Positions 1 to 64,000 of a stretch of DNA of 64,000 nt are shown here, piece by piece (the stretch's first letter is position 1; the number at the start of each line of letters is the position of its first letter). The notes beneath the pieces were generated by a model. That model did not search any database and was not told where the DNA came from. It worked only from the letters and a program-made list of their open reading frames with translations. A program made the position numbers and the translations under genes. The stretch is from Gillisia hiemivivida (GTDB lineage Bacteria; Bacteroidota; Bacteroidia; Flavobacteriales; Flavobacteriaceae), in the NCBI RefSeq assembly GCF_007997295.1, contig NZ_VORY01000002.1, positions 248,001 to 312,000 on the forward strand, written 5' to 3'.

Positions 1-443
1 TCATCCAGCTCGTAAGATATTAGTATCTCTCCCCAGTAAGTGCCATCGGTAAAATCTGCAATGATCCATTTATGGTTTAGGATCTTTACTTTATTAACAC
101 GCATAACTCCTTCCATTCCTGCAAAGGGAACCAGATCATTATCTTCAGCTGCTTTATTTCTACCTATAATTTCATCTTCAATGGCAAGTGCTAATTCTTT
201 AGAATTGATTCCTGAACGTTCAAAATAAGAAATGGCTTCTTCATTTTCGGCTAAAGAGAAATAATTCAAATTCAAGTTTTCACTTTCTAATTGCTCCTTC
301 TCCTTCTCTAATTCGGCTACTCTATCTTGAAATTTTTCTATTTTTTCCTCTTTCGAATCAAGGATCTTTTTATCGTTCACATAAATAAAAATCGTGAACA
401 AAAACATAAATATTAATAGATAAGAAATTATTTTATTTCGCAT
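1..443 (-). CDS. Membrane-anchored coiled-coil protein, 5' part only
   Basis: Only the first 147 or so codons lie in the window; the gene runs off the left edge. Reading from the ATG at 443, the protein starts MRNKIISYLL and has one hydrophobic segment (about residues 4-23) that would act as a membrane anchor. A charged Lys/Glu-rich heptad-like stretch (about 27-60, probable coiled coil) follows, then a globular part containing EGVMRVNKVKILNHKWIIAD. The start codon overlaps the stop of the upstream MBL hydrolase gene by one base (TAATG), so the two are probably co-transcribed and translationally coupled. I do not recognise the family. The reading frame is open throughout, which supports a real gene. 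Confidence 0.75.
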   Translation of the reverse strand, partial: MRNKIISYLLIFMFLFTIFIYVNDKKILDSKEEKIEKFQDRVAELEKEKEQLESENLNLNYFSLAENEEAISYFERSGINSKELALAIEDEIIGRNKAAEDNDLVPFAGMEGVMRVNKVKILNHKWIIADFTDGTYWGEILISYELD

Positions 444-1204
444 TATATCGTGATTTTTAAATTATCGTAGGCCAAAAAAACATTTTTTGGCAAAGTAGCC
501 TGAATCTCATCATGAAATCCTAATAAGTGGCTTATATGAGTAATATATGCTTGTTCTGGATCTACTTCAGCAATAAAAGCTAAAGCCTCTTCCAGACTAA
601 AATGAGAATGATGTGGTTCCTGCCTAAGTGCGTTTATCACTAAAACCTTTACTCCTTTCAATTTTTCTGTTTCTTCAGGCTCAATGGTCTTAACATCGGT
701 TAGGTAGGCAAAATTCTTTAATCTAAAACCAAATACCTGTAACCTGTTATGCATAGCATTAACAGGTGTAATTGGAAGTTTTTTGAAAAAAAAAGCTTTG
801 TTTTCAATTTCGTTTATCTGAACACTGGGCGCCCCAGGATATTTATCATCATTATTCAAAATATACTCGAATCGTTTGTGCAAGTTTTGAAGAACCCTTG
901 GATGTGCAAAAATTGGAATATCTCCTTGCTTAAAGAAAAATGGCCTTATATCATCTAAACCAGCAGTATGATCGTTATGCTCATGGGTAAAAAGAACCGC
1001 ATCTAGCTTCTCGATATTATTGGTTAACATTTGAGTTCTAAAATCTGGACCACAGTCAATTAAAATAGTATATCCCTCCCATTCTATCAGAACAGAAACT
1101 CTTAAACGCTTATCTTTTGGGTTTTCACTTAAACAAACTGGATGTTTGCTACCAATAACTGGGATTCCTTGTGAAGTTCCTGTGCCTAAAAATGTTATTT
1201 GCAA
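443..1204 (-). CDS. MBL-fold metallo-hydrolase (PhnP-like)
   Basis: A 253-residue metallo-beta-lactamase-fold hydrolase. The metal-binding signature HEHNDH is at residues 74-79, after a typical N-terminal beta strand with GTGTSQG and an LIDCGPD turn (about 48-54). Further likely metal ligands are in NAMHNR, LTDVKT and the C-terminal HISHLLGFHDE. The arrangement matches the PhnP/RNase Z-like branch, which acts on phosphodiesters, but the substrate cannot be read from the sequence. The protein is cytoplasmic (no signal peptide). It is the first gene of a two-gene minus-strand unit and is divergent from the 484-residue gene across a 100-base gap. Confidence 0.85.
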   Translation of the reverse strand: MQITFLGTGTSQGIPVIGSKHPVCLSENPKDKRLRVSVLIEWEGYTILIDCGPDFRTQMLTNNIEKLDAVLFTHEHNDHTAGLDDIRPFFFKQGDIPIFAHPRVLQNLHKRFEYILNNDDKYPGAPSVQINEIENKAFFFKKLPITPVNAMHNRLQVFGFRLKNFAYLTDVKTIEPEETEKLKGVKVLVINALRQEPHHSHFSLEEALAFIAEVDPEQAYITHISHLLGFHDEIQATLPKNVFLAYDNLKITI

Positions 1205-1304
1205 TCCTGTTATTTTAATACAAAAGTAAGTATAATTTTTTTTCTACAGCCTTCTGTTTTACTACCTTTGCTCACAGCAACCCTTTTCTTAAAAAGATAA
1301 AATT

Positions 1305-2759
1305 ATGCCGATTACCATTATGGGGGACCGTGAGTTTGAAAACGTTCCTTCAATTAAAAGTAAAGCTTTACGAATTAATCTAAATGAAAATATTTACGGC
1401 ACATTTGCCGAAATAGGTGCAGGACAAGAAACTGTAAGGAATTTCTTTAGAGCTGGTGGAGCTTCCGGTACTATTGCCAAGGCGATGAGTGCATATGATA
1501 AAGATTTTAGTGATGCTATTTATGGTGTAGAAGATGATAAAAGGTATGTTACTGAAGCTAGGTTAAAGAAAATGCTTTCTTATGAGATCAATTTAATTGA
1601 AGATCGAATCTCCAGAGATAAACATCCTAACAAATTATTCTTTAGTTACGCCAACACAGTTGCAACGATAGATTTCGCTAAGAAATACAAAGGGCACGGA
1701 TGGATAGGAATACGATACCAGGTAGATCCAAATGAAGATTATAATGAGATAAGTTTGCATATTCGTTTTCACGAAAACGATGCAAGACTTCAGCAAAACA
1801 CATTAGGGATATTGGGTGTAAACCTTATTTATGGCGCTTATTACAAGTACGATAATCCTAAAAAATTACTGAGATATCTTTACGATCATATAGATAAAGA
1901 TCAGATAGAAATAGATACTATCAACTTTTCGGGGCCACGATTTGAGAAAGTAGATAATAGATTAATGAGTCTTCAACTGGTGAAAAATGGCATGACCGAT
2001 GCGGTAATGTTTGCCCCAGATGGAAACAATATCTTGCCGGCTAGAATACTTTATAAAAAGAACATTCTAGCATTGAGAGGGAGTTTTAGACCTGTTACCA
2101 AAGTTAATATGGATATGTATAAAAGGTCTTTAGAGCTTTTTATACAAGAAAATAAAGTAGAGGAAGAAAATACAGAAGTTATTTTTGAAATCACTCTTTC
2201 TAACCTTCGTGCTGAGGGTGAAATAGATGAGAGAGACTTCATGGATCGCGCGGAATTACTTTGCTCTTTAGGGCAAACAGTAATGATCTCTAACTTCCAG
2301 GAATATTACAGAGTTGTTGAATATTTCTCACGTTATACGAAAGAACGTATGGGATTAGCCATGGGTGTAAATAATCTAGTCGATATTTTCGACGAGAAAT
2401 ATTACCGCCATTTAAGTGGTGGAATCTTAGAAGCATTTGGAAAATTATTCTTTAAAGACCTTAAAGTATACCTCTACCCTCTTAAAGATCCTGAAACTGG
2501 TGAGATCATCACAAGTGAGAATTTAAAAGTACATCCACGTATGAAGGAATTATTTAAATTCTTTAAATACAACGGAAAAGTGGTTGATATTGAAAAATAT
2601 AATCCAAATATTTTAGATGTTTTCTCTAGAGAGATCTTACAAATGATAAATGAAGGAAAAACCGGTTGGGAAAATATGTTGCCGGAACGCACCGCTAGTA
2701 TGATAAAAGAGCAGAATCTTTTTGGATATAAAGAACCTAAACTAGAAAATAAATCTTAG
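1305..2759 (+). CDS. Conserved protein of unknown function (484 aa)
   Basis: A 484-residue soluble protein with no signal peptide or membrane segment. The N-terminal block (SKALRINLNENIYGTFAEIG, then GAGQETVRNFFRAGGASGTI) has the look of a highly conserved core, but I cannot assign a known catalytic motif or function. A second in-frame ATG lies five codons in (MGDREF), so the start is uncertain by 15 bases. A Bacteroidetes -7 box, TACCTTTG, sits at 1263-1270 about 35 bases upstream of the ATG, and a strong bidirectional terminator follows at 2778-2812. It therefore appears to be monocistronic. Confidence 0.8.
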   Translation: MPITIMGDREFENVPSIKSKALRINLNENIYGTFAEIGAGQETVRNFFRAGGASGTIAKAMSAYDKDFSDAIYGVEDDKRYVTEARLKKMLSYEINLIEDRISRDKHPNKLFFSYANTVATIDFAKKYKGHGWIGIRYQVDPNEDYNEISLHIRFHENDARLQQNTLGILGVNLIYGAYYKYDNPKKLLRYLYDHIDKDQIEIDTINFSGPRFEKVDNRLMSLQLVKNGMTDAVMFAPDGNNILPARILYKKNILALRGSFRPVTKVNMDMYKRSLELFIQENKVEEENTEVIFEITLSNLRAEGEIDERDFMDRAELLCSLGQTVMISNFQEYYRVVEYFSRYTKERMGLAMGVNNLVDIFDEKYYRHLSGGILEAFGKLFFKDLKVYLYPLKDPETGEIITSENLKVHPRMKELFKFFKYNGKVVDIEKYNPNILDVFSREILQMINEGKTGWENMLPERTASMIKEQNLFGYKEPKLENKS

Positions 2760-2777
2760 AGATCTTTTATAAGTCAC

Positions 2778-2812
2778 AAAAAAGCCGGATAATTAATTAT
2801 CCGGCTTTTTTG
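2778..2812. terminator. Bidirectional intrinsic terminator
   Basis: A perfect inverted repeat with arms AAAAAGCCGGATAAT and ATTATCCGGCTTTTT gives a GC-containing stem flanked by A and T runs on either side. It lies between the convergent 484-residue gene and murA and can terminate transcription from both directions. Confidence 0.9.
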
Positions 2813-2834
2813 TTTAAATCTGATTGACTTGTCT

Positions 2835-4148
2835 TTAATCTATTCGGGTAATCTTAGCCCCAATCGCTCTAAGTCTTTCATCTATATTTTCGTAACCTCT
2901 ATCAATCTGTTCAATGTTATGTATTGTAGATGTTCCATTTGCAGACATGGCAGCGATCAATAAAGAAACACCTGCTCTAATATCTGGAGAAGTCATTGTA
3001 GTAGCTCTTAAACTAGATTTAAAATCGTGTCCTATTACGGTAGCTCTATGTGGATCGCAAAGTATGATTTTTGCTCCCATATCTATTAATTTATCTACAA
3101 AGAACAATCTGCTCTCAAACATTTTTTGATGTATTAGAACACTTCCTCTAGCCTGTGTTGCAACTACCAACAAAATACTCAATAAATCTGGAGTAAATCC
3201 TGGCCAAGGTGCATCACTAATATTCATAATTGAACCATCAATAAAATTTTGAACTTCATAACCATCCTTATGTGCAGGTACAAAAATATCATCCCCTCTT
3301 TTTTCTATGGTAATACCAAGCTTTCCAAAAGTTGTAGGAATAAGACCCAAATTGTCCCAACTAACATTTTTTATAATGATCTCACTTTTAGTCATTGCAG
3401 CCAAACCAATCCATGATCCAATCTCAATCATATCTGGTAAGATAGTATGTTCACAACCTGCAAAACTTTCTACACCTTCTATCGTTAATAAATTAGAGCC
3501 AACTCCTTCAATTTTAGCTCCCATAGAATTCAACATCTTACATAATTGCTGAAGATATGGTTCACAAGCGGCATTATAAATAGTGGTTTTTCCTTTAGCC
3601 CAAACTGCAGCCATAAGAATATTTGCAGTTCCAGTTACAGAAGCTTCCTCCAATAACATATAATTCCCAGTTAAACCTTCTGGAGCTTCTACGCCATAAA
3701 AACGCTCTTCCTTATTGTATTTAAATTTAGCTCCCAGTTTTACGAAACCGTCAAAATGAGTGTCTAATCTCCTTCTTCCTATTTTATCTCCTCCTGGTCT
3801 AGGAATATATCCTTTTCCAAATCTTCCCAATAAAGGGCCCACGATCATAATAGAACCACGAAGACCACTTCCTTCATTCTTAAATGCATCACTCTCCAAA
3901 TAATCCAGGTCTATAGAATCACTTTGGAAACTATATCTTCCTTTATCTAGCTTTTCAATTTTAACTCCTAAATTCCCTAGAAGTTTAATTAGCTTATTAA
4001 CATCTATTATATCTGGAATGTTATTTATTATAACTTTTTCCGGAGTTAATAAAACTGCACAAAGAATTTGAAGCGCTTCATTTTTAGCGCCTTGAGGTTG
4101 TATGCTCCCACTTAAGGAATGACCACCCTCAATTTGAAAAGTACCCAT
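2835..4148 (-). CDS. murA: UDP-N-acetylglucosamine 1-carboxyvinyltransferase (MurA)
   Basis: A 437-residue enolpyruvyl transferase that moves the enolpyruvyl group of PEP to UDP-GlcNAc, the first committed step of peptidoglycan synthesis in the cytoplasm. The conserved catalytic Lys is in GAKNEAL (Lys22), and the two-domain EPSP-synthase-like fold spans the whole length. The active-site loop, usually GGCxIG with the Cys attacked by fosfomycin, reads GGDKIG here, with Asp121 at the Cys position. In other bacteria Asp at this site keeps activity and gives intrinsic fosfomycin resistance. The gene follows the DUF4290 gene with a 14-base gap, an arrangement that suggests an operon. Confidence 0.96.
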   Translation of the reverse strand: MGTFQIEGGHSLSGSIQPQGAKNEALQILCAVLLTPEKVIINNIPDIIDVNKLIKLLGNLGVKIEKLDKGRYSFQSDSIDLDYLESDAFKNEGSGLRGSIMIVGPLLGRFGKGYIPRPGGDKIGRRRLDTHFDGFVKLGAKFKYNKEERFYGVEAPEGLTGNYMLLEEASVTGTANILMAAVWAKGKTTIYNAACEPYLQQLCKMLNSMGAKIEGVGSNLLTIEGVESFAGCEHTILPDMIEIGSWIGLAAMTKSEIIIKNVSWDNLGLIPTTFGKLGITIEKRGDDIFVPAHKDGYEVQNFIDGSIMNISDAPWPGFTPDLLSILLVVATQARGSVLIHQKMFESRLFFVDKLIDMGAKIILCDPHRATVIGHDFKSSLRATTMTSPDIRAGVSLLIAAMSANGTSTIHNIEQIDRGYENIDERLRAIGAKITRID

Positions 4149-4162
4149 AAAATTTTGATTTT

Positions 4163-4804
4163 TTAATAGCGTTTACGTCCGCGTGGATTCCTATTACTAG
4201 CTGGTTTCTTAGGCGTATTGCTATATTTTTTATTCCCCTTGAGCAAGCTAGAAGCTTCACTAAGATCTTCTTCGCTATTCTTTAAGTTTATCTTACCATC
4301 ACTTAATTCTTTTAAATGATTATAGATAACATCATCATCTACCGACTCTCTATTCCAATTCAAGTATGATTTCTTCATATGATTGGCTATAGCATATTCT
4401 AAAGCATCCCTAAGTTCACCACTTTCCCATTTTACAGCCTCATCTATCATTCTTTTGATATTGTTTCCGTAAAAACGATATTTCGGGAAGTTCTGAGGGT
4501 AATCCATTGGTTCTGGATGTTCCTCTAAAACTTCTCTGGAAGGTTTTGGAAATGGAGAATCCACATCTAATTTAAAATCGCTTATTATAAATAATTGATC
4601 CCATAGTTTATGCTGAAAATCTGGAACATCCCTTAAGTGAGGGTTCATATTTCCCATTATAGCAATAATAGATTTTGCTACTTTGTTGCGCTCCGCTTCA
4701 TCTTCAATGGCAACAGTGTGTTCAACCATTTTTTGTAAATGCCGACCATATTCTGGAATGATCAACTTGCTCCTTTCAGAGTTATATTCTAATTCGTACG
4801 TCAA
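4163..4804 (-). CDS. DUF4290 family protein
   Basis: A 213-residue protein whose N-terminal block (LEYNSERSKLIIPEYGRHLQ, then MNPHLRDVPDFQHKLWDQL) matches the Bacteroidetes-specific DUF4290 family. It has no signal peptide or membrane segment, and the C-terminus is a basic low-complexity tail (KKPASNRNPRGRKRY). The function is unknown. It lies 14 bases upstream of murA on the same strand, so a link with cell-wall synthesis is possible but is only inferred from position. Confidence 0.88.
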   Translation of the reverse strand: MTYELEYNSERSKLIIPEYGRHLQKMVEHTVAIEDEAERNKVAKSIIAIMGNMNPHLRDVPDFQHKLWDQLFIISDFKLDVDSPFPKPSREVLEEHPEPMDYPQNFPKYRFYGNNIKRMIDEAVKWESGELRDALEYAIANHMKKSYLNWNRESVDDDVIYNHLKELSDGKINLKNSEEDLSEASSLLKGNKKYSNTPKKPASNRNPRGRKRY

Positions 4805-4927
4805 AATTGAAATTTATTGGTGATAACTAATTTGGTAGAAATTATACCGATTGCAAAATACTAAATATTATTCAACCGCCCTATGCTGGAAAAGAATAAA
4901 ATAGCATAACGCAACTTGTTTTTAGTA

Positions 4928-5221
4928 TTAAAGGGAAATTACTCCCTCCACTTCCTTCCCTACTCGCTTATATTTTGATATAACCGCATTGGGATCGCTC
5001 ATTTTTACATTCACAGAAACACTGGTATATTTACCATTTTTAGACTCTTTCGTATTAATAACTGCTCCCATATTATCAAAAATATCATGAATTTGAACAA
5101 TCTTTGATTTGTTAGTAAGAACAATAAACTTATATAAATATACTGAGGGCCAAGAACTTGTTTCTGCTAGTTGGACTTTTAATTTATCGTAAAATTCTTC
5201 TGAGTTTTTGTCTGACTCCAT
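4928..5221 (-). CDS. DUF493 (YbeD-like) family protein
   Basis: A 97-residue ACT-like small protein. The pattern WPSVYLYKFIV followed by a Lys-rich strand, NGKYTSVSVNVKM and a final VISL fits the DUF493/YbeD family, which has an alpha/beta ferredoxin-like fold and a proposed regulatory or ligand-binding role. A good -7 box on the minus strand (TATATTTG, 5246-5253) lies 25 bases before the ATG. About 120 bases of AT-rich sequence separate it from the DUF4290 gene. Confidence 0.82.
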   Translation of the reverse strand: MESDKNSEEFYDKLKVQLAETSSWPSVYLYKFIVLTNKSKIVQIHDIFDNMGAVINTKESKNGKYTSVSVNVKMSDPNAVISKYKRVGKEVEGVISL

Positions 5222-5303
5222 AATTTATTTTCATTCCTTCTTTTGCAAATATACGAGTTATGATTCATTTTTTTTATCGATTGCAAATACCGAAATTTGC
5301 CAT

Positions 5304-5843
5304 GTGCAAAATCAAAAAATAGTTATTACCGGAGGTCCCGGTACAGGAAAATCTTCTATTATTAATTATCTGGAATCTCAAGGGCATTTCTGCTTGCATG
5401 AAATATCCAGACAAATAACTTTAGAAGCTCAACAACAGGGAATAGAACAGTTATTTTTGGAGAAACCTCTGTTATTCAGTGAGAAATTATTGGAAGCAAG
5501 AATAAATCAGCATTATGAAGCAGTTCAACTTTCTAAAGAACGTATATTCATAGATCGTGGAATTCCAGATGTAGTGGCTTATATGGATTATTTTGGCACA
5601 TCCTATCCAGAAGAATTTATTATAGCTTGCAAGAACCACACATACGACAAAATATTCTTGTTACCACCTTGGAAAGAGATCTATACTAGCGATAATGAGC
5701 GTTACGAATCTTATGATCAAGCTTTAATAATTCATGAGAACTTAAAAAATTCTTATATTACTTATGGTTACAAGCCTATAGAAGTACCTAAAGGTACTAT
5801 TGCCAATAGAAGTAGCTTTATAATGAATTCCTTAGATGGATAA
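5304..5843 (+). CDS. AAA-type ATPase/kinase-like protein (AAA_28)
   Basis: A protein of about 179 residues with an N-terminal Walker A motif (ITGGPGTGKSS) directly after the proposed start. IFIDRGIPDVVAYMDYF then follows, typical of the AAA_28 group of P-loop NTPases of unknown substrate. I chose the GTG at 5304 (VQNQKIVITGG). The longer frame from 5208 would overlap the divergent DUF493 gene and run through its promoter, and its first 32 residues look non-coding. recQ follows after 2 bases, so the two genes form one unit. Confidence 0.82.
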   Translation: MQNQKIVITGGPGTGKSSIINYLESQGHFCLHEISRQITLEAQQQGIEQLFLEKPLLFSEKLLEARINQHYEAVQLSKERIFIDRGIPDVVAYMDYFGTSYPEEFIIACKNHTYDKIFLLPPWKEIYTSDNERYESYDQALIIHENLKNSYITYGYKPIEVPKGTIANRSSFIMNSLDG

Positions 5844-5845
5844 TT

Positions 5846-7747
5846 TTGCAGCAAGCCAAAGACATATTAACTAAGTACTGGGGGTATTCTTCTTTTAAAT
5901 CTTTACAAGAGGATATAATTATTGCTGCGGAAAAAAATCAAGATATCATTGCCCTTCTTCCAACTGGTGGTGGGAAATCTTTATGCTACCAGATCCCTGC
6001 ATTGCAAAAAGAAGGGATTTGTATAATTGTATCTCCCCTTGTTGCTTTAATTGAAGATCAGGTAATGGCATTGCAAGAAAAAGGGATCAAGGCAATGGCT
6101 ATTACAGGAGGTATTCCCTATACAGAGTTAGATACCCTTTTGGATAATTGCATTTATGGAAATTATAAGTTTTTGTATCTATCTCCAGAGCGTTTACAAC
6201 AAGACCTTGTTCGTGAACGTATAAAATTAATGCCTGTTAATTTAATTGCAATAGATGAAGCTCATTGTATTTCGCAATGGGGTCATGATTTTAGGCCAGC
6301 ATATTTAAATGTTTCTTTACTAAGGGATCTGCATCCTGAAATTCCTATAATGGCAGTAACTGCTACCGCTACAAGCAGAGTTGTAGATGATATAGCTGAA
6401 CAATTAAAACTGAAGAGTCCTAAGATTTTCAAGAACTCCTTGGAGCGAAATAATATTCGGTTTAATGTGATAGCTTCAGAAGACAAAGAATTTAGAATGC
6501 ATCAATTATTGCAGGATCGTAGCGAAAGTGCCATTGTATATGTAAGAAGCAGAAATGCGACCTTAGAAATAAGTAGGTCATTAATAAAAAATGGATATTC
6601 CGCAGCAGCATTTCACGGAGGACTTTCTTCAAAAGAAAAATCCAAACTCCTAAATTCTTGGTTAAAAGAAAAAACTAAGATCATGGTAGCTACCAATGCT
6701 TTTGGAATGGGGATAGACAAGCCAAATGTAAGACACGTTATTCATCTAAATTTGCCGGAAAGCATTGAAAGTTATTTTCAGGAAGCTGGCAGAGCAGGTC
6801 GAGATGGCAATCCTTCTGTTGCTACTATAATCACGAATAAGAGTGATATACCAGTTCTAAAAAATCAGTTTATCAATTCCCTTCCAGACTTAGCTTTCGC
6901 TATTTTAATTTATAAAAAACTCACCTCCTATTTTCAGATAGCTTTCGGGGAAGGATTAAATACGGTGCACGATTTTAATTTTGCCGATTTTTGTCATCAA
7001 TATCAGTTAAACAATACAAAAACATATAACACACTTCAGTTACTGGATAGAATAAGTATATTAAAATTGTCTCAACAGTTTCAAAAAGCTACTAGTCTTC
7101 AATTTATTATTTCTAATAAGCAATTACTGTATTATTTAGAAGAAAATCCGAAGTTTGATCCTGTTATAAAAGCGGTCTTAAGAACCTATGGTGGTATTTT
7201 TGACAATAAAGTTCAAATTAATATAGTCTCCGTTTGCAAGAAAGCAGGAGTTTCAGAAAAAGAGGCCCTGTCTATATTGAATAATTTAGATAAAGATAAA
7301 ATAGTTGAGTTTGAACATCAACAAAATGATGCTTCTATAACTTTTTTAGTGCCTAGAGAAGATGAGAACAGTATTTATCCATTTTCAGAATATATAAAAA
7401 ATCAATCTATCAGTAAGCTTAGAAAAATTGAAGCTTTATTGAAATATGTTGAAAATGACAAAAAATGTAGAAGTCAGCAATTACTAAATTATTTTGGGGA
7501 TAAAGATGCTGTCAAGTGCGGAATCTGTTCGGTATGTATGCCGAAAGAAAAATATCTCAAAAAAGAATTGATTAGAAGTATTTATAATGACGTGATTTCA
7601 TTATTGAAGCTTAAAGATGAAAACTCAAGAACTATCATTAGCACGCTTCCATATCAAGAAAAAGCTATTTTAAAAGTGATAGATTTAATGTTGGATAAAG
7701 AATTGATTTCTATAACCCCAACTAATACATATAAATTAAAAAATTAA
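5846..7747 (+). CDS. recQ: RecQ-family ATP-dependent DNA helicase
   Basis: A 633-residue superfamily 2 helicase that unwinds DNA 3'-5' in recombination and repair. Walker A is LPTGGGKSLCYQ (39-50) and Walker B is DEAH (137-140), followed by the RecQ signature HCISQWGHDFRP. Motif VI is in FQEAGRAGRDG. The four-Cys zinc module lies unusually late (about 537-564) because some 190 residues separate it from the helicase core. Only about 70 residues follow it, leaving no room for a standard HRDC domain. The start is TTG, two bases after the previous stop. The stop overlaps the fmt ATG by one base. Confidence 0.93.
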   Translation: MQQAKDILTKYWGYSSFKSLQEDIIIAAEKNQDIIALLPTGGGKSLCYQIPALQKEGICIIVSPLVALIEDQVMALQEKGIKAMAITGGIPYTELDTLLDNCIYGNYKFLYLSPERLQQDLVRERIKLMPVNLIAIDEAHCISQWGHDFRPAYLNVSLLRDLHPEIPIMAVTATATSRVVDDIAEQLKLKSPKIFKNSLERNNIRFNVIASEDKEFRMHQLLQDRSESAIVYVRSRNATLEISRSLIKNGYSAAAFHGGLSSKEKSKLLNSWLKEKTKIMVATNAFGMGIDKPNVRHVIHLNLPESIESYFQEAGRAGRDGNPSVATIITNKSDIPVLKNQFINSLPDLAFAILIYKKLTSYFQIAFGEGLNTVHDFNFADFCHQYQLNNTKTYNTLQLLDRISILKLSQQFQKATSLQFIISNKQLLYYLEENPKFDPVIKAVLRTYGGIFDNKVQINIVSVCKKAGVSEKEALSILNNLDKDKIVEFEHQQNDASITFLVPREDENSIYPFSEYIKNQSISKLRKIEALLKYVENDKKCRSQQLLNYFGDKDAVKCGICSVCMPKEKYLKKELIRSIYNDVISLLKLKDENSRTIISTLPYQEKAILKVIDLMLDKELISITPTNTYKLKN

Positions 7748-8694
7748 TGAGAGATCTAAGAATAGTTTTTATGGGTACTCCAGAATTTGCTGTGACCACC
7801 CTAAAATATATAATAGAAGCCAAATATAATGTTGTAGGTGTAATTACCGCACCAGATAGACCCGCAGGAAGAGGAAGAAAATTGCAACAAAGTGCTGTAA
7901 AGGAATTTGCTGTAGCTAATGAACTTCCTGTATTACAACCTACCAATTTAAAATCTCCAGAATTTTTAGAAGAATTAAAAAGTCTAAAGCCAAATCTACA
8001 AGTTGTTGTTGCTTTTAGAATGCTTCCTAAAGTAGTTTGGCAATTACCAGAATTTGGCACCTTTAATTTGCATGCTTCTTTATTACCACAATATAGAGGT
8101 GCTGCACCAATTAATTGGTCCATCATAAATGGCGACACACACACGGGAGCATCCACTTTCTTTATAGATGAAAAAATAGACACCGGTGCAATGATCCTTC
8201 AAAAGGAAACTCCAATCGAACTAAAAGATAATGTAGGGAGCCTTCATGATAGATTAATGATCCTTGGAGCAGAACTGGTAATAGATACATTGGATCTAAT
8301 AAAAAATGATAAGGTAAAAACAATCTCACAAAAAGAAAGTGAAGGTCTAAAAGAGGCTCCTAAATTAACAAAGGAAAATACACGGATTAACTGGTCTTTA
8401 AGTGCTACTAAGCTTTTTGATTTTATAAGAGGTTTAAATCCATATCCTGCAGCATGGACTATTATTAAAAATGGAGAAATAGAATTAAATACTAAGCTTT
8501 ATGATATAGAGATCTTAATAGAATCTCATGATAAAGAACCAGGAGAAATTGTTCAAGAGGAGAATAAATTAAAAGTTGCAGTTAAAGACGGATATATTTT
8601 AATCAACGAAATTCAGTTACCAGGGAAACGAAAAATGAAAACAAAAGAACTTTTAAATGGGTATCAATTTGAAACTGGGGCCAAAGTTCTGTGA
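7747..8694 (+). CDS. fmt: Methionyl-tRNA formyltransferase
   Basis: A 315-residue enzyme that formylates the Met on initiator tRNA using 10-formyl-tetrahydrofolate. The N-terminal formyltransferase domain opens with RIVFMGTPEFAV and contains NLHASLLPQYRGAAPINW and, further on, IDEKIDTGAMI, which carry the catalytic Asn-His-Asp set. The C-terminal OB-like domain follows from about residue 205 (TRINWSLSATKLFDFIRGLNPYPAAW). The length is normal for the family. The ATG overlaps the recQ stop (TAATG). Confidence 0.97.
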   Translation: MRDLRIVFMGTPEFAVTTLKYIIEAKYNVVGVITAPDRPAGRGRKLQQSAVKEFAVANELPVLQPTNLKSPEFLEELKSLKPNLQVVVAFRMLPKVVWQLPEFGTFNLHASLLPQYRGAAPINWSIINGDTHTGASTFFIDEKIDTGAMILQKETPIELKDNVGSLHDRLMILGAELVIDTLDLIKNDKVKTISQKESEGLKEAPKLTKENTRINWSLSATKLFDFIRGLNPYPAAWTIIKNGEIELNTKLYDIEILIESHDKEPGEIVQEENKLKVAVKDGYILINEIQLPGKRKMKTKELLNGYQFETGAKVL

Positions 8695-8698
8695 AGCC

Positions 8699-8771
8699 TT
8701 ATCCACACTGAAATGCCTGATTATTGAAAATAATTAGTATATTTATTAACAATAAACCTAAGTTATTAACA
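8699..8771 (+). other. Three DnaA-box-like 9-mers upstream of HU
   Basis: TTATCCACA at 8699-8707 is a perfect match to the DnaA-box consensus TTATNCACA. Two further 9-mers, TTATTAACA, occur at 8743-8751 and 8763-8771 on the same strand exactly 20 bases apart. All lie between fmt and the HU promoter. They could bind DnaA or be coincidence in AT-rich DNA. Confidence 0.35.
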
Positions 8772-8797
8772 AAATCTCGCATTTCCCTTGATATTAC

Positions 8798-8827
8798 TTG
8801 CGTGGCTGAGAAATCCACATAAATTTG
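8798..8827 (+). promoter_or_regulatory. Promoter of the HU gene
   Basis: TTG (8798-8800), a 19-base spacer and TAAATTTG (8820-8827) match the Bacteroidetes housekeeping sigma consensus exactly, about 50 bases before the HU start codon. Confidence 0.85.
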
Positions 8828-8879
8828 TAAAGCAAATTAACATAAACGTTTAACCAACAATTAATTTAAAATTGAAATT

Positions 8880-9152
8880 ATGAACAAAACAGATTTAATC
8901 GATTCAATGGCTGAACATGCTGGAATTTCTAAAGCAGCAGCTAAAAAAGCATTAGAGTCATTCTTAGGAAATGTTGAAGGTTCTCTTAAAAAAGGAGATC
9001 GCGTTTCTTTAGTAGGATTCGGTTCATGGTCAGTTTCTAAAAGAGCTGCTCGTGAAGGTAGAAACCCACAAACTGGTAACACTATAAAGATTGCTGCTAA
9101 AAACGTAGTAAAATTTAAAGCGGGTGCAGATTTACAAAAAGCTGTTAACTAG
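8880..9152 (+). CDS. HU-family DNA-binding protein
   Basis: A 90-residue nucleoid protein. It has the HU/IHF fold: helical N-terminus (NKTDLIDSMAEHAGISKAAA), beta-arm turn VGFGSW and the family signature around GRNPQTG at the arm tip, then KFKAGADLQKAV at the C-terminus. It binds and bends DNA as a dimer. It has its own strong promoter and its own terminator, as expected for an abundant protein. The DnaA-box-like sites upstream are a possible regulatory input. Confidence 0.96.
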   Translation: MNKTDLIDSMAEHAGISKAAAKKALESFLGNVEGSLKKGDRVSLVGFGSWSVSKRAAREGRNPQTGNTIKIAAKNVVKFKAGADLQKAVN

Positions 9153-9174
9153 TTATAGTTTTTTATAAAAAGAT

Positions 9175-9203
9175 AAAACTCTCCTTCGGGGGAGTTTTTT
9201 TTT
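9175..9203 (+). terminator. Intrinsic terminator after HU
   Basis: AAAACTC-TCC, a TTCG tetraloop, GGG-GAGTTTT and a run of nine T follow the HU stop codon. Confidence 0.85.
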
Positions 9204-9222
9204 GAATTTATATAACAAATTA

Positions 9223-9253
9223 TTTGAAATTGTTAAATTAATCTTTAGCTTTA
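9223..9253 (+). promoter_or_regulatory. Probable promoter of yqgE-like gene
   Basis: TTTG (9223-9226), 19 bases and TAGCTTTA (9246-9253) match the consensus except for the last base. It ends 17 bases before the ATG at 9271, which argues against the longer reading frame that begins at 9202. Confidence 0.6.
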
Positions 9254-9270
9254 ATAAAAACTATAGAATC

Positions 9271-9831
9271 ATGATTGCTTTAAAACCAGAAAAAGGTCTT
9301 TTATTGGTTGCCGAGCCAACAATTATAGGAGATACATCCTTTAATCGCTCTGTGGTATTGCTAGCAGAACATTCTGAATCTGGTTCTATTGGATTTATCT
9401 TGAACAAGATTCTTGACTTCACCCTAAAAGATTTAATTCCTGGTCTTAATAAAAGCTTTAAAATCTACAATGGAGGGCCAGTAGAACAGGACAACCTTTA
9501 TTTCATTCATAAGATACCAGATCTCATTCCTGATAGTATAGAAATTGCCAATGGGATATATTGGGGCGGAAATTTTGAGGTAGTAAAGGAACTTATTCTT
9601 AGTGACCTAATAACAGATAAAGAAATCCGTTTTTTTCTTGGCTATTCAGGCTGGGACGCAGAACAACTTACCGAAGAGTTAAATTCAAATTCTTGGATAA
9701 TTACTGAGCATCAAGATACAAAAGACATTATAGAAAGATCCTATAGATCGTTTTGGAAGGATAAAATGATGGAGCTTGGCGGAAGCTATGTGTTATGGTC
9801 TAATGCTCCCGAAAATCCTAGTTATAATTAG
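9271..9831 (+). CDS. YqgE/AlgH family protein
   Basis: A 186-residue protein of the YqgE/AlgH (DUF179) family. The N-terminal KPEKGLLLVAEPTI, then FNRSVVLLAEHSESGSIGFILN and IYNGGPVEQDNLYFIH, and the C-terminal RFFLGYSGWDAEQL, are family hallmarks. The biochemical role is unsettled. I start it at the ATG at 9271, because the upstream extension crosses the HU terminator and the predicted promoter. It converges on the aminotransferase gene, and their stop codons overlap by four bases. Confidence 0.92.
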   Translation: MIALKPEKGLLLVAEPTIIGDTSFNRSVVLLAEHSESGSIGFILNKILDFTLKDLIPGLNKSFKIYNGGPVEQDNLYFIHKIPDLIPDSIEIANGIYWGGNFEVVKELILSDLITDKEIRFFLGYSGWDAEQLTEELNSNSWIITEHQDTKDIIERSYRSFWKDKMMELGGSYVLWSNAPENPSYN

Positions 9832-10673
9832 CCCAACCTAGCCTTTACATTCAACTTAGTAAGCACCTCTTTCCCCACAGTATTATTATATTCTTTTTTA
9901 CGGTATTTTGAGATTGGTTGAACTCCAACGATTACATTAGAAATAAATAATTCATCTGCTTTTTGAAGTTCAAATGGAGAGATACTGGTTTCTTCTATTT
10001 CCAGGTCCATCATTTTTTTCACAACAGAGAGGATTTGTTTTCTAGAAATCCCATTAAGAGCGCCATCTTGTAATGGTGGAGTTTTAATTTTATTTCCATT
10101 CACAATAAAGATATTCCCATTTAGCGCCTCAACTACCTGTTTTTTCTCGTTGATCAAAAGACAGTTATGATAATCATTTTCTTTGGCAAAAATACTTCCT
10201 AGAACATTTACTGCCCTATTGTTAGATTTAATAGTAGAAAGAAGTCCACTGGTTACATAGTGATCTTTAAATAATTCCACTTCATACGGCTCTTCGTTTA
10301 ATAAATAGAAAGGATCGGCAAGCGTTTCTGAAGTAATAATATATTCTATATCTAGAGTGTCTGGTCTATAAAACCCGCCAGATTTTCTAAAAACCGTGAA
10401 TCGGATCCTTGCGGGAGAATTACTAAGTTCATTAGCTTTAAGCAAGTCTAAGATCTCTTCCTCTAAAAATTCAGGAGAAAAATTAGCTGGGATCTCCATA
10501 CGCATAATGCGCATAGAAGACATTAACCTAAAATAATGATCTTCCCAAAAGATGATCTTTCCATTAATAACCCTTAAAGTTTCGAATACAGAATCCCCAT
10601 ATGCAAGCCCTCTATTGAAAACTGAAATAGTTGCATCTTTATCTTCGACTAAATTCCCATTAATATTTATCAT
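9828..10673 (-). CDS. Class IV (PLP) aminotransferase
   Basis: A 281-residue fold-type IV PLP enzyme, of the branched-chain aminotransferase/4-amino-4-deoxychorismate lyase group. The N-terminus has NRGLAYGDSVFETLRV (20-35). The PLP Lys is Lys149 (TIKSNN), and the cofactor-phosphate loop is in PPLQDGALNGISR. The sequence cannot tell amino acid transaminase from aminodeoxychorismate lyase (PabC); the length and single-copy context slightly favour a PabC-like role in folate synthesis. The ATG abuts the T-run of the terminator of the upstream gene. A -7 box on the minus strand (TACCTTTG, 10706-10713) at the far edge of that hairpin could start its transcript. Confidence 0.85.
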   Translation of the reverse strand: MININGNLVEDKDATISVFNRGLAYGDSVFETLRVINGKIIFWEDHYFRLMSSMRIMRMEIPANFSPEFLEEEILDLLKANELSNSPARIRFTVFRKSGGFYRPDTLDIEYIITSETLADPFYLLNEEPYEVELFKDHYVTSGLLSTIKSNNRAVNVLGSIFAKENDYHNCLLINEKKQVVEALNGNIFIVNGNKIKTPPLQDGALNGISRKQILSVVKKMMDLEIEETSISPFELQKADELFISNVIVGVQPISKYRKKEYNNTVGKEVLTKLNVKARLG

Positions 10674-10706
10674 AAAAAAAGCCCCGTAATATTTATAAAA
10701 CGGGGC
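10674..10706 (-). terminator. Intrinsic terminator of START-like gene, touching the next start codon
   Basis: On the minus strand GCCCCGT, a 12-base loop, ACGGGGC and seven T form a strong terminator 26 bases after the START-like gene. Its T-run ends exactly at the ATG of the aminotransferase gene. A TACCTTTG box overlaps its upstream edge, so initiation there would start inside the hairpin. Confidence 0.85.
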
Positions 10707-10731
10707 AAAGGTACTATTTAAAATATAAAAA

Positions 10732-11118
10732 TTAGGATGAACCTAAGATCTGTTTTAAGTCTGAAATCATGTTTTCCCAAAGCATCTTCCCTTCTTCTAT
10801 CTCATCATCTTCAGCAAAATCTGTGATCATGATAGAAACATCTTTAGTAATCTCGTCAACTTGAATTCTGATTTCGAAAAAATATGGAGAATCCTCATCT
10901 TCCAACCATCTAAATTTTATGCGTTCACCATTTTTCTTGCTTAAAAGTTTTGCTTTTTCTTCAGATTCATTCCAAATGAAGGTGAAAAATTCCCCACGAG
11001 AATTTACATCGTCCGCATACCACTCGCTAAGACCAGAAGGTGTTGAAATATATTGATATAATAACGAAGGGGAAGCTTGTATTGGAAATTCCATTTCGTA
11101 CTTAACTTTATCTTCCAT
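10732..11118 (-). CDS. START-like/SRPBCC domain protein
   Basis: A 128-residue protein with the helix-grip layout of SRPBCC (AHSA1/START-like) proteins. It opens with YEMEFPIQASPSLLYQYIST and LSEWYADDV; beta strands with KFRWLEDED follow, and a long C-terminal helix (MLWENMISDLKQIL) closes the cavity. Such proteins bind small hydrophobic ligands or act as co-chaperones; the ligand here is unknown. No signal peptide is present. It is followed by its own terminator. Confidence 0.82.
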   Translation of the reverse strand: MEDKVKYEMEFPIQASPSLLYQYISTPSGLSEWYADDVNSRGEFFTFIWNESEEKAKLLSKKNGERIKFRWLEDEDSPYFFEIRIQVDEITKDVSIMITDFAEDDEIEEGKMLWENMISDLKQILGSS

Positions 11119-11202
11119 GCTTTTTAAATTAGATTTTGAGCAATATATATATTAATTGCTAACCTTGAAAGAAAACAAATTAAAAGTTTCGTAAAATAAA
11201 AC

Positions 11203-11232
11203 TTGTGCTAAAACAAATAGTTTTTATATTTG
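11203..11232 (+). promoter_or_regulatory. Promoter of tRNA-Met
   Basis: TTG (11203-11205), 19 bases, TATATTTG (11225-11232): a perfect consensus match about 80 bases upstream of the mature tRNA 5' end, implying a 5' leader that RNase P removes. Confidence 0.8.
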
Positions 11233-11314
11233 CAGCCGCAAACTTTAAGGTTGTAACGCCCATTATTATTAGCGGTTGTTCTAATCTATTTGTTTGCAAT
11301 TGAATACAAAATTT

Positions 11315-11388
11315 GGCGAGGTAGCTCAGTTGGTTAGAGCGTTGGATTCATAACCCAGAGGTCACGAGTTCAAATCTCGTTCTCGCTA
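11315..11388 (+). tRNA. tRNA-Met (anticodon CAT)
   Basis: A 74-base cloverleaf. The acceptor stem GGCGAGG pairs with TCTCGCT (two G-U pairs), the D-arm is GCTC/GAGC, and the anticodon loop TTCATAA carries CAT. The T-arm is ACGAG-TTCAAAT-CTCGT, and the discriminator base is A. No CCA is encoded. The stem lacks the three G-C pairs of initiator tRNA, so this is an elongator-type tRNA. CAT could also denote tRNA-Ile2 after lysidine modification, but Met is the likelier reading. The base next to the anticodon loop (A31-C39) is mispaired. Confidence 0.9.
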
Positions 11389-11391
11389 CTT

Positions 11392-11427
11392 AAACCGATC
11401 AGAAATCATATTCTGATCGGTTTTTTT
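11392..11427 (+). terminator. Intrinsic terminator after tRNA-Met
   Basis: AAACCGATCAGAA, a five-base loop, TTCTGATCGGTTT and further T: a perfect 13-base stem a few bases after the tRNA. Confidence 0.9.
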
Positions 11428-11509
11428 ATTCTCATAATTTTCTTTCCTGTTTTTAAGTTATATCTTAATACTTAATTTCCTGATATTTCAGGTTTTAATC
11501 TATTTTTTG

Positions 11510-12193
11510 ATGCAGCATATTGTTATTCTTACCGGTGCCGGAATTAGTGCAGAAAGTGGGCTTAAGACCTTTCGTGACTCTGATGGACTTTGGGAAGGAC
11601 ATGATATCATGGAAGTTGCTTCTCCCGAAGGCTGGGATAGAAATACCGAGAAAGTACTAGATTTTTACAATCAGCGCAGAAAACAATTACTAAAAGTGGC
11701 TCCAAATAAGGCTCACAAAGCCTTAGTGAAACTGGAAGCCAAATATAAGGTGAGCATTGTCACTCAAAACATAGACGATCTGCACGAGCGAGCAGGAAGC
11801 TCCAGAGTTATTCATCTTCATGGCGAATTATTAAAAGTGCGGAGCACTTTTGATCAAGATTTGGTAATGGATTGGAAAAATGATGTGAAAATTGGTGATT
11901 TTTGTGAACACAACTTTCAATTACGTCCACATGTGGTTTGGTTTGGAGAACCAGTACCCATGTTTCCTATGGCAGCAGATCTCGTCCAAAATGCAGATAT
12001 ATTAATAATCGTAGGCACCTCTATGCAAGTATATCCGGCAGCAGCTTTGTTGGATTTTGTAGAAGAAAATGTACCTATATATTTTGTAGACCCCAAACCG
12101 GCAATACGCCCTCGGGATTCTACGATTATAATTAATGAGCAGGCAACTATTGGTGTTCCTAAATTGGTGCTGGACCTATTACAAAATAGCTAA
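11510..12193 (+). CDS. Sirtuin-type NAD-dependent protein deacylase
   Basis: A 227-residue Sir2/CobB-like enzyme that removes acyl groups from lysine using NAD. The NAD-binding GAGISAESG is at 9-17, TQNIDDLH at 85-92, and the catalytic His at 104 (IHLHGE). A YxxR pair (Tyr53, Arg56) resembles the acyl-carboxylate-binding pair of SIRT5/CobB-type desuccinylases. The zinc-ribbon region between HGE and VWFGEPVP holds a single Cys (in GDFCEHN) instead of four, so the structural zinc seems absent. I start at the ATG at 11510; the TTG just before it is less likely. Confidence 0.92.
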   Translation: MQHIVILTGAGISAESGLKTFRDSDGLWEGHDIMEVASPEGWDRNTEKVLDFYNQRRKQLLKVAPNKAHKALVKLEAKYKVSIVTQNIDDLHERAGSSRVIHLHGELLKVRSTFDQDLVMDWKNDVKIGDFCEHNFQLRPHVVWFGEPVPMFPMAADLVQNADILIIVGTSMQVYPAAALLDFVEENVPIYFVDPKPAIRPRDSTIIINEQATIGVPKLVLDLLQNS

Positions 12194-12314
12194 ACCCCAC
12201 TATCAATAAAATTCTCCTTAGCAGTATAAATACACTTAAAAATATCTTTAGATCTGGCTTTCTAAAATTGTTAAAGGCTTACCTTTGAGCCTTAATTTAT
12301 AAAAGCTGTATAGA

Positions 12315-13652
12315 ATGACACCTCTTAGTGCAATTTCTCCAATTGATGGAAGATATCATCAAAAAACAAAAAATTTATCGGCGTATTTTAGTGAGGAAGC
12401 TCTTATAAAATATAGGGTTCGAGTTGAAATTGAATATTTTATCTCCTTATGCGAGTTGCCTCTTCCTCAGTTAAAAAATATAGATACTTCTGTTTTTCCA
12501 AAGTTGCGCGACATCTATAACAATTTCACATCTTTGGATGCTTCAGCTATCAAAGAAATTGAAAAGACAACTAATCATGATGTAAAGGCAGTAGAATATT
12601 TTATAAAAGAAAAATTTGAAGATCTTTCTTTAAGTCAGTTTAAAGAGTTTATCCATTTTGGACTTACTTCTCAAGACATAAACAATACTGCGATTCCTTT
12701 AAGTTTAAAGGAAGCAGTCTCTAACGAATATATCCCAGCGCTTAACGAAATAATTGAAAAATTAGAAAACTTAAGTGAAGATTGGGCAAATATTCCATTA
12801 TTGGCAAGGACTCATGGGCAACCCGCTTCCCCTACTCGCTTAGGAAAGGAAATGGAAGTTTTTACTACCAGATTGAATGAACAATTAAAGTATTTAAAAA
12901 ACATTCCAAATGCAGCTAAATTTGGAGGTGCAACAGGAAACTTTAATGCTCACAAGGTGGCTTATGGAACAATAGATTGGAAAAAATTTGGATCTAGTTT
13001 TGTTCAAGACACCTTAGGCTTGCATCATTCTTTTCCAACTACTCAAATTGAACATTATGACCATATGGCAGCATTGTTTGATACTTTAAAACGCATTAAC
13101 ACGATTCTAATAGATCTTGACAGGGATTTCTGGACCTATGTATCTATGGATTATTTCAAACAGAGTATAAAAAAAGGAGAAGTAGGTTCTTCTGCAATGC
13201 CACATAAAGTAAATCCTATAGATTTTGAAAACAGTGAAGGAAACTTTGGGATAGCAAATGCGATTTTCGAGCATTTATCTTCTAAATTGCCTGTTAGTAG
13301 ATTACAACGAGATCTAACAGATAGTACTGTTTTAAGAAATATTGGGGTGCCAATTGGGCATACTCTTATTGCATTTCAGTCTACGCTGAAAGGTTTAAAC
13401 AAACTTCTATTAAATGAAGAAAAAATAAAGCTAGATCTTGAAAATAACTGGGCTGTGGTAGCAGAAGCAATTCAGACGATTTTAAGAAGAGAAGGTTATA
13501 CCAACCCATATGAGGCTCTTAAAGGTTTAACAAGAACCAATACAGCTATAACCAAACAAAGTATGGGAGACTTTATTGAAACTCTTGAAGTATCTCAAGA
13601 GATCAAAAATGAATTAAAAGTAATTACTCCACAAAACTATACGGGTATTTAG
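12315..13652 (+). CDS. purB: Adenylosuccinate lyase
   Basis: A 445-residue fumarase/aspartase-superfamily lyase acting twice in purine synthesis (SAICAR to AICAR, and adenylosuccinate to AMP). It opens with LSAISPIDGRY, typical of the long PurB type; THGQPASPTRLG carries the catalytic His, and the signature GSSAMPHKVNPIDFEN (from about residue 290) carries the flexible loop Ser. A -7 box TACCTTTG is at 12280-12287, 27 bases before the ATG. It is followed by a strong terminator and appears monocistronic. Confidence 0.97.
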   Translation: MTPLSAISPIDGRYHQKTKNLSAYFSEEALIKYRVRVEIEYFISLCELPLPQLKNIDTSVFPKLRDIYNNFTSLDASAIKEIEKTTNHDVKAVEYFIKEKFEDLSLSQFKEFIHFGLTSQDINNTAIPLSLKEAVSNEYIPALNEIIEKLENLSEDWANIPLLARTHGQPASPTRLGKEMEVFTTRLNEQLKYLKNIPNAAKFGGATGNFNAHKVAYGTIDWKKFGSSFVQDTLGLHHSFPTTQIEHYDHMAALFDTLKRINTILIDLDRDFWTYVSMDYFKQSIKKGEVGSSAMPHKVNPIDFENSEGNFGIANAIFEHLSSKLPVSRLQRDLTDSTVLRNIGVPIGHTLIAFQSTLKGLNKLLLNEEKIKLDLENNWAVVAEAIQTILRREGYTNPYEALKGLTRTNTAITKQSMGDFIETLEVSQEIKNELKVITPQNYTGI

Positions 13653-13668
13653 AGCCTTATTTATAAAT

Positions 13669-13713
13669 AACAAAAAAGCCCTTGAAAAGAAATTTTCAAG
13701 GGCTTTTTTGTTG
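13669..13713. terminator. Bidirectional intrinsic terminator
   Basis: AACAAAAAAGCCCTTGAAAA and its complement TTTTCAAGGGCTTTTTTGTT around a five-base centre separate purB from the convergent DUF4252 operon. Confidence 0.9.
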
Positions 13714-13734
13714 TTGTGCAATGCACTGTTCAAT

Positions 13735-14280
13735 TTACATTTGGTCACTAGAAAGCATCTTGGAAATACCTTCCAGACCACCCATATCTATATCTCCTTT
13801 TTGAAGAGATCTCACCAATTGTAAAATATCTGATGGATTCATATTATCTCCTAAGACTCTAGCGATTCCCATCCCCTTCATTTCATCTTCTCCATAAACT
13901 ATAATTTCATCTACAGCTTCCTCACTACCTGTGTAATACACGGCCATTTTAGAATTTCCTCCACCATACTTCATTAGAAGCTGATATTTTTCATCCTTCA
14001 GGATATTAATTATCTTAGCTTTTTCAGCATCTATTTTAGTTTGATTTTCCCGCTTCTTAGGTATCGCTAAAATATTGATCTTCTTAACTGTTTCCAATGT
14101 CTTTTTCTGGTCTACAGTTAACTTTTCTGTATTTGCAAATAGACTAGTTGGAACATCTACAGCAACAAATTCCTTGTCACCTTGATTATCCACATAATAT
14201 TCTTGCAAACTTTGATTATTATCGCAAGACATCAGAAGAAGAACTGTGCCTAAAAGAGTTATACATTTAAAAAAATTCAT
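13735..14280 (-). CDS. DUF4252 family lipoprotein
   Basis: A 181-residue protein with a lipoprotein signal peptide (MNFFKCITLLGTVLLLMSC, lipid Cys at 19) and a DUF4252-type mature region (KYGGGNSKMAVYYTG, then DEIIVYGEDEMKGMGIARVLGDN). The function of DUF4252 is unknown. It is the last gene of a four-gene unit headed by an ECF sigma factor, 3 bases after another DUF4252 gene. It is probably an envelope protein made under control of that sigma factor (inferred from position). Confidence 0.85.
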   Translation of the reverse strand: MNFFKCITLLGTVLLLMSCDNNQSLQEYYVDNQGDKEFVAVDVPTSLFANTEKLTVDQKKTLETVKKINILAIPKKRENQTKIDAEKAKIINILKDEKYQLLMKYGGGNSKMAVYYTGSEEAVDEIIVYGEDEMKGMGIARVLGDNMNPSDILQLVRSLQKGDIDMGGLEGISKMLSSDQM

Positions 14281-14283
14281 GAT

Positions 14284-14817
14284 TTATATTTTAGATTTTT
14301 TATTAACTTTTTTTAATTCTTCAGCACCTGGAACTTTTAGGTCGGTTGCTAATTTAGAAAGTTGTGTAAGATCTATATCCCCTGTTATACTTAAGATCAT
14401 AGAAATTGGCTTTCCGTCTTTTTCTCCATCCATGAACATAAAAAGTTCACTTACAAAATTATCGTTTCTACCTGGTTTAGAATAAAATTTAATATTCTTC
14501 CCATCTTCATTTACTCTCATTAACTGCTCTAAAGATCCTTTACTTAAGTAGGAAGCAACGTCTGATTGCATTTGCGAGCGTACTCCCGGTGCAGCACTAG
14601 AGAACATTCTTATTTCCTTTAAATTCTCAATAAGCTTAATATATTGTTGTGCTTCTGGATCTGTGGAGCTTAAGTCTACTTTAGCCAATAACTTGAACAT
14701 TTTACTGGTCATGATCATGGCATCTACTTCTTTCATGTTTTCATATTTCTCAAAACTCTGAGAATATCCTAGAAGTGAAACTAAACTTAAGGCAATAACT
14801 AAAATTGATTTTTTCAT
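14284..14817 (-). CDS. DUF4252 family secreted protein
   Basis: A 177-residue protein with a standard signal peptide (about 1-19, MKKSILVIALSLVSLLGYSQ) and a DUF4252-like mature part (KFYSKPGRNDNFVSELFMFM, then ISMILSITGDIDLTQLSKLA). It is a paralogue of the lipoprotein just downstream; unlike that protein it has no lipobox Cys, so one may be soluble in the periplasm and the other membrane-bound. It lies 12 bases after the anti-sigma-like gene. Confidence 0.82.
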   Translation of the reverse strand: MKKSILVIALSLVSLLGYSQSFEKYENMKEVDAMIMTSKMFKLLAKVDLSSTDPEAQQYIKLIENLKEIRMFSSAAPGVRSQMQSDVASYLSKGSLEQLMRVNEDGKNIKFYSKPGRNDNFVSELFMFMDGEKDGKPISMILSITGDIDLTQLSKLATDLKVPGAEELKKVNKKSKI

Positions 14818-14829
14818 GGTAATTAATTT

Positions 14830-15288
14830 TTATTGTTCTTTGATAAATTTGTTTTTGGTTTTATTGAATTCATTTAAATACTCTAGATCTTCTCTTCCAT
14901 CACTAAAAACATCTGCCACCATCTGTAGTGTTTCTTTTGTTTTTAAATAAGCTTGTTCAGGGTCTTCGATAGTTCCTAAATTTTGATCTTCTAATTTCTT
15001 ATTAGTTAAATTGTTAAAAAACAAAAAACCCATTATTATTAAAATACTTGCAGCAACTCCCGCATAAGCCCATTTCCTAGTAGGAGCAGATTTTAATCGG
15101 GAATCTTTTGGATACTTGATCTTTCTTGATTCAATATTAAAATTGAAAATACTTTTATAAGCAATAAATTCTTTTGGAACTTCTTCAGAACTAAAATACT
15201 TCTTTAAATCCCTTTCCTCCTGAAGAGATGTCTCTCCCTCCTCATATTTCTGCAATAAATTTCGCAAATCATTTAATTCCATATCCAT
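14830..15288 (-). CDS. Probable anti-sigma factor, single-pass membrane protein
   Basis: A 152-residue protein with a cytoplasmic N-terminal region (about 1-70), one membrane segment (about 72-92, WAYAGVAASILIIMGFLFF) and a short exterior tail. The start overlaps the end of the ECF sigma gene by 20 bases. That overlap, topology and size fit an anti-sigma factor that holds the sigma factor at the membrane, although I see no canonical zinc anti-sigma HxxxCxxC motif. Confidence 0.72.
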   Translation of the reverse strand: MDMELNDLRNLLQKYEEGETSLQEERDLKKYFSSEEVPKEFIAYKSIFNFNIESRKIKYPKDSRLKSAPTRKWAYAGVAASILIIMGFLFFNNLTNKKLEDQNLGTIEDPEQAYLKTKETLQMVADVFSDGREDLEYLNEFNKTKNKFIKEQ

Positions 15289-15778
15289 GTATTTTAAGTA
15301 ACTCTTCTTTTATTTTTTTTCGTGCTCTAGAAAGCGTAACCCTAATTGCTGGTTCATTCATCTTAGTAATTTTAGCTATTTCGCTATAATCATACTCTTC
15401 AATATCCCGCAACTGAAAGATCACCTTTTGCTGTTCCGGAAGCATTTCTACAATTCTTTCTATATGCTTCATCTCGTCATTCAACTCAGCCTGTGAATGC
15501 ACCGATAATTCATTACTATCATAATTACTGTGAATTATGCTTAAATTATTATTAGACCTAGCTTTTAATTGATCCAAACAGTAGTTTTTAGTAACCGATA
15601 TCATAAAAGCTTCTATATTGGCATAGTCCTTGACCTTATTCTTTCGATTCCAGATCTTTAGGATCACTTCCTGGGTTGCATCTTCAGCTGCTTCTTTAGA
15701 TATAAGCAAACGAAGTGCCAAACGGAACATTTTATCTTTGACGGGATCTATTAACCTTAAAAAGGTATGATGTTTCAT
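15269..15778 (-). CDS. ECF-type RNA polymerase sigma factor
   Basis: A 169-residue sigma-70 family factor of the ECF class. Region 2 is FRLALRLLISKEAAEDATQE to YANIEAFMISVTKNYCLDQL (about 18-75), and region 4 has LPEQQKVIFQLRDIEEYDYS with the helix-turn-helix at AKITKMNEPAIRVTLSRARK (about 113-155). It heads the operon with its probable anti-sigma factor and two DUF4252 proteins, and is divergent from the S41 protease lipoprotein gene. Confidence 0.93.
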   Translation of the reverse strand: MKHHTFLRLIDPVKDKMFRLALRLLISKEAAEDATQEVILKIWNRKNKVKDYANIEAFMISVTKNYCLDQLKARSNNNLSIIHSNYDSNELSVHSQAELNDEMKHIERIVEMLPEQQKVIFQLRDIEEYDYSEIAKITKMNEPAIRVTLSRARKKIKEELLKIHGYGIK

Positions 15779-15910
15779 TAAGTTGGTTGGTTGGTTTATA
15801 ACCCTCTTATACTTAAGACGATTTATATCAAACTTTGTAACAACAATTTTGTATTTATTGCAATTTTGTCATTAATTTTAGAATCTTAATTAAAAACGAT
15901 TAAAACTACT

Positions 15911-17371
15911 ATGAAAATTTTTAAAACCGTACTACTTACCCTTCTATTTAGCACATTTTTTGTCTCTTGTTCCAAGGATCAAGATGATGAAAAGCCGCCA
16001 ATAGTTGAACCTACTGCCGACTTAACAGTGGAAAATTTTATCTACCGCGGAATGAATGAAATATACCTATATAAAGCGGATGTTCCTGTTTTAGCAAATA
16101 GTTATTTTGCTTCTCAAACTGAAAAAAATGATTTTCTAGATAATTATGCATCTCCAGAAGATCTTTTTTATGATGGTTTAACCGCATCTCAAGACAGATT
16201 TAGCTTTATAGTTGACGATTATGTTGATTTAGAAAGGACATTTAGTGGAGTTAGTAAAACAAATGGACTGTCATTTGGTTTAGTTTACAACAATTGCGGA
16301 TGTAGTGAGATCTTTGCATATGTACGCTATATATTGCCTAATACTCCTGCTGCTGCATCAGGGCTTAAAAGAGGTGACATTATATCTAGAATAGACGGAC
16401 AACAATTAACCGATACTAATTTCGAGGAATTATTTTCCCCAGATGCATTTACTGTTGGTCTTGCCACATTAGAACAAAGTGGCACCACTAAAGATATAGA
16501 TCAAACTTTTGACCTTACTAAAATCGCTGATTATAATACAAACCCAGTTTTTATCGCTAAAACCTTAGATGTTGATGGGCAAAAGGTTGGTTACCTAATG
16601 TATAACAGTTTTACTTCAGATTACGATCCTGAATTGAATGATGCATTTGGTCAATTTAAAGCAGATGGAGTTACAGATCTTATTTTAGACCTTCGTTACA
16701 ACGGTGGAGGATCTGTGAGAACTGCTACGGACCTTGCGTCAATGATTACAGGGCAATTTCCTGGCGAATTATTTATGAAGGAATTTTGGAATGCAGAATA
16801 TCAAGCTTATTTTGAAAGTACTGAAGAATTAAAAATGAGGCTTTTAAATAACTTTAACACCACTTTAAAAACTGGCGAAAGCATAAATAGCTTGAATTTA
16901 AGCCGGGTATATGTGATTACTACGAATCGTTCTGCTTCCGCAAGTGAATTGGTGATCAATGGTTTAAATCCTTACATCAATGTTATACAAGTAGGAGAAA
17001 CCACTACTGGTAAATTCCAAGCTTCTCTTACACTTTACGACTCTCCAAACTTCGGAAGAAATAATGCGAATTCTAGCCATACCTACGCTATTCAGCCTTT
17101 AGTATTGAAATCGGTTAATTCTGCTGGAGTATCAGATTATATCAATGGATTAGATCCAGATATAGCAATAGATGAAAATATTAGAGAACTAGGAGTTTTA
17201 GGAGAATTAAGTGATCCAATGCTTAATACTGCTGTAAATACGATTCTAGGAAATAGAATTAGTGTGAATACAGATTTTACTAAATATAAATTTGTTGGTG
17301 AAAGTTCAATGCAAGATCTTAATTACCAGAGAATGTATATTGATAAAGTGCCTGCGGTTATTGAAAAATAA
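15911..17371 (+). CDS. S41-family C-terminal-processing-type protease, lipoprotein
   Basis: A 486-residue lipoprotein (lipobox STFFVSC, Cys20) with a PDZ domain (roughly 105-180, including LPNTPAAASGLKRGDIISRI) and an S41 peptidase domain. The substrate-binding YNGGGSV loop, the nucleophile region NRSASASELV (Ser about 341) and the base Lys in TTTGKFQASL follow in the usual order of tail-specific proteases. It probably trims or degrades envelope proteins. It is divergent from the ECF sigma operon, and the shared 130-base region could make it part of that regulon. Confidence 0.9.
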   Translation: MKIFKTVLLTLLFSTFFVSCSKDQDDEKPPIVEPTADLTVENFIYRGMNEIYLYKADVPVLANSYFASQTEKNDFLDNYASPEDLFYDGLTASQDRFSFIVDDYVDLERTFSGVSKTNGLSFGLVYNNCGCSEIFAYVRYILPNTPAAASGLKRGDIISRIDGQQLTDTNFEELFSPDAFTVGLATLEQSGTTKDIDQTFDLTKIADYNTNPVFIAKTLDVDGQKVGYLMYNSFTSDYDPELNDAFGQFKADGVTDLILDLRYNGGGSVRTATDLASMITGQFPGELFMKEFWNAEYQAYFESTEELKMRLLNNFNTTLKTGESINSLNLSRVYVITTNRSASASELVINGLNPYINVIQVGETTTGKFQASLTLYDSPNFGRNNANSSHTYAIQPLVLKSVNSAGVSDYINGLDPDIAIDENIRELGVLGELSDPMLNTAVNTILGNRISVNTDFTKYKFVGESSMQDLNYQRMYIDKVPAVIEK

Positions 17372-17390
17372 TTTTGAGATATTTCTCAAT

Positions 17391-17425
17391 AAAAAAGGGT
17401 TTCAACTAAGTTGAAACCCTTTTTG
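17391..17425. terminator. Bidirectional intrinsic terminator
   Basis: AAAAAAGGGTTTCAACT and its complement AGTTGAAACCCTTTTT around a two-base centre follow the S41 protease gene. Confidence 0.88.
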
Positions 17426-17444
17426 TTTTATTTTGACTAGGGAA

Positions 17445-17546
17445 ACAAGAACTCCGAAGCAGGACCAAAAGGTATAGATTTCAGAAAATAATTTTATGAT
17501 CTCAATACAAGCTTCGAGAAATTAAACCCTCAATGAGGGATTAAAA
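17445..17546 (-). repeat. Interspersed three-hairpin repeat, diverged copy
   Basis: Aligned in reverse orientation with the copies near 37.2, 49.4 and 51.3 kb. The end ATTAAACCCTCAATGAGGG is fully conserved; the rest (CAAGAACTCCGAAGC, then CTTCGAG) is diverged. The outer edge TTAAA supplies the TAA stop codon of the TonB-dependent receptor gene. Confidence 0.75.
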
Positions 17547-19475
17547 ATTCAAAGTCATTCCAAATCTAGCATTTCTGCCACGTGTGTTAAATCTATATAT
17601 TTCTTCATAATCTTCGTTGGTTAGATTACTGATCCCTCCAAAGATCTTTATATTTTCATTCACTCTGTGGCTTATATAAAAATCTAGCAAATTATAACTT
17701 TTTAATGTCACCTCTTTACTTTCAAAAGTTTCATTATCGAAAAATGAATCGGTTCTATCATCATTAAATTGATATGTCAAGGATGCGAAAGAATTAGTTG
17801 AAATATTATAATTGAGAGAAGCATTTAACTTGTGCTTTGGAATTCTCAAAGCAAATCTTTCTTCAGCTTCAGTAAAAGTGTAATTGGTTTTAAACTTCAG
17901 TTTATCAGAAAAAGCATAATCCAGCTCTAGCTCTACTCCACTTGCATTGAACTTTTCATCTATATTTCTATATTCAGAAATAAAATTAACAGGATCTACC
18001 GTTACAAAATCTATGTAATTAGTTGTTTCTCTATTAAAATAAACCGCACTAAACCTAAGCGCCTCTGAGTTGAATTCTAATCCTGCTTCAACTGTAGCAC
18101 TTTCTTCTGGATCTAAACCTATATTCCCAAAAGTACTGTCATACAATTGAAATAATGAAGGAGTGATATACGCCGTGCTATAAGAAGCCAAGGCTTTTAA
18201 ATTGCCGGTTTTTAGTTTAAAATTATAAGATGGATTAATATTATATACCAAATTTGTACCGTATTCACTATGAATATTTAGCCTAGCTCCGGTGTTAATA
18301 TTAAGTCCGTTTTCAGAAATATAAACCAGATTTACGTAAGGATCTATAATATCGAAATCTGCAACATCCTCACTTACCGTTTGCGCAAATTCGGTTTCTC
18401 CAAAAGGGATGCTATAACTATTAAAACTGCTAAAGACTCCGTTTAAACCAATAATAGTATGAAATTTATTATTGAATATATATTTATTATGAGCATCAAA
18501 AGCGTACACTTTACTGTCATATTTACTTGGGAAATCAGAAATGATCTCACGTTTTAGTTCAGAATAGCTATCGCTAAATATGAAGCTTCCATTTTTATAA
18601 GTGGCTACCCAATGACTCCCCGTTCTAAACTGCTGACTATCCAAAATGTTATCTGCATCTGCATACATAAAGGCATCATCAAAAGAAGACTCAAAATCGT
18701 CGTAATTTCCGTAGAAGTAGAATTTCAATTTTTCACTTATCTTATATCCAACTCGTGCATACACATTGTATTTTGAAAATGGATTATCTTCAAAGTTTTC
18801 CTCCTCATTTTCTGAAGCTACCGCAGACATGTTTTCTGAATGTCTATTGCTAAAATTAACCTGATAATCGAATTTCGAAAGCTTTCCACTTAATCCAACA
18901 GAATTATCAAATTGAGCAATGTTATAGTTTGCATTATTTTGAGTTTGATTAGTTCCCAAAACAGATTGCAATTGCAAACCTATCTTTTTATCAACCGGAG
19001 ATTTCGTGGTGATATTAATAACTGCTGTAGCAGCACCAGAACCGTAAAGTGTGCTAGATGCTCCTTTAATAATTTCTATGGAAGCTACCTGATCTAGAGG
19101 TAAAAGACGCAAATCGAAATCGTTCGAAATTGCCGAAGGATCACTTAATTGTACACCATCTACTAATATAACAACCTGACGATTTCTCCCTCCCCGAACA
19201 TAATATCCTAAATTCTGTCCATCATTACTTCGGGCTCCATTAATCTCAATACCGCTTACCCTGTTTATTACTTCAGGCAAACTTTGTCCGCTGCTTCTTT
19301 CCAGTTCTTTAGTGGTTATTTTCGTAATAACCTTCCCGCTGTTTTCGCGTTTCAATTCAAATTTCGAATCGATCAGGACTACTTCATCTAAAGTGTCCAC
19401 TGCTGTTTCTTTTTGTTGTCCATAGAACAATCCGGTGCACAACAAGGCACCACAAATCCATAATTTTTTTAGCAT
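17541..19475 (-). CDS. TonB-dependent outer-membrane receptor (BtuB-like, cobalamin)
   Basis: A 644-residue receptor with a signal peptide (about 1-20, ending FYGQ), a plug domain (LPEVINRVSGIEINGARS, then YYVRGGRNRQVVILVDGVQL and IEIIKGASSTLYGSGAATAV) and a beta-barrel ending in Phe. A cobalamin riboswitch in its leader makes vitamin B12 or a related corrinoid the likely ligand. It is divergent from a binding-protein-dependent ABC operon that would carry the ligand across the inner membrane. I start at the ATG at 19475 (MLKKLWIC); the longer frame from 19556 begins at the edge of the riboswitch and crosses its terminator hairpin. Confidence 0.93.
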   Translation of the reverse strand: MLKKLWICGALLCTGLFYGQQKETAVDTLDEVVLIDSKFELKRENSGKVITKITTKELERSSGQSLPEVINRVSGIEINGARSNDGQNLGYYVRGGRNRQVVILVDGVQLSDPSAISNDFDLRLLPLDQVASIEIIKGASSTLYGSGAATAVINITTKSPVDKKIGLQLQSVLGTNQTQNNANYNIAQFDNSVGLSGKLSKFDYQVNFSNRHSENMSAVASENEEENFEDNPFSKYNVYARVGYKISEKLKFYFYGNYDDFESSFDDAFMYADADNILDSQQFRTGSHWVATYKNGSFIFSDSYSELKREIISDFPSKYDSKVYAFDAHNKYIFNNKFHTIIGLNGVFSSFNSYSIPFGETEFAQTVSEDVADFDIIDPYVNLVYISENGLNINTGARLNIHSEYGTNLVYNINPSYNFKLKTGNLKALASYSTAYITPSLFQLYDSTFGNIGLDPEESATVEAGLEFNSEALRFSAVYFNRETTNYIDFVTVDPVNFISEYRNIDEKFNASGVELELDYAFSDKLKFKTNYTFTEAEERFALRIPKHKLNASLNYNISTNSFASLTYQFNDDRTDSFFDNETFESKEVTLKSYNLLDFYISHRVNENIKIFGGISNLTNEDYEEIYRFNTRGRNARFGMTLNF

Positions 19476-19493
19476 AATTAAATTTTTGCCAGG

Positions 19494-19519
19494 AAAAAAG
19501 ATGTAGAATAACCTACACC
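19494..19519 (-). terminator. Expression-platform terminator of the cobalamin riboswitch
   Basis: On the minus strand GGTGTAG, a six-base loop, CTACATC and six T lie between the riboswitch core and the receptor ATG. This suggests regulation by premature termination. Confidence 0.6.
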
Positions 19520-19556
19520 AAACTTTTATCCCGAAAGTTTGACATTGTGTGAACAT

Positions 19557-19795
19557 AGGCAGGTCTCCTGGCTCGTGTCCTATTGTTTACCTTCCCATGC
19601 AATATTCGCACAGTGGTTTTAAGAAGTAGTAACAATAGACATCCCAATTATTCCGATACTATCGGGAAGGGACTAAACTTACAGTTGCGGGAACAGCTTT
19701 GGATTTTTTGTTTTCTGAATAATTACTTCGGAAAACAAATCACCAAATTCCCTTTTAATTGATGCAATTTCTATTTATTAGAAGATGGCATCAAA
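19557..19795 (-). ncRNA. Cobalamin riboswitch
   Basis: On the minus strand the conserved elements occur in order: TGATGC/GCATCA stem, AAAAGGGAA, a long P3-type stem (TTTGTTTTC with GAAAACAAA), then CCAAAGCTG and CCCGCAACTGTAAG (B12-box region about 19679-19699). CACTG, GGGAAGG and the terminal GAGCCAGGAGACCTGCC (19558-19574) follow. This is the standard cobalamin aptamer layout. It lies directly upstream of the TonB-dependent receptor gene. Confidence 0.95.
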
Positions 19796-19832
19796 CCAAA
19801 AATTCTCTGCGAAATTAAACATTTATCTATCT

Positions 19833-19866
19833 TTTGCTTCAAAAATTTTAAATAATATTACTTTTG
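19833..19866 (+). promoter_or_regulatory. Probable promoter of the corrinoid ABC operon
   Basis: TTTG (19833-19836), 22 bases and TACTTTTG (19859-19866) lie 19 bases before the TTG start of the binding-protein gene. The resulting leader is too short for a riboswitch, so this arm does not share the B12 aptamer. Confidence 0.55.
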
Positions 19867-19885
19867 AACCTCAAATAGATGAACC

Positions 19886-21019
19886 TTGCATAAACTATGT
19901 ATTCTTTTGTGTCTTATCATTTTCTCTTCCTGTAAAAATGAAGAGTCAAAGATTGTTTATTCAAAAGCAACTGGAGAAGTTGTTCCTGTTGAATACGCCA
20001 AAGGATTTAAAATTCAACAATTTGATGGTTATAAATTGATGACCGTGAAAAATCCATGGCCAAAAGCGGATAAAAGCTTTACCTATTTGTTAGCTGAAAA
20101 GGAGGCTAACATCCCTTCTGAGGTTCAATATGACCTCAAAGTAACTATTCCAGTTCAAAAAATTGTTGTTACCTCTACCACCCACATTCCTTCTCTAGAA
20201 ATTCTAAATGAAGAACAAAGCTTATTAGGTTTTCCTGGACTTAATTATATCTCTTCAGAAAAAACCAGAGCTCGCATTTCTAAAGGTCTTGTTGCCGAAC
20301 TGGGCCAAAATGAATCTATGAATACTGAAATACTTATTTCGTTAGATCCAGACTTAGTTATTGGTTTTGCTATAGACGGAAACAATAAAACGTTTAGTAC
20401 CATCCAGAAAAGTGGAATTCCTGTGATCTATAATGGAGATTGGACCGAAGAATCTCCGCTAGGCAAAGCAGAATGGATCAAATTTTTTGGAGCATTTTAT
20501 AACAAAGATGCACAAGCTTCAGCAAAATTTAATGAAATTAGAGACTCCTATCTTGAGTCAAAAGAATTGGCGAAAAACGCAAAATCTAGCCCTACTGTTC
20601 TAAGTGGTTCTATGTATAAAGATCAATGGTATGTGCCTTATGGAAATTCTTGGCAAGCCAAATTTATTGAAGATGCCAACGCCAATTATATTTACAAAGA
20701 CACCAAAGGTTCTGGTAGTATTGCATTATCTTTTGAAAGTGTTTTAGATAAAAGTAAGGATGCAGAGTACTGGGTAGCTCCGGGGCAATTTCAATCTTTT
20801 CAGCAATTAATGGAAACTTCTTCCCATTATACACAATTTAAGGCCGTACAAGACAAAAAGGTCTTTACCTACAGTAATTCTTTAGGCACAACTGGAGGGG
20901 TGATTTATTATGAGCTAGCTCCCACAAGGCCAGATCTGGTTCTAAAAGATCTAATTTCCATATTTCACCCAGAGCTATTACCAGATTATAAGTCAACATT
21001 TTTTAAAGCCTTGCAATAA
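19886..21019 (+). CDS. ABC transporter substrate-binding lipoprotein (BtuF/FecB type)
   Basis: A 377-residue periplasmic binding lipoprotein (lipobox IIFSSC, Cys16) of the helical-backbone type used for B12, haem and siderophores. The region KIVVTSTTHIPSLEILNEEQ to LISLDPDLVIGFAIDG matches the PBP domain of BtuF/FecB. The start is TTG at 19886, the only one available, because an in-frame stop lies two codons upstream. It is followed without a gap by the permease gene. Pairing with the riboswitch-controlled receptor points to corrinoids, though iron chelates cannot be excluded from this sequence alone. Confidence 0.9.
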   Translation: MHKLCILLCLIIFSSCKNEESKIVYSKATGEVVPVEYAKGFKIQQFDGYKLMTVKNPWPKADKSFTYLLAEKEANIPSEVQYDLKVTIPVQKIVVTSTTHIPSLEILNEEQSLLGFPGLNYISSEKTRARISKGLVAELGQNESMNTEILISLDPDLVIGFAIDGNNKTFSTIQKSGIPVIYNGDWTEESPLGKAEWIKFFGAFYNKDAQASAKFNEIRDSYLESKELAKNAKSSPTVLSGSMYKDQWYVPYGNSWQAKFIEDANANYIYKDTKGSGSIALSFESVLDKSKDAEYWVAPGQFQSFQQLMETSSHYTQFKAVQDKKVFTYSNSLGTTGGVIYYELAPTRPDLVLKDLISIFHPELLPDYKSTFFKALQ

Positions 21020-22051
21020 ATGCCGTATACAGCTAGATACAAAGGACTTTTATTATTGCTTTTTGTTTTAGTGATATTAATGGCGCTTGTAAATGTTAGC
21101 CTTGGATCTGTAGAGATTCCTTTAAAAGATATTTTCAGCATCTTATTCACAAAGGGAACAAGCCAAGAAAGTTGGCAATATATAATTTTAGAGTACAGGC
21201 TACCAAAAGTATTTACAGCAATCTTTACAGGCTCTGGACTTGCGGTAAGTGGGTTATTAATGCAAACACTTTTTAGAAATCCATTGGCGGGACCTTATGT
21301 TTTAGGACTAAGTAGTGGCGCCAGTTTGGGAGTAGCAATAGTAATTATGGGAGCATCGGTTTTTGGAGTAGGGACCGCAGCTTTATTACTTTCAAAATGG
21401 AGCTTAGTGATTGCTTCAAGTTTAGGAAGTTTACTAGTACTTGTAGCCGTTTTATTGGCTTCAGCGAAGCTAAGGGATACTATGGCAATTCTAATTATAG
21501 GTTTAATGTTTGCCAGTCTAACCGCTGCGGTAGTAAGTGTTTTAGCCTATTTTAGTCCTGCAGCACAATTACAGCAGTACATCTTCTGGTCTTTTGGAAG
21601 CCTTGGAAATTTATCTTGGCAAGAAGTTTCAATTTTGGCGATTTTCTGGTTTCTAGGAATAGTTTTGGCAGTATTTTGTATCAAGAATTTAAATACGCTT
21701 CTGTTGGGTGAAAACTACGCAAGAAGTCTAGGAGTTAAAATAAGTACCAATAGGTTTATAATAATTATTGCTACCAGTTTACTAGCAGGGAGTATCACAG
21801 CCTTCGCAGGACCAATTGCTTTTGTAGGTCTTGCAGTGCCGCATTTGATAAGACAAGTAATTCCAACAAACGATCATAAAATTTTGCTGCCTGCTGTAAT
21901 TTTTGGGGGAGCAATACTTATGTTAGTTTGCGATATTGCCGCTCAATTACCCGGAACTGAATATACTTTACCAATAAATGCAATTACTTCCATAATTGGA
22001 GCTCCTGTTGTAATTTGGTTATTGATTAGAAAACGAAAATTTATATTTTAA
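21020..22051 (+). CDS. FecCD/BtuC-type ABC permease
   Basis: A 343-residue inner-membrane permease with about ten membrane segments. Family blocks include the N-terminal EYRLPKVFTAIFTGSGLAVS, GLLMQTLFRNPLAGPYVLG and the coupling region AGPIAFVGLAVPHLIR. It pairs with the upstream lipoprotein and downstream ATPase as a type II importer. The ATG follows the preceding stop codon directly, so expression is coupled. Confidence 0.94.
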   Translation: MPYTARYKGLLLLLFVLVILMALVNVSLGSVEIPLKDIFSILFTKGTSQESWQYIILEYRLPKVFTAIFTGSGLAVSGLLMQTLFRNPLAGPYVLGLSSGASLGVAIVIMGASVFGVGTAALLLSKWSLVIASSLGSLLVLVAVLLASAKLRDTMAILIIGLMFASLTAAVVSVLAYFSPAAQLQQYIFWSFGSLGNLSWQEVSILAIFWFLGIVLAVFCIKNLNTLLLGENYARSLGVKISTNRFIIIIATSLLAGSITAFAGPIAFVGLAVPHLIRQVIPTNDHKILLPAVIFGGAILMLVCDIAAQLPGTEYTLPINAITSIIGAPVVIWLLIRKRKFIF

Positions 22052-22076
22052 TATCAAAACATCTATCTTAAATAAA

Positions 22077-22847
22077 GTGATTACCGCCAAAGATCTAAGC
22101 ATTGGTTACCGAAATAAATCGGCTGATACCTGCATTGCATCTGCTATTGATCTTGAAATTGGAGAAGGCGAATTGGTTGGGCTTATAGGTGTAAATGGAG
22201 TTGGGAAATCTACGCTATTAAGAAGTCTAAGCGGTGTACAACCATACTTAAAGGGAGAAGTTTCTATTTTAAATAAAAACCTACAAAAACTTTCATCCGA
22301 AGACTTAGCAAAAACCATTAGTGTGGTGCTTACAGAGCAACCGATATCCAAAAATTTAAGTGTTTCTGAATTGATTGCTTTAGGAAGACAGCCTTATACT
22401 AATTGGATAGGTTCACTTTCTATAGAAGACAGAAATAAAATTCAAACCTCAATAGAATTGGTGAATATTGAAGCACTTAAAGATAAAAGATGCTTCGAGT
22501 TAAGCGATGGCCAGCTTCAAAAAGTACTTATCGCAAGAGCTTTAGCACAGGACACCCCTTTTATTATTCTAGATGAACCTACCACTCATTTAGATATGTA
22601 TCATCAAGCATACGTGCTTAAATTATTGAAAAAGCTAACAACAGAGACCAATAAAAGTATTCTTTTTGCAACTCATGAAATTAACTTAGCCCTTCAGCTC
22701 TGTGACAAAATAATTATCATGGAAAAAGATAAGGTAATTGCTGGATCTCCAAAGGAGCTTATCGAAAAAAATGCATTTTCAAACATCTTCCCGAGCGATC
22801 TTATTTACTTCGACGATGAATCGATTTCCTTCAAAATAAGAACTTAG
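22077..22847 (+). CDS. ABC transporter ATP-binding protein (BtuD/FhuC type)
   Basis: A 256-residue nucleotide-binding subunit. Walker A is GVNGVGKST (38-46), the signature LSDGQLQKV (about 143), Walker B FIILDEP, and the switch His is in FATHEINLAL. The start is GTG at 22077, 25 bases after the permease gene. It powers the importer encoded by the two preceding genes. Confidence 0.93.
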   Translation: MITAKDLSIGYRNKSADTCIASAIDLEIGEGELVGLIGVNGVGKSTLLRSLSGVQPYLKGEVSILNKNLQKLSSEDLAKTISVVLTEQPISKNLSVSELIALGRQPYTNWIGSLSIEDRNKIQTSIELVNIEALKDKRCFELSDGQLQKVLIARALAQDTPFIILDEPTTHLDMYHQAYVLKLLKKLTTETNKSILFATHEINLALQLCDKIIIMEKDKVIAGSPKELIEKNAFSNIFPSDLIYFDDESISFKIRT

Positions 22848-23156
22848 TAGATAAAGCACTACTATCCGCAAGTTGGTTCTTTAAATCCTTTTTTTTCTTT
22901 GCTTCGTTTCTTTTGGATGAGCAAAAGAAATGAAGGGCAGATTAAAAAAAACAATTGGTTTAAGATTTTTGAACCAAAAACGTTGGCCTAATTTTACTTA
23001 GAATAAGAGAGTAAGCCCCTATCAATGATGCTTATAAACTACTTTTTTAAAGTCATAGAAAAACTTTCGGATGTTACAGTGGATAAATTTAGAATTCAAT
23101 ATTATTCTCTTCAAAAGAAATTCAATTAAGTATATTTGAAGAAAGGGAATCTCTCT
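22848..23156. other. Intergenic region with an inverted repeat
   Basis: About 309 bases without a gene. CTTCGTTTCTTTTG (22902-22915) and CAAAAGAAATGAAG (22922-22935) form a 13-of-14 inverted repeat with a six-base loop but no T-run after it. A -7 box, TATATTTG, is at 23131-23138, just upstream of the rmuC start. Nothing else is evident. Confidence 0.6.
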
Positions 23157-24581
23157 ATGACCGAAACCATTCTAATACCCCTCATTTTTATAATATCTCT
23201 TTTCACAGGTATAGTGGTTGGGTATCTTCTTACAAAGCTTAAAATGAAAGCTTCTGTTGAAATAATTAATGCTGAAAACATTCAATTAAAACATCATTTA
23301 GAAGAAGTTAAAAATCAGCATAACAATATTTTAGAAGATATCAAAAGATCAAATTCTGAAAGCAAAGAACTTTTGGAAAAACAATTGACTAAAATTGAAA
23401 CTGAACGGGAATTTATAAGAAAAGAAAAGGATTTCTTGAGTACAGAACTAGCCACTAGAAACTCGGAATTTGAAAGCTTAGCACAAAAAAATTCTGAACA
23501 AAAAAAGGAAGTGGAACAATTACAGGAGAGATTCAGCAAAGAATTTGAAAATCTCGCAAACAAGATCTTCGATCAAAAATCGGAGAAATTCACTTTGATG
23601 AATAAAGAGAATATTCAGAATATATTGGATCCACTTGGAGAGAAAATTAAAAGCTTCGAGCAAAAAGTAGATAAAAATAACACAGATTTCATCCACAGAC
23701 ATGCTCAACTAGGTGAACAGCTAGTACATTTAAATAAACAAAATCTTAAGATAAGCGAAGAAGCCATCAATCTAACCAAGGCATTAAAAGGTGATAATAA
23801 AATGCAGGGAAATTGGGGAGAAATGGTACTGGAAAGGGTTTTAGAAAGAAGCGGGCTTCAGAAGGACAGTGAATATTTTGTTCAGCAGAATTTTCAAAAT
23901 GAAAATGGAAAAAGGGCGATGCCCGATGTAGTGATCCATCTGCCAGGAGATAAAAAAATGATCATCGACTCAAAAGTTTCTCTGAATGCTTATGAGCGCT
24001 ATATGAATGACGACGATGAATCTCAAAAATCATCGCATCTTAAGAACCATGTGATATCAGTTAAAAAACGGGTTGATGAGTTAGGCGCAAAAAATTACCA
24101 TGCGCTGTATCAAATGGAAAGCCCGGATTTTGTTTTGCTTTTTATTCCAATAGAAGCGGCCTTTGCAGTGGCTTCTAATAGTTATCCTCAACTATATAAT
24201 GATGCTTTTGATAAAAACATAATTATTGTAACTCCTACTACCCTTTTGGCTGTTCTTAAAACGATAGATAGTATGTGGCAAAATGAGAAGCAAAAGTTAA
24301 ATGCTATAGATATTGCAACTCAGGCCGGTGCTTTATACGATTCTTTTGCTAATTTAACCGAGGACCTTTTAAGGGTTGGTAAGCAAATAGGAACTGTACA
24401 GAGCACCTATGACAGCGCCATGAAAAAGCTGACTGGAAAAGGGAATCTTATTAGAAAAGTAGAACGTTTAAAAAAGCTAGGCGCAAAAGCCAGTAAACAA
24501 TTAGACACTAAATTGTTAGCTCAATCTCAGGAAGATCTAGATGAAAATATAGAAACAAAGAGCAAAACTCTAACTCAATAA
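23157..24581 (+). CDS. rmuC: RmuC-family DNA recombination protein
   Basis: A 474-residue protein with an N-terminal membrane segment (about 5-24), a long coiled coil (about 35-140) and the RmuC nuclease-like domain. That domain contains MQGNWGEMVLERVLERSGL, MPDVVIHLPGDKKMIIDSKV and VLLFIPIEAAFAVA. RmuC limits DNA inversion at short inverted repeats in E. coli. I start at the ATG at 23157 because the TTG alternative at 23136 overlaps the -7 box TATATTTG. The serine hydrolase gene follows after 4 bases. Confidence 0.92.
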   Translation: MTETILIPLIFIISLFTGIVVGYLLTKLKMKASVEIINAENIQLKHHLEEVKNQHNNILEDIKRSNSESKELLEKQLTKIETEREFIRKEKDFLSTELATRNSEFESLAQKNSEQKKEVEQLQERFSKEFENLANKIFDQKSEKFTLMNKENIQNILDPLGEKIKSFEQKVDKNNTDFIHRHAQLGEQLVHLNKQNLKISEEAINLTKALKGDNKMQGNWGEMVLERVLERSGLQKDSEYFVQQNFQNENGKRAMPDVVIHLPGDKKMIIDSKVSLNAYERYMNDDDESQKSSHLKNHVISVKKRVDELGAKNYHALYQMESPDFVLLFIPIEAAFAVASNSYPQLYNDAFDKNIIIVTPTTLLAVLKTIDSMWQNEKQKLNAIDIATQAGALYDSFANLTEDLLRVGKQIGTVQSTYDSAMKKLTGKGNLIRKVERLKKLGAKASKQLDTKLLAQSQEDLDENIETKSKTLTQ

Positions 24582-24585
24582 TTAT

Positions 24586-25734
24586 ATGAAACTATTAATA
24601 AAGCTATTTTTCCTTTCTTTCTTTTTTACTAGCTCGTTATTTTCCCAAACTACTTACTTCCCAACAGAAAGCTCGTGGGAGCTTAAAGATCCTAAGGATT
24701 TTAAAATAGATGTAGCAAAGTTAAATGAAGCTATAAAATTTGCTAATGAAAATGAATATTCTGGTTCCAAAGACCTAAGAATTGCAATTTTGGATGGCTT
24801 TAAAAAAGAGCCTTTCCACGAGATCACTGGCCCAACAAAGAAACGTGGTGGTCCTACAGGTATTATTTTAAAAGACGGATATATAATAGCTCAATGGGGA
24901 GATCCAGAAAGAGTAGATATGACCTTTAGCGTAACTAAAAGTTTTCTGTCTACCACCGCCCTACTCGCTTTGGAAAAAGGATTAATTGATAATTTTGATG
25001 ATCCAGTTAACAAATATGTTTGGGATGGGACTTTTGAAGGGAAACACAATGCTGAAATTACCTGGGAACACTTATTACAACAAAATTCAGATTGGAGTGG
25101 GGAACTCTGGGGTGGCTTCGATTGGGCTGATAGACCTCCCTCTGAAGGTGATTTAGACGATTGGAAAAATAGAAAATTAAATAAGCCGGGAACTGTATTC
25201 GAATATAATGATGTTCGTGTAAATTTATTGGCATATTCCCTTTTACAAGTTTGGCGCAAACCGCTTCCACAGGTTTTAAAAGAAAAAATAATGGATCCTA
25301 TTGGCGCTTCTTCAACTTGGCGTTGGTTTGGATCTGATAATGCTTGGGTAGATCTTGACGGACTGAAAATGCAATCTGTTACCGGAGGTGGACATTCTGG
25401 TGGTGGAATGTTTATTAATACCCTAGATTTGGCTAAATTTGGATTGCTTTTCGAGAATAATGGAAAGTGGAACAACACTCAATTACTTTCCACTGAAACT
25501 ATAAAAGAAGCAGTTCAGCCTTCTATTCCTAATTCGAACTATGGATATATGTGGTGGCTAAATAAACCGGGAGATAGAAATTGGAAAGGTCTTTCTGAAG
25601 AGATCTTTTATGCTGCTGGTTTTGGAGGAAATTTTATAGTGATAGATCAAGCCAAGAATTTAGTAATAGTTACAAGATGGCTAGAGCCGTCTCAAATAGA
25701 AACATTTATGAACAAAGTATATAACGCCTTATAA
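24586..25734 (+). CDS. Secreted serine hydrolase (class C beta-lactamase fold)
   Basis: A 382-residue exported protein (signal peptide about 1-20, ending SLFSQ). The Ser-x-x-Lys motif is SVTK (115-118), the second-motif Tyr is in EYNDVRVN (about 206), and GHSGGGMF stands in the region usually carrying the third motif. Relatives act as peptidases or esterases rather than antibiotic-degrading enzymes. It starts 4 bases after rmuC and is followed after 1 base by a small membrane protein. Confidence 0.88.
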   Translation: MKLLIKLFFLSFFFTSSLFSQTTYFPTESSWELKDPKDFKIDVAKLNEAIKFANENEYSGSKDLRIAILDGFKKEPFHEITGPTKKRGGPTGIILKDGYIIAQWGDPERVDMTFSVTKSFLSTTALLALEKGLIDNFDDPVNKYVWDGTFEGKHNAEITWEHLLQQNSDWSGELWGGFDWADRPPSEGDLDDWKNRKLNKPGTVFEYNDVRVNLLAYSLLQVWRKPLPQVLKEKIMDPIGASSTWRWFGSDNAWVDLDGLKMQSVTGGGHSGGGMFINTLDLAKFGLLFENNGKWNNTQLLSTETIKEAVQPSIPNSNYGYMWWLNKPGDRNWKGLSEEIFYAAGFGGNFIVIDQAKNLVIVTRWLEPSQIETFMNKVYNAL

Positions 25735-25735
25735 T

Positions 25736-26104
25736 ATGAAACGATTTTTATTTTATTTCCTTGGAGCACTCTTTGTATTTTATATTCTTTATTTCGTATT
25801 CGTAAGTCTAGTTCCTTATAGTGAAGGAACCAGAGCCGGCGAGCTAATAAAATTCAGCCATAAAGGAGTGATCGTAAAAACGTGGGAAGGTGAGATTAGC
25901 CAAGGAATTAGTGGAGCACAGATCTTTCAATTTTCAGTTTTAGATAGTAAGGATGAGGTTATAAAGCAGCTTCAAAAGAATGAAGGGAATTACGTAAAAC
26001 TAACTTACGTGGAACGTTATACTACATTCTTCTTCTGGGGTGATACTTCCTATTTTATTACCGAAGTTGTAGAATCACAATCCCCACATTTTAGAGATCG
26101 ATAA
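25736..26104 (+). CDS. Small membrane-anchored protein
   Basis: A 122-residue protein with an N-terminal membrane anchor (about 3-25) and a beta-rich exterior domain (FSHKGVIVKTWEGEISQG, then YVKLTYVERYTTFFFWGDTSY). I do not recognise a function and see no nucleotide-binding motif. It begins one base after the serine hydrolase gene, and its stop overlaps the ATG of the thioesterase gene. Confidence 0.8.
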   Translation: MKRFLFYFLGALFVFYILYFVFVSLVPYSEGTRAGELIKFSHKGVIVKTWEGEISQGISGAQIFQFSVLDSKDEVIKQLQKNEGNYVKLTYVERYTTFFFWGDTSYFITEVVESQSPHFRDR

Positions 26105-26649
26105 TGGAAAGAAAACACAAAAAAATATCTGAATCTCAAGTAGAGATTTCCGAATTAATGCTTCCCTCCCATTCTAATTTCAACGGAAAGATCCATGGAG
26201 GTCACCTCCTATCCTTATTAGACCAGATTGCCTTTGCATGCGGCTCTAAACACTCCAGAGCCTATTGTGTAACTGCGAGTGTAGATACGGTAGATTTCTT
26301 AAAACCTATAGAAATTGGCGAATTGGTTACGCTAAAAGCGTCTGTGAATTATGTGGGCACAAGTTCTATGGTAATTGGGATAAGAGTAGAGTCTGAAAAC
26401 ATCCTATCTGGAAAAGTAAATCATTGTAATTCCTCCTATTTTACTATGGTAGCTAAAGATAAAGCAGGAAAATCATTACCAGTTCCTGGGCTTATCTTAC
26501 AGAATGATCATGATATTAGAAGGTTTGTAAAATGTATTAAGCGAAATAAAATGAAATTTAAGCGCCAAAAGGAATTTCATGAAACAGATTTCTCTTCTAA
26601 GGAATACATTCATTTATTAGATGACTATAATGTTAAAATTGAGCTATAA
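26104..26649 (+). CDS. Acyl-CoA thioesterase (hotdog fold)
   Basis: A 181-residue hotdog-fold thioesterase of the YciA/BFIT type. It has NFNGKIHGGHLLSLLDQIAF, with the conserved Asn, Gly-Gly and catalytic Asp, then TASVDTVDFLKPIEIGELV. It hydrolyses acyl-CoA to free acid and CoA in the cytoplasm. The start overlaps the stop of the preceding gene. An SBF-type transporter gene follows directly. Confidence 0.9.
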   Translation: MERKHKKISESQVEISELMLPSHSNFNGKIHGGHLLSLLDQIAFACGSKHSRAYCVTASVDTVDFLKPIEIGELVTLKASVNYVGTSSMVIGIRVESENILSGKVNHCNSSYFTMVAKDKAGKSLPVPGLILQNDHDIRRFVKCIKRNKMKFKRQKEFHETDFSSKEYIHLLDDYNVKIEL

Positions 26650-27609
26650 TTGAAATTCAACGGGTTTATTCTAAGTTTATTTTTAGCGATTTTATTGGCG
26701 TTTTTCTTTCCAAAAGCACTCTCCAATCTTCCAATTGATATAATTACCGATGTTGGAATTGCTTTTATATTCTTTTTCTATGGTTTAAAGCTCGCTCCAG
26801 AAGAATTGAAGTTGGGCTTTCTAAATTATAAGGCACATATCCTTATTCAAATTTCAACATTTTTACTTTTTCCATTACTTACCTTTTTATTTATTCCGCT
26901 TTTTGAAGGTGGAACACAATCGGAATTATGGCTTTCTGTTTTCTTTTTAGGAGTATTGCCATCTACTGTATCATCTTCGGTAGTAATGGTTGCCATTGCT
27001 AAAGGAAATCTTCCAACAGCTATATTCAATGCGAGTATTTCCGGGCTCATAGGAATATTGATAACTCCTTTATGGTTAAGTTTTTTTATGGCAAAATCTG
27101 GAGAATTCGATTTTTTAGTGATTCTTTATAAACTATGCTTACAAATTGTATTGCCTTTAGTACTCGGATTACTATTACAAGGCTATTTTGGGAAATTTGC
27201 CCGTCGCCATAATAGCAAATTAGGCTACTTCGATAAAGCAGTTATTGTGCTTATAGTCTATACAAGTTTTAGCAACTCCTTTAATTCAGGCTTGTTTGAA
27301 AGTATAAAGATTTATGATCTTTTAAAGATCACGGGTATTGTAGTTTTGTTGTTTTTCGCAATGTATTTCTTGATTGGCTTATTCTGCAAATGGCTTGGCT
27401 TCAATTTAAAAGATACGATAACCACAAAATTTTGTGGAACAAAAAAATCACTCGTTCATGGCTCTGTAATGGTAAAGATCATTTTTGGGACAAGTGCAAG
27501 TGTGGGAGTATTTTTGCTTCCTATCATGCTATATCATATCCTACAGCTTCTTGTAGTTACCATATTTGCTGAAAAATATAGAAAAAGAGTAGACCTAGTT
27601 TCAGGATAA
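26650..27609 (+). CDS. Bile acid:sodium symporter (SBF/YfeH-like) family transporter
   Basis: A 319-residue polytopic protein with about nine or ten membrane segments. The conserved TVSSSVVMVAIAKGN and NASISGLIGILITP crossing regions are typical of the SBF-like (YfeH) branch of the BASS superfamily, sodium-coupled importers of organic anions. The start is TTG directly after the thioesterase stop. The substrate is unknown, and the tandem with a thioesterase is only suggestive. Confidence 0.88.
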   Translation: MKFNGFILSLFLAILLAFFFPKALSNLPIDIITDVGIAFIFFFYGLKLAPEELKLGFLNYKAHILIQISTFLLFPLLTFLFIPLFEGGTQSELWLSVFFLGVLPSTVSSSVVMVAIAKGNLPTAIFNASISGLIGILITPLWLSFFMAKSGEFDFLVILYKLCLQIVLPLVLGLLLQGYFGKFARRHNSKLGYFDKAVIVLIVYTSFSNSFNSGLFESIKIYDLLKITGIVVLLFFAMYFLIGLFCKWLGFNLKDTITTKFCGTKKSLVHGSVMVKIIFGTSASVGVFLLPIMLYHILQLLVVTIFAEKYRKRVDLVSG

Positions 27610-27622
27610 AAACAAACTAAAT

Positions 27623-28015
27623 TTACAGATAGATAGCAATTTCTGAAGCATTAATCGTAAACAAGATCCAACCAATTAATAATAACAAACCTCCTAATGG
27701 AGTAATTGGTCCTAAGAATTTCCATTTATTATTGTTAGCAGAACTTAAGCATAGTCCGTAAATACTGAAGGAAAATAAAATCACTCCGAGTATAAAACAC
27801 CAACCCATAATTTGCTGAGAAGTTTTTATAAAAGGAAAGATTACTCCTGAAATTATTATAATTAAAGCGTGATACATTTGATATCTCACACCGGTCTCAA
27901 AACTTTTTTGAAGCTCTTCAGAAAATTTATTTTTCAAGGCATGAGCCCCAAAGGCACCAAACAATACAGACAAGCCGCCTAAAATTCCGCCAAATATTAA
28001 CAATATATCTTTCAT
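27623..28015 (-). CDS. DUF423 (YgdD-like) membrane protein
   Basis: A 130-residue protein with four predicted membrane segments and the DUF423 hallmark GAFGAHALKNKF near the N-terminus, then YQMYHALII and a C-terminal PITPLGGLLLLIGW. The function is unknown. It converges on the SBF transporter gene, 13 bases away, with no obvious terminator between them. Confidence 0.9.
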   Translation of the reverse strand: MKDILLIFGGILGGLSVLFGAFGAHALKNKFSEELQKSFETGVRYQMYHALIIIISGVIFPFIKTSQQIMGWCFILGVILFSFSIYGLCLSSANNNKWKFLGPITPLGGLLLLIGWILFTINASEIAIYL

Positions 28016-28106
28016 ATGCTAAAATTACGTGAAATTCCCTATGTAGAAAAGCAATAATTTTTAATAAAGTGCTAGAAGCCTTATCTTGTAAAAAAAAAGT
28101 TATTTT

Positions 28107-28508
28107 ATGAAAAAGTCATTATTTATTATTGCTATCACTGCATTACTATTTACAAGCTGTAGCCCAAAACTCGTAGGAACCTGGAATGTAGACAGGTATG
28201 AAGTTGACAATCAAAAAGGACAAAACATAACCACTCAAAACGCAGGTGAAATTATAATTAATAAAAATGGAACAGGTGAAAAGAACATAAATTATAGTAT
28301 GTTTCAAAATGAATTTAGTGATTTACAGAAATTTCGCTGGAACATGCAGGGAGAAGATCTTATTACCATCACTAGCACCAACTCTATTGAAAAATCAGAT
28401 TTTGACAAAACATGGATAATGGTTACCAATTCTAAGAAAAAACAGGTTTGGAAATCTACAGATGGAAGAAACTCTGTTCAAATACTGGAATTGAGCAAGA
28501 AAGATTAA
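28107..28508 (+). CDS. Small lipocalin-like lipoprotein
   Basis: A 133-residue lipoprotein (lipobox LLFTSC, Cys18) whose mature part begins LVGTWNVDRYEVD, the usual opening of Bacteroidetes lipocalin-like domains, with repeated beta strands to the end. It is probably an outer-membrane-anchored binding protein of unknown ligand. It is followed by a strong terminator shared with carB. Confidence 0.78.
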   Translation: MKKSLFIIAITALLFTSCSPKLVGTWNVDRYEVDNQKGQNITTQNAGEIIINKNGTGEKNINYSMFQNEFSDLQKFRWNMQGEDLITITSTNSIEKSDFDKTWIMVTNSKKKQVWKSTDGRNSVQILELSKKD

Positions 28509-28524
28509 ACAAAAACTACAAAAC

Positions 28525-28559
28525 AAAAAAAATGCTGCCCTTTGGCAGCATTTTTTTTA
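28525..28559. terminator. Bidirectional intrinsic terminator
   Basis: AAAAATGCTGCC, a CTTT loop, GGCAGCATTTTT and further T lie between the lipocalin-like gene and convergent carB. Confidence 0.9.
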
Positions 28560-28569
28560 TATTCTTTTT

Positions 28570-31422
28570 TTACTTGCTTAAGTACATTTTTCTTCTCGCA
28601 TATAAATCGTAAAAGATATCATCCTTTAAATCATCTATAAAAAGAATACTTTCTCCTGTACTCTTCATTTCCGGACCAAGTTCCTTGTTTACATTATGGA
28701 ACTTATCAAACGAAAATACCGGTTGTTTAATTGCATACCCAGTTAACTGAGGATTAAAATCAAAATCTGTCACCTTCTTCTCCCCTAGCATCACCTTAGT
28801 TGCATAATTCACATAAGGTTCTCCATATGCCTTCGCAATAAAAGGAACGGTACGAGAAGCTCTAGGATTGGCTTCTATGATATACACCACATCATCCTTA
28901 ATAGCAAATTGGATATTGATCAATCCAACCGTTTTTAAAGCCAATGCAATTTTATTAGTATGATCTTTTATCTGTTGCATTACAAGATCTCCTAAATTAA
29001 ATGGAGGCAGTAAGGCATTGGAATCTCCGGAGTGAACCCCACAAGGCTCTATATGCTCCATGATCCCAATTATATATACATTCTCGCCATCGCAAATAGC
29101 ATCTGCTTCGGCCTCTATGGCTCCATCTAAATAATGATCTAAAAGCAACTTATTATTAGGCATCTTTCCAAGAAGATCTACAACATGCTCCTCTAGCTCC
29201 TTTTTATTGATCACTATCTTCATTCCTTGTCCACCTAAAACGTAAGATGGTCTCACCAAAATTGGAAAATCAAGTTCGTCTGCTATTGCCAAAGCTTCGT
29301 CTGCAGTTTCAGCAACTCCAAATTCCGGAAATGGAATATCATTTTCTTTCAATAACTCGGAAAAACTACCTCTGTCTTCTGCAAGATCCAAAGATTGATA
29401 ACTTGTCCCAATAACCTTGATCCCGTATCTATCTAATTTTTCAGCAAGTTTAAGTGCAGTTTGCCCTCCAAGTTGAACAATTACGCCTTCTGGTTTTTCA
29501 TGTCTAATAATATCGTAGATATGCTCCCAGAAAACAGGTTCGAAATATAATTTATCTGCAACATCAAAATCTGTAGAAACAGTTTCTGGGTTACAATTGA
29601 TCATTATGGTCTCATATCCACATTCTGAAGCTGCAAGTACCCCGTGCACACAACTATAATCGAATTCTATTCCTTGACCAATTCTGTTAGGCCCAGATCC
29701 TAGAACTACAATTTTCTTTTTATCGCTAACCTTACTCTCATTATCTACATATCTCGTTCCATCTGCCCTTTCAATTTCTGCTTCAAAAGTTGAGTAATAA
29801 TAAGGAGTTTCTGCTTTAAATTCGGCAGCGCAAGTATCTACCAATTTAAAAATTCTATTAATATTTAGTTCATCTCTTTTCTTATAAACCTGACTTTCTA
29901 AACATTTCAACATATGAGCGATCTGTCTATCTGCAAAACCTTTTTGTTTAGCTTCTAACAACAAATCTTTAGGCAAGGTATCTATGTTGAATTTAGAAAT
30001 CTCTACGTCCAAGGCATATAACTCCTCGTATTGTTTAAGGAACCACATGTCTATTTTAGTGATTTCATGAATTCTGCTTAACGGAATTCCAATCTGGATA
30101 GCATCATAAATAACAAATACTCTATCCCAGCTTGCATGCGTTAACTTATCTATTATCTGTTCGTAGTTGGTATAACTTTTCCCATCTGCACCAAGTCCGT
30201 TCCTCTTTATTTCTAAAGATTGAGTTGCTTTATGCAAGGCTTCCTGGAAGGATCTTCCAATTCCCATCACTTCTCCAACAGATTTCATTTGAAGACCCAA
30301 CGTACGATCGCTACCCTCAAATTTATCGAAATTCCATCGTGGAATTTTTACGATAACATAATCTAGAGTAGGTTCGAATAATGCCGATGTAGATTTAGTG
30401 ATCTGATTCTCTAATTCATCTAAAGTAAATCCAATAGCTAATTTGGTTGCTATTTTTGCAATAGGATAACCAGTTGCCTTCGATGCTAAAGCTGAAGATC
30501 TTGAAACTCTTGGATTTATTTCAATCGCAATAATGTCTTCATTTTCATCTGGACTAACCGCAAACTGCACGTTACAACCTCCGGAAAACTCACCAATGTT
30601 TCGCATCATTTTGATAGCAAGGTCTCTCATTTTCTGATAAGTGACATCGCTCAAGGTCATTGCAGGTGCTACAGTAATAGAATCTCCTGTATGGATTCCC
30701 ATAGGGTCCATATTTTCTATAGAACAAATAATAACCACATTATCATTCTTATCTCTTAAAAGCTCTAATTCATATTCTTTCCAACCCACTAAGGCTTTAT
30801 CTATTAAAACCTCATGAATAGGCGAAGCTTCAAGTCCTCGAGTAAGCAATTCACCAAAATCTTCTGCCTTGTGTACAAAAGCCGCACCACTACCTCCAAG
30901 GGTGAACGAGGCTCTAATAACCAATGGAAATCCAAATTCCTGTGCTACTTCCTTTCCTTGTAAATAAGAAGTAACCGTTTTAGCAGGAGCAACCGGAACT
31001 CCGATTTTACCCATTAACTGCTTGAACTTCTCTCTATCTTCAGTAATATTAATAGCATCTATATCTACACCTATCAATTTTACGCCAAAATCTTTCCAAA
31101 TACCTTTCTCATCTGCTTCAATACAAAGGTTCAAGGCAGTTTGTCCTCCCATAGTTGGAAGAACGGCATCTATATTTGGATGTTTTTTAAGAATCTCTAC
31201 AATAGATTTGGTAGTAAGTGGTAGTAAGTAAACATGATCGGCCATTGTAGGGTCGGTCATGATAGTTGCCGGATTGGAATTGATTAGCACTGTTTCAATC
31301 CCCTCTTCACTAAGTGATTTAAGAGATTGAGCACCTGCATAATCAAACTCACAAGCTTGACCAATCACAATTGGGCCGGAACCGATTAATAAAACACATT
31401 TAAGTTGGCTGTTTTTAGGCAT
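28570..31422 (-). CDS. carB: Carbamoyl-phosphate synthase large subunit
   Basis: A 950-residue ATP-grasp synthase that makes carbamoyl phosphate for arginine and pyrimidine synthesis. Two homologous halves are clear: LLIGSGPIVIGQACEFDYAG at the N-terminus and VLGSGPNRIGQGIEFDYS near 570, each followed by ATP-grasp blocks (FTLGGSGAAFV; YVLGGQGMKIV). The protein ends at about the point where the E. coli enzyme (1073 aa) begins its C-terminal allosteric domain, so UMP/ornithine/IMP regulation of the E. coli kind should be missing. The small subunit is not encoded nearby. Confidence 0.96.
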   Translation of the reverse strand: MPKNSQLKCVLLIGSGPIVIGQACEFDYAGAQSLKSLSEEGIETVLINSNPATIMTDPTMADHVYLLPLTTKSIVEILKKHPNIDAVLPTMGGQTALNLCIEADEKGIWKDFGVKLIGVDIDAINITEDREKFKQLMGKIGVPVAPAKTVTSYLQGKEVAQEFGFPLVIRASFTLGGSGAAFVHKAEDFGELLTRGLEASPIHEVLIDKALVGWKEYELELLRDKNDNVVIICSIENMDPMGIHTGDSITVAPAMTLSDVTYQKMRDLAIKMMRNIGEFSGGCNVQFAVSPDENEDIIAIEINPRVSRSSALASKATGYPIAKIATKLAIGFTLDELENQITKSTSALFEPTLDYVIVKIPRWNFDKFEGSDRTLGLQMKSVGEVMGIGRSFQEALHKATQSLEIKRNGLGADGKSYTNYEQIIDKLTHASWDRVFVIYDAIQIGIPLSRIHEITKIDMWFLKQYEELYALDVEISKFNIDTLPKDLLLEAKQKGFADRQIAHMLKCLESQVYKKRDELNINRIFKLVDTCAAEFKAETPYYYSTFEAEIERADGTRYVDNESKVSDKKKIVVLGSGPNRIGQGIEFDYSCVHGVLAASECGYETIMINCNPETVSTDFDVADKLYFEPVFWEHIYDIIRHEKPEGVIVQLGGQTALKLAEKLDRYGIKVIGTSYQSLDLAEDRGSFSELLKENDIPFPEFGVAETADEALAIADELDFPILVRPSYVLGGQGMKIVINKKELEEHVVDLLGKMPNNKLLLDHYLDGAIEAEADAICDGENVYIIGIMEHIEPCGVHSGDSNALLPPFNLGDLVMQQIKDHTNKIALALKTVGLINIQFAIKDDVVYIIEANPRASRTVPFIAKAYGEPYVNYATKVMLGEKKVTDFDFNPQLTGYAIKQPVFSFDKFHNVNKELGPEMKSTGESILFIDDLKDDIFYDLYARRKMYLSK

Positions 31423-31472
31423 TTTAAAGAGGAATTTAATAGTTATATAATGACAAGGAAACGATTAGATAT

Positions 31473-31507
31473 AAAAAAAGGCGTTACTTATAAAAGTAAC
31501 ACCTTAT
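31473..31507 (-). terminator. Intrinsic terminator between rpmH and carB
   Basis: On the minus strand AAGGTGTTACTTT, a short loop, AAGTAACGCCTT and a T-run follow rpmH. It should reduce read-through from rpmH into carB. Confidence 0.8.
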
Positions 31508-31527
31508 TATTTCAATACTAATTTTCA

Positions 31528-31686
31528 TTAGTGTTTATGTCTAGTTTCTGAAGAAACAGATAATTTTTTTCTACCCTTTGCACGTCTTCTAGCTAACACC
31601 TTTCTTCCGTTCACACTCGCCATGCGCTCTCTGAATCCGTGTTTGTTTTTTCTTTTTCTCTTGGATGGTTGAAATGTTCTTTTCAT
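31528..31686 (-). CDS. rpmH: 50S ribosomal protein L34
   Basis: A 52-residue basic ribosomal protein beginning [19 protein letters not shown], the universal L34 start, followed by [19 protein letters not shown]. The final residues ([13 protein letters not shown]) form the usual flavobacterial tail. It has its own perfect promoter and terminator. The common neighbours rnpA and dnaA are not adjacent here. Confidence 0.98.
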
Positions 31687-31754
31687 TTTAATTATCTTTA
31701 ATCTTCTGTGGAATTCTTGGGTTAACTAGTTTAGACCTATCTCTAAAACTGCGG

Positions 31755-31784
31755 GCAAATATACAAAGACTTATATATCTTCCA
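31755..31784 (-). promoter_or_regulatory. Promoter of rpmH
   Basis: On the minus strand TTG (31784-31782), 19 bases, TATATTTG (31762-31755): a perfect consensus match about 70 bases upstream of the rpmH ATG. Confidence 0.85.
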
Positions 31785-31850
31785 AAAACAAATTTAAAAT
31801 AATTTGTAATTGTTTTTATTAACTTTGCGCTCTTAAAAAAAAGTAGCTTT

Positions 31851-32366
31851 ATGTTCAATAAAAATTTCAAATTAGTAATAGCCGGATTAATTGTAATCGC
31901 ATCTGTGTGGCAATTCATAGAAGGTCACATAGGAAATGGTATTATGCTAATTCTTCTCTCTTTGATCTTCATATTTTTATATTTTAAAAATGAAATGATC
32001 CTTATGGCATTTTTAAGACTTAGAAAACAAGATTTTCCGGGAGCTAAAAAATGGTTGGACAAGATAAAAGATCCTGAAACTGCACTTACGCAAAAACAAC
32101 AAGGATACTATTGGTACCTAAATGGCCTAATGCTTTCTCAAACCAATATTACCAAGGCTGAAAAATACTTCAAAAAAGCTATTAAATTAGGTTTAGCAAT
32201 GGATCAAGATCTTGCGATGGCAAAATTAAATCTTGCCGGAATTGCAATGACAAAAAGAAGAAAAAGGGAAGCACAAATGCTTCTTACCGAAGCTAAAAAA
32301 CTGGATAAGCATGGAATGCTAAAAGAGCAAATAACCATGATGAAGCAGCAAATGAAAAAAATATAA
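31851..32366 (+). CDS. TPR-containing membrane protein
   Basis: A 171-residue protein with two N-terminal membrane segments (about 7-22 and 27-46) and a cytoplasmic helical part. The part from QQGYYWYLNGLMLSQ to AEKYFKKAIKLGLAMDQDLA and AKLNLAGIAMTKRRKREAQM resembles two to three TPR units. It is presumably a scaffold; no enzymatic motif is present. A -7 box TAACTTTG is at 31820-31827, 23 bases before the ATG. It is divergent from rpmH. Confidence 0.8.
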   Translation: MFNKNFKLVIAGLIVIASVWQFIEGHIGNGIMLILLSLIFIFLYFKNEMILMAFLRLRKQDFPGAKKWLDKIKDPETALTQKQQGYYWYLNGLMLSQTNITKAEKYFKKAIKLGLAMDQDLAMAKLNLAGIAMTKRRKREAQMLLTEAKKLDKHGMLKEQITMMKQQMKKI

Positions 32367-32426
32367 TACTATAAGTGTTAACAACTTAGGGGATAACTTT
32401 TTAAACATGCACTTTAACTAATATAA

Positions 32427-32497
32427 CGGGGTTTGAACGAAAAATTTTCGCAAGCGCTTACATCTAACTTATCTTTGAGAATGTAAGTCAAACCCCG
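32427..32497 (+). promoter_or_regulatory. Promoter enclosed in nested inverted repeats
   Basis: CGGGGTTTGA (32427-32436) and TCAAACCCCG (32488-32497) are perfect inverted repeats. Inside them CTTACAT (32457-32463) pairs with ATGTAAG (32481-32487), and CGAAAAATTTTCG (32438-32450) is a further palindrome. A -7 box TATCTTTG (32470-32477) lies in the loop. The outer right arm ends three bases before the ATG of the thioredoxin-like gene. Confidence 0.65.
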
Positions 32498-32500
32498 CAT

Positions 32501-33208
32501 ATGACAAAACTATTACCCCTCTTTAGTTTACTATTATTAGTATCCCCCATTTTCGCTCAACAGGAAGAAAATAAGATATTCTTTTCTGAAGCACTTGGTT
32601 TGCACCTTCCTAAATACGAATCTAACGCAGAAAAGGCTTATAGCCGACGAGATTATAAAGAAGCAACCAGACTTTTTGATTCTTTGGTAGAATATGGCTT
32701 AAATGGGAGCTATATGAACAACTTCCAGTTTAATCAAATTAACAGCAAAGAGGTTTCTTTATACGATTTTAAAAAACCAACTTACTTAATAACATACGCT
32801 TCGTGGTGTGTAACTACCGAAGGAGAAATTCCTGCAATCAATGAACTTGCTAATAAATATAGCAATGAAATAGATTTTATAATCCTTTTTTGGGATGATC
32901 AAAAAACAACAAAGAAAATGGCAAAATCATATAACAAGAATATTAGGGTGTTATATGTAAATGAATTAAACAATAAAGGAGCGTATGTTGTTAGTCAATT
33001 AAAGCATTCTCTAGGCCTTCCAACAACATTTCTATTAAACAAGGACAAAATGATCCTTGACATTAGAAGAGGCGTTACGCATTCTTTAAATAAGAGTTTT
33101 GAAGAATCTTTCGATCTAAATTATAATTTGATTTATGATGGTATTGCTAATCACTTATTAAGTGATAAAAAATACAATACAAATCAAGAAACTGTTGCAA
33201 TCAATTAA
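32501..33208 (+). CDS. TlpA/thioredoxin-like exported protein with degenerate active site
   Basis: A 235-residue protein with a signal peptide (about 1-19, ending SPIFAQ) and a thioredoxin-like domain from about residue 75 (FDFKK/YLITYASWC). The usual WCxxC redox motif reads WCVTT, so only one Cys remains, and disulfide exchange of the normal kind is unlikely. GLPTTFLLNKDKMILDIRRG is the standard cis-Pro segment of the fold. It may bind a partner rather than act as a reductase. The unusual nested repeat promoter precedes it, and a perfect terminator follows. Confidence 0.82.
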   Translation: MTKLLPLFSLLLLVSPIFAQQEENKIFFSEALGLHLPKYESNAEKAYSRRDYKEATRLFDSLVEYGLNGSYMNNFQFNQINSKEVSLYDFKKPTYLITYASWCVTTEGEIPAINELANKYSNEIDFIILFWDDQKTTKKMAKSYNKNIRVLYVNELNNKGAYVVSQLKHSLGLPTTFLLNKDKMILDIRRGVTHSLNKSFEESFDLNYNLIYDGIANHLLSDKKYNTNQETVAIN

Positions 33209-33231
33209 CACATAGGTTATTTGCAGTTTAC

Positions 33232-33266
33232 AAAAAAGGTGGCCAATTAATTGGCCACCTTTTTTG
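33232..33266. terminator. Bidirectional intrinsic terminator
   Basis: A perfect palindrome with arms AAAAAAGGTGGCCAATT and AATTGGCCACCTTTTTT lies between the thioredoxin-like gene and the convergent transglycosylase gene. Confidence 0.92.
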
Positions 33267-33288
33267 ATTGTTTTTTAATTCCGAAATG

Positions 33289-34221
33289 TTATTTATAATA
33301 TCCTTTTTCAGGAATATCTAAATAGTAGGATTTCCTAGATTTATTATTCAAATAGGAATCTCTTAACCATGGGTTGTGAATCTTTAATATTTTATAATTA
33401 ATATCCAGGTCTTTGGCAAAAGCAGCAAAATCTGTAACAGCAGTATCTACTTTTACCCGATACGTTGGAATATCTTTATATAGTTGATCTTCATCATAAT
33501 TGAATCCGTATTTTTTCGGATTGCTCATAATCTCCTTAAGAGCAAGGATCCTAAATACATATCGTCCAGTTTCTTCTCCTAACAGCAAGTCATAATACTT
33601 ACTCACATCTTGCCTCTCCAATTGTCTTAACACTCCCGTATTTCCAGCATTATAAGCCGCAGCAGCCATAGTCCATGTCCCAAAGCGTTCTTTAGACTTC
33701 TTTAAATATTCACAAGCAACTCTCGTAGATTTCTCAATATGATAACGCTCATCTACATTATCATTGATCTCAAGTTTAAAATCTTTTCCTGTTCCCTCTA
33801 AAATTTGCCAAAAACCAACTGCTTTAGCTGGTGAAACGGCTTGAGTAAGTCCGCTTTCTATAACGGCTAAATATTTGAAATCATTAGGCACACCATATTC
33901 TGCAAGAATTGGCTCAATAACAGGAAAATATTTGTTGGCTCTTTTTATGAGTAATAAAGCATTAGATTGCCAATAGGTATTAACTAATAATTCCCTATCC
34001 ATCCTTTCATAAATATCAGGATTATCTATTGGTACAGGCTCCCCTGCAAAATTTAAATTTTCAGGCATTGGCAATGCATTAATCGCATAATGCTCTGCTA
34101 CAACCTTAGTTTTTGGGTCTGGGGTAATCTCAGCTTTCGGAACTTCTTGAACTGCTTGTATACTAACAGCACAAATGATAATGAATCCAACGCTCATCAA
34201 TAATATTTTCAAAATCTTCAT
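33289..34221 (-). CDS. Lytic transglycosylase (SLT domain, MltD-like)
   Basis: A 310-residue exported protein (hydrophobic signal, about 4-23) with an SLT lysozyme-like domain. YLAVIESGL carries the catalytic Glu122; VGFWQILEGTGKDF and MAAAAYNAGNTGVLRQL complete the fold signature. No LysM repeats follow, unlike E. coli MltD. It cleaves peptidoglycan glycan strands to 1,6-anhydro products. It lies 18 bases after the alpha/beta hydrolase gene on the same strand. Confidence 0.9.
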   Translation of the reverse strand: MKILKILLMSVGFIIICAVSIQAVQEVPKAEITPDPKTKVVAEHYAINALPMPENLNFAGEPVPIDNPDIYERMDRELLVNTYWQSNALLLIKRANKYFPVIEPILAEYGVPNDFKYLAVIESGLTQAVSPAKAVGFWQILEGTGKDFKLEINDNVDERYHIEKSTRVACEYLKKSKERFGTWTMAAAAYNAGNTGVLRQLERQDVSKYYDLLLGEETGRYVFRILALKEIMSNPKKYGFNYDEDQLYKDIPTYRVKVDTAVTDFAAFAKDLDINYKILKIHNPWLRDSYLNNKSRKSYYLDIPEKGYYK

Positions 34222-34239
34222 ATATTATAATTTTAATTT

Positions 34240-34923
34240 TTAGTCTTCTTTTTTACCTGTCAAAATAATGGAGGGAAGATGTTTATTGAACCACCTAAAT
34301 CTATTCACAACCATAATATGAGTTCCTCCTTTCACGGTTATACACCCATTTATATACTTATAAGGAAAGACAAGATCTAGATCCCCATGAATATGTACAA
34401 TTCCTGGAATTGGCTTTTCACAATCCCAATTAATCATATTCTCAATTGCCCAATCTACATAACTCACATCGATTATAGATAAGTACTTTTTATAAAGTTT
34501 TGCTCTTTTCTTTAAAAAATCCCCGAATGCCAACTTTTCAAATTGATCTATATGATTCAATAAACTGGTAGGTAAAAATTTCACTAAGCCTTTATTAGAT
34601 GCATACCTCATTCTTCTAGGCAGTTCTCTCCTGCACTTAACGCTGGAAATAATAATTAGCCTTTTTAACTCTAAATATTTACTCATCTCTTGTACAACAA
34701 TCCCTCCAAAAGAGACACCAATCAAAACAATATTATCATGTTTAATAAAAGAGTTCATTCTTAATGCGTATTCTTTTAAAGTTTCGTAAGGTTCTGGTAT
34801 CAGCCATTCCAACAAATGAATCTGGAATTGATCTTCAGGTAATTTTATATGCTCAAAAACCGAAGGGTTAGCCGCTAAGCCTGGCATAAAATACACATGC
34901 ACAATTTCATTGTTAATCAGCAT
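34240..34923 (-). CDS. Alpha/beta hydrolase
   Basis: A 227-residue alpha/beta-fold hydrolase. The nucleophile elbow is GVSFGG (Ser71), the acid is likely in HIHGDLDLVFP, and the His in KGGTHIMVVNR, in the normal Ser-Asp-His order. There is no signal peptide. The substrate is unknown. It is upstream of, and probably co-transcribed with, the lytic transglycosylase gene. Confidence 0.85.
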   Translation of the reverse strand: MLINNEIVHVYFMPGLAANPSVFEHIKLPEDQFQIHLLEWLIPEPYETLKEYALRMNSFIKHDNIVLIGVSFGGIVVQEMSKYLELKRLIIISSVKCRRELPRRMRYASNKGLVKFLPTSLLNHIDQFEKLAFGDFLKKRAKLYKKYLSIIDVSYVDWAIENMINWDCEKPIPGIVHIHGDLDLVFPYKYINGCITVKGGTHIMVVNRFRWFNKHLPSIILTGKKED

Positions 34924-35522
34924 TTTAACAGGTATGTGATATTAATATGGGAAGTATTATCATGAATTTACTGTTCAAATTACTGCTATTTTCCTGGCTT
35001 TTACAAATAAGAACTATTAAATTATAATGGAGAATACAAATAACTGTATGTCCGCTTTTGTTCCAGTAAATAGTTTTTTATTAATTGATTACAGTTTGTT
35101 ATCGTCATGCTGAACTTGTTTCAGCATCTCAAATATATGGTATAAGACCCTGAAACAAGTTCAGGGTGACGCGACCATTTCAAATAGGATAATTTGGTCA
35201 CTGGACTCTAAACGGATATAAATACAAATAATCTATCCCATTCCAAAGGAAAAATAAATCGCAGTTATTTTTCATCTTATCATTCTTATTATTTTACTAA
35301 TTACTGGAATCAATAAAAATTAAAACAATTTTCTTTTCAAATATTCAATATCTCCTATGAATTTAAAAATAAGCCCAATTCTAATGCTCAACGCCTGAAA
35401 ATTCTATTATATAGCTAAAGAACAGTGTTAAAAACGGTTGAAATGCACACATAATTGAAATGATAGTTAAACAAGCCTTAAAAATACCTCGTATTGAAGT
35501 ATCTTTGAATAAAAATCTTACA
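34924..35522. other. Long intergenic region
   Basis: About 600 bases without a convincing gene. It holds the palindromic element at 35103-35171; the rest is AT-rich with no open frame of note. A -7 box TATCTTTG at 35500-35507 precedes the next gene. Confidence 0.6.
35103..35171. repeat. Palindromic interspersed element (REP-like)
   Basis: Two 27-base arms (35103-35129 and 35145-35171) are inverted copies differing at four positions. Each arm is itself a hairpin (ATGCTGAA/TTCAGCAT in the left, CCCTGAA/TTCAGGG in the right), and both share CTGAACTTGTTTCAG. From memory, elements of this sequence recur in many Bacteroidetes genomes; only one copy is in this window. Confidence 0.75.
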
Positions 35523-35828
35523 ATGATGATTGATGTAGAAATAAAAATTACAGACAATGAGTTTTTAAGACAATTTGAATCTGTGATCAACGAAGAGTTA
35601 GTAATTGTAGAATATTCTCAGCAAGAGCGAAAAGTGTTCTTAACAAAACTTAAAATGCCAGAAATACTTAAAGATGGCGGATATTTAGAACCATTTTTAG
35701 AGGCATTATTAAGTTATATTCAGGAAGGAACACATAAAGTGGTGCCTACAAATCCTGAAATTGCTAAATATATGCGCAAGAATAGAAGAAAATATAAAGA
35801 TCTTTTGCCAGTAGGAATGAATATTTAA
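35523..35828 (+). CDS. GNAT-like (YjdJ-type) small protein
   Basis: A 101-residue protein. The strand pattern FLRQFESVINEELVIVEYSQ and the ending HKVVPTNPEIAKYMRKN resemble the small YjdJ-type N-acetyltransferase-like fold. The usual acetyl-CoA-binding R/Q-x-x-G-x-A/G loop is not visible (LKDGGYLEPFLEALL instead), so activity is doubtful. I chose the ATG at 35523 (MMIDVEI) because the -7 box TATCTTTG lies at 35500-35507, inside the longer frame from 35460. Its stop overlaps that of convergent mtaB by four bases. Confidence 0.75.
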   Translation: MMIDVEIKITDNEFLRQFESVINEELVIVEYSQQERKVFLTKLKMPEILKDGGYLEPFLEALLSYIQEGTHKVVPTNPEIAKYMRKNRRKYKDLLPVGMNI

Positions 35829-37159
35829 TTCGCGATCTCCAGCTCATTATAAGTAAATCTTACAATTCCATCCTCATCAATTTTATCTAATTTAATTTGA
35901 TGAAGGGTATTAATTAACTCTGGATTCCACGGAGTTTTTACTTTTACATAATTTTCTGTAAATCCGTGAATATAGCCCTGTTTATTTTCACCTTCGAATA
36001 ATACAGTGTGAGAGGTTCCCAACTGACTTTCATAAAATGCTCTTCGCTTTTTAGCTGAAAGTCCCCTTAGCATTTTACTCCTCTTTTTTCTTACACTTAA
36101 TGGAACAACATCTTCCATTTCTGCCGCCAGTGTATTTTCTCTTTCAGAATAAGCGAAAACATGCAGATAAGAGATATCCAATTCATTTAAGAAATTATAA
36201 GTTTCTAAAAAGCGCTCATTTGTTTCTCCAGGAAACCCAACGATCACATCTACTCCTATACACGCATTTGGCATCACCCTTTTAATCTGACTTACCTTTT
36301 CTACATACAATTCTCGTAAGTATCTGCGGCGCATTGCCTTCAAAATTTCGTTACTTCCACTCTGCAAAGGGATATGAAAATGCGGCACAAAACTATTGCT
36401 TTGGGCCACAAAGTCTATAGTTTCATTTTCAAGTAAATTAGGCTCTATAGATGATATCCTCAACCTATTGATGCCTTCTACTTCATCTAATGCTTTAACT
36501 AAGTCTAAAAAGGTATGTTCATGCTTCTTGTCTCCAAACTCACCTTTCCCATAGTCTCCAATATTTACTCCGGTAAGTACAATTTCCTGAATTCCTTTAG
36601 CAGCGATTTCTGACGCATTATTTAAAACATTCTGTAAATTATCACTTCTGGAAATTCCTCTTGCTAATGGAATTGTACAATAAGTACATTTATAATCGCA
36701 TCCATCTTGCACTTTTAAAAAGGCTCTGGTTCTATCTCCAAAAGAATAAGCACTTTCGTAAAAATCGGCATCTGCAATCTCACAAGAATGAATTTCAGCA
36801 AATTCTTGTTTTGTTAGATCATTTAGATAATCTGTGATTTTGAATTTTTCTGTAGCTCCAAGAACTAGATCTACTCCATTAACATCTGCTAGTTCTTCAG
36901 GTTTTAATTGCGCATAGCACCCAATAGCAATTACAAAAGCATCTTCGTTAACTTTCTGAGCTTGTTTAACGATAGACTTAAATCTTTTGTCGGCATTCTC
37001 TGTTACAGAACAGGTATTTATTACATAAATATCTGCTTTTTCAGAAAATTCTACCTTTTGAAAGCCTTCATTTTTAAAAGAACGAGCAATAGTGCTTGTT
37101 TCAGAAAAATTGAGCTTACAGCCCAACGTATAAAAAGCTACTTTTTGAAGATTTGCCAT
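35825..37159 (-). CDS. mtaB: tRNA t6A37 methylthiotransferase MtaB
   Basis: A 444-residue radical-SAM enzyme that converts t6A to ms2t6A at position 37 of tRNA. The N-terminal UPF0004 domain has three Cys for the second Fe-S cluster (Cys14, Cys50, Cys81). The radical-SAM motif CDYKCTYC (Cys154, 158, 161) and VGFPGET follow, with a C-terminal TRAM-like region. The YTLGCKLNFSE opening is diagnostic for MtaB rather than MiaB or RimO. An interspersed repeat copy lies just upstream. Confidence 0.95.
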   Translation of the reverse strand: MANLQKVAFYTLGCKLNFSETSTIARSFKNEGFQKVEFSEKADIYVINTCSVTENADKRFKSIVKQAQKVNEDAFVIAIGCYAQLKPEELADVNGVDLVLGATEKFKITDYLNDLTKQEFAEIHSCEIADADFYESAYSFGDRTRAFLKVQDGCDYKCTYCTIPLARGISRSDNLQNVLNNASEIAAKGIQEIVLTGVNIGDYGKGEFGDKKHEHTFLDLVKALDEVEGINRLRISSIEPNLLENETIDFVAQSNSFVPHFHIPLQSGSNEILKAMRRRYLRELYVEKVSQIKRVMPNACIGVDVIVGFPGETNERFLETYNFLNELDISYLHVFAYSERENTLAAEMEDVVPLSVRKKRSKMLRGLSAKKRRAFYESQLGTSHTVLFEGENKQGYIHGFTENYVKVKTPWNPELINTLHQIKLDKIDEDGIVRFTYNELEIAN

Positions 37160-37169
37160 TGATTAAATC

Positions 37170-37270
37170 TTTAATCCCTCATTGAGGGTTTAATTCCCCG
37201 AGGCTTGCCTCGAATTTTTAAAAGTATTTTCCAAGTCATACCTCGTGGGCTTGCCCCGAGGTTCTTGATT
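37170..37270 (+). repeat. Interspersed three-hairpin repeat, full copy
   Basis: A copy of about 101 bases with three successive hairpins: CCCTCATTGAGGG, CGAGGCTTGCCTCG, and ACCTCG-TGGGC with GCCC-CGAGGT. It lies upstream of mtaB. Confidence 0.85.
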
Positions 37271-37312
37271 CCCTCATTGAGGTTTATATCCACGAGATTT
37301 ATCTCGATTTTG
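37268..37312 (+). repeat. Second, truncated tandem copy of the same repeat
   Basis: TTCCCTCATTGAGG, then TTTA and CGAGATTTATCTCGA, repeat the first two hairpins of the element directly after the full copy, in diverged form and truncated. Confidence 0.6.
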
Positions 37313-37444
37313 AAATTAGTCCTAGAACCCTAGGTGTCGATATTACATCCCAAGGTGTTCAACTAATTACCATTAAATTTTGGGATGCAAATATACCAAC
37401 AAATCTTGGGTTCATAAAATGTATACGGAATGAGAATTAGGCAT

Positions 37445-38617
37445 TTACTCTCTTCTCCACTTTTTAGAATCTTCAAACACCTGCTCTAAAATCTCCTTAT
37501 CATCCTCAGTAAACTCGATGCCTCGTCGTTTCATCACAATTTCTGCTACCTCAAAAGCTTTAGATGTTTTATAAGTGGTCATTCCTCCGCTACCGCCCCA
37601 ACTAAAACTCGGAATAAAATTCCGAGGAAACCCGCTACCAAAAATATTTGAACTCACTCCTACAACTGTTCCGGTATTAAACATGGTATTAATTCCGCAT
37701 TTACTATGATCTCCCATCATTAATCCGCAGAATTGAAGACCTGTTCTAGCAAACCCCTCTGTTTCATAATCCCAAAGTCTTACTTCAGTATAATTATTTT
37801 TAAGATTAGAGTTATTGGTATCGGCACCAAGATTACACCATTCTCCAATTACTGAATTTCCTAGAAATCCATCATGACCTTTATTGGAAAAACCAAAGAT
37901 CACCACATTATTAACTTCCCCTCCAACCTTGGTGTGAGGACCAATTGTTGTTGGACCATATATTTTAGCGCCTAATTTTAAAGTTGCATGCTCACAAAGT
38001 GCCAGAGGCCCTCGAACCAAACTTCCTTCCATTATTTCTGAATTTGCTCCTATATAAATAGGGCCCTCAGAAGCATTCAAAGTTGCAAATTCTACCTTTG
38101 CTCCTTCTTCTATGAAAATATTTTCCGGCTTTACCACATTATTAGAAGCAGGGATAGGCTGAGAATCCCTGTCTTGTTTAAGCAGCTCAAAATCTGCAGC
38201 AATAGCAGCTCCATTTTTCGCGAAAATGTCCCAAGTGTGTGCTATCTGAAAAGCATCACCAGCAAGTTCCAAAGTTGTATAGGTAGAAAAATCTACTTCT
38301 TGATCTTCTAAAGTATAAAATGCGACGATATCCTCTTCATAAAAGATAGCCTCATTTTCTTCTAGATTTTCAATTTGAATTAATAATTCTGGAGTGGGTA
38401 GAAAAGAAGCATTTATCATAATATTTCGCTCCATTTCTACCATTGGCCATTTGTTAGACAAGTAGTCCTCGGTTACTGTAGAAGTGGTTGTACTTAACAA
38501 ATTCTCCCATTTTTCCCGGATAGTAAGAATTCCAATTCTAATATCTGCAACCGGTCTAGTAAAGGTAAATGGTAAGAGTTGGTCTCTAGAAGAACCATCA
38601 AAAAGTATATAATTCAT
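37445..38617 (-). CDS. GlmU-like sugar nucleotidyltransferase/acyltransferase
   Basis: A 390-residue two-part protein. The N-terminus (ILFDGSSRDQLLPFTFTRPV, then IGILTIREKWE) is a reduced nucleotidyltransferase-like domain. From about residue 165 hexapeptide repeats (IFIEEGAKVEF, GPIYIGANSEI, AKIYGPTTIGPHTKVGGEVN) form a left-handed beta-helix as in the acetyltransferase half of GlmU. This is the alternative GlmU-related family of Bacteroidetes, thought to act in UDP-GlcNAc synthesis; the role here is inferred from the family. rpmE2 lies upstream on the same strand. Confidence 0.85.
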   Translation of the reverse strand: MNYILFDGSSRDQLLPFTFTRPVADIRIGILTIREKWENLLSTTTSTVTEDYLSNKWPMVEMERNIMINASFLPTPELLIQIENLEENEAIFYEEDIVAFYTLEDQEVDFSTYTTLELAGDAFQIAHTWDIFAKNGAAIAADFELLKQDRDSQPIPASNNVVKPENIFIEEGAKVEFATLNASEGPIYIGANSEIMEGSLVRGPLALCEHATLKLGAKIYGPTTIGPHTKVGGEVNNVVIFGFSNKGHDGFLGNSVIGEWCNLGADTNNSNLKNNYTEVRLWDYETEGFARTGLQFCGLMMGDHSKCGINTMFNTGTVVGVSSNIFGSGFPRNFIPSFSWGGSGGMTTYKTSKAFEVAEIVMKRRGIEFTEDDKEILEQVFEDSKKWRRE

Positions 38618-38716
38618 GTCCTATAATTTGAATGCTAAAATACTAATGAAATTCCATTATTTAAATTGCTTGCTTGAGTATATTTTCTACTTAAGATTTA
38701 AAGAAAACTATTCCAT

Positions 38717-38744
38717 AAAAAAAGCCTTCATTTCTGAAGGCTTT
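38717..38744 (-). terminator. Intrinsic terminator after rpmE2
   Basis: On the minus strand AAAGCCTTCA, a short loop, TGAAGGCTTT and further T lie 22 bases beyond the rpmE2 stop. Confidence 0.88.
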
Positions 38745-38765
38745 AAAGGATCACTAAAACAAGAA

Positions 38766-39017
38766 TTATTTCTTGAATTTAGCGTATTTGTTCTTGAATT
38801 TATCAATTCTACCTGCTGTATCTAATAATTTAGATTTCCCAGTATAAAATGGATGTGATGTTCTTGAGATTTCCATTTTAACTAATGGATACTCAGTTCC
38901 TTCAACTTCAATAGTTTCTTTAGTGTTCGCGGTAGATTTAGTAAGAAAGACTTCTTCGTTAGACATGTCTTTAAATGCTACTAATCTATAATTTTCCGGA
39001 TGGATTCCCTGCTTCAT
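38766..39017 (-). CDS. rpmE2: 50S ribosomal protein L31 type B
   Basis: An 83-residue L31 of the Cys-less, zinc-independent type B. It opens [19 protein letters not shown] and has the conserved [20 protein letters not shown], then [13 protein letters not shown]. It has its own promoter and terminator. Lack of the zinc-binding Cys pair means the ribosome does not store zinc in this subunit. Confidence 0.97.
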
Positions 39018-39055
39018 CTATTTATTCTTTAAAATGGTGTTCGTTTTTCGAGTGG

Positions 39056-39085
39056 CAAATTTAATCATTTTTAATAAATATCAAA
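39056..39085 (-). promoter_or_regulatory. Promoter of rpmE2
   Basis: On the minus strand TTTG (39085-39082), 18 bases, TAAATTTG (39063-39056), about 40 bases before the ATG. Confidence 0.75.
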
Positions 39086-39198
39086 CTATATCCTCATTAT
39101 TTTTTCAATGATATCAACAAAACATTAAATATCTATGTTTGTAACGAATTGTTATATTTGTTAACTAACCACAAAACTAATCTTTCAAAATCAATTTT

Positions 39199-39729
39199 AT
39201 GGAAAATCAACAAGCTACTGCTAAAAAATTTGTGCTTAATTATGGACTGTTATTAGGAATTGTCTCTGTTATTTTTGGAGTAATTATGTATGTTACCAAT
39301 GTATATCTAGATCCAGGCATAATTTACACACTTATTGGATTCTTAGTTCTAATTACCATTATATCCTTAGGTATAAAAGCTTTTAAGTCTGAAAATGGTG
39401 GGTTCTTAAGTCTTGGGGAAGCTATAAAAGTAGGTATTGGAGTAGCAGTTATTGGTGGTATTATCGCAGCAGTTTGGTCGTTTGTTCTTATGAATTATAT
39501 TGAACCAGATTATATGAACCAAATGATGGAAGTTAACCGTGAGAAAATGGTAGAGTCTTCACCAGACCTTACAGAAGCTCAATTAGACGCAGCTGCAGAG
39601 ATGACTTCTAAATTTACCTCTCCTATAATGGTCGTGGCTTTTTCTTTAGTTGGAAACTTGTTTTTCGGACTAATCATATCTTTGATCGCAGGATTGATCA
39701 TGAAGAATAAAAATCCTATGGAAGGATAG
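39199..39729 (+). CDS. DUF4199 membrane protein
   Basis: A 176-residue protein with four predicted membrane segments (about 14-30, 40-58, 76-96 and 143-165) and an acidic loop before the last. It matches the Bacteroidetes DUF4199 family (NGGFLSLGEAIKVGIGVAVI). The function is unknown. A -7 box TATATTTG lies at 39153-39160. The glycosyltransferase gene follows after 15 bases, so the two are probably co-transcribed; such pairing suggests an envelope role. Confidence 0.86.
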   Translation: MENQQATAKKFVLNYGLLLGIVSVIFGVIMYVTNVYLDPGIIYTLIGFLVLITIISLGIKAFKSENGGFLSLGEAIKVGIGVAVIGGIIAAVWSFVLMNYIEPDYMNQMMEVNREKMVESSPDLTEAQLDAAAEMTSKFTSPIMVVAFSLVGNLFFGLIISLIAGLIMKNKNPMEG

Positions 39730-39744
39730 TCTAAATAAAATTGA

Positions 39745-40704
39745 ATGCAACTATCTATAGTTATTCCTCTATTAAATGAGGAAGAATCTTTAACAGAATT
39801 ATATAATTGGATTGTATCGGTGATGCAATCCAATTCTTATTCTTATGAAATAATTTTTATTGATGATGGCAGCACAGATGGGTCTTGGAAAACCATTTCT
39901 AATTTGGCTGTACAAGATGTCAATGTAAAAGGAATTAAATTCAACAGAAATTACGGAAAATCTCAGGCATTACATGCGGGGTTTCTAGAAGCTTTAGGCG
40001 ATGTAATAATTACAATGGATGCAGACCTTCAGGATAATCCTGAAGAGATCCCGGAGCTATATGATCTTATACAAAAAGAACATTTCGATCTGGTTTCAGG
40101 CTGGAAAAAGAAGCGATACGATTCTGTTCTTAGTAAGAATTTGCCTTCCAAACTTTTTAATGCGGCTGCAAGAAAAACTTCAGGAGTTAAACTACACGAC
40201 TTTAATTGCGGTTTAAAAGCTTATAGAAAAGAAGTTATAAAGAATATAGATGTGTATGGTGAAATGCACAGATACATTCCCGTTTTGGCTAAAAATGCGG
40301 GATTCAGTAACATTACAGAAAAAGAAGTTAAACATCAAGCCAGAAAATACGGGAAGACCAAGTTTGGAATGGATCGGTTTATTAACGGATTTCTAGACCT
40401 TATAAGCATATGGTTCTTATCTAAATTCGGCAAAAGACCTATGCATTTATTTGGTGCCTTAGGAGTTCTAATGTTCTTTCTTGGGTTTTCGGCCGCTGCA
40501 TGGATTGGTGTTTCTAAACTTTATAAGTTGTACCACCAATTACCAAATATATTGGTTACACAAAATCCCTGGTTTTTTATCTCTCTAATTTTGATGGTGA
40601 TAGGAACTCAGTTCTTCCTTGCCGGATTTTTAGGAGAACTTATTTTAAGAAGTAGCCGTGATACCGAAAGATACTTAATAAGTAAAACTACCGGAATCCA
40701 ATAA
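39745..40704 (+). CDS. GT2-family glycosyltransferase with C-terminal membrane anchor
   Basis: A 319-residue polyprenyl-phosphate-type glycosyltransferase (ArnC/DPM1-like). The N-terminal GT-A fold has VIPLLNEEESLTELY, FIDDGSTDGSW and the metal-binding MDADLQD. Two membrane segments near the C-terminus (about 233-257 and 273-296) place the active site at the inner membrane face. The donor sugar cannot be predicted. It probably moves a sugar onto undecaprenyl phosphate for envelope glycans. Confidence 0.92.
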   Translation: MQLSIVIPLLNEEESLTELYNWIVSVMQSNSYSYEIIFIDDGSTDGSWKTISNLAVQDVNVKGIKFNRNYGKSQALHAGFLEALGDVIITMDADLQDNPEEIPELYDLIQKEHFDLVSGWKKKRYDSVLSKNLPSKLFNAAARKTSGVKLHDFNCGLKAYRKEVIKNIDVYGEMHRYIPVLAKNAGFSNITEKEVKHQARKYGKTKFGMDRFINGFLDLISIWFLSKFGKRPMHLFGALGVLMFFLGFSAAAWIGVSKLYKLYHQLPNILVTQNPWFFISLILMVIGTQFFLAGFLGELILRSSRDTERYLISKTTGIQ

Positions 40705-40749
40705 GCTCTTTCCGCATTATTCGTTATTTTTGATTAAAATTTTGATCTC

Positions 40750-42480
40750 ATGACTCAAATTAAAACCGATATCCTATCTAAAGCCAAACTTTGGCTAACC
40801 GATACTTTTGACGAAGACACACACACGCAGGTAACTAATCTTATAGAAAATAATCCACAAGAACTGGAGGAAAGCTTTTATAAAAATATGGCTTTTGGAA
40901 CTGGAGGAATGCGTGGGGTTATGGGTGCAGGTCCAAACAGGATCAATAAATATACTTTAGGCAAAAACACACAAGGTCTCTCCAATTACCTTAAAAGGGA
41001 GTTTGAAGGAGAAGAAATTCGGGCCGTAATCGCATACGATTGTAGAAAAAACAGTAAGGAATTTGCACAAATAGTTGCAAATATTTTTTCAGCAAACGGA
41101 ATAAAAGTCTTTCTGTTTTCTGAACTAAGACCAACTCCAGAATTATCCTTTGCAGTAAAACACTTGGATTGTCACTGCGGAATTGTACTTACTGCAAGTC
41201 ACAATCCTCCTGAATACAATGGTTATAAAGTATACTGGCAAGACGGTGGGCAATTAGTACCGCCACAAGATAATAAGATCATTGAAGAAATTGAGTCTTT
41301 AGATTACTCTGAAATAAAATTTGAGGCAAACCCATCATTAATTGAATTTATAGATAAAGAAGTAGATGAAGCTTTTCAAGCTGCTTCAGTAAAAAACGGA
41401 AGTTTTGGCACTTCTTCTTCAGCAAAAGAAAATTTAAAAATAGTTTTCACCTCTTTACATGGAGCTTCCTCTACTGCAACTCCTCAAGTTTTAAAGAAAG
41501 CTGGTTATGAGAATGTTTATTTAGTTGAAGAACAGGCAGAACCGAATCCCAATTTTCCTACTGTAAAATCTCCAAACCCAGAAGAACCTGAAGCCTTAAA
41601 AATGGCTTTAAAACTAGCAGAAAAGGAAAATGCAGATATTGTAATAGGAACAGATCCTGATGGAGATCGTTTAGGAATCGCTGTAAGAGATCTAAATAAT
41701 GACCTTTTGTTACTTAATGGGAACCAAACCATGGTAGTAATGACGTGGTTCTTATTAGAGCAATGGAGAAAGAAAAATGAATTAGACAAAAATTCTTTTG
41801 TAGCCTCTACAATAGTTTCTACTCCAATGCTAAAAAATATCACTCAAGCTTATGGTGCACAATATCATGAAGTTTTAACTGGATTCAAGTGGATTGCTAA
41901 AATGATAAAAGATCATCCAGAGATGGACTTTGTTGGTGGTGGTGAAGAGAGTTTTGGATTTATGGTTGGCGAGTTTGTTCGTGACAAGGATGCTACTACC
42001 GCTACCCTACTCGCTTGCGAAATCGCAGCCCAAATGAAAGAAAATGGAAGTTCTTTTTATAAGCAATTAATAGAACTTTATAAAGAATTTGGCTATTATA
42101 AAGAAGAATTGATCTCTCTTGTAAAAAAAGGAATTGAAGGAGAATTACAGATCAAACAAATGATGGTAGATCTTAGAGAGAATCCTTTAAAAGAGATCAA
42201 TGGAGAAAAAGTAGTTCTTATAGAAGATTATCAGGCTTCAATCTCCAAAAACATGCAAGATCATTCGGAAACCCTAATAGATCTTCCAAAATCTAATGTT
42301 TTAATCTATTATACTGAAGAAGGTTCTAAAATAGCTGCTAGGCCTAGTGGTACTGAGCCAAAGATAAAGTTTTATATCAGCGTCAACGAAGAATTAAAAT
42401 CTTCTGAAGATTTTGAAAAAGCACAAAAATTACTACAACAAAAAATTGCCGGAATTAGAGCAGATCTTCAGGTAGATTAA
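40750..42480 (+). CDS. Phosphoglucomutase/phosphomannomutase (alpha-D-phosphohexomutase)
   Basis: A 576-residue phosphohexomutase. The phosphoserine loop is [16 protein letters not shown] (Ser about 151), the metal-binding loop TDPDGDR (about 303-309), the sugar loop GGGEESFGF, and the phosphate-binding loop [12 protein letters not shown] near the C-terminus. The length matches the long PGM2-like type. It interconverts hexose 1- and 6-phosphates. Ten bases separate it from the exporter gene. Confidence 0.95.
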
Positions 42481-42489
42481 AATTAACGA

Positions 42490-44313
42490 ATGACCTATTT
42501 TAGAAAAATCCTTGAATATGCGAGGCCATATAAGCGGTTCGCAGTTTTAAATATTGTTTGTAATATTTTTTATGCGCTTTTTAGCACGCTTTCTTTTATC
42601 GCACTAATTCCTGTTATCGATATTCTTTTTGATAAAAGTAAAAGAGTTGCTATAAAACCAAATTATGAAGGGTTTTCTAGTGCCAAAGACTATTTAGTAG
42701 ACTATTTTAATTACCAGGTTACTCAACGAGTGATCGAAGATGAAGTATCAGCATTGATTTTTATATGCGGAATTGTTGTTTTGCTTTTCTTTCTAAAAAA
42801 TTTGTTTGGATACCTAGCGGCATTTTTCATTACATTTCTTAGAAATGGAGTACTCCGTGATGTTAGAAATGCTTTGTATAATAAAATACTTCACCTACCC
42901 ATTTCATATTTCTCGGAAAAGAAAAAAGGAGATACTATTTCCAGGATTACTGCCGATGTTAATGAAGTACAAACATCTTTCCTTTCCATTCTGGAACTTA
43001 TTGTTAGAGAACCACTAACTATTATCTTTACTATTATTGCCATGTTAGTGATAAGCGCTAAGCTTACCATTTTTGTATTTATATTTTTACCCATCTCTGG
43101 ATTTATAATTTCATTGATTGGGAAAAAATTAAAAAGTCAGTCTTTAAGAGCGCAGGAGGAAAATGGGAATTTCTTATCTATTGTAGAGGAAACTTTATCT
43201 AGTTTAAAAATTGTAAAGGGTTTTAATGCTGAAGATAAGTTTCAAAACAAATTTCAGGAATCTACCAATAAGCTAAATGATATTTTAAATAGTCTTGTTA
43301 ATAGACAGAACTTAGCATCTCCAACCAGTGAATTTCTGGGGATCTTTGTAATTGTAATTATTCTATGGTTTGGTGGGAATATGGTTTTAATTGAAGAAAG
43401 CTTAAATCCAGCAGCTTTTATTGCCTTTCTAGGTTTAGCATACAATATATTAACTCCAGCAAAGCAAATTTCTAAAGCTACCTATTCGGTAAAAAAAGGA
43501 AATGCAGCTGCAGAAAGAATTATTGATGTTTTGGAAACCCCTTCAACTATTGTAGATTCTAAGAATGCAGTTATTGCAACCGACTTCAAATCAACGGTTC
43601 AAATTGAAAATATAGATTTTAAGTATGAAGATGAATTGGTCTTAAAGAATTTCAGCTTAAATGTTCCAAAAGGAAGTACTGTTGCTTTAGTGGGACAATC
43701 TGGTAGCGGAAAATCTACTATTGCGAATCTTGTTACACGCTTTTACGATGTGAACTCTGGAAGTATAAAAGTAGATGGAGTAGATATTCGTGAGATCACA
43801 AAGAGATCGCTACGAGACCTTATGGGATTGGTGACTCAAGATTCTATTTTATTCAATGATTCTATCAGAGATAATGTGGCATTAGGGAAAACCAATGCTA
43901 CAGAAGAGGAGATTATTGAAGCTTTAAAAATAGCAAACGCTTGGGAATTTGTAAAAGACTTACCTAAAGCCTTGGATACTAATATTGGAGATAGCGGAAA
44001 TAAATTAAGTGGTGGCCAAAAGCAGCGCCTTTCTATAGCCAGAGCGGTTCTTAAGAATCCACCTATCATGATCTTGGATGAAGCAACTTCAGCATTAGAT
44101 ACTGAGAGTGAAAAATTGGTTCAGAAAGCATTAGAAAATATGATGAAGAATCGAACTTCTATAGTAATTGCACACAGGCTATCGACTATTCAGAATGCAG
44201 ATCTAATTGTAGTAATGCAAAAAGGAGAGATCGTAGAGCAAGGTAAACATAATGAATTACTCCTTAAGGATGGAACTTATAGGAGGCTAGTAGAAATGCA
44301 ATCTTTCGAATAA
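42490..44313 (+). CDS. MsbA-like ABC exporter (fused permease and ATPase)
   Basis: A 607-residue half-transporter with six membrane segments (about 18-330) and a nucleotide-binding domain. Walker A is GQSGSGKST (about 402-410), the signature LSGGQKQRLSIARA, Walker B MILDEATSALD, and the switch His is in IAHRLSTIQ. It acts as a homodimer. The family flips lipids or lipid-linked glycans; association with the glycosyltransferase and phosphohexomutase genes fits lipid A/glycolipid export but does not prove it. It is followed by a terminator. Confidence 0.93.
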   Translation: MTYFRKILEYARPYKRFAVLNIVCNIFYALFSTLSFIALIPVIDILFDKSKRVAIKPNYEGFSSAKDYLVDYFNYQVTQRVIEDEVSALIFICGIVVLLFFLKNLFGYLAAFFITFLRNGVLRDVRNALYNKILHLPISYFSEKKKGDTISRITADVNEVQTSFLSILELIVREPLTIIFTIIAMLVISAKLTIFVFIFLPISGFIISLIGKKLKSQSLRAQEENGNFLSIVEETLSSLKIVKGFNAEDKFQNKFQESTNKLNDILNSLVNRQNLASPTSEFLGIFVIVIILWFGGNMVLIEESLNPAAFIAFLGLAYNILTPAKQISKATYSVKKGNAAAERIIDVLETPSTIVDSKNAVIATDFKSTVQIENIDFKYEDELVLKNFSLNVPKGSTVALVGQSGSGKSTIANLVTRFYDVNSGSIKVDGVDIREITKRSLRDLMGLVTQDSILFNDSIRDNVALGKTNATEEEIIEALKIANAWEFVKDLPKALDTNIGDSGNKLSGGQKQRLSIARAVLKNPPIMILDEATSALDTESEKLVQKALENMMKNRTSIVIAHRLSTIQNADLIVVMQKGEIVEQGKHNELLLKDGTYRRLVEMQSFE

Positions 44314-44683
44314 TCTTGGTTATATGTATACGAAACCACTTTATTAATTGAGACAAGCTTTTATCTTAAACCTGCTTTTTTGGAATAAAAAAAAGGATGA
44401 AGTAGGTTCATCCTTTTTTTAAAGTAATTTTCATCTTGGGGTAAATGAAAATTTAGGTTTAATTCAATTCATAATCTTTGGGGCAAAAAAAGATTAAATA
44501 ATATTAACACTTCAAAGATATAAGAATAATTGGCTTCTCCAAATAAATTATGTATTTAATCTAAAATAAATGTATTTAATCGTCTATAAAACTTTTTTTC
44601 CTACAATATTCCTACAAAAATGCTTTTATAGAGGTTATTAAGTCTACATTTCTTAATACATTAATGTTAACTAATTTTAATAT
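44314..44683. other. Intergenic region upstream of the second ECF sigma gene
   Basis: 370 bases without a gene. It contains the terminator at 44387-44420, a 12-base direct repeat ATGTATTTAATC at 44550-44561 and 44570-44581 (20-base period), and a tandem TTCCTACAA shortly after. These are possible binding sites. Confidence 0.5.
44387..44420. terminator. Intrinsic terminator after the exporter gene
   Basis: AAAAAAAAGGATGAA, a short loop, TTCATCCTTTTTTT: a near-perfect stem flanked by A and T runs. Confidence 0.88.
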
Positions 44684-45229
44684 TTGAAACTAAAGGAAGA
44701 AATTTTACTAAAAAGGCTCCAAGACCCCAAAACTCTTAAAAATGCTTTTGGGGAGTTAGTTAGGCTATATAATGAACGATTGTATTGGCATATAAGAAAT
44801 ATGGTAAAAGATCATGACGATACAGATGACATTCTTCAGAACACTTTTATTAAGATCTTTAAGAATATCCATAGCTTTAAAGGGGACAGCCAACTCTACT
44901 CCTGGATGTACCGTATTGCAACTAATGAATCTCTCACGTTTTTAAATAATAAGTCTAAACGGATTCATTTAAATTCAGAAGAACTTCAGAAGAATTTAAT
45001 TGAAAATTTAGAAAGTGATGTTTATTTTGAAGGAGATGAAATTCAGCTTAAACTTCAAAAAGCTATTGCAATTCTACCCGAAAAGCAACAATTAGTATTT
45101 AATATGAAATATTTTCAGGAATTAAAATATCGGGAAATGGCTGATATTTTGGGCACAAGTGAAGGTGCACTCAAGTCATCCTATCATATTGCCGTTAAAA
45201 AGATTGAAGAATATTTAAAATTGGATTAA
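44684..45229 (+). CDS. ECF-type RNA polymerase sigma factor
   Basis: A 181-residue ECF sigma factor. Region 2 includes DTDDILQNTFIKIFKNIHSF and SWMYRIATNESLTFL. Region 4 includes ILPEKQQLVFNMKYFQEL and the helix-turn-helix REMADILGTSEGALKSSYHI. The start is TTG at 44684, because the nearest upstream ATG is out of frame. It is followed by a probable anti-sigma factor and a Spy-like protein, so it is a separate module from the one at 15.3 kb. Confidence 0.93.
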   Translation: MKLKEEILLKRLQDPKTLKNAFGELVRLYNERLYWHIRNMVKDHDDTDDILQNTFIKIFKNIHSFKGDSQLYSWMYRIATNESLTFLNNKSKRIHLNSEELQKNLIENLESDVYFEGDEIQLKLQKAIAILPEKQQLVFNMKYFQELKYREMADILGTSEGALKSSYHIAVKKIEEYLKLD

Positions 45230-45261
45230 ACCTTGCTATGTATTAAGAGTCTAATAATTAG

Positions 45262-45777
45262 ATGAAAATGGATTTAGAAAAATATAAAAACAAATCTGGT
45301 TTTAAGATCCCAAATAATTATATGGAGAATTTTGAAGCTAATTTATTTGAAAAACTGGAAATCTCTTCTGAAAATGACAAAGAGAGTAAATCTGGATTTC
45401 AAGTACCACAGGATTATTTTAGTACTTTAGAGAGCCGGATACTTTCCAAAGTAGCTTCGGATAGTTCAAAAGGGAAGATTATAAATTTATTTTCAAAGAA
45501 GAGATTATACTATGCCTCTGCAGTAGCCGCAATATTTATTGTGATGCTTAGTACATTTTTATTTAATTCTCCAGATAGCAATTCCATAAATACAATAGAA
45601 TATGCAGCTTTGGAGGAATATATAAATGAAGAAGATTTAGATTATTACGATATTTCCAATCTTATTTATGAAGATGGATATATAATAGAAAGTTTAAATG
45701 CCTCCAATTTTAATGAAGAAGCCATTTTCGATTATTTAAGCGAAAATGTTGAAGACTCAGGATTAATAATAGAATAA
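45262..45777 (+). CDS. Probable anti-sigma factor with internal duplication
   Basis: A 171-residue single-pass protein (membrane segment about 82-101). The cytoplasmic half contains two related units, SGFKIPNNYMENFEANLFEK (12-31) and SGFQVPQDYFSTLESRILSK (44-63), an internal duplication. The exterior half is strongly acidic (EEYINEEDLDYYDISNLIYE). Position after the ECF sigma gene and topology suggest a membrane anti-sigma factor, but it has no motif I know from characterised anti-sigma families. Confidence 0.75.
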   Translation: MKMDLEKYKNKSGFKIPNNYMENFEANLFEKLEISSENDKESKSGFQVPQDYFSTLESRILSKVASDSSKGKIINLFSKKRLYYASAVAAIFIVMLSTFLFNSPDSNSINTIEYAALEEYINEEDLDYYDISNLIYEDGYIIESLNASNFNEEAIFDYLSENVEDSGLIIE

Positions 45778-45780
45778 TAA

Positions 45781-46233
45781 ATGAAAAAAATTACACTAAT
45801 AATTATACTTTTTATAAGCTTTTTTGGAGTTCAGGCCCAAGAAGATAAAAACAAAGAAGAACACAGAGAACAAATAAAAGCTATGAAAGTAGCGTTTATA
45901 ACTCAGGAAATGCAAATGGATGCAGCTCTGGCTCAAAAATTCTGGCCTATTTACAATAGGTATGAATGCAAAAAAAAGGAGTTGCATAGAAGAGAGCATG
46001 GTGAAATTAAAAATATTGAAACACTCTCTGAGCAAGAGGCCGAGAAATTGATCCAAGAATATCAGGAAATTGAGAATGAAGAATATCAAATTAAAAAAGC
46101 CTTGTTTTCAGATCTCAAAAAGATCATCTCAGCAAAAGAAATCATTAAACTTCAAAAGTTAGAGTCAGATTTTAATAAAAAACTTTGGAAGGAATATAGA
46201 GACCGCAAAGATGCAGAACGTAAACGAAATTAG
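45781..46233 (+). CDS. Periplasmic Spy/CpxP-like helical protein
   Basis: A 150-residue exported protein (signal about 1-19, ending FGVQAQ). The mature part is almost entirely helical and charged, with LAQKFWPIYNRYECKKKELH and LSEQEAEKLIQEYQEIENEE. Spacing and composition resemble Spy/CpxP-like periplasmic sensors or chaperones, often encoded with ECF modules in this phylum. It starts 3 bases after the anti-sigma-like gene. Confidence 0.78.
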   Translation: MKKITLIIILFISFFGVQAQEDKNKEEHREQIKAMKVAFITQEMQMDAALAQKFWPIYNRYECKKKELHRREHGEIKNIETLSEQEAEKLIQEYQEIENEEYQIKKALFSDLKKIISAKEIIKLQKLESDFNKKLWKEYRDRKDAERKRN

Positions 46234-46270
46234 ATAGAATATAAAAATAAGTTTTGGTTGGTTAGTTAGA

Positions 46271-46301
46271 ATTTCCGGGTCTCGCGATCCGGATTTTCGA
46301 T
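46271..46301. terminator. Possible weak terminator
   Basis: TCCGG, a ten-base loop, CCGGA and TTTTC lie between the convergent Spy-like and BNR-repeat genes. The stem is short. Confidence 0.35.
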
Positions 46302-46308
46302 TTTAGAC

Positions 46309-47355
46309 TTATTTTCTAAACTTCAGTTTTGCAATTCTATTCTTTCCAGCTGCATAAGCCGTAGAGTCATTAACAAAGCGAATAGTATAAAATCCATCTG
46401 AAGACAAATTATTCCAACTTTTTCCGGTATCCTTAGAATAGGATATCCCTGTAAAACCAACAGCAACCAATTCATATCCATTTTTTCCCGGTACATATCT
46501 CACACTACTTTTATATCCCGGCTCCTGCCCTATTGCAACTAATTCCCAGGTCTTTCCACCATCTTTAGTAACTGCTTTGTTAGCTAGATTTTCATCTGGC
46601 TTAGTATAATCTCCTCCTATAATGAAACCTTTATTCTCATCATAAAAGTCTAAGCTGTATCCTCCTTGCGTAGCAGTGCCTTGAATAATTGGAGTTTCAA
46701 ATACCTCCCATGTTTCTCCTTTATCTGGAGAGAAAAATATACGAGATCTCATTCCTCCAGATAAGATCCAGGTTTTATTACCTTGAATAGCAATATTGGA
46801 GTTACTGGCTGCAAATGCAGCTTCTCCTTCTGCAGAAGCTGGCAAATTCTCACATGAAATTTTACTCCAAGTTTTCCCTCCATCACTGGTTATAATTATA
46901 GAGAGACAATTATCTACGGGATCTCCCATAGCAATGCCTTCAGAATCATTCCAAAAAGCCATAGAATCATAAAACACATTTTCATTCTCCTCTTTATATA
47001 CTAATTCCATGCTTCCTGAATCTCCTGTTTTATACAATAAAGCAGGATTTCCAACACTTAACATAAAGAAATCTGAATTTGTACTAGCCACCGCACGAAA
47101 CTCTGGAGCAAGTGTATCATATCTCTGAATATTCGTTTTCCAGATTTTTTTCTGAGAATCGTACATTCCGTACATACCATTGTTTGCCGCAAAAGCAATG
47201 TTATTTCCCATTAACTCAATAGCTCTGACACTAATGGAGTCTTCTAAAATTGTTTCAACCTCTACGGAAGTAAAAAAAGAAGGGGTAGATTTCTTCTCTT
47301 TGGAATTGCAACTAATAATTAATAACAGGCTAATAAGGTAGAATAGTTTCATCAA
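46309..47355 (-). CDS. BNR/Asp-box repeat lipoprotein (Ycf48-like beta-propeller)
   Basis: A 348-residue lipoprotein (lipobox LLIISC, Cys16). Four Asp-boxes are visible: SDGGKTW, SPDKGETW, KDGGKTW and KDTGKSW, as in sialidase-like or Ycf48-like propellers. No sialidase catalytic Arg triad is evident, so a structural or binding role is likely. Two ATGs occur in a row at the start. It is divergent from the RsmB-like gene. Confidence 0.88.
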   Translation of the reverse strand: MMKLFYLISLLLIISCNSKEKKSTPSFFTSVEVETILEDSISVRAIELMGNNIAFAANNGMYGMYDSQKKIWKTNIQRYDTLAPEFRAVASTNSDFFMLSVGNPALLYKTGDSGSMELVYKEENENVFYDSMAFWNDSEGIAMGDPVDNCLSIIITSDGGKTWSKISCENLPASAEGEAAFAASNSNIAIQGNKTWILSGGMRSRIFFSPDKGETWEVFETPIIQGTATQGGYSLDFYDENKGFIIGGDYTKPDENLANKAVTKDGGKTWELVAIGQEPGYKSSVRYVPGKNGYELVAVGFTGISYSKDTGKSWNNLSSDGFYTIRFVNDSTAYAAGKNRIAKLKFRK

Positions 47356-47425
47356 TAAGAATTTGATTCAAATATAAAATAATCGACGTCAAAATTGAGT
47401 ACCTTTGCCACCTTAAAATTAAACT

Positions 47426-48637
47426 ATGCGTTTACACCGAAATTTAGTATTTGCAACCATCGATGCATTATCAGATATCTTCAATGAAGGAAACTATGCC
47501 GATAAAGTTATTGAAAAAACACTAAAACGCGATAAGCGTTGGGGTTCCCGTGATAGAAGTTTTATTGCAGAAACCGTTTACGAAATTGTACGTTGGAAAC
47601 GATTATATACTGAAATTGCTGAAGTAAAAGCTCCATATTCCAGAGAGAACTTATTTAGAGTATTTGCTGTTTGGGCAACTTTGCGAGGGGTTACGCTACC
47701 AGATTGGAAACAAATTGAGCCTACTCCAAGCCGAAAGATCAAAGGAAAGTTTGATGAGCTTTCTAGAATTAGAAAGTATAGAGAATCTGTTCCAGATTGG
47801 ATGGATGAACTAGGCGTAAAAGAATTAGGCGAAAAGGTATGGGAAAAAGAAATCCACGCATTAAATGAACAGGCTCCTGTTGTACTTAGAGTAAACACTT
47901 TAAATACTACAAGAGATAATTTGCGAAGTGTATTAAATGACGAAGGAATTAAAGCAGAGCCTGTCAAAGGATATCCTTATGCTTTACAACTAGAGGAGCG
48001 ATCTAATGTTTTTAGGACTGAAGCCTTTAAAAAGGGATTTTTCGAAGTTCAAGATGCGAATTCTCAATTAGTAGCAGAATTTCTAGATGTTAAACCAGGA
48101 ATGAGAGTCGTAGATACTTGCGCAGGTGCAGGAGGGAAAACTCTTCATATTGCTGCTTTAATGGAAAATAAAGGGCAAATAATAGCAACTGATATTTATG
48201 AGAATAAATTAAAGGAACTAAAAAGAAGAGCAAAAAGAGCTCATGCGCACAATATAGACCCTAGATCTATAGAATCTACCAAGGTTATCAAAAAGCTCTA
48301 TGGAACTGCAGACCGTGTTCTTATTGATGCTCCTTGTAGCGGATTAGGTGTTCTAAGTAGAAACCCAGATGCTAAATGGAAGCTTCAGCCAGAGTTTATA
48401 GAGAAAATCAAAATTACTCAGGCCGAAATCTTAAACACCTATTCTAGAATTGTAAAGGATGGCGGGAAATTGGTATATGCAACTTGCTCTATTTTACCTT
48501 CAGAAAACCAAGGACAAGTAGAAAAGTTTCTTGCCAGTGAACATGGGAAAGATTTTAAGTTGATTAAAGACAAGAAATTATTATCATCAGAATCTGGATA
48601 TGATGGTTTTTACATGGCAATTCTTCAGAAAAACTAA
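47426..48637 (+). CDS. RsmB/NOL1-family rRNA (cytosine-C5)-methyltransferase
   Basis: A 403-residue SAM-dependent RNA m5C methyltransferase. The N-terminal helical NusB-like domain is followed by the Rossmann fold with DTCAGAGGKTLHIA, DAPCSGLG (Cys304) and ATCSI (Cys354). The two Cys are 50 residues apart as in E. coli RsmB, where one releases and the other attacks C5. The position methylated is probably in 16S rRNA but is not certain. A -7 box TACCTTTG is at 47400-47407. Confidence 0.92.
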   Translation: MRLHRNLVFATIDALSDIFNEGNYADKVIEKTLKRDKRWGSRDRSFIAETVYEIVRWKRLYTEIAEVKAPYSRENLFRVFAVWATLRGVTLPDWKQIEPTPSRKIKGKFDELSRIRKYRESVPDWMDELGVKELGEKVWEKEIHALNEQAPVVLRVNTLNTTRDNLRSVLNDEGIKAEPVKGYPYALQLEERSNVFRTEAFKKGFFEVQDANSQLVAEFLDVKPGMRVVDTCAGAGGKTLHIAALMENKGQIIATDIYENKLKELKRRAKRAHAHNIDPRSIESTKVIKKLYGTADRVLIDAPCSGLGVLSRNPDAKWKLQPEFIEKIKITQAEILNTYSRIVKDGGKLVYATCSILPSENQGQVEKFLASEHGKDFKLIKDKKLLSSESGYDGFYMAILQKN

Positions 48638-48647
48638 GGCCTAAGTA

Positions 48648-49424
48648 ATGGGAATTAGGGTTTTATTTATAATATTTTCCTTTCTAATGCTTTCAGGATG
48701 TAAATCTGAAAATAGAAATTCAGAAATTGCACTTGAGAATGCAGAAGAACTCAATATTCCTACTGAGCTTATTTCCTATTATAAAAATATAGATTTTTGT
48801 CTTCAGGGAAATGACCTAAAAGAAGATTTGGCAATTACTACTATTGCCAAGCACAGCCGATTTTTAGAATATTACGAAAGACATCAGTTTTTGTATTTGG
48901 CAGATGAAGATCCCTCGAATTCTAAAAATGTTTTATTGATCTACTCAGGAGAAAGTCGAGATAAAAGGGAGTTTTATTCCAGCAGCAATAAACATCAACC
49001 TCAAACCTTCAATACAGAGCATATTTATCCTCGTTCCTATATAGATAATAATGCAGAAGCAGATCTTCATCATTTGAGAACTGCAGATATAAAAATTAAT
49101 GCTCAAAGAAGGAACTATCACTTTACATCTGGAAGCGGAAAATACAAATTGATCTCCAATAATTCTTGGTATCCCGGAGAGAAATGGGTAGGAGATGTTT
49201 CCCGAATGATCTTTTATTTAAATTTAAGGTATAACGAAGACTTCAAATCTGTTGGAAAGCTTGAACTGTTCTTGAAATGGAATGCACAAGATCCGGTTTC
49301 TGCAATTGAAATTCAGCGAAACGAAATTATTTTCAAAGCTCAGGGAAACCGAAACCCATTTATAGACAACCCATATTTAGCATCATTAATTTGGGGCGGC
49401 TCTAAAGCCCAAAATAGGTGGTAA
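48648..49424 (+). CDS. Exported endonuclease I family nuclease (lipoprotein)
   Basis: A 258-residue lipoprotein (lipobox MLSGC, Cys18) of the endonuclease I (EndA/NucM) family. FNTEHIYPRSYIDN carries the metal-activated His, and ADLHHLRTADIKINAQRRNY is the paired motif. These non-specific DNases with a beta-beta-alpha metal site may be used in DNA scavenging. It lies ten bases after the methyltransferase gene and is followed by an interspersed repeat. Confidence 0.9.
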   Translation: MGIRVLFIIFSFLMLSGCKSENRNSEIALENAEELNIPTELISYYKNIDFCLQGNDLKEDLAITTIAKHSRFLEYYERHQFLYLADEDPSNSKNVLLIYSGESRDKREFYSSSNKHQPQTFNTEHIYPRSYIDNNAEADLHHLRTADIKINAQRRNYHFTSGSGKYKLISNNSWYPGEKWVGDVSRMIFYLNLRYNEDFKSVGKLELFLKWNAQDPVSAIEIQRNEIIFKAQGNRNPFIDNPYLASLIWGGSKAQNRW

Positions 49425-49971
49425 ATATTTCAATCAAGAACCTCGGGGCAAGCCCACGAGATATGAATTGGAAAATACTTTTAAAAATTCGAGGCAAGCC
49501 TCGGGGAATTAAACCCTCAATGAGGGATTAAAGCTTACAAAGCTCAAAATAATCTGCATTTGAGTATTTCCGAAAACTGATTGGAACCCTAAAAAGTATG
49601 AGATAGAGGTTTTTCCAAATTAACCTGCTCCAAATGGCGAAATACTAACTTTTCCTTGAAGTATTATTTTTAAATATTAGAATTTGATCGGTTCTTCAAT
49701 ATCCAAACTTTTTCACAACGCTAATTAAATCAAGAAATAATTTTAGTGTTCTCTTTCAAGATTTGAAATTGACTGATATTAAAACCTTAAAGCTAAACCT
49801 AAATTAGATTTTTTTGCAATAAAGAGTTTTAAAATCTCATCACTATAGTTAATTTCCTAAGATTAAAATCACAATATGCTCTAATAACTAAGATGTTATA
49901 ATTATGCCAAATTTTTTAAATAATAATTCGAAACTGTTATATTCATATGTTTAACATTAAAAAACCAACAA
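49425..49971. other. Long intergenic region with repeat
   Basis: 547 bases without a gene. The first 108 bases hold an interspersed repeat copy; the rest is AT-rich with no frame, hairpin or RNA signature that I can support. Confidence 0.6.
49432..49532 (-). repeat. Interspersed three-hairpin repeat, full copy
   Basis: A full copy of 101 bases in reverse orientation, nearly identical to the copy at 37170-37270, including CGAGGCAAGCCTCG and CCCTCAATGAGGG. It lies 8 bases after the endonuclease gene. Confidence 0.88.
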
Positions 49972-51000
49972 ATGGCATACACTCGAACAACATTCGAAAA
50001 TTTAGCAAATAAAGTTTCAAGAATATCTTGGGGTGCAATATTTGCAGGAACATTAACGGCTTTAGCAGTAGTTTTAATGCTTAACCTTCTTGGACTTGGA
50101 ATTGGGTTGACCACAATTGATCCAATGACAGAAGCAGACCCATTAAAGGGCTTAGGCACAGGTGCTCTTATATGGATGGGAATATCTAACCTCGTGGCAC
50201 TTTTTGTGGGTGGTCTCGTTGCTGGGCGGATGTCTGGACTTCCATCAAATTCAGACGGGGGTCTTCATGGCTTTTTAGCTTGGGCACTATTTGCATTGAT
50301 CTCTATATATCTAATTACATCTACAATTGGTACAATGGTAAATGGAATGTCAAGTGCAATTTCAGGATTGTTTGGGAATTCTCAATCAGAAAAAATCGTT
50401 GTACAAATGGATGAAGCTCAAAACAAAGGAAAAAATGATGTGAGTTTTTCCTACGAAAAGATTAAAACCGAAGCCTTCCAACTAATCAATAAAGCCGAGA
50501 AATATGATATACTCCCTGAAGACGCTTCTGGAGAGGCAAGGGAAACAATTAATGAAGTTGAAAGTGAAACTCAAGAGGCTTACAACAAACTTAATTTAGA
50601 CGAAAATATAGATCAGTTCTTTAATGATCTGTCTTTTGACCTAGATGACAATGGAGATTTAAATATTACTGTTGATGGAAATCAAGACTATTTAAACAAA
50701 GAGGATATGAAGGTTTATTTGGTTGAGAACACCGAATTGTCCAAGGCAGAAATCGATGGTCTAGTAAATAAATGGGATAAGAACATCGAAAAAGCTGTAA
50801 ACAAAGCAGAAAGTTTCTATGCAAAAGCAAAACAAAAAGCAATTGTATATAGTGACAAAGCAGCTGATGCCATAGGAAAACTAAGTATTGCAGCATTTCT
50901 GATATTCTTTTTTGGTGCTCTTGCTGCGTTTTTTGGAGGAGCCACTGGTTCTCCACTGCTTACTGTTTCTGAAGAAAGAAAAGAAGAAAAATATGATTAA
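49972..51000 (+). CDS. Multi-pass membrane protein with large hydrophilic insert
   Basis: A 342-residue protein. The N-terminal part (SWGAIFAGTLTALAVVLMLN, LLGLGIGLTTIDP, then ALIWMGISNLVALFVGGLVA) matches membrane proteins sometimes labelled PhnA-like in proteobacteria, with three segments in the first 120 residues. About 170 acidic, helical residues follow, then a final membrane segment near 300-325. The function is unknown. It is followed after 22 bases by a Pmp3-family gene, and the pair suggests an envelope-stress role. Confidence 0.82.
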   Translation: MAYTRTTFENLANKVSRISWGAIFAGTLTALAVVLMLNLLGLGIGLTTIDPMTEADPLKGLGTGALIWMGISNLVALFVGGLVAGRMSGLPSNSDGGLHGFLAWALFALISIYLITSTIGTMVNGMSSAISGLFGNSQSEKIVVQMDEAQNKGKNDVSFSYEKIKTEAFQLINKAEKYDILPEDASGEARETINEVESETQEAYNKLNLDENIDQFFNDLSFDLDDNGDLNITVDGNQDYLNKEDMKVYLVENTELSKAEIDGLVNKWDKNIEKAVNKAESFYAKAKQKAIVYSDKAADAIGKLSIAAFLIFFFGALAAFFGGATGSPLLTVSEERKEEKYD

Positions 51001-51022
51001 TCATTTCTAAAAAATATTATAT

Positions 51023-51175
51023 ATGTCACCACTAACAATTATACTCAATATATTATTACCGCCTTTAGCTGTTTTTATGAAACACGGTGTAGGATCAGCT
51101 TTAATAATTAGCATAATACTTACAATTATTGGTTGGATACCAGGGGTAATACACGCATTTATTGTTAACGATTAA
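51023..51175 (+). CDS. YqaE/Pmp3-family membrane protein
   Basis: A 50-residue, two-segment membrane protein. It has the UPF0057 signature ILLPPLAVFMKHGVG followed by a helix and the invariant GWIPGVIHAFIV. Relatives respond to salt, cold or stress and affect membrane potential in yeast. It is co-oriented with the preceding multi-pass protein and followed by a terminator. Confidence 0.93.
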   Translation: MSPLTIILNILLPPLAVFMKHGVGSALIISIILTIIGWIPGVIHAFIVND

Positions 51176-51210
51176 TTAATTAGCCTTTACAATTAATCCA
51201 TAACACTCAC

Positions 51211-51254
51211 AAGCAGGGTAATTCTAAGAAATAATAGAATTACCCTGCTTTTTT
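51211..51254 (+). terminator. Intrinsic terminator after the Pmp3-family gene
   Basis: AAGCAGGGTAATTCT, a loop, AGAATTACCCTGCTT and T-run. The T-run merges into the TTTAATCCC edge of the interspersed repeat. Confidence 0.92.
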
Positions 51255-51352
51255 AATCCCTCATTGAGGGTTTAATTCCCCGAGGGTTGCCTCGAATTTT
51301 TAAAAGTATTTTCCAATTCATACCTCGTGGGCCTGCCCCAAGGTTCTTGATT
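51252..51352 (+). repeat. Interspersed three-hairpin repeat, full copy
   Basis: A 101-base copy beginning at the T-run of the preceding terminator. It differs from the 37 kb copy at only a few positions (for example CGAGGGTTGCCTCG). Confidence 0.88.
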
Positions 51353-51493
51353 TGTAAAAACTAAAATCAAATTCAAAAATTAATTATTCCAGAAACCGCA
51401 AATCCGTTGATGCAATAATTCAGATTTAAACAGATATTTATGTCTAAAAAAGTTATTTTTGCGCTTACACAACAACACATAAAATAGCTTAGA

Positions 51494-54400
51494 ATGATCC
51501 TATTCTTCGGAACCCAAACCTCAAAGGTTTATGCTGTGCAAACGCACTCTTCCCTCTCTGCCCAAAACATTTCAAAATTAGACTGGCTTTTTGGCGAGGC
51601 TCAACTACTGAACAAATCTGCACTGGCAGATTTTTTTGTTGGTCCCCGCGCCACTATGGTTTCTCCTTGGAGTACCAATGCAGTAGAAATAACACAAACC
51701 ATGGGCATTCCTGGAATAATTAGAATTGAAGAGTTTTTAAAAGTAGACGCTCATTTTCATGATTTTGATCCTATGCTTTCTCAAAAATTTGAAGGTTTAG
51801 ATCAGGAGATATTTACAGTAAACACAAAACCACAAGCGGTTTTGGAAATCAAAGATGTCAATGCTTTTAATAAACAGGAAGGCTTGGCTCTTAATGAGGA
51901 AGAAGTAAAATATTTAGAAGAATTGTCTACCAAGCTTGAAAGATCCTTAACAGATTCTGAAGTATTCGGATTCTCACAGGTGAATTCAGAACATTGCCGT
52001 CATAAGATCTTTAATGGAACATTTGTGATAGATGGAAAAGAGAAACCTTTTTCTCTTTTCAAAATGATCAGAAAGACCTCAGAAGTGAATCCTAACGGTA
52101 TCGTTTCGGCATATAAAGATAATGTAGCCTTTGTAAAAGGACCAAGAGTGGAGCAATTTGCACCAAAAACTCCAGATAAACCAGATTTTTATCAGAATAC
52201 AGATTTTGATTCTGTTATATCCATAAAAGCTGAAACTCATAATTTCCCAACAACCGTGGAGCCTTTTAATGGCGCTGCTACAGGAAGCGGTGGAGAAATA
52301 AGAGATAGATTAGCTGGTGGTAAAGGATCTCTTCCTTTAGCCGGAACTGCAGTTTATATGACCTCTTACTCTCGTTTAGATGAAACTAAAGAATGGGAAA
52401 AAGCCAATGAAGAACGTAAATGGTTGTATCAAACTCCCATGGATATTCTTATAAAAGCATCCAACGGAGCTTCAGATTTTGGGAATAAGTTCGGACAGCC
52501 TTTAATTACTGGTTCTGTACTAACATTCGAGCATGCTGAAGAAAATCGCTTTTTAGGCTATGATAAAGTGATTATGCTTGCTGGTGGAATTGGATACGGA
52601 AAAGCAGATCAGGCAATTAAAGATGTGCCTAAAAAAGGTGATAAAATTGTTGTTCTTGGTGGTGATAATTACCGAATTGGAATGGGTGGTGCCGCAGTTT
52701 CTTCCGCAGATACCGGAGAATTTAGCAGTGGGATAGAACTAAATGCTGTACAACGTGCCAATCCAGAAATGCAAAAACGTGCTGCCAATGCCATAAGAGG
52801 TATGGTAGAAAGTGAAACAAACCCTATAGTTTCTATCCATGATCATGGTGCAGGTGGACACCTGAACTGTTTGAGTGAACTGGTTGAAGAAACTGGTGGA
52901 AATATAGATCTAGATAATTTACCAGTTGGAGATCCTACTCTTTCAGCTAAAGAAATTATTGGGAATGAGTCTCAGGAAAGAATGGGCTTGATTATTCCTG
53001 AAAAAGATATGGGTGTCTTAAAACGTGTTTCTGAACGGGAAAGAGCTCCAATGTATGATGTAGGGGAAGTAACCGAAGATCATAATTTTATCTTTAAAAG
53101 TAAGACCACTGGAGAAAAACCGATGGATCTTAAAATGGAAGATATGTTCGGAAGTTCTCCAAAGACGATCATGACAGATAAAACTGTGCATAGAAAGTAT
53201 AAGGAACTAAGTTATTCTCAGGATAAAATTCATAATTATTTAGAGCAGGTGCTTCAACTAGAAGCTGTTGCCTGTAAAGACTGGTTAACAAACAAAGTAG
53301 ATAGATGTGTTACTGGTAGAGTTGCAAAACAGCAAACTGCAGGAGCATTGCAATTACCACTTAATAATTGTGGGGTAATGGCACTAGATTATAATGGAAA
53401 AGAAGGTGTTGCAACCTCTTTAGGGCATTCCCCTATTTCGGCCTTGGTAGATCCTGTGGCAGGTTCCAGAAATTCTATTGCTGAATCTTTAACTAATCTT
53501 ATTTGGGCGCCATTAGAACAAGGTTTAAAATCTGTTTCCTTGTCTGCAAACTGGATGTGGCCTTGTAATAATGAAGGAGAAGATGCCAGACTATATGAGG
53601 CTGTTCAAGGAGTCTCAGATTTTGCCATAGAGTTGGGAATAAATGTGCCAACTGGTAAGGATTCTCTATCTATGAAGCAAAAATATAATGACGATGGTAG
53701 TGAGGTGATCTCTCCGGGAACTGTTATTATTTCTGCTGCGGGACATTGTAAGGATATAACCAAAGTTGTAGAACCTGTTTTACAGCCAGAAGGGGCTATT
53801 TATTACATCAATATCTCTCAAGACACCTTCAAATTGGGCGGAAGCTCATTTGCCCAAACTCATAATAAAATAGGTACAGAAGTTCCTACTATAAAAAATT
53901 CAGAGAACTTTGTAAACACCTTTAATACAATTCAAAATTTAATTTCTGAAGGTAAAATTCTCGCAGGGCATGATGTTGCTTCAGGTGGTTTGATTACTAC
54001 TTTATTAGAAATGTGTTTTTCTGAAGTTAAAAGAGGTGCTAAATTAGATCTCTCGTCACTTAATGAAGAAGATTCGGTTAAGTTACTTTTTAATGAGAAC
54101 TGCGGAATTGTTTTTCAAGCAAAGGATACTTCAGTTGAAGCAGTTTTAAATGAAAATAATATAGAATTCCACAAAATCGGAACTCCTACTGAAGGAAATA
54201 TAGTTTCAGTAGTTAATGGAAGCGATTCTTTTGATTTTGATATTCCTACATATAGAGACGTTTGGTATAAAACTTCTTTTATGCTAGATAGAAAACAAAG
54301 TGGAATAGATCACGCAACACGACGTTTCAACAACTATAAGAATCAGCCATTAGAATTTAAGTTTCCAGAGAATTTCACTGGAAAACTTCCTGTTATTTCC

Positions 54401-55162
54401 GAAGGAAAACCAAGAATAAAAGCTGCGATCATTCGTGAAAAAGGTTCTAATAGTGAACGGGAAATGGCTCGTGCCATGTATCTTGCTGGTTTCGACGTAA
54501 AAGATGTACACATGACCGATCTAATTTCGGGACGCGAGAATTTGGAAGAAATTCAATTTATTGCCACCGTTGGTGGTTTCTCAAATTCAGATGTATTGGG
54601 AAGTGCAAAAGGTTGGGCCGGAGCATTTTTATATAATGAAAAAGCAAAAGCTGCCTTAGACAACTTCTTCAAAAGAGACGATACGTTATCTCTAGGAGTA
54701 TGTAATGGCTGTCAATTATTCATTGAGTTAGGACTTATAAATCCTGATCATGAGCAGAAACCAAAAATGCTTCATAACAGATCTCATAAGTTTGAATGTA
54801 ATTTTACTTCCGTAGAAATTCAGGAGAATAACTCTATAATGCTTTCAGGTCTTGCAGGGAGCAAGTTGGGGATTTGGGCTGCACACGGAGAGGGGAAATT
54901 CAGTTTTCCTTACGAAGAAAGCAAATATAATATTGTTGGGAAATATGGCTATGAGGAATATCCTGCCAATCCCAACGGATCGCATTTTAATACTGCAATG
55001 TTAACCGATACTACTGGAAGACATTTAGTAATGATGCCTCACTTGGAGAGATCTACTTTTTCTTGGAACTGGGCACATTATCCTAAGGGAAGAAAAGATG
55101 AAGTTACTCCCTGGATTCAGGCTTTTGTAAATGCCAGAGAGTGGCTTGAAGAAAAAGAATAA
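51494..55162 (+). CDS. purL: Phosphoribosylformylglycinamidine synthase (single-chain)
   Basis: A 1222-residue single-chain FGAR amidotransferase, step four of purine synthesis. In order: an N-terminal PurS-like part, the synthase halves (SEHCRHKIFNG; KAETHNFPTTVEPFNGAATG; HDHGAGGHLNCLSELVEETG; MPTGKDSL-type NVPTGKDSLSMKQK), and a C-terminal glutaminase with LGVCNGCQ (nucleophile Cys1070) and AAHGEGKF. The length is slightly below that of E. coli PurL (about 1295). It is monocistronic with a terminator directly after it. Confidence 0.97.
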   Translation: MILFFGTQTSKVYAVQTHSSLSAQNISKLDWLFGEAQLLNKSALADFFVGPRATMVSPWSTNAVEITQTMGIPGIIRIEEFLKVDAHFHDFDPMLSQKFEGLDQEIFTVNTKPQAVLEIKDVNAFNKQEGLALNEEEVKYLEELSTKLERSLTDSEVFGFSQVNSEHCRHKIFNGTFVIDGKEKPFSLFKMIRKTSEVNPNGIVSAYKDNVAFVKGPRVEQFAPKTPDKPDFYQNTDFDSVISIKAETHNFPTTVEPFNGAATGSGGEIRDRLAGGKGSLPLAGTAVYMTSYSRLDETKEWEKANEERKWLYQTPMDILIKASNGASDFGNKFGQPLITGSVLTFEHAEENRFLGYDKVIMLAGGIGYGKADQAIKDVPKKGDKIVVLGGDNYRIGMGGAAVSSADTGEFSSGIELNAVQRANPEMQKRAANAIRGMVESETNPIVSIHDHGAGGHLNCLSELVEETGGNIDLDNLPVGDPTLSAKEIIGNESQERMGLIIPEKDMGVLKRVSERERAPMYDVGEVTEDHNFIFKSKTTGEKPMDLKMEDMFGSSPKTIMTDKTVHRKYKELSYSQDKIHNYLEQVLQLEAVACKDWLTNKVDRCVTGRVAKQQTAGALQLPLNNCGVMALDYNGKEGVATSLGHSPISALVDPVAGSRNSIAESLTNLIWAPLEQGLKSVSLSANWMWPCNNEGEDARLYEAVQGVSDFAIELGINVPTGKDSLSMKQKYNDDGSEVISPGTVIISAAGHCKDITKVVEPVLQPEGAIYYINISQDTFKLGGSSFAQTHNKIGTEVPTIKNSENFVNTFNTIQNLISEGKILAGHDVASGGLITTLLEMCFSEVKRGAKLDLSSLNEEDSVKLLFNENCGIVFQAKDTSVEAVLNENNIEFHKIGTPTEGNIVSVVNGSDSFDFDIPTYRDVWYKTSFMLDRKQSGIDHATRRFNNYKNQPLEFKFPENFTGKLPVISEGKPRIKAAIIREKGSNSEREMARAMYLAGFDVKDVHMTDLISGRENLEEIQFIATVGGFSNSDVLGSAKGWAGAFLYNEKAKAALDNFFKRDDTLSLGVCNGCQLFIELGLINPDHEQKPKMLHNRSHKFECNFTSVEIQENNSIMLSGLAGSKLGIWAAHGEGKFSFPYEESKYNIVGKYGYEEYPANPNGSHFNTAMLTDTTGRHLVMMPHLERSTFSWNWAHYPKGRKDEVTPWIQAFVNAREWLEEKE

Positions 55163-55166
55163 AAGT

Positions 55167-55198
55167 AAAGCCGAAGAATAAAATCTTCGGCTTTTTTT
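55167..55198 (+). terminator. Intrinsic terminator after purL
   Basis: AAAGCCGAAGA, a loop, TCTTCGGCTTT and further T. As at 51.2 kb, the T-run runs into an interspersed repeat. Confidence 0.9.
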
Positions 55199-55290
55199 AA
55201 TCCCTCATTGAGGGTTCAATTTCCAAGGCATCCTTAAATATTTAAAAATATTTTCGATTTTTTACCTTGTGGCTAATTCAAGATTCTTAA
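55196..55290 (+). repeat. Interspersed three-hairpin repeat, degraded copy
   Basis: The left end TTTAATCCCTCATTGAGGGT is intact; the second and third hairpins are decayed (CCAAGGCATCCTTAA; ACCTTGTGGC, then AAGATTCTTAA). Confidence 0.7.
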
Positions 55291-55311
55291 TTTAACAATC
55301 TGCTCATCAGA

Positions 55312-55899
55312 TTATTTACCTGGAAATTTTTCGAAAATGTCATTTACCATTTGTCGGATGGCACCCGGGGAAATTTGTTTATATATGGCATCTGTTGCTA
55401 CTCCTTTCCAGACGGTATTTTTTGTTTTACGATCTATAAGATTAATAACAAGAGTTCCTTCTTTATAAGAATAGGTATCGGTATCACAACCAATTACATT
55501 ATTATAACCTCCGTAACCATAATAGTAATAAGGATTATAGTAAGAACTTACAGTTGTTACTCCTGTAGTATATGGATAAGAAGCATATACAGGCTCTGTA
55601 GTTGTTGCAACTTCTCTATCTGTCGCTTTACTTAATAATACCAGCAAATCAGGATTGTTCCTTTCAAGTTCAAATCCATTCTGAGTTAAGTTTGTTTTCA
55701 CAGCTTCCACTATTCCGGTGTTTATGTTTTCCTCATTATACATATCTCCTTCTACCTCCGCATTTGTATTTGGTAAATATGCAAAGGTATTGTAATTGCT
55801 CAAATTTGTTCCTTAAGGATTCGTTGTAGTAACGCTTGGTCCGCAACTAAAGATGAGTATTAGAATTGAAAAAAGTAAAATTGTTTTTATGGTTTTCAT
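55312..55899 (-). pseudogene. DUF4136 lipoprotein gene interrupted by an in-frame TAA
   Basis: From the ATG at 55899 the frame encodes a lipoprotein signal (MKTIKTILLFSILILIFSCG, lipid Cys19) and then PSVTTTNP. A TAA stop at 55815-55813 follows. The same frame continues with GTNLSNYNTFAYLPNTNAEV and a complete DUF4136 domain to 55312 (ISPGAIRQMVNDIFEKFPGK at the end). Without the stop the product would be 195 residues, normal for this family. A TTG at 55803 could start a 163-residue version, but it would lack the export signal. Thus the gene is broken by a single codon, or there is a sequencing error or stop read-through. Confidence 0.85.
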
Positions 55900-56223
55900 T
55901 TTTTAATTTTTATAATAACGCTACCTAAAATAAAAAAAACACTAACTAAAAGTTTAATATTAAACACTTTACAATTCTTTTAACTTAGGTTTCGGAATTT
56001 TAATAAAAGTTGGGAATTAAACGGTGAGACCAATTATCTGATTAAGATTCCGTACTAATTTTATTAATCACGGAAACCGGTGATTTGCTAATTAGATAAA
56101 GTATATACAATGGAGAATATAAAATAATAGGAGTCGCTCTTAAAATTTTAAGAATTATTAAATAATATTATTTCTTTTTATTCAAAATAGATTTGATATA
56201 GACATGCATTTTAGTATTTTGCA
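55900..56223. other. Intergenic region upstream of fadD-like gene
   Basis: 324 AT-rich bases between divergent genes. I see no gene or RNA. ATGCAT at 56203-56208, close to the fadD start, matches the core of the marR-promoter palindrome. Confidence 0.5.
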
Positions 56224-58020
56224 ATGAAAACATTATCCAACCACATGATCGAAATTAAACGACTATTTGATTTTCCTTACTTTCAATTAGAAAATCACCC
56301 CTTAGAGAAAGCATTAGTTACTAAATATAACGGTAAATGGGAATCCCTAAGTACTCAACAATATATAGATAAAGCGAATGCAGTAAGTAGAGGTTTATTG
56401 CGCTTAGGAGTAAAACCCAACGATAAAATAGCTATTATCTCCTCTAGCAATAGAACAGAGTGGCATATTATGGATATTGGGATCCTACAAATAGGAGCTC
56501 AAAACGTGCCTATTTATCCAACAATTTCTCAGGAAGATTATGAATATGTTTTAAACCATAGTGGTGCAACCTACTGTTTTGTATCAGACCAAGAAGTTTT
56601 AGAAAAGGTAAATGCAATAAAACATAATACCCAGCTAAAGGAAGTTTATTGTTTTGACAAAATCGATACCTGTAAAAACTGGACAGAAATTGTAGAGCAG
56701 GGTAAAGATGAAAGTAATCAACAGGAAGTGGATGCTCTTAAAGATGCGGTCTCAGAAGATGATCTTGCTACTTTAATTTATACTTCCGGGACCACCGGAA
56801 GACCTAAAGGAGTTATGCTTTCTCACAAGAATATAGTAAGTGATGTTTTAAATAGTGCACATCGCGTGCCGTTTGAAACAGGTAAATACGTAGGATTAAG
56901 TTTCTTGCCTATCTGCCATATTTTCGAGAGAATGATCTCTTACCTCTATCAGTACTATAGTGTTTCAATTTATTTTGCTGAATCTATAGAAAAAATAAGT
57001 GACAATCTTAAGGAAGTACAACCACATGTAATAACTGCTGTACCAAGACTACTTGAAAAAGTATACGATAAAATTATTGCAAAAGGGACTGCATTAGGTG
57101 GAGTTAAACAAAAATTATTTTATTGGGCAGTAGAATTAGGTTTACAGTACGAGCCTTACGGCGCGAATGGCTGGTGGTACGAAACACGACTAAGCCTTGC
57201 TAGAAAACTGATATTTTCTAAATGGAAAGAAGGTCTTGGAGGAAATATAGAATTAATAGTCTCTGGTAGTGCGGCTTTACAACCCAGGCTAACTAGGGTA
57301 TTTGCTGCTGCTGGAATCCCGGTAATGGAAGGCTATGGATTAACAGAAACTTCCCCAGTTGTAGCAGTAAATGATGAACGTAATGGCGGATTCAAAATTG
57401 GTACTGTAGGTAGAGTGATAGATAATGTAGAGGTTAAGATCGCTGAGGATGGGGAAATCTTAACAAAAGGGCCCAATTTAATGATTGGATACTTTAAGGA
57501 TAAAGAAAAAACAGATGAGGCCATAAATTCTGAGGGGTGGTTCCATACTGGAGATATAGGTGAAATTGATTCAGAAGGTTTCTTGAAAATCACCGATAGA
57601 AAAAAGGAAATGTTCAAAACTTCCGGGGGTAAATATGTAGCTCCACAGTTAATCGAGAATACCATGAAACAATCTCGCTTTATAGAACAGATCATGGTTA
57701 TTGGTGAAGGCGAAAAAATGCCTGCAGCATTGATTCAACCAAACTTTGAGTTTGTAGAGGAATGGGCAAACCGTAAAAATCTTGATATTGGGAAATCTAA
57801 TGAAGAGATTGTTAAAAACCAAGATGTGAAAGCACGGATTCAGGAAGAAGTAGATTTCTATAATGAAAAATTTGGTAGTTGGGAGAAGATCAAGAAGTTC
57901 GAACTTACTCCTGAGGTATGGAGTATAGAAAATGATCAGCTTACCCCTACAATGAAATTAAAAAGAAGAAATATTAAAGAAAGATATATGGACCTATACA
58001 ATTCTATCTACGAAAGGTAG
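56224..58020 (+). CDS. Long-chain fatty acid-CoA ligase
   Basis: A 598-residue AMP-binding enzyme of the FadD15/long-chain type. The P-loop is TLIYTSGTTGRPKGVMLSHK, followed by EGYGLTETSP, WFHTGDIGEID and the C-terminal ITDRKKEMFKTSGGKYVAP hinge. It activates fatty acids to acyl-CoA. It lies immediately upstream of the marR-led beta-oxidation operon and supplies its substrate. A terminator separates it from marR. Confidence 0.93.
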   Translation: MKTLSNHMIEIKRLFDFPYFQLENHPLEKALVTKYNGKWESLSTQQYIDKANAVSRGLLRLGVKPNDKIAIISSSNRTEWHIMDIGILQIGAQNVPIYPTISQEDYEYVLNHSGATYCFVSDQEVLEKVNAIKHNTQLKEVYCFDKIDTCKNWTEIVEQGKDESNQQEVDALKDAVSEDDLATLIYTSGTTGRPKGVMLSHKNIVSDVLNSAHRVPFETGKYVGLSFLPICHIFERMISYLYQYYSVSIYFAESIEKISDNLKEVQPHVITAVPRLLEKVYDKIIAKGTALGGVKQKLFYWAVELGLQYEPYGANGWWYETRLSLARKLIFSKWKEGLGGNIELIVSGSAALQPRLTRVFAAAGIPVMEGYGLTETSPVVAVNDERNGGFKIGTVGRVIDNVEVKIAEDGEILTKGPNLMIGYFKDKEKTDEAINSEGWFHTGDIGEIDSEGFLKITDRKKEMFKTSGGKYVAPQLIENTMKQSRFIEQIMVIGEGEKMPAALIQPNFEFVEEWANRKNLDIGKSNEEIVKNQDVKARIQEEVDFYNEKFGSWEKIKKFELTPEVWSIENDQLTPTMKLKRRNIKERYMDLYNSIYER

Positions 58021-58049
58021 ATTTAGCACCTATATCATTAAGTTATTGT

Positions 58050-58078
58050 TAAACTCTCCTATTTAGGGGAGTTTTTTT
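58050..58078 (+). terminator. Intrinsic terminator after the acyl-CoA ligase gene
   Basis: AAACTCTCC, a loop containing TATTTA, GGGGAGTTT and T-run. Confidence 0.82.
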
Positions 58079-58132
58079 ATGTATTTAAAGTAAATTTAGG
58101 CTGTTTATTAAATAGATGAAAAAAAAAGAGCT

Positions 58133-58156
58133 ATTTATTATGCATGCATAATAAAT
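58133..58156. promoter_or_regulatory. 24-base perfect palindrome at the marR promoter (candidate operator)
   Basis: The left half ATTTATTATGCA and right half TGCATAATAAAT are exact complements with no spacer. It sits where the -33 element of the marR promoter would fall (-7 box TAACTTTG at 58162-58169) and is followed by the marR ATG at 58189. MarR dimers bind palindromes of this size. Confidence 0.8.
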
Positions 58157-58161
58157 TTTAT

Positions 58162-58169
58162 TAACTTTG
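58162..58169 (+). promoter_or_regulatory. -7 box of the marR/beta-oxidation operon
   Basis: TAACTTTG matches TAnnTTTG, 19 bases before the ATG. The palindrome overlaps its upstream half. Confidence 0.65.
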
Positions 58170-58188
58170 GATTCATTCTAATATAAAC

Positions 58189-58641
58189 ATGAAGGAAAAA
58201 ACCATTGATTACGTTTTGCGGGCAACTTGGATTGCCGTTTCAAAAATGTATAATGAAGAAGCCGGAAAAGCTGGAAGCACTATGGCTACAGGTTTTGCCC
58301 TTTTAAGTATAGATCCAGAAAAAGGAACCCCCTCTACCTCACTAGGCCCAAAAATGGGTATGGAAGCTACTAGTTTATCCCGGATTTTGAAATCGATGGA
58401 AGAAAAAGGACTAATAATCCGTAAAAAAAATCCAAACGATGGTAGAAGCGTCTTGCTCCACCTTACCACTTTCGGAAAAGAAATGAGAGAATTCTCTAAA
58501 GGGGTAGTTTTAAAGTTTGATGAAGCTGTAAAGGAAAATGTAAGTGAAGAAGATCTTAAAACCTTTATAAAAGTAGCCAATTCTATATCGGATTTAATTT
58601 CTAATAAGAAAATCTATAATAAAGAGATAAGTTTAAAATAA
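58189..58641 (+). CDS. MarR-family transcriptional regulator
   Basis: A 150-residue winged-helix regulator. The recognition region is in LGPKMGMEATSLSRILKSME and the wing in IIRKKNPNDGRSVLLHLT, with dimerisation helices at both ends. It heads the beta-oxidation operon; the following gene begins 59 bases on. By analogy with other fatty-acid regulators it probably represses the operon and is released by acyl-CoA or a related ligand, but that is inference. The palindrome at 58133-58156 is its likely binding site. Confidence 0.92.
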   Translation: MKEKTIDYVLRATWIAVSKMYNEEAGKAGSTMATGFALLSIDPEKGTPSTSLGPKMGMEATSLSRILKSMEEKGLIIRKKNPNDGRSVLLHLTTFGKEMREFSKGVVLKFDEAVKENVSEEDLKTFIKVANSISDLISNKKIYNKEISLK

Positions 58642-58700
58642 TTATAACAAAAGATAAATTTCAGGAATTGCCCGAAATTTATTCTAATTAAAATTTAAAT

Positions 58701-61106
58701 ATGAAAAGAAGAATTAATAAAGTTGCAATCGTAGGTTCCGGAATCATGGGAAGCGGGATTGCATGTCATTTCGCAAATATTGGCGTTGAAGTATTGCTAT
58801 TAGACATAGTTCCTCGTGAACTTACAGATAAAGAAAAAAGCAAAGGATTAACTTTAGAGGATAAAGTAGTTAGAAACAGACTTGTGAACGATTCTTTACA
58901 GGCCTCATTAAAATCTAAGCCTTCTCCTATATATAGTCAATCTTTTGCTAGTAGAATTAACACTGGAAATCTGGAGGATGATATTGCTAAAGTTTCAGAA
59001 GTAGATTGGATCATAGAAGTTGTTGTAGAAAGACTGGACATAAAAAAGAAGGTTTTTGAACAATTAGATAATCATCGTAAAAAAGGAACTTTAATTTCTT
59101 CCAATACCTCAGGTATTCCAATAAAATTAATGAGTGAAGGACGAAGCGAAGATTTCCAGAAACATTTCTGTGGAACTCACTTCTTTAACCCGGTGCGATA
59201 TTTAAGATTATTTGAAATTATTCCTGGCCCAGAAACTTCGGAAGAAGTATTAGATTTCATGAATGAATATGGAGAGAAATTTCTAGGAAAAAAATCTGTA
59301 GTAGCTAAAGATACTGCAGCTTTCATTGGGAACCGAATAGGGATCTTCAGTATTATGAGTCTTTTCCACATGGTTGAGGAATCAGGTATGACGATTGAAG
59401 AAGTGGATAAACTAACAGGCCCCGTTATCGGAAGACCTAAATCTGCAACTTTTAGAACGGTAGATGTTGTTGGTTTAGACACCTTGGTTCATGTTGCAAA
59501 TGGGCTACATGAAGGTGTTCCAAATGATGAAAAACACGATTTTTTTGCCTTACCAAACTATATTGACTCTATGATGGAGAAAAAATGGTTGGGAAGCAAA
59601 AGTGGCCAAGGATTTTACAAAAAAATTAAGGGGGATGATGGTTCTAGCGAGATCCTTTCATTAGACCTTGAGACTCTTGAATATAGAGCCGCTAAAAAAG
59701 CATCTTTCGCAACTCTGGAACAAACTAAATCTATAGACAATGTTGAAGACAGATTCAAAGTATTAGTTGGTGGAAAAGATAAAGCTGGAGAATTTTATCG
59801 TAAGAATTTTTCTGCTCTTTTCGCGTATGTTTCTAACAGAATTCCAGAAATCACAGACGAACTATATAAAATAGATGATGCCATGAAAGCTGGTTTTGGT
59901 TGGCAACATGGCCCTTTCCAAATATGGGATGCTGTAGGTGTAGAAAAAGGAATTGAGATGATGAAGGCAGAAGGTGAAAAACCAGCTGCGTGGGTAAAAG
60001 AAATGTTAGAATCTGGTAGTAAGAGTTTCTATACTGTAAAAGAAGGAAACACTTATTATTATGATATCCCGAAGAAAGAACAAGTAAAAGTACCTGGACA
60101 GGATGCTTTTATCATTTTAGATAACATTCGTGAATCCAAAGAAGTATTTAAAAATAGCGGAGTTGTGGTTGAAGATCTTGGTGATGGAATCTTGAATGTA
60201 GAATTCAGAAGTAAAATGAATTCTATTGGAGGTGATGTTTTAGATGGCTTGAACAGAGCATTAGATATTGCTGAAAAAGATTACCAAGGATTGGTAGTTG
60301 CAAACAACGGAGCTAATTTCTCTGTTGGGGCAAATATCGGAATGATATTTATGATGGCTGTAGAGCAGGAATATGATGAGCTTAACATGGCTATTAAACA
60401 TTTCCAGGATACTATGATGAGAATGAGATATTCTTCTATTCCAACCGTAGCAGCTCCTCATGCTATGTCTTTGGGTGGTGGATGTGAATTATCATTGCAT
60501 GCAGATAAAGTAGTCGCAGCAGCAGAAACTTATATTGGATTGGTAGAATTTGGTGTAGGTGTTATTCCAGGTGGTGGTGGTTCCAAAGAGATGACTCTTA
60601 GAGCTTCAGACACATACCATAAGGATGATGTAGAACTGAACAGATTAAGAGAAAACTTTCTAACCATTGCAATGGCTAAAGTTTCAACTTCTGCTTACGA
60701 AGCTTTTGATACAAATATTCTTCAGAAAGGAAAAGATATAGTGGTAGTGAATCCAGACAGACAGTTAGCTATTGCGAAGAAGCATGCGTTAATAATGGCT
60801 GAAACAGGTTATACGCAACCAATTGAGAGAACAGATATTAAAGTTTTAGGGAAACAAGCACTGGGAACTTTCTATGTTGGAACAGACCAAATGTATGCTG
60901 GAAAGTATATAAGCGAGCATGATAAGAAGATCGCTAATAAATTGGCCTATGTTATGGCTGGTGGAGATCTTTCTGATGCTAACTATGTAAGCGAGCAATA
61001 TTTATTAGATCTAGAACGTGAAGCATTCCTTTCTCTTACGGGAGAGCGCAAAACGTTAGAACGCTTAGAACACATGATTAAAAAAGGGAAGCCACTTAGA
61101 AACTAG
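58701..61106 (+). CDS. fadN: 3-Hydroxyacyl-CoA dehydrogenase/enoyl-CoA hydratase (FadN-type)
   Basis: An 801-residue bifunctional beta-oxidation enzyme. The NAD-binding dehydrogenase comes first (GSGIMGSG, 12-19; HFFNPVRYLRLFEIIPG) and the crotonase-type hydratase last (VANNGANFSVGANIGM, then HAMSLGGGCELSLHADKVVA). This order is that of Bacillus FadN and is opposite to E. coli FadB/FadJ. It dehydrates and oxidises acyl-CoA intermediates before thiolysis by the thiolase encoded downstream. A four-helix-bundle gene separates the two. Confidence 0.93.
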   Translation: MKRRINKVAIVGSGIMGSGIACHFANIGVEVLLLDIVPRELTDKEKSKGLTLEDKVVRNRLVNDSLQASLKSKPSPIYSQSFASRINTGNLEDDIAKVSEVDWIIEVVVERLDIKKKVFEQLDNHRKKGTLISSNTSGIPIKLMSEGRSEDFQKHFCGTHFFNPVRYLRLFEIIPGPETSEEVLDFMNEYGEKFLGKKSVVAKDTAAFIGNRIGIFSIMSLFHMVEESGMTIEEVDKLTGPVIGRPKSATFRTVDVVGLDTLVHVANGLHEGVPNDEKHDFFALPNYIDSMMEKKWLGSKSGQGFYKKIKGDDGSSEILSLDLETLEYRAAKKASFATLEQTKSIDNVEDRFKVLVGGKDKAGEFYRKNFSALFAYVSNRIPEITDELYKIDDAMKAGFGWQHGPFQIWDAVGVEKGIEMMKAEGEKPAAWVKEMLESGSKSFYTVKEGNTYYYDIPKKEQVKVPGQDAFIILDNIRESKEVFKNSGVVVEDLGDGILNVEFRSKMNSIGGDVLDGLNRALDIAEKDYQGLVVANNGANFSVGANIGMIFMMAVEQEYDELNMAIKHFQDTMMRMRYSSIPTVAAPHAMSLGGGCELSLHADKVVAAAETYIGLVEFGVGVIPGGGGSKEMTLRASDTYHKDDVELNRLRENFLTIAMAKVSTSAYEAFDTNILQKGKDIVVVNPDRQLAIAKKHALIMAETGYTQPIERTDIKVLGKQALGTFYVGTDQMYAGKYISEHDKKIANKLAYVMAGGDLSDANYVSEQYLLDLEREAFLSLTGERKTLERLEHMIKKGKPLRN

Positions 61107-61542
61107 ATGTGAGTAGTGAGTAGTGAGTAATGAGTAATGAGATATTTTAAAGTAAATGCATAAAATTGAAGACTTGAAAATCTGGAAGAAATCAATGGAA
61201 TTGACTAAATCAGTTTATAAAATTTGTACTGAATTACCTTCCGATGAACGATTCGGACTTATATCTCAGATAAAGAGATGTGCGGTTTCAATCCCTTCAA
61301 ATATTGCTGAAGGTGCTGGAAGAAATTCAAAAAAAGAATTCGCTCACTTTCTATCTATTGCCAATGGTTCTTCCTATGAATTACAAACTCAGCTAATGCT
61401 TTCAATGGAACTTAAATTAATTTCAGAAGAAAAAATAAAACCAATACTTGAAAATATTATTGAGATACAAAAAATGAATTACGGATTTCAAAAATCTTTA
61501 TGAAATCTCAATACTAAGTACTAAAATCTAAATACTAATAAA
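61107..61542 (+). mobile_element. Four-helix-bundle insertion 1 with inverted-repeat flanks
   Basis: An insertion-like unit between fadN and the thiolase gene. The left flank is a tandem 7-mer series (GTGAGTA three times, ATGAGTA, ending ATGAGAT, 61109-61143). The right flank, read in reverse, ends AGTATTGAGAT and pairs with the left arm at 16 of 20 positions (61124-61143 with 61505-61524). Between the arms lies only the four-helix-bundle gene. Confidence 0.6.
61156..61503 (+). CDS. Four-helix-bundle protein (23S rRNA intervening-sequence family)
   Basis: A 115-residue helical protein of the four-helix-bundle family found in 23S rRNA intervening sequences and related to Avd. It opens HKIEDLKIWKKSMELTKSVY and has the family motif AVSIPSNIAEGAGRNSKKEF and FLSIANGSSYELQTQL. 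The molecular function is unknown; a positively charged, probably pentameric barrel that binds nucleic acid is the known structural theme. It sits inside the beta-oxidation operon without functional relation to it. Confidence 0.9.
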   Translation: MHKIEDLKIWKKSMELTKSVYKICTELPSDERFGLISQIKRCAVSIPSNIAEGAGRNSKKEFAHFLSIANGSSYELQTQLMLSMELKLISEEKIKPILENIIEIQKMNYGFQKSL

Positions 61543-62733
61543 ATGAAAACAGCATATATAGTAAAAGCATACAGAACAGCAGTAGGGAAAGCACCTCGTG
61601 GAGTATTCAGATTTAAAAGACCTGATGAATTAGCTGCTGAAACCATCCAGTACATGATGGAAAAACTTCCAAATTTTGATAAGGACAGAATAGACGATGT
61701 TATTGTAGGTAATGCAATGCCGGAAGCTGAGCAGGGCCTAAATGTGGGTAGGTTTATATCATTAATGGGATTGGATACCGTTAAAGTTCCTGGGGTTACT
61801 GTGAATCGATATTGCGCTTCAGGACTTGAAACTATTGCAATGGCTTCTGCAAAAATTCAAACAGGAATGGCAGATTGTATTATTGCGGGTGGAGCAGAAA
61901 GTATGAGTTATATTCCAATGGGGGGTTATAAGCCAGTTCCAGATTATAAGCTTGCGGCACGAGGTCTTGAAGATTATTACTGGGGAATGGGACTAACTGC
62001 TGAAGCAGTTGCAAATGATTATAAAGTAAGCAGAGAAGATCAAGATGAATTTGCATTTAATTCGCATCAAAAATCATTGAAAGCGTTAAAGGAAGATAGA
62101 TTTCAGGATCAAATAGTTCCAATTAAAGTTGATGAAACTTATGTTGATGAGAATGGAAAAAAACAAACCAGATCCTATACAGTAAATAAGGATGAAGGAC
62201 CTAGAGCAGATACTTCTAAGGAAGTGCTGGCTAAATTAAGACCTGTATTTGCAGATGGTGGAAGTGTAACAGCTGGAAACTCATCTCAAATGAGTGATGG
62301 TGCTGCATTTGCATTGATCATGAGTGAAGAAATGGTAAAGGAATTAAATCTGGAACCTATCGCAAGATTAGTAAGTTATACCGCTGTAGGGATCGAGCCA
62401 AGGATTATGGGGGTTGCTCCTATTACTGCAATTCCAAAAGCATTGAAACAGGCTGGACTTCAACAAAAAGACCTTGAGCTAATTGAATTGAACGAAGCTT
62501 TTGCTTCTCAATCTTTAGCAGTAGTTAGAACTTTAGGTTTAGACCCAGAGAGAGTAAATGTAAATGGTGGAGCCATTTCTATGGGACACCCTTTAGGTTG
62601 TACCGGTGCAAAATTATCTGTTCAATTATTCGATGAGATGCGCAAACGTGATCTTAAAAATAAATACGGAATGGTAACTATGTGTGTGGGTACAGGACAA
62701 GGAGCTGCCGGAGTTTATGAGTTCTTATCATAA
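61543..62733 (+). CDS. fadA: Acetyl-CoA C-acyltransferase (thiolase)
   Basis: A 396-residue thiolase that cleaves 3-ketoacyl-CoA to acetyl-CoA. The nucleophile is Cys91 (NRYCASGLETI); NEAFASQSLAV, GGAISMGHPLGCTGAK with the catalytic His, and CVGTGQGAAGVYE with the second Cys are all intact. The context between fadN and an acyl-CoA dehydrogenase makes a degradative 3-ketoacyl-CoA thiolase more likely than the acetoacetyl-CoA-forming type. Confidence 0.96.
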   Translation: MKTAYIVKAYRTAVGKAPRGVFRFKRPDELAAETIQYMMEKLPNFDKDRIDDVIVGNAMPEAEQGLNVGRFISLMGLDTVKVPGVTVNRYCASGLETIAMASAKIQTGMADCIIAGGAESMSYIPMGGYKPVPDYKLAARGLEDYYWGMGLTAEAVANDYKVSREDQDEFAFNSHQKSLKALKEDRFQDQIVPIKVDETYVDENGKKQTRSYTVNKDEGPRADTSKEVLAKLRPVFADGGSVTAGNSSQMSDGAAFALIMSEEMVKELNLEPIARLVSYTAVGIEPRIMGVAPITAIPKALKQAGLQQKDLELIELNEAFASQSLAVVRTLGLDPERVNVNGGAISMGHPLGCTGAKLSVQLFDEMRKRDLKNKYGMVTMCVGTGQGAAGVYEFLS

Positions 62734-62764
62734 TTTTTTTTAAGAAGTTAGAGACAAGAATCAG

Positions 62765-62774
62765 GAAACAAGAC
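62765..62774 (+). repeat. Left inverted-repeat arm of four-helix-bundle insertion 2
   Basis: GAAACAAGAC is matched by GTCTTGTTTC at 63136-63145 on the far side of the broken gene. The left side also has a related upstream unit (GTTAGAGACAAGAATC), so the flank is a short tandem series as in insertion 1. Confidence 0.65.
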
Positions 62775-62775
62775 C

Positions 62776-63133
62776 ATGCAAAGGCACAATTTCAAAAAAT
62801 TGAAGATTTGGCAGGAAAGTATGAGTCTAGTCAAAGAAACATATTCTTTAACTAAAGGTTTTCCGGATTATGAAAAATTCAGTTTAGTCACGCAATTAAT
62901 AAGGTGTGCTGTTTCTATACCCTCTAATATCGCAGAAGGAACTAGTAAAAGTACCTCAAAGCATTTTATAACATTTTTAGAAATTAGTTTAGGCTCTGCA
63001 TTCGAATGGGAAACACATAATAATCGCATATAATGAAAAATATATTTCAGAAGATAAATTTTTGGAATTAGAAAATAAAGTTCAACAAATACAAAAAATG
63101 ATATCAGGATTTATAGATGGACTTAAAAAATAG
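62776..63133 (+). pseudogene. Frameshifted four-helix-bundle protein gene
   Basis: The frame from the ATG at 62776 encodes MQRHNFKKLKIWQESMSLVK and the family motif AVSIPSNIAEGTSKSTSKHF up to FEWETH near 63017, then shifts and stops at 63033. The sequence continues in another frame with IIAYNEKYISEDKFLELENK and QKMISGFIDGLKK to a TAG at 63131-63133. Restoring two bases at about 63017 (CAxxTA in place of CATA) would give a normal protein of about 119 residues. The copy is thus broken near its last third, or a sequencing error is present. Confidence 0.85.
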
Positions 63134-63135
63134 TC

Positions 63136-63145
63136 GTCTTGTTTC
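63136..63145 (+). repeat. Right inverted-repeat arm of four-helix-bundle insertion 2
   Basis: GTCTTGTTTC is the exact complement of the arm at 62765-62774. It ends 29 bases before the acyl-CoA dehydrogenase ATG. Confidence 0.65.
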
Positions 63146-63174
63146 TAACATCTTGATTCTTAAAACTAAAAAAA

Positions 63175-64000
63175 ATGAGCACAGAAACAAAAAATAAAGA
63201 ATTACTTCGTGGAGGTCAGTTTTTGGTGAAAGAAACGTTGAGTGAAGATGTTTTTACACCAGAAGACTTTACCGAGGAGCAGAGAATGATGAAAGATTCA
63301 GTTCAGGAATTTGTAGATCGTGAGATCTGGCCGAAAAAGGAAGAATTTGAGAAAAACAACTATGCTTTAACTGAAGAGATAATGCGTAAGGCTGGAGAAC
63401 TTGGTTTTCTTGGCATCTCTGTTCCAGAAGAATATGATGGTATGGGAATGGGGTTTGTTTCTACTATGCTTGTTTGCGACTACATTAGTGGCGCGACAGG
63501 ATCTGTTGCAACGGCCTTTGGTGCACATACAGGGATTGGAACTATGCCAATAACTTTATATGGTACCGAAGAGCAAAAGAAAAAATATGTGCCAAAATTA
63601 GCTACAGGTGAATGGTTTGGAGCTTACTGCCTTACCGAACCAGGAGCAGGAAGTGATGCTAACTCAGGTAAAACAAAAGCTGTTCTTTCTGAAGATGGAA
63701 AATCTTACAGTATTAGTGGACAGAAAATGTGGATCTCCAATGCCGGATTTGCAAATGTATTTATAGTTTTTGCTCGAATTGAAGACGACAAGAACATTAC
63801 AGGTTTCATCGTTGAAAATGATACTTCTAACGGCATCACTTTTGGTGAAGAAGAAAAAAAATTAGGGATACACTCCTCTTCTACTCGTCAGGTTTTCTTT
63901 AATGAAACCAAAGTACCTGTAGAAAACTTGCTAGCAGAACGTGGTGATGGTTTTAAAATAGCCATGAATGCATTGAATATTGGTAGAATTAAGCTGGCTG
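63175..64000 (+). CDS. fadE: Acyl-CoA dehydrogenase, 5' part
   Basis: The first 275 codons of an acyl-CoA dehydrogenase; it runs off the right edge. The N-terminal helical domain (EEQRMMKDSVQEFVDREIWP) leads into the family signature YCLTEPGAGSDANSG and then the beta domain with GQKMWISNAGFANVF. It catalyses the FAD-dependent first step of beta-oxidation and completes the set ligase-dehydrogenase-FadN-thiolase. The N-terminus (STETKNKELLRGGQFLVKET) is the long form typical of Bacteroidetes and Bacillus FadE. Confidence 0.95.
   Translation, partial: MSTETKNKELLRGGQFLVKETLSEDVFTPEDFTEEQRMMKDSVQEFVDREIWPKKEEFEKNNYALTEEIMRKAGELGFLGISVPEEYDGMGMGFVSTMLVCDYISGATGSVATAFGAHTGIGTMPITLYGTEEQKKKYVPKLATGEWFGAYCLTEPGAGSDANSGKTKAVLSEDGKSYSISGQKMWISNAGFANVFIVFARIEDDKNITGFIVENDTSNGITFGEEEKKLGIHSSSTRQVFFNETKVPVENLLAERGDGFKIAMNALNIGRIKLA

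Follow-up and report, generated by a model that had tools for sequence, protein, structure and literature searches.

A 24-nt perfect palindrome in front of a beta-oxidation gene cluster of Gillisia hiemivivida very probably serves as the binding site for a repressor encoded by marR, the first gene of this cluster. The palindrome lies in the window, which here means the whole 64,000-nt stretch of DNA that was analysed. We put the probability at roughly 0.86 that it acts as the operator of the MarR regulator encoded just downstream, which would repress its own beta-oxidation operon and would be released by a ligand of the acyl-CoA type. Regulator and site are found paired across the class Bacteroidia, and the pair is likely a control switch for fatty-acid burning. 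The features concerned are the following.

56224–58020, plus strand: acyl-CoA ligase (AMP-binding), upstream of marR; no site of its own in the G. hiemivivida genome
58051–58074, plus strand: intrinsic terminator in the ligase–marR gap; 10-bp stem followed by a T run; z −3.6
58133–58156, no strand: 24-nt perfect palindrome ATTTATTATGCATGCATAATAAAT (window sequence)
58136–58153, no strand: 18-bp candidate operator TATTATGCATGCATAATA, conserved upstream of marR family- and class-wide
58139–58150: core TATGCNNGCATA of the 18-bp candidate operator
58162–58169, plus strand: putative −7 box TAACTTTG (TAnnTTTG type), beginning 8 nt past the 18-mer
58189–58641, plus strand: marR, MarR-family regulator of 150 aa (PF01047, E 1.5e-11)
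58701–61106, plus strand: 3-hydroxyacyl-CoA dehydrogenase/enoyl-CoA hydratase fusion, 801 aa
61156–61503, plus strand: four-helix bundle protein of the 23S rRNA-intervening-sequence type (23S-IVP type, PF05635), within the operon
61543–62733, plus strand: acetyl-CoA C-acyltransferase (thiolase), 396 aa
62776–63033, plus strand: second four-helix bundle protein (23S-IVP type, PF05635), 85 aa
63175–64000, plus strand: acyl-CoA dehydrogenase, extending past the window end

The palindrome has 12-bp arms with zero spacer and is centred at 58144/58145. A sequence-only reading of the window had reported it as a spacerless 24-base palindrome followed by a −7 box and the marR start, and all of these were recovered, the start codon being the ATG at 58189. 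Both 23S-IVP-type proteins are interleaved with the beta-oxidation genes of the operon.

The MarR domain (PF01047) of the regulator scored 44.5 bits against a curated cutoff of 24.6. An AlphaFold model (pLDDT 85, pTM 0.70) was compared with known structures by Foldseek, and the 50 matches listed were all MarR-type regulators (TM-score by query 0.48–0.74), including MexR, CouR, MarR, MepR, SlyA and FabT. The predicted fold supports assignment to the MarR type and does not point to a particular ligand. Scores fell below the cutoffs of the SlyA equivalog NF002926 (34.8 bits, cutoff 120), the FabT equivalog NF050133 (20.6 bits, cutoff 200) and the best NCBIfam match, the Saro_0803 family NF053777 (43.9 bits, cutoff 200). 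The position and conservation of the palindrome suggest that this MarR-family protein has a palindromic operator in its own promoter.

In the mechanism that we propose, a MarR dimer would bind the two half-sites (TATGC...GCATA), which in the promoter of the marR-led operon are flanked by the −33 region and the −7 box. Because the bound dimer would block RNA polymerase at this beta-oxidation operon, MarR would repress its own synthesis together with that of the downstream enzymes. The same protein would control a small regulon comprising fadL for uptake, etfB-etfA for the electron acceptor of acyl-CoA dehydrogenase, and a thioesterase gene. An intermediate of fatty-acid breakdown would release MarR and so open the uptake, beta-oxidation and electron-transfer genes together; a long-chain acyl-CoA is the likeliest candidate, a guess based on pathway logic and on analogy with CouR. 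We infer binding, dimerisation, repression and ligand, whereas the DNA itself shows the site, where it lies, that it is conserved together with marR, and which genes adjoin it.

Conservation was examined at the window locus and 80 loci from named records, which ranked best among 533 relatives and most of which are titled Flavobacteriaceae or belong to genera that we take to be members of this family. The sequence-only reading had made its claim depend on conservation of the palindrome upstream of orthologous operons, and the 18-bp site was found upstream of marR at 81 of 81 loci, a count of loci that are related by descent and therefore not independent. Within 250 nt of marR, 80 loci had the site with ≤4 mismatches (78 with ≤2). 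Matches to TATTATGCRYGCATAATA in this interval were exact at 31 loci and had one mismatch at 32, two at 15, three at one and four at one. Locus L006 has none inside 250 nt and an exact site at 278 nt from marR. Among 2156 random segments of the same loci, used as a control, three matched with 2 mismatches and none with fewer.

The association extends well beyond the family. In 149 genomes of the class, a MarR match at E ≤1e-15 was present in 73 genomes (31 families by hand count). Of 78 MarR matches, 64 had the exact core TATGCNNGCATA inside their 200-nt upstream region, or 68 if one mismatch was allowed; shuffled upstream regions gave 0/3900 and 32/3900, respectively. Core-bearing marR genes reach down to 34% MarR identity to the window protein. 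Counted by genome, the core (≤1 mismatch) lies at the first-copy marR in 68 of the 73 marR-bearing genomes and was not found inside 200 nt of this gene in the other five (L216, L254, L255, L268, L276). All five second MarR copies (L244, L258, L263, L265, L270) lack the core, and they are from genomes in which the first copy has it. A homologue of the hydroxyacyl-CoA dehydrogenase was present in the 1.5-kb flanks of 29 of 30 loci having both flanks. In a phylum sample of 118 genomes, all 21 MarR-positive genomes among the matches listed belong to the class Bacteroidia. In some marR or flavin-oxidoreductase promoters the operator is present twice, or a further core lies close by (L144, L195, L249, L266, L283).

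A search of the genome for the palindrome at other lipid genes, also suggested by the sequence-only reading, led to fadL, etfBA and a thioesterase-like gene. With ≤3 mismatches the full 24-mer occurs at only two places in the 3.73-Mb genome, the site at 58133 and a position upstream of an OMPP1/FadL-type gene (PF03349, E 8e-58). For the 18-bp form, ≤1 mismatch gives four sites, in front of the marR operon, of fadL, of etfB-etfA (with pdhB divergent) and of the 4HBT thioesterase-like gene, whose divergent neighbour encodes an alpha/beta hydrolase. At ≤3 mismatches there were 9 places versus 3 in the control. The 2-mismatch places C3:94753, which is inside a coding frame, and C50:2911 are probably due to chance or unexplained, and the three places with 3 mismatches are no more than the control gives. 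The marR and fadL sites recur in each of five additional genomes from the genus; the etfB site is present in four (not G229), as is the thioesterase site (not G236, where the fourth site is inside a frame).

For the wider family, at least 79 sites were listed from the window's genome and 19 of the other 79 family genomes, those listed first (for G040, at least those sites listed). They are located at marR (19), etfB (18), nitronate-monooxygenase-type flavin oxidoreductase genes (11), fadL (7), TonB receptor genes (5), GDSL-like lipoprotein genes (3), M3 peptidase genes (3), biotin carboxylase genes (2), FabH-like synthase genes (3, and one more shared with marR), thioesterase genes (2, and two more shared with flavin oxidoreductase) and a short-chain dehydrogenase gene (1); five are others or unassigned. 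The M3 peptidase and biotin carboxylase genes were named by eye. Sites L146 and L147 (G078) have no called gene beside them, and L126, L173 and L191 are inside called ORFs, with L173 preceding etfB and L191 preceding marR. The genes at L176 and L304 are presumably dienoyl-CoA-reductase-like. Sites at uptake, beta-oxidation and electron-transfer genes, as expected of a regulon for fatty-acid degradation, occur in the family, and this pattern is weaker outside it. Some site-bearing genes have no obvious lipid role, namely those for the M3 peptidase, the TonB receptor and biotin carboxylase. The M3-type peptidase sites (L132, L141, L162) and the TonB-dependent receptor sites (L122, L133, L156, L167, L189) come from several genera; the receptor might import lipids.

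MarR-positive genomes of other families contain, besides the sites at marR itself, 23 sites, of which only 8 lie beside clear beta-oxidation-type genes. The link to marR thus holds throughout the class, whereas the larger regulon has good support in the family and only partial support outside it. The eight precede genes for acyl-CoA dehydrogenase (L312, L316, L322, L327), etfB (L323, L347), a ligase plus flavin oxidoreductase (L310) and a short-chain dehydrogenase (L304). Of the two etfB sites, L323 is from an order-level relative and L347 from another family, where etfB is again divergent from pdhB. Two others of the 23 (L314, L328) precede an iron-sulphur protein, which we take to be FadF-like, although NCBIfam at E 1e-30 gave no match for L328. 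The gene at L332 is presumably FadH-like; its NCBIfam matches, of FadH/OYE type, were all below cutoff. Three of the 23 sites are inside frames and ten have no obvious link. Sites L309 and L320 (two genomes of one genus) and sites L318 and L319 (two places in G201), exact or relaxed, lie before genes for pairs of similar proteins that look secreted; a lipid role is not evident for these.

The distance between site and promoter differs among targets. At marR the site occupies the place of the −33 element, and a −7-type box follows 8–9 nt past the 18-mer in all 80 loci with a site ≤250 nt from the gene. TAnnTTTG is the −7 consensus of the Bacteroidetes type; it is present in 68 of these loci and TAnnTTTA in 12, which take in all 10 loci titled Aquimarina. 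At etfB a box of pattern TAnnTT[TC]G, mostly TAnnTTCG, starts 18–20 nt past the site in 15 of 18 cases, as judged by eye. By the same inspection of the same 20 genomes, TAnnTT[TC]G is found at 8–9 nt in 17 of 19 marR promoters, with one TTTA box at 8 nt. The etfB register therefore places the site one helical turn further upstream than the marR register. For pdhB, which is divergent from etfB, control by the site is not favoured: the TAnnTT[TC]G box is ≥41 nt past the site in 17 of 17 cases, with a nearer box as well in only 3 (by eye).

The longer etfB spacing in 15 of 18 sites, compared with 8–9 nt at marR, raises the question whether the regulator activates at some targets, where a site 18–20 nt from the box could recruit polymerase. 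We consider this unlikely, as most MarR proteins are repressors, and occlusion is equally possible at etfB because a site 18–20 nt away would also cover part of the −33 region. The fadL core is asymmetric, TATGTAYGCATA, with TATGT in place of TATGC in one half of 11 of 12 sites (L085, L145, L172, L175, L178, L183, L285, L289, L292, L295, L299; the exception is L128). The changed half always faces away from fadL, giving a fadL-type operator form TATGTATGCATA. Near the fadL sites, no standard −7 box was seen at a constant position. Since no recognisable −7 box adjoins the site at fadL or at the TonB receptor gene, simple occlusion is not extended to these two targets.

The site also occurs at many loci, and binding by MarR is predicted from sequence, so the operator could belong to a different transcription factor with marR as merely one target. 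We judge this quite improbable. The site tracks marR in presence and position class-wide, and marR is its most regular neighbour. Of 80 Flavobacteriaceae-type genomes, each representing a different genus, 77 had the 18-mer TAYTATGCRYGCATARTA with ≤1 mismatch, and the reversed-pattern control gave 2 sites in total. MarR was found in 79 of the 80 (9/10, 69/69 and the window's own genome); G017, the sole family genome without marR, has no site either. At one mismatch there was no site in G051 and G076, which have diverged MarR proteins (49–51% identity) and 2-mismatch versions of a relaxed pattern upstream of marR, nor was there one beside the marR gene present in G078. Class-wide, sites were found in 29 of 73 marR-positive versus 3 of 76 marR-negative genomes (Fisher p 5e-8). 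The three sites of the marR-negative genomes (L324–L326) fall within called frames, and the in-frame sites L306, L307 and L321 of marR-positive genomes are probably chance occurrences. Moreover, the layout, in which a free dinucleotide separates two 5-bp half-sites, is similar to the consensus TTAGCAAGCTAA of the MarR-family protein SlyA, as given in an excerpt of PMC5797941.

The palindrome is able to fold as RNA, and the element could in principle be a hairpin or terminator and not a protein site. This reading was rejected as very improbable: folding of the region barely beats that of shuffles (z −1.2), the palindrome sits upstream of the putative promoter box, a terminator was called at 58051–58074 and none at the palindrome, and near-identical sites occur at unrelated promoters and between divergent genes. 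A sigma-70 scan at the locus gave 2 matches versus 1.9 expected. Chance formation in AT-rich DNA can be practically dismissed. The arms are AT-rich, and when the 64-kb window was simulated 60 times with a first-order Markov model, 16-nt perfect palindromes did arise (1.7 per window), but the longest reached 22 nt (0.03 per window) and 24 nt in none of the 60, and class-wide conservation, upstream of orthologues too, refutes a chance origin. Two longer perfect palindromes exist in the window, of 38 nt at 2776–2813 and 36 nt at 33231–33266; they have the form CAAAAAAG...CTTTTTTG with centre AATTAATT and by eye resemble two-way intrinsic terminators.

Control of fatty-acid degradation is textbook knowledge for Proteobacteria and Firmicutes, where FadR of E. 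coli (GntR family), FadR of Bacillus (TetR family) and PsrA (TetR family) are beta-oxidation repressors released by acyl-CoA or fatty acid. The logic proposed for the MarR regulator is similar, a ligand-released repressor of beta-oxidation and related genes, whereas protein families and operators are unrelated. FabT is a MarR-family regulator of fatty-acid synthesis; it resembles the present protein in acting at lipid genes and in structure (match 6jbx) and differs in that the present regulator would control degradation. CouR, a repressor in aromatic-acid catabolism, shares the MarR fold (6c2s, the second-ranked fold match) at ca. 20% identity; its p-coumaroyl-CoA and DNA complexes, according to the PDB titles of 5cyv and 6c2s, parallel the CoA-ester ligand proposed here. 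SlyA is likewise a winged-helix MarR protein, and the SlyA-DNA structure 3q5f was among the Foldseek matches. In the excerpt of PMC5797941, its palindromic core shows the 12-bp layout seen here, with 5-bp half-sites on either side of a dinucleotide, and a site is listed near its own gene slyA. Unlike SlyA in that excerpt, which has TTAGC half-sites, the regulator studied here would have TATGC half-sites and fatty-acid targets.

An autoregulated MarR operon is of an ordinary kind; this member, its operator and the class-wide pairing appear to be new. In the literature searched, which was mostly outside subscription journals, we found no description of these operator letters or of MarR control of fatty-acid degradation in Bacteroidetes, nor any described regulator of this pathway for the Bacteroidota. 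Tentatively, and with somewhat less than even confidence, we suggest that the MarR-operator pair is an ancestral, undescribed master switch of fatty-acid degradation in the class Bacteroidia with a FadR-like role, using the register (8–9 versus 18–20 nt) and the fadL half-site change so that control differs in strength, or even in sign, between targets. If the operator reading is right, a single strain would suffice to test one gene with its exact operator, the promoter geometry and the list of targets, and the search pattern would annotate the regulon in many genera. It would also add a new half-site specificity to the MarR family, for which the diverged orthologues and the motif-less second copies form a natural set for specificity studies.

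Sequence evidence bears out part of the interpretation offered by the sequence-only reading: the palindrome has the features of an operator for the neighbouring MarR, is placed to block the promoter and is conserved. Its further proposal, that the regulator may also control the upstream acyl-CoA ligase gene via ATGCAT at about 56203, was not supported: those letters exist there, yet the best match to the 18-mer in 250 nt has 7 mismatches, which is no site, and control of the ligase by this route was rejected for the G. hiemivivida genome. The intrinsic terminator at 58051–58074 separates the ligase gene from marR. Ligase upstream regions were scored at 55 of the 80 loci, with 17 loci without ligase, 5 with a partial one and L042, L048 and L050 left out because the region taken there contained the marR site. 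A site with ≤3 mismatches was found at 8 of the 55, all titled Aquimarina, and the other 47 have 5–8 mismatches. At these Aquimarina loci (L067, L068, L071, L072, L079–L082) a separate AACTATGCNNGCATARTA site belongs to the ligase gene that lies upstream of marR.
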